DNA of 32,543 bases from Candidatus Sungbacteria bacterium RIFCSPLOWO2_01_FULL_54_21 (GTDB taxonomy: Bacteria; Patescibacteriota; Minisyncoccia; Sungbacterales; HO2-52-23), in assembly GCA_001820725.1 (NCBI GenBank), contig MHQR01000009.1:1-32543 (forward strand). Direction: 5' to 3'. This document shows, piece by piece, positions 1 through 32,543 of the stretch. Under the pieces are notes generated by a model. That model did no database searches. It saw nothing but the letters and a program-made list of their open reading frames with translations, and was not told where the DNA came from. The stretch's first letter is position 1. Every line of letters begins with the position of its first letter. The translations under genes were made by a program, and so were the position numbers.

Positions 1-1139
1 GGGAGCGGAGGCGCTGGTGCCGGCTCCGCAGTGTCTTCCGAGTCATCCAAATCCTCCAGCGTTACCGAACTCCCGTACAAGGCGCTCGCCATGCCAAAGG
101 CGCCGCGTTTGAACGTGTCAACCCGCCTCCCCAGCCAGGAGCGGTTTTTGTCGTACAGGATTTTGGTCTTTTGTTCTTTCTCCACCTCATCGAGAAAGAG
201 TTTTACTACGCCGGAGCCGTAGAGGACGGCCTGGCGGGAGAGACGGGACCAATAAGAAGAAAGAACTTTGTTATCATCAACAGAATATTCTATAACCCTA
301 CTTCCAAATCTTTTTTTAACTTTTGCTAGTTTGTATTCTCCCTCTGTATCAGATGCATATACAAAATACTCAGGCAAATCATCTTTATATTCTGTAGAAA
401 AGGTAGAGGAAAGTTTAGGAAAGTCATAATCATAAATCGTGTCTTTGCTTAAAAAATGCTTATTTGTATATCCAGCCACCTGATCAAAATAATCATCCAA
501 CGAATTGAGGGTTATTGGTCTTTTGTCTTTCACCTCCTCAAAAACTTTGATCGCATCGCGATCAAACTGGTTGGTCCAGTCCTCGTACGGACTTCCCATA
601 CCAAAAATGTGCGGATGTGGATCGTTCCGAGTATGCTCTGGGACGGTTGCATCTTCCAGGAGATGCAAGATATGACCCAAAGATTCAAGACCGCGTACTC
701 TATCACCCCATGCGTACTCATGCACTGCCCGATCCCATGAATAATCAGTTGAAGCACTGAAAGCCGCTTGCGTTATAGTCCCAAATTTCGATAAATAATT
801 GATGTCATATCCCGCCTGTTCGCTTGCGCTCTTGCTCCATTGTTTGGAGCTCACAAAAGGCACTCCATTTAAGATAAGCCCCCTGTCGTGGACTGGATCA
901 TAGAAGTGATGAAGGGCACGTATATCGCTATCCTCCTCAATACTACCACGGATGATCGCAGTTATTTCCAAATCATTGAAGGCGTGTGCTTTGAAGCTTT
1001 TGTTAAAAAGTTTTATAATCTCTTGCGTAAGCGCCGCATGTGTTGTCTCTGGATTATAGGCGAAAGCAAAAAACGGCAGAACAAAAGACAGTCCGAGGCA
1101 ACTATAAAAGAGGTGCTTTATAACTCGGTGATTTTCCAT
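1..1139 (-). CDS. Zinc-dependent phospholipase C / S1-P1 nuclease-like secreted protein (C-terminus truncated by window edge)
   Basis: Manual reverse-strand translation from ATG at 1137-1139 is open to the window edge (about 379 codons). N-terminus MENHRVIKHLFYSCLGLSFVLPFFAFAYN is signal-peptide-like. Motif HEYAWGDRVRGLESLGHILHLLEDATVPEHTRNDPH is typical of Zn-PLC/P1-nuclease proteins. Absent from the ORF track because no stop lies inside the window. Confidence 0.8.
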   Translation of the reverse strand, partial: MENHRVIKHLFYSCLGLSFVLPFFAFAYNPETTHAALTQEIIKLFNKSFKAHAFNDLEITAIIRGSIEEDSDIRALHHFYDPVHDRGLILNGVPFVSSKQWSKSASEQAGYDINYLSKFGTITQAAFSASTDYSWDRAVHEYAWGDRVRGLESLGHILHLLEDATVPEHTRNDPHPHIFGMGSPYEDWTNQFDRDAIKVFEEVKDKRPITLNSLDDYFDQVAGYTNKHFLSKDTIYDYDFPKLSSTFSTEYKDDLPEYFVYASDTEGEYKLAKVKKRFGSRVIEYSVDDNKVLSSYWSRLSRQAVLYGSGVVKLFLDEVEKEQKTKILYDKNRSWLGRRVDTFKRGAFGMASALYGSSVTLEDLDDSEDTAEPAPAPPL

Positions 1140-1585
1140 TTGTTATTGAGAGAATTTTTGTGCATAACAAGTTCTGACGGTAAATCATTCACGCGAGTCA
1201 ACGTAAAATAAGCAACCTCACCCTTAAGAGTCATTTTCGTGCTTGTGAGATCCCCCACCATCTCATCCAATAATCCTTTCTCTTGTATCTGCGATAGGTC
1301 TGCTCTCCACTCCTCCTGCTTATCAAGGACGAAATACTTTGCGGCGAGGTCTATGTCTCCTTTTTTGAGGGCTTCTATGAAGAGTTTGAGCGTTTCTTCT
1401 GGGGTATCCCCTCCGTAGGGGTCTTCCCTGTATTCTTTCTTTATTTCCTCTGCCTGTTTCTCGGCCTGATACTCGGGGCTTTTCTGATAGCGGATATAGT
1501 CAATAGCAAACAAAGCCCCCATGCCTATGGCGACAATAGCCACAGCCCCTCCCAAAAACTTAAAAACATTTTTTGTCATACGCAC
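1118..1585 (-). CDS. Hypothetical membrane-anchored protein (single N-terminal TM helix, NTF2/DUF4878-like tail)
   Basis: ORF 155 aa; N-terminal hydrophobic helix FLGGAVAIVAIGMGALFAIDYI; PEETLKLFIEALKKGDIDLAAKYFV resembles DUF4878-type repeats. Overlaps the next ORF by 22 nt. Confidence 0.6.
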   Translation of the reverse strand: MRMTKNVFKFLGGAVAIVAIGMGALFAIDYIRYQKSPEYQAEKQAEEIKKEYREDPYGGDTPEETLKLFIEALKKGDIDLAAKYFVLDKQEEWRADLSQIQEKGLLDEMVGDLTSTKMTLKGEVAYFTLTRVNDLPSELVMHKNSLNNKWKITEL

Positions 1586-1648
1586 ATGCTACCCCACACC
1601 TCTCCAGCTCTCAACGCGGCTTATCCACAATACCAAAGGAATTTGCAC

Positions 1649-2233
1649 TCATATATGGAAAAGCAAATATGCAGCATAGACCATAACTTCCCGCATTGCA
1701 TAGTGAAGTTTTACCGAGCGGCTTTTCGTCAGCATGGGTGCTGGAAAAACTCTTATATTGAGATCGTGTGCCATCTGCCGCGCCCTCATCATATGAAAGT
1801 CATGACTCACGAGTATTGCGGATCGAAGTGACTGCACTTCCATGATGTCCCGCGCAAGTATTAGGTTTTCCAATGTCGTCCTGCTCTGTTCTTCAATATA
1901 TATCCGATTCGAAGGAATACCGAGACGCACAAGATACACTTTCCCGATAGCGGAATCGGAAGCTGGAGATCCCGGCACTTTCCCTCCTGTTACGATAATC
2001 GAATCTGCATATCCTTGTTCATATACTTTATGGGCATGATCGAGGCGTGCCTGAAATATAGGCGATGGCTCGCCATTCCGTTGGGCCGCGCCAAGAACAA
2101 TAATGGCATCGGATTTCTGAATATCGGAGAAAGACCCCTGGCGATAAATCCGCGCCAAAAGAGCGATACAAATTATCAGCACACACCCCAAAAACCACGC
2201 TCCTGCGCGCAAGGTCTTTCTCAATCCGCTCAT
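1649..2233 (-). CDS. YdcF/SanA/ElyC-family (DUF218) membrane protein
   Basis: N-terminal TM; SDAIIVLGAAQRNGEPSPIFQARLDHAHKVYEQGYADSIIVTGG and SRTTLENLILARDIM...AILVSHDFHMMRARQMA are DUF218 hallmarks. Confidence 0.85.
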   Translation of the reverse strand: MSGLRKTLRAGAWFLGCVLIICIALLARIYRQGSFSDIQKSDAIIVLGAAQRNGEPSPIFQARLDHAHKVYEQGYADSIIVTGGKVPGSPASDSAIGKVYLVRLGIPSNRIYIEEQSRTTLENLILARDIMEVQSLRSAILVSHDFHMMRARQMAHDLNIRVFPAPMLTKSRSVKLHYAMREVMVYAAYLLFHI

Positions 2234-3492
2234 AAGCCGAGCAATCGCTTCATTTCCTGATAGTGTCGCGCAACGCCTGCGCCAAATTCGTTTGTCTGTG
2301 GGTTCGCGTGCGGTTCAATTGGATTGCTTACATCTTCAATGTTATAAAGCGTGCCGAGGATTTCCGGCTTGCCGCTTATGTCAAAACCCTTTTCTTTCCA
2401 TCGCGCATCGCTGAAATGCAATTTGACCGCTACATATCTGATATTTGTGTAGGGATCTTTCAATCTTTCTACCCGTATAAACGTATCCTCAACCGCATGG
2501 ACGGTGTCCTTATCCGGATATAGCTGAGGATAGATATTTTCAAGATCGCGTGCAGTATTTACCCGTATCTGCCCAATACCGATGGATGTATTAAGGTGCA
2601 GGAGTCCGCCAATAGAATCCGTAAGCGTATCTACAAAATTTACATTCGTCGCTTGTTCCTGGTATATAACGCCGCCTACTATTGCGGGATCGACATGAAA
2701 TTCCTGTCCGGCAAATAGTATCAGCTGCTTATAGGTCTGGATGAGGTTAATGGCTCTCGCTCCCGCTTCTCTTTCAGGATGTCTGATGGAGAATACAGTA
2801 CGATGCAGGAAAGGCATCCGGTCAGCATGAAACTCGATATAGTGTATACCGCTATCAAGCTGTTCATGAAATTCAACGGTGGCCTTTTTGATACTTCCGA
2901 TGATCCCCTTCGCTGTCCAAGGCAGCAAAGAACCAACAAGGCGCCAAAAAGAAAACTTTCCGGAGACGGAGGATTTCTTTATGCTACCGTCAACGATTAT
3001 CTTAACGTCATCGCTATCGCGTAAGCGTTTTTGAATACTCACCTCTGCTGAAAAATATACAAGGGGGAGATCTATAAGCACAAACGTATGCCATGATCTC
3101 CTGTCTCCGTCTTCAGCCACCTCCTCCCATACAAGATCGACGTCATGATGCTGTAATTCACGAACGTCAATACCATCAATAGTTGCTGCAGGATCCGGAA
3201 TCAGATTTAATACATGCTCGCCCGCTTCAAGAATTGTGAAAAGAGTAATTATTTTTTGCTTGCCTTTGAGTTCCGCTCCGTTGCATGCCGGAGGGATATT
3301 GAATGCCTGGACATATTTCGCTGGCGGTATTTCGCGAAAACGAAGTCCATCAATCTCCACGCGCAGATTTTCATCCATATCGGCTCCGGCTTGGTGTCTT
3401 GATTTACACCGGACACGTATGATGATAGCGACTAGTCCGGCATGCGCTATGCGGAACGGAAATGGCGATGCCTTCGTAATATGGCGGTGCAT
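2230..3492 (-). CDS. Hypothetical protein with lysozyme/lytic-transglycosylase-like C-terminal region
   Basis: ORF 420 aa (possible internal start MDENLRVEI at 3378). Segment EFHVDPAIVGGVIYQEQATN...SIGIGQIRVNTARDLE resembles the catalytic Glu and GIGQ(I/M) motifs of the SLT/lysozyme fold. Confidence 0.5.
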   Translation of the reverse strand: MHRHITKASPFPFRIAHAGLVAIIIRVRCKSRHQAGADMDENLRVEIDGLRFREIPPAKYVQAFNIPPACNGAELKGKQKIITLFTILEAGEHVLNLIPDPAATIDGIDVRELQHHDVDLVWEEVAEDGDRRSWHTFVLIDLPLVYFSAEVSIQKRLRDSDDVKIIVDGSIKKSSVSGKFSFWRLVGSLLPWTAKGIIGSIKKATVEFHEQLDSGIHYIEFHADRMPFLHRTVFSIRHPEREAGARAINLIQTYKQLILFAGQEFHVDPAIVGGVIYQEQATNVNFVDTLTDSIGGLLHLNTSIGIGQIRVNTARDLENIYPQLYPDKDTVHAVEDTFIRVERLKDPYTNIRYVAVKLHFSDARWKEKGFDISGKPEILGTLYNIEDVSNPIEPHANPQTNEFGAGVARHYQEMKRLLGL

Positions 3493-3620
3493 AAGAATAT
3501 CAGAAAGTCATTTTAATGCTTCTTATCGTGGCATTATTGTATCCTGCGTGTATAAACTCCCACAAACATAGTTATCCACACGATGTAGCAATCGCATGAC
3601 CATTTCCACACCCTTAAAAT

Positions 3621-4111
3621 TCAGTCGTCGCATCGCATGTCACCGAGAAAAGCGTACCCTTCCTGCGACGCAAAAACAAAATATGCTGTACCGGTAGTGG
3701 TAGTCGCAATGCCTCCCAAATACCACTCATCCCACCAGTCCCCCATCGGAGAATCTACAGGCCACACTCCCTCATCAAAGAACAGAACCTCAAGCGGCGT
3801 CTTGCTGATGAAATTGATTGATCGGATAAAGCGATTTTATATGCCTGGCGTATGCTTTCTTTAGGGAGCGGCGCAGAGCGGAACTCTCCAACGAAAAAGT
3901 CACATCGCCAAGATCCGTGTTCTTGAGGGCCGCCAAGATATTTCTTTTTCTCCAGAAGTATTGATTCTGGTGGATGATAAAGCGCAGCTCTTTTGAAATT
4001 CTTTTCAAGTCTCCAAGGTCGGAAATCATGGATTGGCACTCCCCACATGGGAAAATAGAGAAGCGATAAGATAACAAGCGAGGGTATAGCGGCGACCAGA
4101 ATGATTTTCAT
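3621..4111 (-). pseudogene. Hypothetical membrane-anchored protein, frame disrupted near 3835-3838
   Basis: Starts MKIILVAAIPSLVILSLLYFPMWGVPIHDFRPW at 4111. After ...KESIRQAYK the natural-looking continuation RFIRSINFISKTPLEVLFFDEGVWPVDSPMGDWWDEWYLGGIATTTTGTAYFVFASQEGYAFLGDMRCDD* is in another frame, ending at TGA 3621-3623. A one-base insertion in the TTTT run (3835-3838) would restore one ORF. Confidence 0.55.
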
Positions 4112-4207
4112 ATCGCCATGGTATCACTTGCCCACGATTTATAAGAACGATGAGTTATCCACAACACAAAGCGCTCCGCGTGACGCATTTCTGCTCGCGT
4201 CACAGTA

Positions 4208-4245
4208 AAAACATCCTTACAAACTCCAGTTTGTAAGGATGTTTT
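4208..4245 (-). terminator. Perfect 18-bp inverted repeat (2-nt spacer), likely terminator and/or operator-related palindrome
   Basis: AAAACATCCTTACAAACT-CC-AGTTTGTAAGGATGTTTT; on the minus strand it follows the wHTH gene stop and is followed by TTTTTACTG. Confidence 0.6.
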
Positions 4246-4274
4246 GTTTGTGCTGTGGAAATGTTATGAATATT

Positions 4275-4571
4275 TTATGCGCGCTGGAAGGATTTGAGGA
4301 AGCTGACGAACGCCCTGCCGTAGGGCGAGAGCTTGTGCTCTACGAACTTCCCCCGATACTTTTTATCAATCAGGCCGGCATACGACAGCCGCCGCGTGTG
4401 CTCGCCCAATGTCTTCTCATTTGCCCCTATCGCCTTCACTATGCCATCCAGCGTAATGCCCTGCCCCTCTGCAACCGCAAGCAATATTTCAATCCTATAG
4501 TGATTAGCCATCCCTTTGAGGTGGCGCTCCATCTGTTTTGCCGTTTTCATTTTCTCCGTCTTCATATCCAT
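4275..4571 (-). CDS. Winged helix-turn-helix (ArsR-like) transcriptional regulator
   Basis: HLKGMANHYRIEILLAVAEGQGITLDGIVKAIGANEKTLGEHTRRLSYAGLIDKKYRGKFVEHKLSPYGR reads as a wHTH domain with wing. Confidence 0.8.
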   Translation of the reverse strand: MDMKTEKMKTAKQMERHLKGMANHYRIEILLAVAEGQGITLDGIVKAIGANEKTLGEHTRRLSYAGLIDKKYRGKFVEHKLSPYGRAFVSFLKSFQRA

Positions 4572-4610
4572 ATATTATCACATCCCCGCAATCCTCCGCA
4601 TCCACAACAT

Positions 4611-4634
4611 ACCAACATACTCCAGTTTGTTGGT
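4611..4634. promoter_or_regulatory. Putative operator in the divergent wHTH / GT-C intergenic region
   Basis: ACCAACATACT-CC-AGTTTGTTGGT, 11-bp arms with one mismatch, shares the ACTCCAGTTTGT core with the 4208-4245 palindrome. Confidence 0.5.
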
Positions 4635-4711
4635 TTGAGTATTGGATCGTGCGGCTCTTCGCCTGCGACTGCTTGCCGATGATGCTGTAAAAAGATTAGT
4701 ATTGGGCTATA

Positions 4712-6784
4712 GTGAGGCATAATCTTGGCTTTGGCATGGAACGGATGATTTTCTCGCTTTGGGGATGGGTCGGACGGCATTGGGCGGCTTTGGTTTTGTG
4801 TTTGGCTGTGGGTTTGGTGTATGGCTTGCACCACATGGTACTTTTGGGCGCGGCGCGAGATGCTGGGTTGGGGTATCACCCGCTTGTCGTGAATGAGGAC
4901 GAGGCCATGTTTACGGGGCCGAAAGCCCATGCCGCCGAGATGGGGGAGGTCATCGTGGGCGACTTCAATGTCGCGGAATACAAAGATACACGGATATATG
5001 TGTTACCGTTCCTGTCCCCGCTTATCATGGGAACTATCGCGCGCGCTGTCGGCGGCATTGAGCGGGCTTTTATCGTGAGCGATTTTCTTTTTCCGCCGAT
5101 TATTTTTCTTTTGTTTTATGCGTTTCTTTTTCTGCTTTCCGAGCGACGGCTCCTTGCTTTGTCTGGGGCAACGCTTTTTATCTTTCTCCCGCAGGTTTTG
5201 CTTGCCGTGCCGCCGATCACGCCGTATCTCCAGGCCACTATTCTGACGCTCGCGGCAAAAGGTTCATCGCTTTATTTTTCCCGCGTTGAAGACCCCCAGC
5301 TTACCGCGCCTTTGTATCTGGCAGGGCTTTTGTTTTTCCTCCTTATCTTCCAGAGAAGAAGGGAGAGATGGATTATCGCGCTTGCGGGCATCTTTTACGG
5401 ACTGATGTTCTATTCGTATTTTTATTACTGGACGTATGTGTCCATGGCGCTCGTCATCGGTATTGCCATCGTCTGGCGCACACTGCCGGATGTGCGCAAC
5501 CGGCTGATGATGGCCATGGGGCTGGGACTCCTGTTTTCCGTGCCGCACTGGGTAAACGCGTCAATGGTCGCCTCTTTGCCCCAGTATCCTGACCTGTTTG
5601 ACCGCCTGCGCCCGGAGGTGGGACGCGCCCTCAATCTGGAGATGTTGCCGCTCTTTGCCTACCTCCTGCACGCGATTTTAGCTTCTGCGGTATGGATATT
5701 TTTCAGAAAAGAACGGCCTGGTCTTGCCGCTTTTTTCCTGGCTTTTCTCCTGCCGATCTACGCGGCCTACAATATGCAGGTCGTCATCGGATTCAACGTG
5801 CACCCGGATCATTGGTTCAAAGCCGCCATGCCTATAGTGAATACGGCAATGCTGATTGCCATATACTATGCGCTGAAAAAATATGGTGTGCTGCTCTCTT
5901 TCCGCGCGCTTGTTCTCCCGTGGGCAATTCTTGCCATACTTCTTTTTCTGAAGGCAATGCAAACAGAAGTCGCGTCAGTACGGTATGCGTCCCTGCTCCT
6001 GCTCGCCACGGCATCCATCGGCCTACTCTATAGCGCCGCGCGGCCACGTCTGGCCTGGACGCGCCATCGCGCTATTCCGATCGGCCTGGCAGGACTTGTT
6101 ATACTTTTGTTTTTTGCAAAAGGCGTTGCCGTACAGAAGGCGTACATCCGCACCAATGCGGCAAAGACCCTTCCTGCCGAAGAATCCGCCAGTTTCGCGT
6201 GGCTTGCCGAAAATACTCCGGCGTATTCTGTCGTTGCCACGCCTTCGTTCACCACCAACGCGCGGATTCAATTGTACACCAGGAATCGCCTGCTCCTGCC
6301 AAACGGCTACAACACGATCGCGGGGGACGCGGAGTTGTGGGAGCGTCTGCGGGTGACGAACAAGATATTCGGCACGCCCTTGCTGACGTACCGCGCGTAT
6401 CTCACAGGCGCGAGCGCACTCGGCGGCGGAGGCGAGGATGACGCGGCGGGCGACAATCTCTATTTCGCGTTCAAGCCGCAGCTGGATACTCTAGCCGTGT
6501 ACTACCTTTTCCACATGCACTATCTGGATTCTTCGCCGGGAAGCACGTTCCAAAGCACAACGCCGCTTTCCCTGCCGCCCGCCATCGTGGAACGGGAAGT
6601 CGCGGCATATCAGCGTTTTACCCCTGGCGATCCCCTGCCGTATCGCGTGGATTTTCTGTACTATGGCCCGCGCGAGCGCGTCCTTGTCCCCGATGCGTCC
6701 GCATTTTCCTCATACGAAAAAATGTATGACCACAGAGGTATTATCGTCTATCGCTATTCCCATGACCGACTCGCAGAAAAATAA
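4712..6784 (+). CDS. Multi-pass membrane protein, GT-C-like glycosyltransferase (ArnT/PMT-type topology)
   Basis: ORF 690 aa (possible start MERMIF at 4736); many TM helices; acidic NEDEAMFTGPK motif in the first extracytoplasmic loop; large soluble C-terminal domain. Confidence 0.65.
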   Translation: MRHNLGFGMERMIFSLWGWVGRHWAALVLCLAVGLVYGLHHMVLLGAARDAGLGYHPLVVNEDEAMFTGPKAHAAEMGEVIVGDFNVAEYKDTRIYVLPFLSPLIMGTIARAVGGIERAFIVSDFLFPPIIFLLFYAFLFLLSERRLLALSGATLFIFLPQVLLAVPPITPYLQATILTLAAKGSSLYFSRVEDPQLTAPLYLAGLLFFLLIFQRRRERWIIALAGIFYGLMFYSYFYYWTYVSMALVIGIAIVWRTLPDVRNRLMMAMGLGLLFSVPHWVNASMVASLPQYPDLFDRLRPEVGRALNLEMLPLFAYLLHAILASAVWIFFRKERPGLAAFFLAFLLPIYAAYNMQVVIGFNVHPDHWFKAAMPIVNTAMLIAIYYALKKYGVLLSFRALVLPWAILAILLFLKAMQTEVASVRYASLLLLATASIGLLYSAARPRLAWTRHRAIPIGLAGLVILLFFAKGVAVQKAYIRTNAAKTLPAEESASFAWLAENTPAYSVVATPSFTTNARIQLYTRNRLLLPNGYNTIAGDAELWERLRVTNKIFGTPLLTYRAYLTGASALGGGGEDDAAGDNLYFAFKPQLDTLAVYYLFHMHYLDSSPGSTFQSTTPLSLPPAIVEREVAAYQRFTPGDPLPYRVDFLYYGPRERVLVPDASAFSSYEKMYDHRGIIVYRYSHDRLAEK

Positions 6785-7580
6785 TATCCGCGCATTGCTC
6801 AAGCAATCTGCGTGCGTGGAGCGCGACGATGTGTTCATATGCCGCGAAGGAACGAAAACGATTGACAATCGTTTTCGGGCGGGCGAATCAGATCCTTTGA
6901 AAAAAATATTGCGGCGAGTACCGCGGCTGTATGAATTTCTCCTGTGGATTACGACCACCGTATTTTTCTATGGCTTGAGCGCGGAGCAGGCCATGCGGCG
7001 GGCGTTTCCTGATGCTAAAAACAGAATCATTCTCAATCTCGGCTCGGGCACAAGCGATTTCGGAAACACTGTCATCAATGTTGATGTCGCGCCCTTTGCC
7101 AATGTCCATGTCGTGGCCGATGCCGAGGACTTGCCGTTTCTGGATGCATCGGCAGACATGATCGTATCAGAATCCATGATTGAACACGTGCGCCGGCCGG
7201 AGCGCGGGATTGACGAGATGCGCCGCGTTATCAAGCACGGCGGATATGTGTATGTTGAAATGCCCTTTATCTTCCCATTCCACGCGTCCCCCAGCGATTA
7301 TACGCGCTTTACTATTGAGGGATTGCGCGATCGCTTTGAAGGATTTGACGTGATAAAAGCAGGAGCGCGCGCAGGTCCTGCAACCGCGCTGACGGTACAG
7401 CTCGCGTACACGCTGGCACTTTTACTTTCATTCGGCTCGCGGCATATGTATGGTACGCTCACGCATCTTTTTTTCGTGGCGCTCTTCCCCCTAAAAATAT
7501 TGGACCAGATATTCCGCATCTTCCCGAGCAAAAACCACGAGGCCGCAAACCACATTTATTTCTTCGCGCGGAAAACTTGA
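6762..7580 (+). CDS. Class I SAM-dependent methyltransferase
   Basis: Internal start MTDSQKNN at 6762 overlapping the previous stop. ILNLGSGTSDFGNTVINVDVAPFANVHVVADAEDLPFLDASADMIVSESMIEHVRRPERGIDEMRRVIKHGGYVYVEMPF is Methyltransf_11-like. Confidence 0.85.
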   Translation: MTDSQKNNIRALLKQSACVERDDVFICREGTKTIDNRFRAGESDPLKKILRRVPRLYEFLLWITTTVFFYGLSAEQAMRRAFPDAKNRIILNLGSGTSDFGNTVINVDVAPFANVHVVADAEDLPFLDASADMIVSESMIEHVRRPERGIDEMRRVIKHGGYVYVEMPFIFPFHASPSDYTRFTIEGLRDRFEGFDVIKAGARAGPATALTVQLAYTLALLLSFGSRHMYGTLTHLFFVALFPLKILDQIFRIFPSKNHEAANHIYFFARKT

Positions 7581-7586
7581 CTCTCT

Positions 7587-8894
7587 CTATTGGTTGGTAC
7601 GCAAGGGCAAGCGTGTGGCGCTATCCTCTTGAGCATGGAGTTGTCGTACGATGCGCGGAACGGGGACTGGGAGGATGAATCGTCCGCCTGCGCGGGAAAA
7701 CCATTCCAATTTTTTCATGATGGGGTCGGCAAAGTTCCAGGCGAGGATGAGGATATAGTCGGGCGTTTGCTCCGCGATTCTTTGCGCCGCAACCACAGGT
7801 ATGTGGGTACCGGGGGTGAGTAGCCCCTGTTTCCACGCGCTGTCGTCCGCGATATAGTCCAGTGTTTCGGGGCCGATGCCGAAGTAGTTGAGCAGAGTAT
7901 TCCCCTTTGCCGACGCGCCGTATCCCGCGATGGTCTTGCCGTCCGTTCGTAATCCCCGCAGGAGGGCGGTGAGTTGTATTTTATTTTCCTCAACGCGTTT
8001 CGCAAATTTTTCGTAGACCGTCATGTCCTCAAGCCCGCGCGCCCGTTCATCCGCGACAAAGCGTCCGACGGCATCGCCGACCGGATGCGCCGATTCCCGT
8101 GGCGCGGCACATATCCGGAGAGATCCTCCATGGCTGTCCGTTTTTTCGACGTTGATCACTTTCATCCCCAAGCGCTCCAGCAATACGGAAGCGGATGCAA
8201 CGGAAAAATAGGAGAGGTGCTCATGATATACCGTATCAAAAAGGTTCTGCTCCAAAAAATCAGCGAGGTACGGGACCTCTATGATAAAAACGCCTTCGCT
8301 GGCGAGCAGGATGCGTACGCCCTCCACGAGCGCGTCAAGGTTATTCACATGGGCAAATACGTTGGTCGCAGTGATGACCGAGGAGCGACCGTGCCTGTCC
8401 GCGATGTCGCGCGCGACATCGGGCGTGAAAAAATACGGCAACGTTTCTATGCCCGCAGCAGTCGCCTCGGCGGCGATTTTTACGGCTGGATCGACGCCGA
8501 GCACCCGAATGCCTTTTTCTTGAAATGGTTTTAGGAGGATGCCGTCATTGGAGCCGATGTCCACTACGAGCGACGAGGGCCCCAAACCAAAGCGAGATAC
8601 GATCGCATCCGCAAACGCGCGGAAATGCGCGACAAACGCCGGAGACGTGGATGACACATAGACATACTGCGTGAAGAGCAGTTCGGGCGAGACAATATCC
8701 CGCAATTGCGCCAGCGAGCAGTCGTTGCAAAAATACACGTCAAGCGGGAATGCCAACTCCGGCTTGCCGAGGTCTTCGGGCCGAACAAACGCGTTTGCCG
8801 GCGGCTGGACTCCGAGCGACAGAATGCGTGTGAGTGCGGCACTCGTGCACCCGCGGCATCGCTCGTTTCTTGTCATCAATGTTGCGATTTCCAT
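7587..8894 (-). CDS. Sugar C-methyltransferase-type SAM methyltransferase (N-terminal zinc-binding, C-terminal Methyltransf_14-like domain)
   Basis: CRGCTSAALTRILSLGVQPPANAFV and CNDCSLAQL zinc-binding N-terminus; VVDIGSNDGILLKPFQEKGIRVLGVDPA; C-terminal GYGASAKGNTLLNYFGI. Confidence 0.9.
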   Translation of the reverse strand: MEIATLMTRNERCRGCTSAALTRILSLGVQPPANAFVRPEDLGKPELAFPLDVYFCNDCSLAQLRDIVSPELLFTQYVYVSSTSPAFVAHFRAFADAIVSRFGLGPSSLVVDIGSNDGILLKPFQEKGIRVLGVDPAVKIAAEATAAGIETLPYFFTPDVARDIADRHGRSSVITATNVFAHVNNLDALVEGVRILLASEGVFIIEVPYLADFLEQNLFDTVYHEHLSYFSVASASVLLERLGMKVINVEKTDSHGGSLRICAAPRESAHPVGDAVGRFVADERARGLEDMTVYEKFAKRVEENKIQLTALLRGLRTDGKTIAGYGASAKGNTLLNYFGIGPETLDYIADDSAWKQGLLTPGTHIPVVAAQRIAEQTPDYILILAWNFADPIMKKLEWFSRAGGRFILPVPVPRIVRQLHAQEDSATRLPLRTNQ

Positions 8895-8903
8895 GTGTTT
8901 GTT

Positions 8904-9287
8904 CTACGGCTTGACCAGTTCCACCCGCACCGTGTCCGCTTCATAGTCCTCTTGGCTCCGCGACTTGGTCGCCATGGCGAGAAACACCGAATCCTCCAAA
9001 AACCGCATGGCATGGATCATCTGCGGCGGCGTAAACACCATGTCGCCTTGCTCCAGCACCGCGGTCTGTATTGCGCCGCCTTCCACCAGCTTCTCGGAGT
9101 ATTCCATCTTGCCCGCCAGCATATATGAATAGTGGGAGTCATGCTTATGATAATGGTTGGCCCGCACCGCTCCGGCGCCGGATGTAATCAAAAGGATACT
9201 CTTGATTGCGGTTCCATTGTCCAGAATTTTGGTGATCGCGCCGCGTACATCCGTAAATTCCGCCTTAATCCCCTTGGTGATATACAT
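8904..9287 (-). CDS. Cupin-fold protein (WxcM/sugar-epimerase-like)
   Basis: GAVRANHYHKHDSHYSYMLAGKMEYSE and GDMVFTPPQMIHAMRFLEDSVFLAM form a cupin double motif. Start taken as ATG at 9287; the track extends to a TTG at 9314. Confidence 0.75.
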   Translation of the reverse strand: MYITKGIKAEFTDVRGAITKILDNGTAIKSILLITSGAGAVRANHYHKHDSHYSYMLAGKMEYSEKLVEGGAIQTAVLEQGDMVFTPPQMIHAMRFLEDSVFLAMATKSRSQEDYEADTVRVELVKP

Positions 9288-9294
9288 AAAAAAG

Positions 9295-9317
9295 TGTTTG
9301 AAGTGGAACTTCAAACA
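9295..9317 (-). terminator. Perfect hairpin with U-tract between the Gfo/Idh/MocA and cupin genes
   Basis: Minus strand TGTTTGAAGT-TCC-ACTTCAAACA-CTTTTTTATG: 10-bp perfect stem, 3-nt loop, T6 directly before the cupin ATG. Confidence 0.6.
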
Positions 9318-9322
9318 GGAGG

Positions 9323-10318
9323 TTAGGATATAAGAACACGGCGCGTCGCATCCAGCAGGCGCATAACGCGCATGCCGTGGCTAATGCCGCTCGCGGGTTC
9401 CGTTCCCGTCCGCACGCAGGAAATAAAATGATCCAGCTGATTTCGTAGGGGCTCACGGGCGGCAACCGCAGGCGTCATGATTTCACTCGCGGAAAACGCC
9501 ATGAATGCCGAGGATGTGTCTTCACCATCGGGGATTGGATAGGGACGTAAAAAAAACTTCAACTTTTCTTCGCGCCGGTCGTCAAACACCGCCATGCCTC
9601 GGTCTCCGGCAATCGTGATGCGGCGGATTTTTTCAGGCGCAAACCATGATACCGTAATCGCCGCCGTAAGACCGTTTTCAAACGTGATCTGTGCGGACGC
9701 GAAGTCCTCTCGACCGGATTGCAAAAAATCAACGCTTCTGCCGGTTGCGTCCCTCACCGCCCCCGGAGAAAAAAGAAAGTCGATGATGGCGCATTCGTGC
9801 ACCGCCATTTCCCAAAAACACCCAATGCCCGGACGAATGGGGCCAAAAGAGAAATGCTCGGCATGCACATACCGTACGGCGCCCAAGAGACCCTCGTCCA
9901 TTTTTTGCTTCAATACCCGCACATAATCGTGATAGAGATACTGGTGCCCCACCATAAAAATTGTTTTGCTTTTTTCCGCGGCTTTGCGGATATCCTCCGC
10001 CTCTTCCATATTCATCGCCATGGGCTTTTCCACGAGCGCGTGTTTGCCTGCCGAGAGCGCCGCGAGAGCAAGCGCGTGATGCGTGGACGCGGGGGTCGCG
10101 ATCACCACGCAATCAATCGAGGAGTCGGAAAGCACATCATGAGCGTCGGTATAGCGGCGCACGTTCAGCGAAAGCAGAACGCCGCTTTCTCCTACCGCGC
10201 GGCCCGAACGATCCGCAACCGCCCGCAATACGGCCCCCGGCATATCCTGCAGGAGACGGACATAATGCTTCCCGAAATATCCCGCGCCGATCACGCCAAA
10301 AGCAAGCGGTGTTTTCAT
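9323..10318 (-). CDS. Gfo/Idh/MocA-family oxidoreductase
   Basis: MKTPLAFGVIGAGYFGKHYVRLLQDMPGAVLRAVADRS Rossmann start; CVVIATPASTHHALALAALSAGKHALVEKPMAMNMEEAEDI is diagnostic. ATGA overlap with the upstream gene supports start 10318. Confidence 0.92.
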   Translation of the reverse strand: MKTPLAFGVIGAGYFGKHYVRLLQDMPGAVLRAVADRSGRAVGESGVLLSLNVRRYTDAHDVLSDSSIDCVVIATPASTHHALALAALSAGKHALVEKPMAMNMEEAEDIRKAAEKSKTIFMVGHQYLYHDYVRVLKQKMDEGLLGAVRYVHAEHFSFGPIRPGIGCFWEMAVHECAIIDFLFSPGAVRDATGRSVDFLQSGREDFASAQITFENGLTAAITVSWFAPEKIRRITIAGDRGMAVFDDRREEKLKFFLRPYPIPDGEDTSSAFMAFSASEIMTPAVAAREPLRNQLDHFISCVRTGTEPASGISHGMRVMRLLDATRRVLIS

Positions 10319-11424
10319 ACTTCGGCCGTTCGACGACCGGGCGCTGCGGCGTCGCGAAACCATGACAGCGTGCGCGAGAGCCCATCGGCCAAACCAATCT
10401 GCGGCGCGTATCCTACATCGCGCCTGATCTTGGTCAGATCCGGACATCGCCTCCGCGGCTCGTCCGCCGGATATGTTTCCGGATACTGCACGAGCTCGGT
10501 TTTTACTTCATGGGGAAACAGCCCCGACACCATGTGCGCGAGCGTCATCATGCTCACTTCTTCCGTGTCCTGCCCCACATTATAAATCCCCCCTGCGGGA
10601 GCCGAGAGCAGAACTTTGAAAAATCCGGTTATGGCATCGCTGATATAGCAGAAGGTGCGCGTTTGCATCCCTTTGTCGTGCACCGGCAGAGATGCGCCCG
10701 CAAGACCACGATCCATAAAGGTAGGCACCACGCGGTAGTCGTTTGCCTTCATCCCCGGGCCGTAAACATTAAACGGCCGCACAATACGCACGGGTACGCC
10801 ATGGCGCTCGTGATATACCATGCATAGCGTTTCGGCGAGGCGCTTGGATTCATCATAGCATGCGCGGGGACCGATGGAAGACACGTTGCCGCGATACGTC
10901 TCGGGCGTGGGAATCGCAGAAGGATCCGGGTCGCCGTATATCTCGCTGGAACTGAAAAAGAGAAAGCTTTTGACCGGCGTCGCGCTGGTTCGCGCAAACT
11001 CCAGAAGGTTCTTGGCGCCCCCCACGGCCGATTCGATGGTTTCCAGGGGATACTGGCGATAATACACCGGAGACGCGAGTCCTGCGGCGTGAATGATGTA
11101 ATCGGGCGACGCGTCAATGGCAAGGGGTTGCGTCACGTCCCCGCGCACGAAGCGCACATGCCGGTCATACAAGTCGCCCGTCACGCTGTGCGTGGATCCG
11201 GTGATATAGTTGTCTATGACAACCACACGACATGGCGACCGCAGTACATTCCTGTTCAATACCGCAATCGCGCCGCACAGATACGACCCCAAAAAACCCG
11301 CTCCCCCGCTGATGAGGAGCGTTTTACCCGACAGGTGTCCTGCTTCGTCCCGGATTGCCGTTGTGATTCTTTCCAGATCTTCCGCAACAATGGGATGTAT
11401 CATAGAGGTCTTGCGCTTTCCCAA
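10315..11424 (-). CDS. NAD-dependent epimerase/dehydratase (UDP-glucuronate decarboxylase-like SDR)
   Basis: TLLISGGAGFLGSYLCGAI; YIIHAAGLASPVYYRQYPLETIESAVGGAKNLLEFAR; YDESKRLAETLCMVYHERHGVPVRIVRPFNVYGPGM (YxxxK motif). Possible start MIHPIV at 11403. Confidence 0.9.
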   Translation of the reverse strand: MGKRKTSMIHPIVAEDLERITTAIRDEAGHLSGKTLLISGGAGFLGSYLCGAIAVLNRNVLRSPCRVVVIDNYITGSTHSVTGDLYDRHVRFVRGDVTQPLAIDASPDYIIHAAGLASPVYYRQYPLETIESAVGGAKNLLEFARTSATPVKSFLFFSSSEIYGDPDPSAIPTPETYRGNVSSIGPRACYDESKRLAETLCMVYHERHGVPVRIVRPFNVYGPGMKANDYRVVPTFMDRGLAGASLPVHDKGMQTRTFCYISDAITGFFKVLLSAPAGGIYNVGQDTEEVSMMTLAHMVSGLFPHEVKTELVQYPETYPADEPRRRCPDLTKIRRDVGYAPQIGLADGLSRTLSWFRDAAAPGRRTAEV

Positions 11425-11440
11425 GAATATATCCCGACGC

Positions 11441-12139
11441 TCAAAAAGGCAAGAAGCGCCACTTCACGATCGTCCAAAGTATCTTGAAGCCGTGGTGCCA
11501 CCGTATTTTCTTGCCCGTCCCATAACTTCTTGGGTGATACGACACCGGCACATCCGTGATACGTTTTCCGCGCCGCAGAAGTTTGCAGATAAACTCATTG
11601 TCAAAATCAAAATCATCCGTTTGCACTTCAACGCTCCGCGCCGTCTCCGGGCGGAATACTTTGTAGCACGCCTCGTACTCGCGGGCGTTGTGCCCGTAGA
11701 GCCAGTTGGTGGTCTGCGTGATGACGTGATTGCCAAGCCAACTCAACCAATAGAGCGACTTGCGCCGCCGCGCGTCGCGCTTTGGCGGGATGCGCGCTCC
11801 CATCACCACGTCCGCCGCACCCGAGAGAATCGGCAAGAGCAACGCGGGATAATCCGCCGGATCATATTCCAAATCCGCGTCCTGCACGAGGATGATATCG
11901 CCGGTCGCGCGCCGAATGCCGCTTTTGACGGCGCCGCCCTTGCCGAGGTTGCGCTCGTGGATGACCGTGACGATGCCCGGGAGCCCTCCGATGATCTCGC
12001 GCGTGCGATCCGTTGAGCCGTCATCCACCACGATGATTTCTTTTTCCAGATCCAACGGTACGGCCGCGACGCGCCGTACGATTGTCTCAATCGTCCGCTC
12101 CTCGTTGTGCGCGGGGATCACTATGGAGAGCTTCTGCAT
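11441..12139 (-). CDS. Family 2 glycosyltransferase (DPM1-like)
   Basis: MQKLSIVIPAHNEERTIETIVRRV...IIVVDDGSTDRTREII...NLGKGGAVKSGIRRATGDIILVQDADLEYDPADYPALL. Confidence 0.93.
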   Translation of the reverse strand: MQKLSIVIPAHNEERTIETIVRRVAAVPLDLEKEIIVVDDGSTDRTREIIGGLPGIVTVIHERNLGKGGAVKSGIRRATGDIILVQDADLEYDPADYPALLLPILSGAADVVMGARIPPKRDARRRKSLYWLSWLGNHVITQTTNWLYGHNAREYEACYKVFRPETARSVEVQTDDFDFDNEFICKLLRRGKRITDVPVSYHPRSYGTGKKIRWHHGFKILWTIVKWRFLPF

Positions 12140-12144
12140 GCCGT

Positions 12145-13131
12145 CTATGCGTGAGAGCGCGAAAACGCTTCCCGCGTGTCCCAATTGGAAATCCATTCAC
12201 CGTTGACACGGCTTGCGAATCTGCCGCGATAGTAATCGCGATTGAGCATCTCCGTATGCGTCATCTCCCGCCGCGCGGAGCCATACATCATCCGCCACTC
12301 GGGGATCTCTTTTTCGATCGCCGCCATCTGCGCGTCACGGGGCATCGTGGCAAATACGCAGAGTTCTTTCAAAAGTTTCGGCGTGATGGATATGGGCCCG
12401 TCTTTTGTGGCATCCGCCGGCAGAATGGTAAAATGCCGCTCTACATAATCGGCGCCCAGCGCCAGCGCGGCCTTTGCCGCCGCGATGCCGTCCCGCGCAA
12501 CGAGCGTATGATCGGACCAGCCGACTTCCGGCGCAAGCGTACGAAGCCATGCCATGCGGGCGAGATTGGCCATCTCAAGCGTATTGGGATAGCTTGTCAC
12601 GCAGTGGAGCAGAGCAAAGCGTTTGCGGCGCTCCTGTAAGAACGCCGCCGTCTTTTCTATTTCGGGATCAAATGTCGCTCCGGTGGAGACGATCAGCGTA
12701 TCAAAGGAATCGGCAAGCTCGTCAATCATGGGAACGCTGGCGCAGTCATAGCTCGCCACCTTTACCATCCGCTCCGCGGGCCACGGCAATGACGCGGCGA
12801 GCGGGATGCGCCGCCGCGCGAATACCGTCATCATGGGTGTAGCACCTGTGCGCGTTACCTCTTCAACAAAAAATCGGTAATCGTCTTCCGTAAGATCCAA
12901 TACCGCGAGACGCGCCGCCTCGTCCGTGTATGGCCGCTTGATGGCCTTGCGCACGCCGTTGTCTTCTTCCGCGCCCTCGTCAAAACGCGAGCGATGCGTC
13001 AGGTCTTCGGAAAATATCATCTGCCCTTTGATGATGTCGGCGCCGTTCTCGCGAGCCGCATGAATCATATCCCGAAGCACGCTCCGGTCTCCGTTATGGT
13101 TTTGGCATACTTCAACGATGATTTTCGCCAT
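12145..13131 (-). CDS. neuB: N-acetylneuraminate synthase (NeuB) family protein lacking a recognisable SAF domain
   Basis: MAKIIVEVCQNHNGDRSVLRDMIHAARENGADIIKGQMI; IVSTGATFDPEIEKTAAFL; ALLHCVTSYPNTLEMANL; VGWSDHTLVARDGIAAAKAALALGADYVERHFTI. Short C-terminus. Confidence 0.88.
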   Translation of the reverse strand: MAKIIVEVCQNHNGDRSVLRDMIHAARENGADIIKGQMIFSEDLTHRSRFDEGAEEDNGVRKAIKRPYTDEAARLAVLDLTEDDYRFFVEEVTRTGATPMMTVFARRRIPLAASLPWPAERMVKVASYDCASVPMIDELADSFDTLIVSTGATFDPEIEKTAAFLQERRKRFALLHCVTSYPNTLEMANLARMAWLRTLAPEVGWSDHTLVARDGIAAAKAALALGADYVERHFTILPADATKDGPISITPKLLKELCVFATMPRDAQMAAIEKEIPEWRMMYGSARREMTHTEMLNRDYYRGRFASRVNGEWISNWDTREAFSRSHA

Positions 13132-13173
13132 GCTGCAAGGGTAAAAGGAATCATAGCGCCTGTCAACGCGCCG

Positions 13174-14322
13174 CTATGCGGTCATGAGGTCGGTGATGCG
13201 GCGCGCGGCATAGCTGTTGCCGTCCAGCGTGCCGAAGCGCGCGGCGAGCGCGGCGTTGAGCGCCGCGACGCGAGGGCGCAGACGCTCCGCATGGGCAAGA
13301 ATATCCGCGAGCGGCTGTCCGCGGTAGAGCACGCCCAATCCGAGTTTCTCCACACAGATATTGTTGAAATAAATTTCCGGATCATCGTGCGGATCATACG
13401 AGGGCGCCACAAGAGGGGTCATGGTCAGCTGGGACAGCCACACCGACCCCCAGCCGCTGCGCGCAAAGTGCAATCGGATGCGGGGGTTGGCGACTGCGCG
13501 GGGAGACAGCCATTCGCTACCCGGCACCGCGTCCGGATCATTGGCGTAGAGGCGCAAACCGAGCGCCTTGGCCTCTCGGTAGAGGCGTTCCAGTCCGGGA
13601 ATGCCGGTTACGGTAACATAAATGCCCTCGGGAATGTCTTCGTCGTGGGGCGCCGTCACATCAATGGTTGGCGGTATGGCCGTATCGCCGTCCGGATGCC
13701 TGCCTTCATCTTCTTGGTATGAAAACGTGCCGGGATGCGCGCGGCCGCGAAATACATAAGATTGCTCGACACCGCGCGCAAGCACTGCCGCGCGCCGAGC
13801 CAATTCCCTATCCAATGCGATCGCTTCTTGCGGAATCGTCCGAACTTTGTCCATGATCTCGGAAACGTATCCGAATGCTACCGCGTACACCGGCGCCACG
13901 CCGTAAGCAAGACGTCCTGCGCGACTAATTTCAATGACGATATCCGATCCCCTCACCGTCCGGGTATTTCCCCGCACATCCTCCACAGCGATCTCTCCCG
14001 ATAGATGCCGCCGAACTTCCCCGCTCAACGCGTCGTGGCGCTCCACCCACAGCCGCAATGCCTGCTCATAGGTATGCTCCCCGTAAAAAATGGTCCCCAG
14101 CATGCCACCGAGGCGCTTGTCCAACAGTACATTTTCCAAAGGAGCGTCCGCGAATGCTTCCCGCATGATGCGCCGCTGTTTCTCTCCATATACCCAAGGG
14201 ACGATGACGCCCAGTTCCGGCAGTCCCCTGACAGCACGTTCGCGATTGATCGCAAGCGCGAGTTCCGTCGTGCGCAGATACGGCCCGGTGCCGTACGCAA
14301 AGTTGGCGACAGCGTACTGCAT
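13174..14322 (-). CDS. Putative GT-B-fold glycosyltransferase
   Basis: C-terminal RIRLHFARSGWGSVWLSQLTMTPLVAPSYDPHDDPEIYFNNICVEKLGLGVLY resembles the GT1/GT28 acceptor-donor interface; position between NeuB and methyltransferase genes. Confidence 0.5.
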   Translation of the reverse strand: MQYAVANFAYGTGPYLRTTELALAINRERAVRGLPELGVIVPWVYGEKQRRIMREAFADAPLENVLLDKRLGGMLGTIFYGEHTYEQALRLWVERHDALSGEVRRHLSGEIAVEDVRGNTRTVRGSDIVIEISRAGRLAYGVAPVYAVAFGYVSEIMDKVRTIPQEAIALDRELARRAAVLARGVEQSYVFRGRAHPGTFSYQEDEGRHPDGDTAIPPTIDVTAPHDEDIPEGIYVTVTGIPGLERLYREAKALGLRLYANDPDAVPGSEWLSPRAVANPRIRLHFARSGWGSVWLSQLTMTPLVAPSYDPHDDPEIYFNNICVEKLGLGVLYRGQPLADILAHAERLRPRVAALNAALAARFGTLDGNSYAARRITDLMTA

Positions 14323-14328
14323 CGCATC

Positions 14329-15249
14329 TCACACAGACAACGGCTTTCGCGCGACCACCAACACATGCTGGCCCCACTTCTCGCTGCACATCCATGGATG
14401 CCGCCGCGGCCACAGAAGCCGGCGCAGGACGAGCACGCCGCTCCAAAGAAACACCAGCGCCCGCTCAATGGGCCGCGGCATGAGCGTGAAGGGAAACGCC
14501 GGAGAATATGAAAACGAAGGCACCGGAAAGATGCCTCCCTGATATTCAATACGGGCGCCAAGCGCCGTGAGCGCGGCGACATACGGCGACGACCCGTGAC
14601 TGCTGCGATAGAGCGATTTCTTTTCTTCCTTTCCGACACTGCGAACCATACCGATGCGTGCCAACACCCGATGGACTGCGGCGAGCCCCCGGTTTACGAA
14701 AGAGAAAAGCGTCTGCACGGAACGCTTTTCCGGCACGATAGTGGCGATGATGACGCCGCCGGGCTTGAGTACGCGCCATTGCTCGACGAGCGGCGCCCGA
14801 TAATCCTCAAAGTGCTCCAACAGACCGCAATGGACAACCGTATCAAAAAAGCCGTCCGGAAACGGCATGGCAAGGCAATCGGCGCAAACGAAACGCGCCG
14901 ACAAGCCGTTCTCGCGGAAAATGTCCTCGGCGACTCGTAGAATCTCGGCTGACGTATCCAAAAGGTACGCGTCAAAACCCGCGGCGGCAAAATAGCACGA
15001 AATGGACCCCCTGCCCGATCCGGGTTCCAGCGAGCGCGGGCCCAGCGCTTGCGCCGCGCCGAGAAACCGGCGGTATACCTCCCACTGATTCTTAAACGAC
15101 ATCATGATCTGGTTTGTCGGCGCGCCAACGGCATAATAATTCTGCCGCGCCTCGTGCGCGCGGATTTTCCAGCTGTCATCAAATGCGCCAATGGATCCCG
15201 TAACTCCTGTTTTGTCTTGGTGCATACAAAAAAATGCGTATGTCCGCAT
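14329..15249 (-). CDS. Class I SAM-dependent methyltransferase
   Basis: SLEPGSGRGSISCYFAAAGFDAYLLDTSAEILRVAEDIF...FPDGFFDTVVHCGLLEHFEDYRAPLVEQWRVLKPGGVIIATIVPEK. Confidence 0.88.
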   Translation of the reverse strand: MRTYAFFCMHQDKTGVTGSIGAFDDSWKIRAHEARQNYYAVGAPTNQIMMSFKNQWEVYRRFLGAAQALGPRSLEPGSGRGSISCYFAAAGFDAYLLDTSAEILRVAEDIFRENGLSARFVCADCLAMPFPDGFFDTVVHCGLLEHFEDYRAPLVEQWRVLKPGGVIIATIVPEKRSVQTLFSFVNRGLAAVHRVLARIGMVRSVGKEEKKSLYRSSHGSSPYVAALTALGARIEYQGGIFPVPSFSYSPAFPFTLMPRPIERALVFLWSGVLVLRRLLWPRRHPWMCSEKWGQHVLVVARKPLSV

Positions 15250-16019
15250 CAGTAGACGCCCGTGATCAGTTTCTTTAGCGGAGGCCGGCGGAAAGCCCGC
15301 GCCTCCATGGCGCGTGAGACGATTGTCTTTGCGTCCGCAAGGTCGCGGCGCGTGACGGGCGCCACGATGCCTATGCGCCGCAGAAAGTCATAACGCACCT
15401 TCCCCGGGAAGAGCAACGAATAGATAAAACAGGTGCTCATGCGCGTATCAATAAAAGCGCTGACCGGCCGTTCGCTGTCCTGCACGATCTTCAGGAAATC
15501 AAAATCAAAGGTGAGAGGCGTGCGCCCTGGATTGATCATAAAGTCGGGACCGTCCACAAACACCAGGTCGTATGCTCCTTTGGGCACATCCTTATAGCGC
15601 ACGCCGCGGAAAAATTCATACGTATCCTCCACCGCTTCGCTCAACACCATCTCCAGGCGGGAGTCGCTTTTGAGATGCGCCGGAAGGCACGCGAGCGCCG
15701 CTTCGTAATACGACGGGTTCTCTTCCATGGAGACCAAGCGCCACGGAGTACCATGTTCTTTCTCGTTTTCCATGAGTGCCCTCGCCAGCACGACGGTAGA
15801 GACGCCGGTGCCGCACTCGAGTATCTCGCGCGGCTTGTGCCTGCGTATCCATGTGTAGTGCGCCAGATAATCCGCGTATGTGCACCCCGTAGAGGGCGAG
15901 TGTGTGCGGTAGTCGGCGATGTCGCGGTATAGCACGGGGAATCGCTCGACAATCACGCGCTCCGCGCGCCGCTCAATCGCGTTTGAAAAATATTGTGCCA
16001 GTCGGTAGCGAAATTTCAT
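15249..16019 (-). CDS. Putative SAM-dependent methyltransferase-like protein (O-MTase/Methyltransf_24-like)
   Basis: PREILECGTGVSTVVLARALMEN...RLVSMEENPSYYEAALACLP...YDLVFVDGPDF. Confidence 0.7.
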   Translation of the reverse strand: MKFRYRLAQYFSNAIERRAERVIVERFPVLYRDIADYRTHSPSTGCTYADYLAHYTWIRRHKPREILECGTGVSTVVLARALMENEKEHGTPWRLVSMEENPSYYEAALACLPAHLKSDSRLEMVLSEAVEDTYEFFRGVRYKDVPKGAYDLVFVDGPDFMINPGRTPLTFDFDFLKIVQDSERPVSAFIDTRMSTCFIYSLLFPGKVRYDFLRRIGIVAPVTRRDLADAKTIVSRAMEARAFRRPPLKKLITGVY

Positions 16020-16031
16020 ACGCGCATCATA

Positions 16032-16757
16032 TCAGATACGCCGCCACGGCGCCACCCATGACCAATCCTTGTCCCGCATGAGCGCTTCAGCCAATATCCA
16101 GTCGCGCGGTGTATCAATATTCACCCATGTTGCCTCGGGCATGACGTACGGCCGGCACACACCGGCCTTGAAGCTCTGACGTGTGCGAAACACTTCCGTC
16201 CGCGCGGCATAGATAGAGCCGTTGCGGATATATATCTTTTGCGCGTCCTGGCGCCTGCCCATTTCCGGCAGAGTCGGGTCGCAATCCACGAGCCGGTCGT
16301 CTTTGATCAGCTTCATCCATTCGGGATTGATGCCCGTGCTTTCAACGACGCTCACCACCGCGTCCGCATCCGTTTCCATCAGTTTCCTGACGGCGCCGTC
16401 GATGTCCGCCGCAGTACGCAAAGGCGTCGTGGGCTGGAGAAGCACGACGGCATCATATCGCCGGCCGGTCCGATCTTCCATCGCCGCCAGCGCATGCGCT
16501 ACCACCGGCGGCGTTGGCGCGTCGTCCCCCGCCAAAGCCTCGGGGCGCTCAAGCGTTGCGGCGCCGTAAGCGGCCGCGGCCTCGAGGATCTCCGGATCGT
16601 CAGAGGTTACCACGACATCCGCGAGCGCGGCGCTCTCCAGCGCCGGCACGATGGAATAGGCAATCAGCGGCCGCCCGAGCAGGAGCTTGATGTTTTTACG
16701 GGGAATCCCTTTGGAGCCGCCGCGCGCCGGAATAACGCCGAGGACATGCATACACAA
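16032..16757 (-). CDS. neuA: Acylneuraminate cytidylyltransferase (NeuA/CMP-sugar synthetase) family
   Basis: VIPARGGSKGIPRKNIKLLLGRPLIAYSIVPAL; YDAVVLLQPTTPLRTAADIDGAV; RNGSIYAARTEVF; PEATWVNIDTPRDWILAEALM. Confidence 0.93.
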   Translation of the reverse strand: MCMHVLGVIPARGGSKGIPRKNIKLLLGRPLIAYSIVPALESAALADVVVTSDDPEILEAAAAYGAATLERPEALAGDDAPTPPVVAHALAAMEDRTGRRYDAVVLLQPTTPLRTAADIDGAVRKLMETDADAVVSVVESTGINPEWMKLIKDDRLVDCDPTLPEMGRRQDAQKIYIRNGSIYAARTEVFRTRQSFKAGVCRPYVMPEATWVNIDTPRDWILAEALMRDKDWSWVAPWRRI

Positions 16758-16763
16758 AAATCA

Positions 16764-18467
16764 TTACAAGGTGGCATACGTAATGCCTTCGGGCAGGGTG
16801 CCGCGGTCACGACCATACAGATACCAGGCATCAAAGAATAGACCAGGGCGCGCCATGCCGCACGCCAGATCTTTGAGCGCATGCGCCCGAAACGATCGGT
16901 GGTTGTTGAGGATGAGCGCTACGTGCGCTCCCTTGAATCCCTCTTCAAAAGAAACAGGCATGGCGCCCGGAATTTCGATTTCCTCTCCTTTAACCACCGG
17001 GTCATACACGCGCACTGCGTACTGCGGCGCGAGACGTTCGATGATTTCCAGCGCGGATGAGCCGCGCAGATCGGACGTTTCCGGCTCTCCCTTGAACGCG
17101 AGACCTGCCACAAAGATCTCCGGCCGCTCTCCGCGCCCCGCAACGCCGGCGAGAAATTGCTCTACGCGACCGCACAGGTGATCTATGGTGTTTCGGTGGA
17201 TGGCGCGGGACTTGAGCGACAGTTCCATCGGCACCCGTTTTTTTGCGGCGGTTATATGCAGGAGATACGGATCCTTGGTGAGGCACGGCCCTCCCACGCC
17301 GGGACTCGGCAAGGGAATGGGATCGCGCACATAGCCGTGATTTGCCGCCCGGATGACTTCATGCGCGGACAGACCGTACGCATGACAGAGCATCGCTATT
17401 TCGTTTGCGTATGAAAAGACGAGATCCCGGTACGTGTTGTTGAGCAACTTCACCATCTCCGCGGCTTCCAGCGATGCCACCGGCACGATGACCGGCGCGA
17501 TGAGATGGAATAGCTTGCCCGCGAGCTCCCGCGACGCTTCATCGTATCCCCCGACGACCTGCGGAAGCGTGCGCAACTCCTCCATGGCCTTTCCCTCCAC
17601 GGTGCGTTCTGGAGCGAATGCCACGAAAAAGTCCTTGCCAGCAGTAAGACCGGACCCCGCTTCCAGCGCCGGGATGCCGATCTCCCGCGTGGTGCCCGCT
17701 GGTACCGTGGAGCGCAACACCACGAGATCGTGACGCTTGAGCACCCGCGCTACGGCGGCGAGCGATGACGCGAGTGGCGCGGTAACAAGCGTGTCGCCGG
17801 ATACGGGCGTCCCCACGCACACGACATAGACATCGCTCTCGGATCCCGCAAAAGCGCGTTGCACGGTAAAATTTTTATTGAGATGTTTGAGCAGCATCTC
17901 CTGCAAGCCGCGCTCATAAAAGTGCGCCCTGCCGCTATGCAACTCTCCCACGACACGCTCATCCACATCCACACCGACTACGCGCAGACCCATTTCGGCA
18001 AACGTAAGCGCAAGCGTGAGTCCCACATAACCAAGCCCCACGATGCCGACGGTTCTTGTCTTTACGTCGGTGCGGCGCCACAACTCAAAAAATGTCACGA
18101 CATCATGAACCGTGCCGTCTTCGTTTACGATCACGATCTTGGTAAACGCGGTCCCGGGCAATGATCGGCGCTTGGTCTCCTGCAGAAGTGCTACCAACAT
18201 CTCATCGGCGGACAGAACAGAGGAGAGCGTAAACGGCTTGCGATTCATGGCGCCCGCCACCGGAGATTCCAAGTCGCCGCCGGCAATGAGAAACCGGCGA
18301 ATATCGCCGTCGGTTACGATGCCCTGCAGTACCCGTGCGTCATCAACAATCAGGGCAATGCCGTCTGCGGCGGGCGGATCCGCGTGCACCGCCCGATTGA
18401 TGACGCTCAATACCTCACGCATCGGCGTGTCAGAAGAGATGAGAATGGATTGTATGCGCTTTTCCAT
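16764..18467 (-). CDS. CBS-domain pair fused to UDP-sugar (WecC-like) dehydrogenase
   Basis: From start MEKRIQSILISSDTPMREVLSVI (18467): N-terminal CBS pair (GIVTDGDIRRFLIAGGDLESPVAGAMNRKPFTL), then RTVGIVGLGYVGLTLALTFAEMGLRVVGVDVDE, GVGGPCLTKDPYLL active site and LAFKGEPETSDLRGSSALEII. The track's 5' extension to 18746 overlaps the neighbouring gene. Confidence 0.9.
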   Translation of the reverse strand: MEKRIQSILISSDTPMREVLSVINRAVHADPPAADGIALIVDDARVLQGIVTDGDIRRFLIAGGDLESPVAGAMNRKPFTLSSVLSADEMLVALLQETKRRSLPGTAFTKIVIVNEDGTVHDVVTFFELWRRTDVKTRTVGIVGLGYVGLTLALTFAEMGLRVVGVDVDERVVGELHSGRAHFYERGLQEMLLKHLNKNFTVQRAFAGSESDVYVVCVGTPVSGDTLVTAPLASSLAAVARVLKRHDLVVLRSTVPAGTTREIGIPALEAGSGLTAGKDFFVAFAPERTVEGKAMEELRTLPQVVGGYDEASRELAGKLFHLIAPVIVPVASLEAAEMVKLLNNTYRDLVFSYANEIAMLCHAYGLSAHEVIRAANHGYVRDPIPLPSPGVGGPCLTKDPYLLHITAAKKRVPMELSLKSRAIHRNTIDHLCGRVEQFLAGVAGRGERPEIFVAGLAFKGEPETSDLRGSSALEIIERLAPQYAVRVYDPVVKGEEIEIPGAMPVSFEEGFKGAHVALILNNHRSFRAHALKDLACGMARPGLFFDAWYLYGRDRGTLPEGITYATL

Positions 18468-18537
18468 ATCGTACCACGCGCTATCGGCATACGCCGTCGC
18501 ACGATAAAACGCTCCGGCAAACCGGAAAGTTACCGCG

Positions 18538-19521
18538 CTAGGGGGTGTCGCGCGCTTTTTTTTCCAGACGTTTCGCGACGACAACGATCCTGCGGGCGAT
18601 GTACTCGCTCGTTTTCCAGACCGATTCCACGGCCATGCCCGCGATGTGCGGCGTGATGAGGAGGTTATCGCGCTGTTCTGCGTATGCGATGAGGGGGTGC
18701 GCGAGGCGTCCCGCATAAAGATCTTTTTCGTGTTGCAGAACATCAAGCGCGGCGCCCGCTATGCCGCCCGTTTCCAGAACATGAAGCAGGGCCGCCTCAT
18801 CCACCAGCTCTCCGCGCGCGGTATTGATGAGCACGGCCTCTTTTTTCATAAGCGCGAACTCCGACGCGCCGATCATCCCTGCCGTCTCTTCGGTCAGAAG
18901 CGGATGGAGCGATACGATGTCGCTGTGGCGGAGCAATCCCTCAAGCGATACGGCTTCGATGCCCGCGGACGCGAGCTCGCCGGCATCCCGATGCGGATCG
19001 TACCCCAACACCCGCATGCCGAAAGCGGCCGAGAAGCCGGCAACCATTGCCCCCACGCGCCCGCAACCGACGAGGCCGATCACCCGTCCCTTGAGCTCGT
19101 GGCCTTGGAATGCGAAACTTTCCCATGTGCGGCGCCGAACCGCGTCAAAACTCCACGGGATTCTGCGCAAGAGCGCGAGTATGAGTCCCATCGCGTGCTC
19201 TGCGGTGCTGGGAATCTCTTGCAGGAGCGTCGTCTCCCCGCGTAGGGTAATCACCGCAATCCCATGTTCCTCTAAAGCGCCCATATCAAGATGGTTGATG
19301 CCTGTCGTCGCGGATCCTACGATCACAAGGCGGGGCGCCGCATTGATCAGTGCCCGGTCTACGACCGTATCCATCCGCACGATCAGGATGTCTGCGTCCG
19401 CGACAAGGCGAAGAAATGCCTCGCGGGTTTCGGGCTTGCGCCTCACCACATTACCCAGCGTCTCAAGCATGGCAAGCGCCCCGGAGGGATAGTTTTCAAA
19501 ATCGGTGTGGAGGATTTTCAT
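18538..19521 (-). CDS. D-isomer-specific 2-hydroxyacid dehydrogenase (SerA-like)
   Basis: LKGRVIGLVGCGRVGAMVAGFSAAFGMRVLGYDP; SDIVSLHPLLTEETAGMIGASEFALMKKEAVLINTARGELVDEAAL; NLLITPHIAG. ATGA overlap with the upstream gene supports start 19521. Confidence 0.9.
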   Translation of the reverse strand: MKILHTDFENYPSGALAMLETLGNVVRRKPETREAFLRLVADADILIVRMDTVVDRALINAAPRLVIVGSATTGINHLDMGALEEHGIAVITLRGETTLLQEIPSTAEHAMGLILALLRRIPWSFDAVRRRTWESFAFQGHELKGRVIGLVGCGRVGAMVAGFSAAFGMRVLGYDPHRDAGELASAGIEAVSLEGLLRHSDIVSLHPLLTEETAGMIGASEFALMKKEAVLINTARGELVDEAALLHVLETGGIAGAALDVLQHEKDLYAGRLAHPLIAYAEQRDNLLITPHIAGMAVESVWKTSEYIARRIVVVAKRLEKKARDTP

Positions 19522-20861
19522 ATCGTTTCTCCGACAGCGCCCACGATGAGAGCCGCAAGGCGCCGCCCGGACATGCCGTCCACAAAGCCGCACTGTTCGC
19601 GCACGATCCGCGCCCTGCCCTCGCGGTCCAACCCTGGATCGCGGAAATACTGCTCTACGAGCATGACAAGTTCCTGCTCGCTTTTTGCCACCCGCACGCC
19701 CTTGCTCTGCAGAATCGGCTGGATATGGTCAAAGCCGTACTCCACGATGCCTTCATAAAATGTCTTCTTCCCGGGAAAGAAATTGATCAGCACATTGGGC
19801 TTGTCGAGAAACGCGGCATCTATGTTAATAGTGCCTGGTCCGGAGACCATCAGGTCGCACCACGCCAGATCATTGAGAAGCCGCTCGTCATCTTCAGGCG
19901 TCAGCTCGCTGTCGCCGCGGTTCTTGAAGAGCAGACCGGAATCCTGGAATCTGACGTTCGGTGGAAATGCGCTGCGGTCCATAGTCACTACGGCGGCAGG
20001 CGGAAGCCGCACCAGAATCGTCGCGTCCAGCCGCGAAAGAATGCGCAACACGTGCGTGTCCACGTCGTTTTCTGGCAGACGGAAATCCGTAACCGGCCCG
20101 TAGAGAATCAGGCGCTTGGCCGGGTCCGCGCCGATCTGCGCAAAAAATGCCTCGCGCGACATCATCGGCCCCCGGGCATAGCGATCATAGTGCGGAATAC
20201 CGATGACATGCACTGCCTCTGCCGGTACGAGATGGCGGGTGACGAGTATGGATTTTAGCATCGTGTTCCAAACCGCCACGCGATCGGGCACACAGCGCAT
20301 GAGAAAGTTGGTGGGTCCGTCCCACGAACGTACAAGGCCGAGCGTCGGTATGCCGCATCGCTTCGCGTCTTGGAGGAGCGCGACATCGTTTTCGTCGTTC
20401 ACCTCGGTCGCCACCACAAGGGCGGGGCGGTACCGCTCAAAGAGCGGGCGGAAAAAATACTTCTTGGAAGCAAGATGAAAATCCAGAAAGCGCGCGAGGC
20501 GCGCGCCGAGGCGCGTGGCGCCGAGCAAGCGGGCGGGCAGAAGAAAGAACGCGTAATAGAAAATTCTTTTTTCAATGAAAAGCTTCTGCCGCGCCTTGAG
20601 CAAGGATGTGCGGCTCCCTGCCATGGGACGCGCGAGGCGCTTGAAAAAAAATCCCGCCGGGGCGCGCGAAAATGAGTAGGCGGCGATCCCCTCCACGACG
20701 ACGCCGGGACCTCCAAACTGCCGCACAAAATATTCCTTCTTGTAGTCGGGCACGATGAGCACCACGCGGATTCCCCGCGCGAGAACGGCGCGCAACGCGT
20801 CCGTCGCCAGGATATTGCGGCCGATGAGGATGTGGAAACTGGTGATAAAAACCGTTTTCAT
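19518..20861 (-). CDS. Divergent GT-B (CDP-glycerol/polysialyltransferase-like) protein, tandem paralogue 1
   Basis: MKTVFITSFHILIGRNIL...CGIPTLGLVRSWDGPTNF...VIGIPHYDRYARG...DLMVSGPGTINIDAAFLDKPNVLINF. Confidence 0.65.
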   Translation of the reverse strand: MKTVFITSFHILIGRNILATDALRAVLARGIRVVLIVPDYKKEYFVRQFGGPGVVVEGIAAYSFSRAPAGFFFKRLARPMAGSRTSLLKARQKLFIEKRIFYYAFFLLPARLLGATRLGARLARFLDFHLASKKYFFRPLFERYRPALVVATEVNDENDVALLQDAKRCGIPTLGLVRSWDGPTNFLMRCVPDRVAVWNTMLKSILVTRHLVPAEAVHVIGIPHYDRYARGPMMSREAFFAQIGADPAKRLILYGPVTDFRLPENDVDTHVLRILSRLDATILVRLPPAAVVTMDRSAFPPNVRFQDSGLLFKNRGDSELTPEDDERLLNDLAWCDLMVSGPGTINIDAAFLDKPNVLINFFPGKKTFYEGIVEYGFDHIQPILQSKGVRVAKSEQELVMLVEQYFRDPGLDREGRARIVREQCGFVDGMSGRRLAALIVGAVGETI

Positions 20862-20883
20862 AGAGGGTGGAGAAACACACACG

Positions 20884-22308
20884 TCACCCGGCGCGCGCTC
20901 CCGCCGCAAGAATTTCCTCGAGGATGCGCGCCGATGCGTTGCCATCAAGCGTGCCGCATACATTCCTGCGCAGACGTTCGCGCGCGTCCGCGCCGATCTG
21001 CGGATTTTTTAGATATGCATCCAGCGCTGAAAACAACTGATCAAAATCATACACAATGCGCAGAGCTCCCGTATTGAGCACTTCGCGGAAATGGTCAAAA
21101 CCCATAAAACGCCTGATGGAGCGCGCGTAGGACCGTGTGGTATAGCCGTCAAATGCGGGCGCTACCAGAGGTCGGTCGAGCGCTGCCGCCTCCACGACCA
21201 TGGTGGTATACAACGCGATCACCGCATCCGCCTGCGCCAAAATGTTCATAAAGTCAATGCTCAAGGCAACATCGCCCCAAAATTCTTTTTGGTAAAATAT
21301 AACGCGCGGGTGGCTTGCAAATCGGTTGAATTTTTCCATATCGAATTGCTTGTCTTTACTCCTGCCGCCCAGATACGGACGGATGACGAGGTACACATCC
21401 TCGCCGAATTTTCCTCCGTCGGCCCATTTCAAAATCGTCTCAATGATGTCGGGTTCATCGGGGCAATACGCGCTTCCGGACACATACATAAGATACTTCG
21501 CGTGCGAAGGAAATTGCAGACGGGCAAGCACGTCTGCCCGCGGCTTGAAATTTTCTTTCCGCACGATGAAATCAAAATGGGGATACCCGACGGCCACAAT
21601 TTCCGACGGCGCGTAGGCCTGATAGTCCACTGCCATGCGCCGCACCTGGTTTCCGGCAACGAGCAGACGATCGGCGTGGAAGGGCAGGAAATATTTGTCG
21701 AGATGATCCCATCCGGCGGGCATGCCGACCGTGCGGATGCGCCGGCGCTTTGCCTCGGCCATCAGCATGGTATCAAACCACCCGAACAGGTGCGTGGCAA
21801 AAACTACATCGGGCGCTATGCGATCAAACAAGGGGGCGAACGGCCGATCTGTGAAAATCTTGAGCCACATCCACGGTATGACGAGCCGTTTGAGCAATCG
21901 GCTCCTGCCGAACGTCCGTGCGATCAGAATTTTAAGCGGCGCCAGAAACCGCCACCCGCCGGCAGGCGGCTCATCAGGCCGGGTACCGAGGGTCGCCATA
22001 ATCCGCGTGGTGCCCGTATAGATTAAATATGAATAGAAGAAATAGAATATTCTCCGCACCGTGGTTTTTGCCGATGGCACGTCCACGACTTCGATTGAAA
22101 GCCGGTCGCCATATTGCGCGCCATACTGGGAAAAGAAAAAGTCGTATTTTTGGCGCGCATGCGAAGACATAACGAGCACAACCCGCAGGGCATAATCTTG
22201 AGCGAACACCTGCGCCAGCCGGTCAAACATACTGCCGGGAAAAAAGAAAAGATTCCGGAATGACGCCGACGAAGAAATGCTTATTACTAATGTTTTCTTG
22301 TGTCCCAT
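20884..22308 (-). CDS. Divergent GT-B (CDP-glycerol/polysialyltransferase-like) protein, tandem paralogue 2
   Basis: RRIRTVGMPAGWDHLDKYFLPFHADRLLVAG...AVGYPHFDFIVRK...DAVIALYTTMVVEAAALDRPLVAPAFDGY; same motif order as its neighbours. Confidence 0.65.
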   Translation of the reverse strand: MGHKKTLVISISSSASFRNLFFFPGSMFDRLAQVFAQDYALRVVLVMSSHARQKYDFFFSQYGAQYGDRLSIEVVDVPSAKTTVRRIFYFFYSYLIYTGTTRIMATLGTRPDEPPAGGWRFLAPLKILIARTFGRSRLLKRLVIPWMWLKIFTDRPFAPLFDRIAPDVVFATHLFGWFDTMLMAEAKRRRIRTVGMPAGWDHLDKYFLPFHADRLLVAGNQVRRMAVDYQAYAPSEIVAVGYPHFDFIVRKENFKPRADVLARLQFPSHAKYLMYVSGSAYCPDEPDIIETILKWADGGKFGEDVYLVIRPYLGGRSKDKQFDMEKFNRFASHPRVIFYQKEFWGDVALSIDFMNILAQADAVIALYTTMVVEAAALDRPLVAPAFDGYTTRSYARSIRRFMGFDHFREVLNTGALRIVYDFDQLFSALDAYLKNPQIGADARERLRRNVCGTLDGNASARILEEILAAGARAG

Positions 22309-22315
22309 ATCAGAA

Positions 22316-23722
22316 TTAGGTCAAACATTCTGTGTTTGACATTTGGAGCATCTGCAGAAGCAGAGCCGCGACCCGCTCTCCTGCTTTGCCGTCCGTAGTC
22401 ACGCACTGTTGGGCTACGATAGCCGCCCTGCCTTGGGTCAGATGCTCCGGATGCGTGAGGCCGTCATTGATCGCTTCTGCCAATTCCTTCTCGCTTTTGA
22501 CCAAGGTGATGCCGCCGAGCGGGCGTATGTCCGCCAGATGGTCCCATGCGAAGAATCTGCGCGCGGAATTCCAAAAATTATTTTTCTGTCCGCCGTCAAA
22601 CGCGATGCCGACGAGTGGTTTATTACACGCAGCGCCTTCAATGAAAAATGTGGAGTACATCGTGATAATGACATCCGCGTGCCACAGCGTATTGGTGAGA
22701 AGACGGATTGCGCCTTCGTCAAATTCCCAGCTGTCCTTGCCTGTGCCCGCGTGCGCCATGGAGGGCTCGGCCAAAAATCCGTATTGCTTTTTTATACGCT
22801 CCAAAACGCCCGCAGGCAAGTCGAATCGCGGATACGGGCGCACGAGCACTTCCGTATCGGCAGGGATACGTCCATCAGCGCGCATCTGCGAAAGTATTTC
22901 AATGATGTCATATTCTATGGCAAGCCCTTGCTTGCCGGAGAGCGCGTAGACAATCATTTTTTTGTTCGGGTCGCCGCCAAGAGACGAGAGAAACACATCG
23001 CGCGGCATAACACCCTGTTTGCGGAACACGCGATCATACTGCGGGATGCCGATGACGCGGATGCGCTCTGCCGGATAATCCCCCAGCGTCTCGGCCTGAT
23101 GTTTGATTGAATCCGTGTGCGCGAGCAGTACATCCGGATGCACGCGCAGAATCGTTTTTGAATACAGATTATCCCACGACAGAGCCATACCCACGGTCGG
23201 TATACCGCGTTTTTTCGCTTCTTTCAGTATGGCCATGTCCGGGGTGAGCATGGTCGGCGCATAGACCAGGGATGGGCTATAGGTATGGAATATCGCCGCA
23301 ATACTCCTATCGGCAGGGAACCATGCATATATTTTTCGCAGGAAATATCGCCACCACCGAAACTGGCCCAGACTGCGCAGGATGCTTTTTGTGATAAAGA
23401 CGACCACGCGCGCGGGAATATGTTTCGCGCTTCCCCTGCGGAATAGTTCCGCATATTGCATCATCATCGCGGTGCGCGTATGAATGCCCGCAATTTCCGC
23501 CCACCGCCAGAACCGTTCGCGGCGCGATGCGGCATACGGCGGAAGAGGTACAAACACGACGCGCTCGCCCGGGAACTCACCGCGATAATAATCTACTTTT
23601 CCGGCGGGCGCCAAAAGTACCAGCCGCATGTCAGGTACGCCTGCGAGTATTGAAAAGGTGTCCGCGCGCAGAAAACTGCGGACAATGAAATTGCTCGTGA
23701 TCGGAATGAGAATCGTCTTCAT
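22316..23722 (-). CDS. Divergent GT-B (CDP-glycerol/polysialyltransferase-like) protein, tandem paralogue 3
   Basis: KKRGIPTVGMALSWDNLYSKTILRVHPDVLLAHTD...VIGIPQYDRVFRK...DVIITMYSTFFIEGAACNKPLVGIAFDG. Confidence 0.65.
   Translation of the reverse strand: MKTILIPITSNFIVRSFLRADTFSILAGVPDMRLVLLAPAGKVDYYRGEFPGERVVFVPLPPYAASRRERFWRWAEIAGIHTRTAMMMQYAELFRRGSAKHIPARVVVFITKSILRSLGQFRWWRYFLRKIYAWFPADRSIAAIFHTYSPSLVYAPTMLTPDMAILKEAKKRGIPTVGMALSWDNLYSKTILRVHPDVLLAHTDSIKHQAETLGDYPAERIRVIGIPQYDRVFRKQGVMPRDVFLSSLGGDPNKKMIVYALSGKQGLAIEYDIIEILSQMRADGRIPADTEVLVRPYPRFDLPAGVLERIKKQYGFLAEPSMAHAGTGKDSWEFDEGAIRLLTNTLWHADVIITMYSTFFIEGAACNKPLVGIAFDGGQKNNFWNSARRFFAWDHLADIRPLGGITLVKSEKELAEAINDGLTHPEHLTQGRAAIVAQQCVTTDGKAGERVAALLLQMLQMSNTECLT
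22320..22340. repeat. Short perfect inverted repeat over the 3' end of paralogue 3
   Basis: GTCAAACA-TTCTG-TGTTTGAC at the last codons (…MSNTECLT) of the 22316..23722 ORF. Confidence 0.5.
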
Positions 23723-24915
23723 CGCCGCTTGTCCATCGCCACTTTAAACAGCGCTTCCATGCCATCGGCGTATTTTTCCCAGCCCATACTCTTTTCGACA
23801 AATGCCCGGGCATTGCGGCTCAACGATGTATATAACGCAGGATCGGCAACAAGCGATTCTACGGCCATGGCAATCTCCTCCGGCGCGCGCGACCGCACCA
23901 GCAGGGCATTTTCACGATCAGTCATGACTTCATGGGCTCCGGCTCCGCGGGAGACAATGACCGGCGTGCCGCATGCCATTGCCTCAAATACGGCCAAACC
24001 CCACGTCTGCGGATCATTGGCAAAGATGAAAATATGATGACGCTGATACCCATGCACAAGTTCTTCCTCCGACACTCTCCCCGCAAAAAATATGCGGTCA
24101 TCCAGCCCATTTTGTTTCACCAGCGCTTTTATTTCCCCGGCATATTTTTTGTCATTGTCCTGATCGCCGATGATAGTGAGTGTAGCGTTCACGCCGCGGC
24201 CTGCCAAGATTTTTATGGCTTCTATAATGTCTTCAAATCTGCGATGCCTCATGAATATGCCCGTAGTGAGGAGTTGTACGTTAGCGCGATCGGGCGGCTG
24301 TCGCTCGACATAACGGAATACGGCAATATCAAGGCCACTTCGCACCACAGTCGCGTCGCGCCCCAGAAATCTGCGGACATTTTCTTTATTGAAATTATCC
24401 AGCACCGCGATAACGTCCTGTTTTCTGATAAAATTTCGAAGGTCATAAGAGTCCATCAGCCAATGCAGAAACGCTCTGAAAAACGGCACGCGAAAATGAG
24501 GATTCATTTGGCGGCCATACCACTCTGTATAACCGCGTGTCGGCACATCATTCATCATCCACACCGACGGCACATCCTTCACATATTTTTTATAGTACGC
24601 GGCCACGCGATAGCTCACCTGATCGTGCGGATGCAGAAGATCGATATCTTTATCAATTTGCAGAGCGAGTTCTTTTGCTTTTCTGTTTTCGTCAAAGAAG
24701 CCGCCGAGAAAAAAGTGTTTGGTTTCCCCCGCGCCCCTCCATACCGTCACCTGCATGCCTTTGAGCAAATCCTCAAAGCAATCCTTTTTTGAGTATGCAA
24801 ACGTATAGAGCGTGATCTTATGCCCGCGTTTTTGCAACGCACGAGCCAGTTCCAATATCTGCCGCTGTGCCCCACCCCGCGTATTCAGCCGCCGTATAAT
24901 CAAAGCGATGTTCAT
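23719..24915 (-). CDS. Family 4 glycosyltransferase
   Basis: MNIALIIRRLNTRGGAQRQILELARALQKRGHKITLYTF; HRRFEDIIEAIKILAGRGVNATLTIIGDQDNDKKYAGEIKALV; FANDPQTWGLAVFEAMACGTPVIVSRGAGAHEVM. Confidence 0.92.
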   Translation of the reverse strand: MNIALIIRRLNTRGGAQRQILELARALQKRGHKITLYTFAYSKKDCFEDLLKGMQVTVWRGAGETKHFFLGGFFDENRKAKELALQIDKDIDLLHPHDQVSYRVAAYYKKYVKDVPSVWMMNDVPTRGYTEWYGRQMNPHFRVPFFRAFLHWLMDSYDLRNFIRKQDVIAVLDNFNKENVRRFLGRDATVVRSGLDIAVFRYVERQPPDRANVQLLTTGIFMRHRRFEDIIEAIKILAGRGVNATLTIIGDQDNDKKYAGEIKALVKQNGLDDRIFFAGRVSEEELVHGYQRHHIFIFANDPQTWGLAVFEAMACGTPVIVSRGAGAHEVMTDRENALLVRSRAPEEIAMAVESLVADPALYTSLSRNARAFVEKSMGWEKYADGMEALFKVAMDKRR

Positions 24916-24952
24916 ATATTAAGTATAACGGCGATCTCCACCCTACGGCATC

Positions 24953-24981
24953 TTGACTTCTCCGGAATAGCATGATATGAA
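24953..24981 (+). promoter_or_regulatory. Putative sigma70-type promoter
   Basis: TTGACT - 17 nt - TATGAA upstream of the plus-strand ORF at 25035, which has AAAGGAG about 7-8 nt before its ATG. Confidence 0.5.
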
Positions 24982-25034
24982 AAGTGTAGTCCTTACCACA
25001 CCAATGAACTTCCCTCTTACGAAAGGAGTGGCAC

Positions 25035-25829
25035 ATGCCACATCCAAGAGTTATGGTCGTCTCAACATCCTGGTATCCCGACACTGACGACGTGCGTTGC
25101 CAACAGATGGGAGAGGTGGCCACCCTCACGCGCGAGGCGGGGCACTATATGGCCCTCGTGGATGGTTCTAAGAACCCCGATGTTGCCGCATTTCTCAAAG
25201 CATGCGGCACTCTTGTTTTCGCCCAGCGGGAACCGGGCATGGCATCATCGCGGCGCGAAGCGTTTGCGCACGCGAAAGAGATTCTCCTCGAGCTTCCCCA
25301 TATACATCAGGGGAGAAGGATCGTTTTCTGGACAGAGGAAAAGCCCTACATAGTGGAGAAGATACCTGCGATCATTGAGCCACTCCTTTGCGGAAGCGCA
25401 GAGGCATGCATTGCAAAGCGGAGCCAGTCCAGCTTTCGCACCTGGCCATGGTTCCAGGCAGAAAGCGAGCAGGGGGCAAACGCCGCCTACAATGAGGCAA
25501 CAGGCCGCAACTCCGACCCCATGCACGGACCTGTAGCCGTGCTCATCGAATTTGCAGACGTGCTGATCAATTGCTACCCGGAGAGGTACGGCGTTCTGCC
25601 GTTCGCGGCAGGATATATCCAGCACTTCGCCCTAATGGAGATGATGGCCTCGGGATGTATAGTGGCGGACAGCGAGCCGCTTGACGTCATCTATCCTCCT
25701 CTCCAGAAAATGAAGGAGGAAACGGCTTTGCTCGATGCGATGCTGGAAAAACGCAGACAACAGAAAGAGGAACTGTCGGAAAGCTATCGCATTGCCGCTC
25801 GGACACTCGGCATCAACTCAACCACATAG
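25035..25829 (+). CDS. Hypothetical GT-A-like (nucleotide-diphospho-sugar transferase-like) protein
   Basis: 264 aa with strong SD. MVVSTSWYPDTDDVRCQQMGEVATLTREAGHYMALVDGSKNPDVAAFLKACGTLVFAQREPGMASSRREAFAHAKE resembles a GT-A N-terminal layout. Confidence 0.5.
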   Translation: MPHPRVMVVSTSWYPDTDDVRCQQMGEVATLTREAGHYMALVDGSKNPDVAAFLKACGTLVFAQREPGMASSRREAFAHAKEILLELPHIHQGRRIVFWTEEKPYIVEKIPAIIEPLLCGSAEACIAKRSQSSFRTWPWFQAESEQGANAAYNEATGRNSDPMHGPVAVLIEFADVLINCYPERYGVLPFAAGYIQHFALMEMMASGCIVADSEPLDVIYPPLQKMKEETALLDAMLEKRRQQKEELSESYRIAARTLGINSTT

Positions 25830-25881
25830 GAGATATCTCTTGGAAAAAGAGACGTAGACGAAAGAGGAAATCCAAGCTGGT

Positions 25882-26368
25882 ATGAGTTTTCTCCAAAAAG
25901 TCAGGAGAAACGACGGCTGGCCGGACGAGGCGTGCATGCGCATTGCGCATAGCATGACGCCGCGATGGGCGCCGGAGCTTGTCTTCACGGAGCCGTGGCC
26001 AAAGTTCCCAGAAGTCAAGATACTTCTCACCGCCTATGACGGCGGTATCAAAGAGTATCGCGGCAAGTGGCACATACCGGGCGGGTACCGGCAGTGTGGA
26101 GGACGAGAGTTTTGAGGCGACATGTTCGCGGGTGGCATTAGAGGAAGTCGGCATTGATGTGTCCGTACTCGGCACGCTAGCCCTCCCCTACTTGTGGCGC
26201 CCCGGCGAGCACCCTTACGGAAGACCCCTATCCATCTACACAATCGTGAGGTCACTGGGAATCATCCAAGAGACAGACACCAGGCGTTTCTTCGGTCCCA
26301 ACGAACTTCCAGACAATATCGTCAAGGTGCATCGGAGGTTCATCGAACAGCACCTATTTCTAGTTTGA
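25882..26368 (+). pseudogene. NUDIX hydrolase, frame disrupted inside the Nudix box
   Basis: Frame 1 (25882-26115): ...KILLTAYDGGIKEYRGKWHIPGGYRQCGG. Frame 2 from about 26102: DESFEATCSRVALEEVGIDVSVLGTLALPYLWRPGEHPYGRPLSIYTIVRSL..., to stop at 26368. Together they read as one Nudix domain. Confidence 0.75.
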
Positions 26369-26397
26369 GCTGACTGTTACCAGTCCGCAAAACCCGA

Positions 26398-26430
26398 GCG
26401 GCCTCGCATCCCGAGGCCGCTTTTCATTTT
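26398..26430 (+). terminator. Rho-independent terminator
   Basis: GCGGCCTCG-CATCC-CGAGGCCGC followed by TTTTCATTTTTT. Confidence 0.85.
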
Positions 26431-27656
26431 TTATTTTCCGCAACGAGTCCTTTGTTTTTGAAGAAGGCGGCGAAGACGGCGAGGATGTAGTCAAGGTGTT
26501 TTTTGTCCATTTCCGGATGACAGCCGATATAGAAGCCATGGTGGTTGATGTTGGCGGTTATGGGGTATTTCGGTTCCAGATTGCCGAACATACCCACATA
26601 CACCGGTTGGTTGATGAGGGGCATCATGTAGCGCGTTTCCACGTTCCAGTCCTCAAGCCATGCCACCAGTTCGTCACGGGTAAACAGACGCGGGTCTTTG
26701 ATGACCATGGTAAACATCATATACGCGTGTTCCCGATTATCGGGACGCGTGGGCAATTGCAGGAATCCTTCGTACCGCTTCATGCCTTTGAGAAGATACG
26801 CCGCATAGCGCTGGCGCAGTTTGATATTTTTTTTCAAATATTTCAGTTCGGCAATGCCGAGCGCTCCTTCCAGTTCCGTCATGCGGTAACTGTATCCGAC
26901 GCTGATAAAAGAAAACCTTTTGTTCGCCACCTCAAATCGCGCCTTGCCTTTCAACCCCTTGTCATCGTCCATGGAAACATAAATAGAATCGCGGCCGTGG
27001 TTCACCAAGCTTTTCATGCGCACCGCAAGATCGGGATCGTTGGTGAGCGCCAATCCCCCCACCCCTGTAGTAATAAGGTGCGCCATGTAGGTAGAAAAGC
27101 ATACAATATCGCCGTCAGCGCCCACAGGCCTGCCTTTGTAGCTTACACCCACGGCTTCGCATGAATCCTCTACCACGCGGAGTTTGTGCTTGCGCGCAAT
27201 CGCCGTAATCGGATCCATGTCCGCGGACATGCCAAAGAGATGCACCGGTGCAATAGCCCGCGTGCGCGGCGTAATCGCGGCTTCTATTTTCTTCGGGTCA
27301 ATATGATAGGTGTACGGGTCCACGTCGACAAAGACGGGCTTCAATCCGTTCTGGAGCACGACATTGGATGTTGCCACAAACGTAATCGCGGGCACGATAA
27401 CCTCGTCCCCGTCTTTCCATCCGTCCTTTTCTTTCAACGCATGAAAAGCCACTTGCAAAGCGCTGGTCCCGCTGTTTGCGGAGATCGCAAATTTTCTGCC
27501 GCAGACCCGCGCAAATTCCTGTTCAAAGCGCTTGAGCATGGGCCCATATGAGATCCTGCCCGAATTAAGCACCCGATTCACTAGGCGTTTTGCGTATGGC
27601 GTGATGATGGCGCCGCCCACGCCTATTTTTTTCGGATGCCGTTTGAGTGCCGCCAT
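26424..27656 (-). CDS. DegT/DnrJ/EryC1/StrS-family (RfbH/ColD-like) PLP enzyme with His in place of catalytic Lys
   Basis: GDEVIVPAITFVATSNVVLQNGLKPVFVDVDPYTYHIDPKKIEAAI; APVHLFGMSADMDPI; VEDSCEAVG; CFSTYMAHLITTGVGGLALTNDPDLA. Start MAALKRHPKK at 27656. Confidence 0.9.
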   Translation of the reverse strand: MAALKRHPKKIGVGGAIITPYAKRLVNRVLNSGRISYGPMLKRFEQEFARVCGRKFAISANSGTSALQVAFHALKEKDGWKDGDEVIVPAITFVATSNVVLQNGLKPVFVDVDPYTYHIDPKKIEAAITPRTRAIAPVHLFGMSADMDPITAIARKHKLRVVEDSCEAVGVSYKGRPVGADGDIVCFSTYMAHLITTGVGGLALTNDPDLAVRMKSLVNHGRDSIYVSMDDDKGLKGKARFEVANKRFSFISVGYSYRMTELEGALGIAELKYLKKNIKLRQRYAAYLLKGMKRYEGFLQLPTRPDNREHAYMMFTMVIKDPRLFTRDELVAWLEDWNVETRYMMPLINQPVYVGMFGNLEPKYPITANINHHGFYIGCHPEMDKKHLDYILAVFAAFFKNKGLVAENKK

Positions 27657-27657
27657 A

Positions 27658-28641
27658 TTATTGTCCCCGCGCAAGGCGTTCTACGTCCGCGTCCACCATC
27701 ATCTGCACCAACTCTTGAAATCCTACTTTCGGCTTCCATTTCAATTCTTTGTGCGCGCGCCGCGCATCCGCCAACAGCAGATGCACATCTGCAGGGCGCA
27801 GAAGCGTCTTGTCCACCTTCACATATTTTTTCCAATCGAGTTTGAGGTGCGCAAATGCCGCCTCGACGAATTCCCGTACGCTGTGCGTTATTCCGGTGCC
27901 GATCACGTAGTCGCCCGGTGTATCCTGCTGGAGCATGAGCCACATGGCTTCAACATAATCCCCTGCAAATCCCCAATCGCGCTTGGCGTCCAGATTGCCG
28001 AGCCGCAGTTCTTTCGCAAGTCCCAGCTTGATCTCCGCCGCCCGATGCGTAATTTTTCGCGTTACGAACTCCATGCCCCTGCGCGGCGACTCATGATTGA
28101 AAAGGATGCCTGACGCGGCAAACATACCGTACGACTCGCGATAATTGATGGTAATCCAATGCCCGTACAGTTTGGCCACGCCATACGGACTGCGGGGATA
28201 AAAATGGGTCTTCTCGTTTTGCGGCGATTCTTTACTCCCGCCGAACATTTCCGATGAAGACGCCTGATAGAATTTTATTTTCGGATTGACCTGACGGACG
28301 GCTTCCAGTATGCGCGTGACCCCAAGTCCCGTGACCTCGCCTGTATACACGGGCTGGGGCCATGAATCGCCGACAAATGATTGCGCGGCAAGATTGTACA
28401 CTTCATCGGGCTTTGCTTTTTTCAGCGCGTGTACGAGCGACGCCTCATCCAGCAAATCGCCGGAAAGAAACGTTACGTTATGCATGGACGCTGAAATATT
28501 TTCGCGATTTTTCTTGCTCGCGCGCCGCTCCAGGCCGAATATCCGGTATCCCTTGGCGAGCAAAAAATCAGCCAGATATGAACCGTCCTGGCCGCAGATG
28601 CCCGTGATGAGCGCGCTTTTTTGTTTTGGCTTCATAGACAA
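27658..28641 (-). CDS. gmd: GDP-mannose 4,6-dehydratase
   Basis: [119 protein letters not shown]. Confidence 0.95.
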
Positions 28642-29300
28642 AGACCGTTGTATGCCCCGGGCTTCTTAAGCAGAAAATAATAATTTCTCGGCGTGTCCAG
28701 GGAAGTTTTTTCTTCCGCAATGGTAAAGCCAGCCTGCGTTATGGCGTGCCGTATGCGACGAAGGGGGAAGCCCGTCACACCAATCTCCCAATAATGCCCT
28801 CGTTTAACGATCGGTGTGCCGCCTCGTTGGACTTTTATCAGCATGTCGCGCGTTTTAAAGAAAGGGATTTTACAGCGGAGTCCGATGAGAATGTTCCGGC
28901 TATCGGGCTCTGAAAGCAAGACGGATCCGCGGCAGATGCGAAAAATTTCTTTCAATGCTTTCGGAAAATCGTCAAAAGGCAAATGCTCAAGAACCTCGCA
29001 TACCAGCACCATATCAAAGGTATCGTCAGGAAACGGCATAGTCAGGACAGTTCCTAACACATCCGGAGAATACTCCTTTTTGTTGTCAAGGGTCGTTACG
29101 GCGACGCCAAACTTTTTTAAATAATCGGTAACAAATCCATGGGAAGGTCCGATCTCCAAAACGGTAAAATTTTCCAGTTTTTTCTCCCGCCGGCGCACCT
29201 CGCGCGCAACAAAATTGACCTGATGGTAATAGTGGATCCAGCGTGCCTTATGATCGTAAAAATCTTTGGACCAAAATGGTATGTCGTATACGCTTGGCAT
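28632..29300 (-). CDS. Class I SAM-dependent methyltransferase
   Basis: [89 protein letters not shown]. Confidence 0.87.
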
Positions 29301-29403
29301 GGTTGTGGCATAGACACTACTCTCTCGCTATCATACGCGCTATAACGGCGTACAAGACGCTCCTGTCTCTCCACCTGTAGCATAGAAAGGGCGCGGCGTC
29401 TAT

Positions 29404-30525
29404 TTAGAGCCTATGGTAGAGCGTTACATAGGCGCTCACGTGTTTTTCCCATGACATGGTGCGCGCAAACGCGAGAGAACGCGCCCCCATCTCTCCTTTC
29501 AACTTTTTATCGCGCAAAATCTTTGCAATCGCGTCGGCAAAGTCGTCGGGGTCGCGCGTGGATACAAGAATGCCGTTCTTGCCGTCCTCTACCGCGTCAT
29601 CAATCCCGCAGTTTTTACTCCCCACCACCGGCAGTCCTGCGGCCGCGGCTTCCAGAAACACGATACCGAATCCCTCCACATCGTGCAGGATATTTTGTGA
29701 AAACAAGCAAAATAGCTCGGCATTTTTATAGATTTCGGCAAGTGCCGTGCGGCTAGGTACGTCCTGTAAAATATGCACGCGGTTTCCGAGTCCAAGTTCG
29801 GCGATCAGATTTTTCAAACGGCGGTCATAGACATCAGTATAGCGCTTGCCGACGATGACATAATGGAGATCGGGAAACCTGTCCGCAATTTTGGCGAATG
29901 ACCGGATGCTGAAGTGATATCCCTTGCGCCAGCGCAATTGCCCAACACCGAGGATATAGGGCTTATATGCTTGTAGGTTGTAGGTCGTTGAAGCAAATGT
30001 CTTTGCTTCAACGGGTTGTAGGTTACTGTTTGCCGAAAATTCAGTTATATCTATACCCGGATTGATGACCGTGATTTTCAACTCCGGCATTTTTTTCAAG
30101 ATCTCATCCCGCGTAAACGCGCTGATCGCGGTGACGGCCGCGGCACGACGGTATGCCCAGCGCATAAACGGCGCGTAGCGCCAAAAATACAGAGGATGGA
30201 TAGAGCCCGTGCCGATTGCCGTAATGATGAGCTTTTTGCCAAGACCAATGGACGCGAGCGCCGCGATAAAGCCGTAGGGAAAAATGTCGAGCGCGTGCAC
30301 GACATCGCATTGCTTTATCAATCGCCGTATCTTGGGCAGTTCACGCAAAAGCGCCAGCCGGCTTGCATGAATCAAGGCGTGTTCGTTCGACTCACCTGAC
30401 GCTAGGGTCGTGAGTACGACTATTTCGGCAGGGAGCGCACGGGAAAGCTCCGTAATAAGGCGGCGGGAGAAAACCCCCGCCCCGTTATCCTGCCACAGAT
30501 TGTGCGCCAAAAAACAAATTTTCAT
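29404..30525 (-). CDS. Family 4 glycosyltransferase carrying a palindromic insertion
   Basis: MKICFLAHNLWQDNGAGVFSRRLITELSRAL; YILGVGQLRWRKGYHFSIRSFAKIADRFPDLHYVIVGKR; VEGFGIVFLEAAAAGLPVVGSKNCGIDDAVEDGKNGILV. Confidence 0.92.
   Translation of the reverse strand: MKICFLAHNLWQDNGAGVFSRRLITELSRALPAEIVVLTTLASGESNEHALIHASRLALLRELPKIRRLIKQCDVVHALDIFPYGFIAALASIGLGKKLIITAIGTGSIHPLYFWRYAPFMRWAYRRAAAVTAISAFTRDEILKKMPELKITVINPGIDITEFSANSNLQPVEAKTFASTTYNLQAYKPYILGVGQLRWRKGYHFSIRSFAKIADRFPDLHYVIVGKRYTDVYDRRLKNLIAELGLGNRVHILQDVPSRTALAEIYKNAELFCLFSQNILHDVEGFGIVFLEAAAAGLPVVGSKNCGIDDAVEDGKNGILVSTRDPDDFADAIAKILRDKKLKGEMGARSLAFARTMSWEKHVSAYVTLYHRL
29971..30022. repeat. Palindromic element flanked by TTGTAGG heptamers, inside the GT4 coding sequence
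   Basis: TTGTAGGTTGTAGGT + CGTTGAAGCAAA-TGTC-TTTGCTTCAACG (29986-30013, perfect 12-bp arms) + GGTTGTAGG. Confidence 0.75.
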
Positions 30526-30527
30526 CG

Positions 30528-31499
30528 CTATGCTACGGTCGCGTCATCAATGGAAAGGTATTTTGCGTCAGCATCAATCGTGGCGCGACATCCCACCGGA
30601 AACGTGTAATTTTCAACATTGTGTCCCAGCTCGCCTATTTCCAGAATCGGGAAATCATACCCCCTCGTTGCCTCTAGAACCATATCTGCCACCTCGCGGT
30701 TTTTGCTCTCTTCCTTCATCTCGTGATTGTCAAAATAGCCGAGAATGAGCCCCTTGATCTTTGCAAAAGTGCCATTAAGCCGGAGTGCTGTGAACTGGCG
30801 ATCAAGTCTCGCAAGTGACTCCGTTCCTTCCAAAAACAGCATCGCGTCTTGAAAATCAGCGCCGTATCCTGCGAGCATTGTCGTGATGAGACAGCCCGAA
30901 TGCCCGCCCATCAGTATGCCGCTCGCGCACCCGCTCCGCACTCCGCGCCATCCCGAATATATGAGCTCCTTTTTCTCTATGTGTCGCCACTGCGGATTAG
31001 GCGCCAACACCCCTACATTTCTCTCAAAAAATGTTTTCTTGAAATTCTCGACAAACAGTTCGGACATCGAGTCGCTGAAACCCCACAGAAACGATGGCCC
31101 GTAATATGCTATCAGTCCTGTCTTTGCAAAAATGGCGTTGACGAGCGTAGTGCCGTCCGAGAAGCCCGCGAATATCTTCGGATCGCGCCGGATCATGTCG
31201 TAATCAATCCCGTCGAGCAGATGATTGGCCGTGTCCCCGCCCTGGGACATCATGATCATTTTTACCTCCGGGTCGCGCCACAGCGCATGAAAATCAGTGA
31301 GTCGCGCCTCCCGCGTGCCCGCATTGTAAAAATGCCTGTCAAACGCATGCGCGCCCATTTTTACTTTCAGATCCATCGCCTCCAGCGCCGCACGAGCGCG
31401 CGCACAATCCGTCTGCAAATGTTCGGCGATATACGATGAGGGAGAAAGAATTCCCATTGCATCCCCTGCTTCCAATCGCTTTGGTTTGATGATATCCAT
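30528..31499 (-). CDS. S66-family peptidase (LD-carboxypeptidase/MccF-like)
   Basis: LEAGDAMGILSPSS; EVKMIMMSQGGDTANHLLDGIDYDMIRRDPKIFAGFSDGTTLVNAIFAKTGLIAYYGPS; ILMGGHSGCLITTMLAGYGADFQDAMLFLE. Confidence 0.88.
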   Translation of the reverse strand: MDIIKPKRLEAGDAMGILSPSSYIAEHLQTDCARARAALEAMDLKVKMGAHAFDRHFYNAGTREARLTDFHALWRDPEVKMIMMSQGGDTANHLLDGIDYDMIRRDPKIFAGFSDGTTLVNAIFAKTGLIAYYGPSFLWGFSDSMSELFVENFKKTFFERNVGVLAPNPQWRHIEKKELIYSGWRGVRSGCASGILMGGHSGCLITTMLAGYGADFQDAMLFLEGTESLARLDRQFTALRLNGTFAKIKGLILGYFDNHEMKEESKNREVADMVLEATRGYDFPILEIGELGHNVENYTFPVGCRATIDADAKYLSIDDATVA

Positions 31500-31524
31500 A
31501 AAATAAGTGTATCACTAAAGAAAC

Positions 31525-31558
31525 GACCCTGAAACACGGCATGCCGTAGCGCAGGGTC
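31525..31558 (-). terminator. Stem-loop downstream of the 31586..32413 gene
   Basis: Outer arms GACCCTG/CAGGGTC enclosing the perfect palindrome ACGGCATGCCGT (31536-31547); followed on the minus strand by GTTTCTTT. Confidence 0.4.
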
Positions 31559-31585
31559 AATATTATCCGGATCGCGTAGGGGCGC

Positions 31586-32413
31586 TTACTTCAGAAGCCG
31601 ACGGCCCATGTGTTCCGCATAGGTGCGATGAGAGGGCTCCCAGTCGGGAAATGCGTCAGTACCGAACACGTAACGCAAGCACATAGCAAGTCCGGCAAAA
31701 CCCGTTGGCACGTACGCCTCGGGTTCCACCAGCAGGAGCTCGCGAATTGTGTACGGATCCCAGACAAACGGCTCGAGTTGGGAATGTTCGTCTCCGCTCC
31801 TGGCGCTCCGCGCCTTCCCTATCACTTCCCGAAACGACAGCGCCGTATGCGCGAGGAAAACGAATTCGTAATTGAGCCGCCGCCATGTGAGGTCTGCCGC
31901 GACACCGATACACAGCAGTGACGAAACGTCTGCCTCTGTCATGCCGAGTTCGCTTTGAAACTCGTCGCGTATGCCCTGATACGGGTGTTTCTGCCGCGGC
32001 GTCAGCCGGCCAGCGGGCGCCACGTGCCGCAATGTCGGCCAATCAATCCTGGGACTTCGCACCCCGAGAATACAGAAGCCGTCACACGTAACGGTTACGG
32101 CCATAAAGCCGACCGCGCGATGCTGGCGATCACCGGGAAGCAGAGCGGCCACGCTCTCATGGGTCGTACCCATGAAATTTTTATACTCCGACTCCACGCA
32201 CGTGAGCCGGAGACTGCTCCCACTAATGCTTAGTCCCTGCGCAACGAGCATCGGTCCGGAAAACAGATTCGGATTTTGAACCAATTCCACGTCCCACAGC
32301 TCGTTTACGAGCGCCCCTATCGCGGAGGACAACGGCTCCGCTGTCTCTCTCACCACCTCAATATCTTTTTCTAAAAAAAGACCCGTCGCTACCACCCGTA
32401 CAGGATATTCCAT
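31586..32413 (-). CDS. Putative degenerate Nudix-fold (NUDT22-like) protein
   Basis: SEYKNFMGTTHE and AVTVTCDGFCILGVRS...GRLTPRQKHPYQGIRDEFQSELGM; DEFQSELG aligns with the RExxEExG Nudix core. SD-like AGGAGATAG before ATG. Confidence 0.45.
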   Translation of the reverse strand: MEYPVRVVATGLFLEKDIEVVRETAEPLSSAIGALVNELWDVELVQNPNLFSGPMLVAQGLSISGSSLRLTCVESEYKNFMGTTHESVAALLPGDRQHRAVGFMAVTVTCDGFCILGVRSPRIDWPTLRHVAPAGRLTPRQKHPYQGIRDEFQSELGMTEADVSSLLCIGVAADLTWRRLNYEFVFLAHTALSFREVIGKARSARSGDEHSQLEPFVWDPYTIRELLLVEPEAYVPTGFAGLAMCLRYVFGTDAFPDWEPSHRTYAEHMGRRLLK

Positions 32414-32500
32414 CGTCTATCTCCTCTTGGTGCTACCTATGATCTCCCACAGACATCCATTCCGTTTTGAATCCGAACACTGCGGTACAATCCGTAGTGT

Positions 32501-32543
32501 ATGCACAAGAGACCGAAGATCAGCAAAACCGAGCGTCTGGAGA
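32501..32543 (+). CDS. Possible start of a plus-strand ORF truncated by the window end
   Basis: ATGCACAAGAGACCGAAGATCAGCAAAACCGAGCGTCTGGAG (MHKRPKISKTERLE...) with TACAAT -10-like hexamer at 32486-32491; only 14 codons visible. Confidence 0.25.
   Translation, partial: MHKRPKISKTERLE

Follow-up and report, generated by a model that had tools for sequence, protein, structure and literature searches.

We consider it probable that the palindromic element found within a GT4 glycosyltransferase gene of a Candidatus Sungbacteria genome arose by in-frame insertion in two layers, where palindromes landed in heptamer arrays that were already present. The window, i.e. the whole stretch of DNA that was analysed (32,543 nucleotides), is contig C9 of the source genome G000 (767 kb, 37 contigs). 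In the first layer, arrays of CTACAAN, normally of four units (28 nt), occupy insertion-tolerant loops of housekeeping proteins and positions just 5' of start codons in this family of Parcubacteria. As comparison of orthologous sites shows, short palindromic mini-elements later entered individual heptamers, mostly at TTG^TAG and in some cases nearby with the loss of four bases, and were retained when the net change was a multiple of three. In the window, the GT-B interdomain linker holds such an array, and a 28-bp palindrome would have taken the place of TGTA in one of its heptamers. We found no account of palindromes nested in in-frame heptamer arrays in the open-licence literature, including for Parcubacteria. 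Here, repeats are nested in repeats within essential genes of a streamlined genome, and the target position becomes visible from empty versus filled orthologous sites. This brings two questions within reach of testing: the reason why seven-base units are so frequent among bacterial tandem repeats, and the way in which very small, gene-free palindromes move.

An earlier note on this DNA described an inverted repeat with three TTGTAGG heptamers, and both proved exact to the base (Table 1). Compared with the uninterrupted mnmA array of genome G003, the interrupted heptamer is a TTGTAGG in which TGTA has been replaced, with a net gain of 24 nt. The element is translated as ...SNLQPVEAKTFASTTYNLQAYK... 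from the minus-strand ORF and the insert peptide is TFASTTYNLQAYKPYILGVGQLR. Perfect 12-bp stems with loops of 3-8 nt occur four times in the window, whereas 30 order-3 Markov sequences contain 0.03 on average. Since the G000 genome is palindrome-rich overall, the palindrome alone is weaker evidence than the existence of a second, exact copy that is framed by heptamers in the same way. Folding of the RNA, as proposed in the earlier note, gave a stable hairpin for the 28-bp palindrome (-15.9 kcal/mol, z -7.3), and an Rfam search with the element returned chance-level matches only.

Table 1. Positions in the window of the GT4 gene, the element and its parts
Feature	Position	Strand	Remark
GT4 glycosyltransferase gene	29404..30525	-	373 aa; element inside, frame intact
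Whole element	29971..30022	-	three complete CTACAAC-type heptamers and palindrome within a fourth; about residues 168-185
Heptamer TTGTAGG	29971..29977	+	last by coding order
Heptamer TTGTAGG	29978..29984	+	third by coding order
Interrupted heptamer: T + 28-bp palindrome + GG	29985..30015	+	second by coding order; by comparison with uninterrupted G003 mnmA array
Single T before palindrome	29985	+	
28-bp palindrome CGTTGAAGCAAA-TGTC-TTTGCTTCAACG	29986..30013	strandless	exact second copy at G000:C4:3701-3728, mnmA
Palindrome arm CGTTGAAGCAAA	29986-29997	+	
Palindrome loop TGTC	29998-30001	+	
Palindrome arm TTTGCTTCAACG	30002-30013	+	
GG after palindrome	30014-30015	+	
Heptamer TTGTAGG	30016..30022	+	first by coding order

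The ORF is a GT4 glycosyltransferase and the element lies in the linker between its two GT-B domains, Pfam placing Glyco_transf_4 up to residue 161 and Glycos_transf_1 from residue 186. An AlphaFold model built from a shallow seven-sequence alignment has a mean pLDDT of 79.6 and a pTM of 0.81, with residues 167-176 below 50. This is consistent with a flexible loop; the earlier note had asked whether the insert forms a surface loop, and the segment is predicted as a low-confidence linker. The protein would tolerate the insert because the linker is disordered, and a benefit to the protein would be unnecessary. The gene was matched in 12 relatives. In-frame insertion, as proposed in the note, is supported by the orthologues of G003, G007 and G008, which are shorter by 33, 36 and 27 nt, respectively, between the same conserved residues. 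Extra residues are present as the note had expected, but the net gain is 9-12 aa and not 15-20 aa. A plain heptamer array is absent from the linker in all GT4 orthologues aligned. In G010, another insert occupies the site and contains CCCCCACACCAAATTTTGGTGTGGGGG (a palindrome as judged by eye), so that insertions have reached this linker repeatedly. In this G010 insert (L230), the direct repeat TCAGGAAT is found on both sides and may be a target duplication.

The 28-bp palindrome has two exact matches in the G000 genome, both genic, one in the window and one in mnmA. Both are framed by three heptamers in the same order, and about 55 nt of the two copies are identical except for one base, with order and orientation alike. 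Among 141 relatives, a single palindrome with three mismatches was found (G004), outside heptamer context; a search for further copies therefore yielded the one in mnmA but none at up to three mismatches in array context in these relatives. No plasmid relatives of the element were found. The mnmA gene of G003 contains AAC followed by two CTACAAC and two CTACAAA units, in the same phase as in G000, without the palindrome and 24 nt shorter; it is an empty site for the palindrome. The same mnmA loop holds an array of about four TCCGAAA heptamers in G005 (L257; G005:C19:3276-3303), with the peptide SEIRNPK, and an unrelated insert, read CHPERSEARLPDGQGS, in G006 (L245).

A search for interrupted arrays revealed that unrelated palindromes split heptamers in trmD, thrS, uvrB, murE, dnaE, argS and glycosyltransferase genes of other genomes. 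The split point is mostly TTG^TAG (CTA^CAA on the coding strand), and the frame is kept in all of them. The cut varies somewhat, since with the window's 28-nt palindrome in G000 and with the 16-nt TCCGCC type it lies close to this point and four bases are missing. In the worked cases, each interrupted heptamer had a net change divisible by three (+12, +21, +24, +27 or +30 nt). As selection acts in genes, these in-frame lengths are a product of selection and uninformative on the mechanism.

Plain orthologous arrays were found for trmD, thrS, uvrB, mnmA and a membrane glycosyltransferase. In trmD, G012 has four plain heptamers within 90 nt, where G003 has 132 nt with palindromes in heptamers 2 and 3 (+42 = 2 x 21). 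The plain thrS array of G010 corresponds to an interrupted one in G003 (+12), the plain uvrB arrays of G000 and G010 to a palindrome-bearing one in G020, and the plain array in a GT39-like membrane protein of G009 to a palindrome in G020. The 21-nt palindrome of G003, CCTGCCTGTCCGGTAGGCAGG (CCTGCC...GGCAGG), occurs in trmD, murE, a GT4 gene, a GT2 gene and one intergenic site; in trmD, one canonical and one degenerate copy occupy neighbouring heptamers, and murE carries a double insertion. Within 650 kb of G003, all canonical copies are in heptamer context, with TTG on the left in four of five, and no palindrome of this type was found in viral contigs. G020 carries one palindrome of about 27 nt in uvrB and dnaE and a different one in the membrane glycosyltransferase, and G066 has a 16-nt palindrome in an argS heptamer. 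Hence the idea of heptamer repeats as an insertion target is borne out: different palindromes sit at nearly the same heptamer point in several genomes, and orthologous arrays occur without them. These alignments demonstrate nesting, site preference and conservation of the frame. The element had also been proposed as an undescribed, protein-tolerated repeat family; it represents one family of a repeat system tolerated within proteins, its 28-bp palindrome having just two copies.

The heptamers had been taken as brackets of the palindrome. They are present, but are in fact an older and far more widespread in-frame element, normally of four units. The most over-represented 8-mer of the G000 genome is TAGCTTGT/ACAAGCTA, and ten exact runs have a period of 7, against zero to three for each other period between 4 and 15, leaving aside 14 as a multiple of 7. 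We counted 15 arrays of three or more units in G000 and, over 650 kb, 14 in G003; five Markov genomes contained none. Eight arrays in G000 and five in G003 are genic, all 13 with exactly four units; at the loci examined, 37 of 43 arrays have four. Genic arrays are always on the CTACAA strand, which is free of stops, whereas the opposite strand of a four-unit array has TAG in every frame, and they encode (LQxTxYx) peptides. Array-bearing genes, named by similarity and in some cases confirmed against PDB chains, include those of PcrA, UvrB, ATP synthase gamma, FBA, MnmA, LeuRS, TsaD and glycosyltransferases. For ATP synthase gamma, FBA, PcrA, UvrB and LeuRS, the array is found at the same loop and phase across several genera. 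Each genome has its characteristic seventh base, which is C for G003 and G010, A for G009 and G012, and G for G001, G002, G008 and G020. Together with the orthologous positions, this points to common ancestry followed by homogenisation, although hot spots hit independently may also have produced the orthologous positions. An insertion of constant length was ruled out, as the net length relative to solved structures is about 0, +3, +4 or +7 aa, and native loop residues must therefore also have been lost or replaced.

A second heptamer, TCCGAAA, likewise forms arrays of about four units, and CTACAAN arrays of more variable length are present in Pseudomonas, Alcanivorax, Flavobacteria and Chloroflexota records. 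Intergenic arrays often adjoin start codons, including those of rplX-like and rpsG-like genes. In G000, intergenic arrays are mostly CTACAAG and genic ones mostly CTACAAC. Some intergenic arrays, for example at C2:3036-3099, C17:2527-2606 and C34:10617-10676, consist of heptamers in inverted orientation on the two sides of a short spacer and end immediately 5' of start codons.

Since many essential genes of relatives carry similar arrays and different hairpins entered at about the same point of the heptamer, the arrays resemble landing pads that proteins tolerate. Tentatively, the orthologous positions, the genome-typical seventh base, the fixed unit number and the existence of more than one heptamer family might point to an actively maintained, homogenised system, written by a putative enzyme and serving as site-preferring landing pads for several palindromic mini-element families inside essential genes. 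We infer that the palindromes are non-autonomous elements mobilised in trans by a putative heptamer-recognising enzyme. The candidate would perhaps be a single-strand (Y1/HuH-type) transposase with a CTAC/GTAG target, since insertion is site-preferring and follows CTA(C) without a clear target duplication.

It is conceivable, if rather doubtful, that the whole 54-nt composite (one heptamer, the palindrome and two heptamers) is one mobile unit which was copied between mnmA and the GT4 gene. The near-identity of the two G000 copies in order and orientation would fit this, as would the aligned GT4 orthologues without a plain array at the site. However, G003 mnmA contains the array in equal phase at the corresponding place but lacks the palindrome, and both G003 and G020 have a palindrome that recurs in several arrays, each time in another heptamer, which requires separate insertion into existing arrays. 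For the 28-bp palindrome taken alone, with just two copies that agree in orientation and in the heptamer they occupy, movement of the composite is indistinguishable from two insertions. Tandem repeats and hairpins promote template-switching replication errors, and a palindrome with just two copies could have formed locally in this way without being mobile. This origin is highly improbable and largely refuted by the identical palindromes in unlinked arrays: the 28-nt one twice in G000, the 21-nt one at five places in G003 and the one of about 27 nt twice in G020. Selection of the array or hairpin as an mRNA or protein feature (pausing, an RNA-binding site or a functional peptide) would account for the fixed number of four units, the sites common across genera, the arrays immediately preceding the start codons of several genes (among them rplX-like and rpsG-like ones), and the stable hairpin. 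We regard it as quite unlikely, since unrelated proteins are affected, many orthologues have no array, other relatives have unrelated repeats in the same loop of mnmA, and the model confidence is low for the linker, as it would be for a flexible loop.

It also seems unlikely that RAYT (Y1) transposases mobilise the palindromes as REP elements, with the GTAG of the heptamer as the tag tetranucleotide. GTAG-tagged REPs are palindromes of 20-40 nt, intragenic GTAG and CGTC REPs occur in repair genes, and REPs ending in GTAG are known in frame in uvrB, uvrA and UvrD genes (PMC3733652). The points of likeness are short hairpins by GTAG, sometimes in frame in uvrB and genes of UvrD-type helicases; a window palindrome (28 nt, 12-bp stem) within the 20-40 nt stem-loop criterion; and two to three RAYT genes each in G000, G003 and G020. 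In the window, the GTAG of a heptamer ends close to the 5' side of the stem without abutting it (GTAG-GT-stem), and in G003 and G020 it overlaps the 3' end of the stem. However, GTAG here is part of the heptamer and, in the exact cases, follows the stem instead of preceding it when the TTGTAG strand is read 5' to 3'. Copy number is low, with two copies, both genic, where REPs are high-copy and mostly intergenic. Moreover, the hairpins beside the RAYT genes in G000 and G003 are others, specific to these genes. Arrays are numerous in G009, where no RAYT match was obtained, and G006 and G007 have RAYTs and no arrays.

The suggested kinship with Rickettsia palindromic elements was not supported. 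Both are palindromic mini-elements in frame within protein genes of a small-genome bacterium, but, compared by description, the present one has 52 nt, shorter than the RPE-1 type, and is nested in tandem heptamers. RPE-4/6 carry a terminal CGTC tetranucleotide (PMC3733652), which is absent next to either stem end of the window palindrome. The element is filed neither as REP nor as RPE.

Heptanucleotide tandem repeats are known in bacteria, such as the TAACTGA repeats of Beggiatoaceae (PMC4679880). Like these, the cyanobacterial STRR and other long simple sequence repeats, the present arrays are short seven-base tandem repeats, several per genome and also 5' of start codons, with one strand read without stops and with units of 7 nt exceeding other periods. 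They differ in that many lie in conserved genes, with four fixed units, orthologous positions and a genome-typical seventh base, and in that they serve as a target for palindromes. Slippage-type variation in unit number was not evident among the 13 genic arrays, all with four units, or at the loci examined, with four in 37 of 43 arrays.

RAYT/REP was rejected as the maker of the arrays, as the presence of PF01797 does not follow them and the RAYT hairpins differ. In G000, three RAYT-like Y1 transposase genes (C30:3696, C18:28609 and C36:6830) each lie between their own pair of similar hairpins, which suggests several REP families in one 0.77-Mb genome; none of the three loci is flanked by the 28-bp palindrome. 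The window itself contains further palindromes: one with a 17-bp stem, AAAACATCCTTACAAACT-CC-AGTTTGTAAGGATGTTTT, at 4208-4245, with near copies at C4:2059 and C34:32516, and, at 9295-9317 and 6853-6877, members of two dispersed families of the TTTGAAGT type (14 copies) and the AAACGATT type (five copies).
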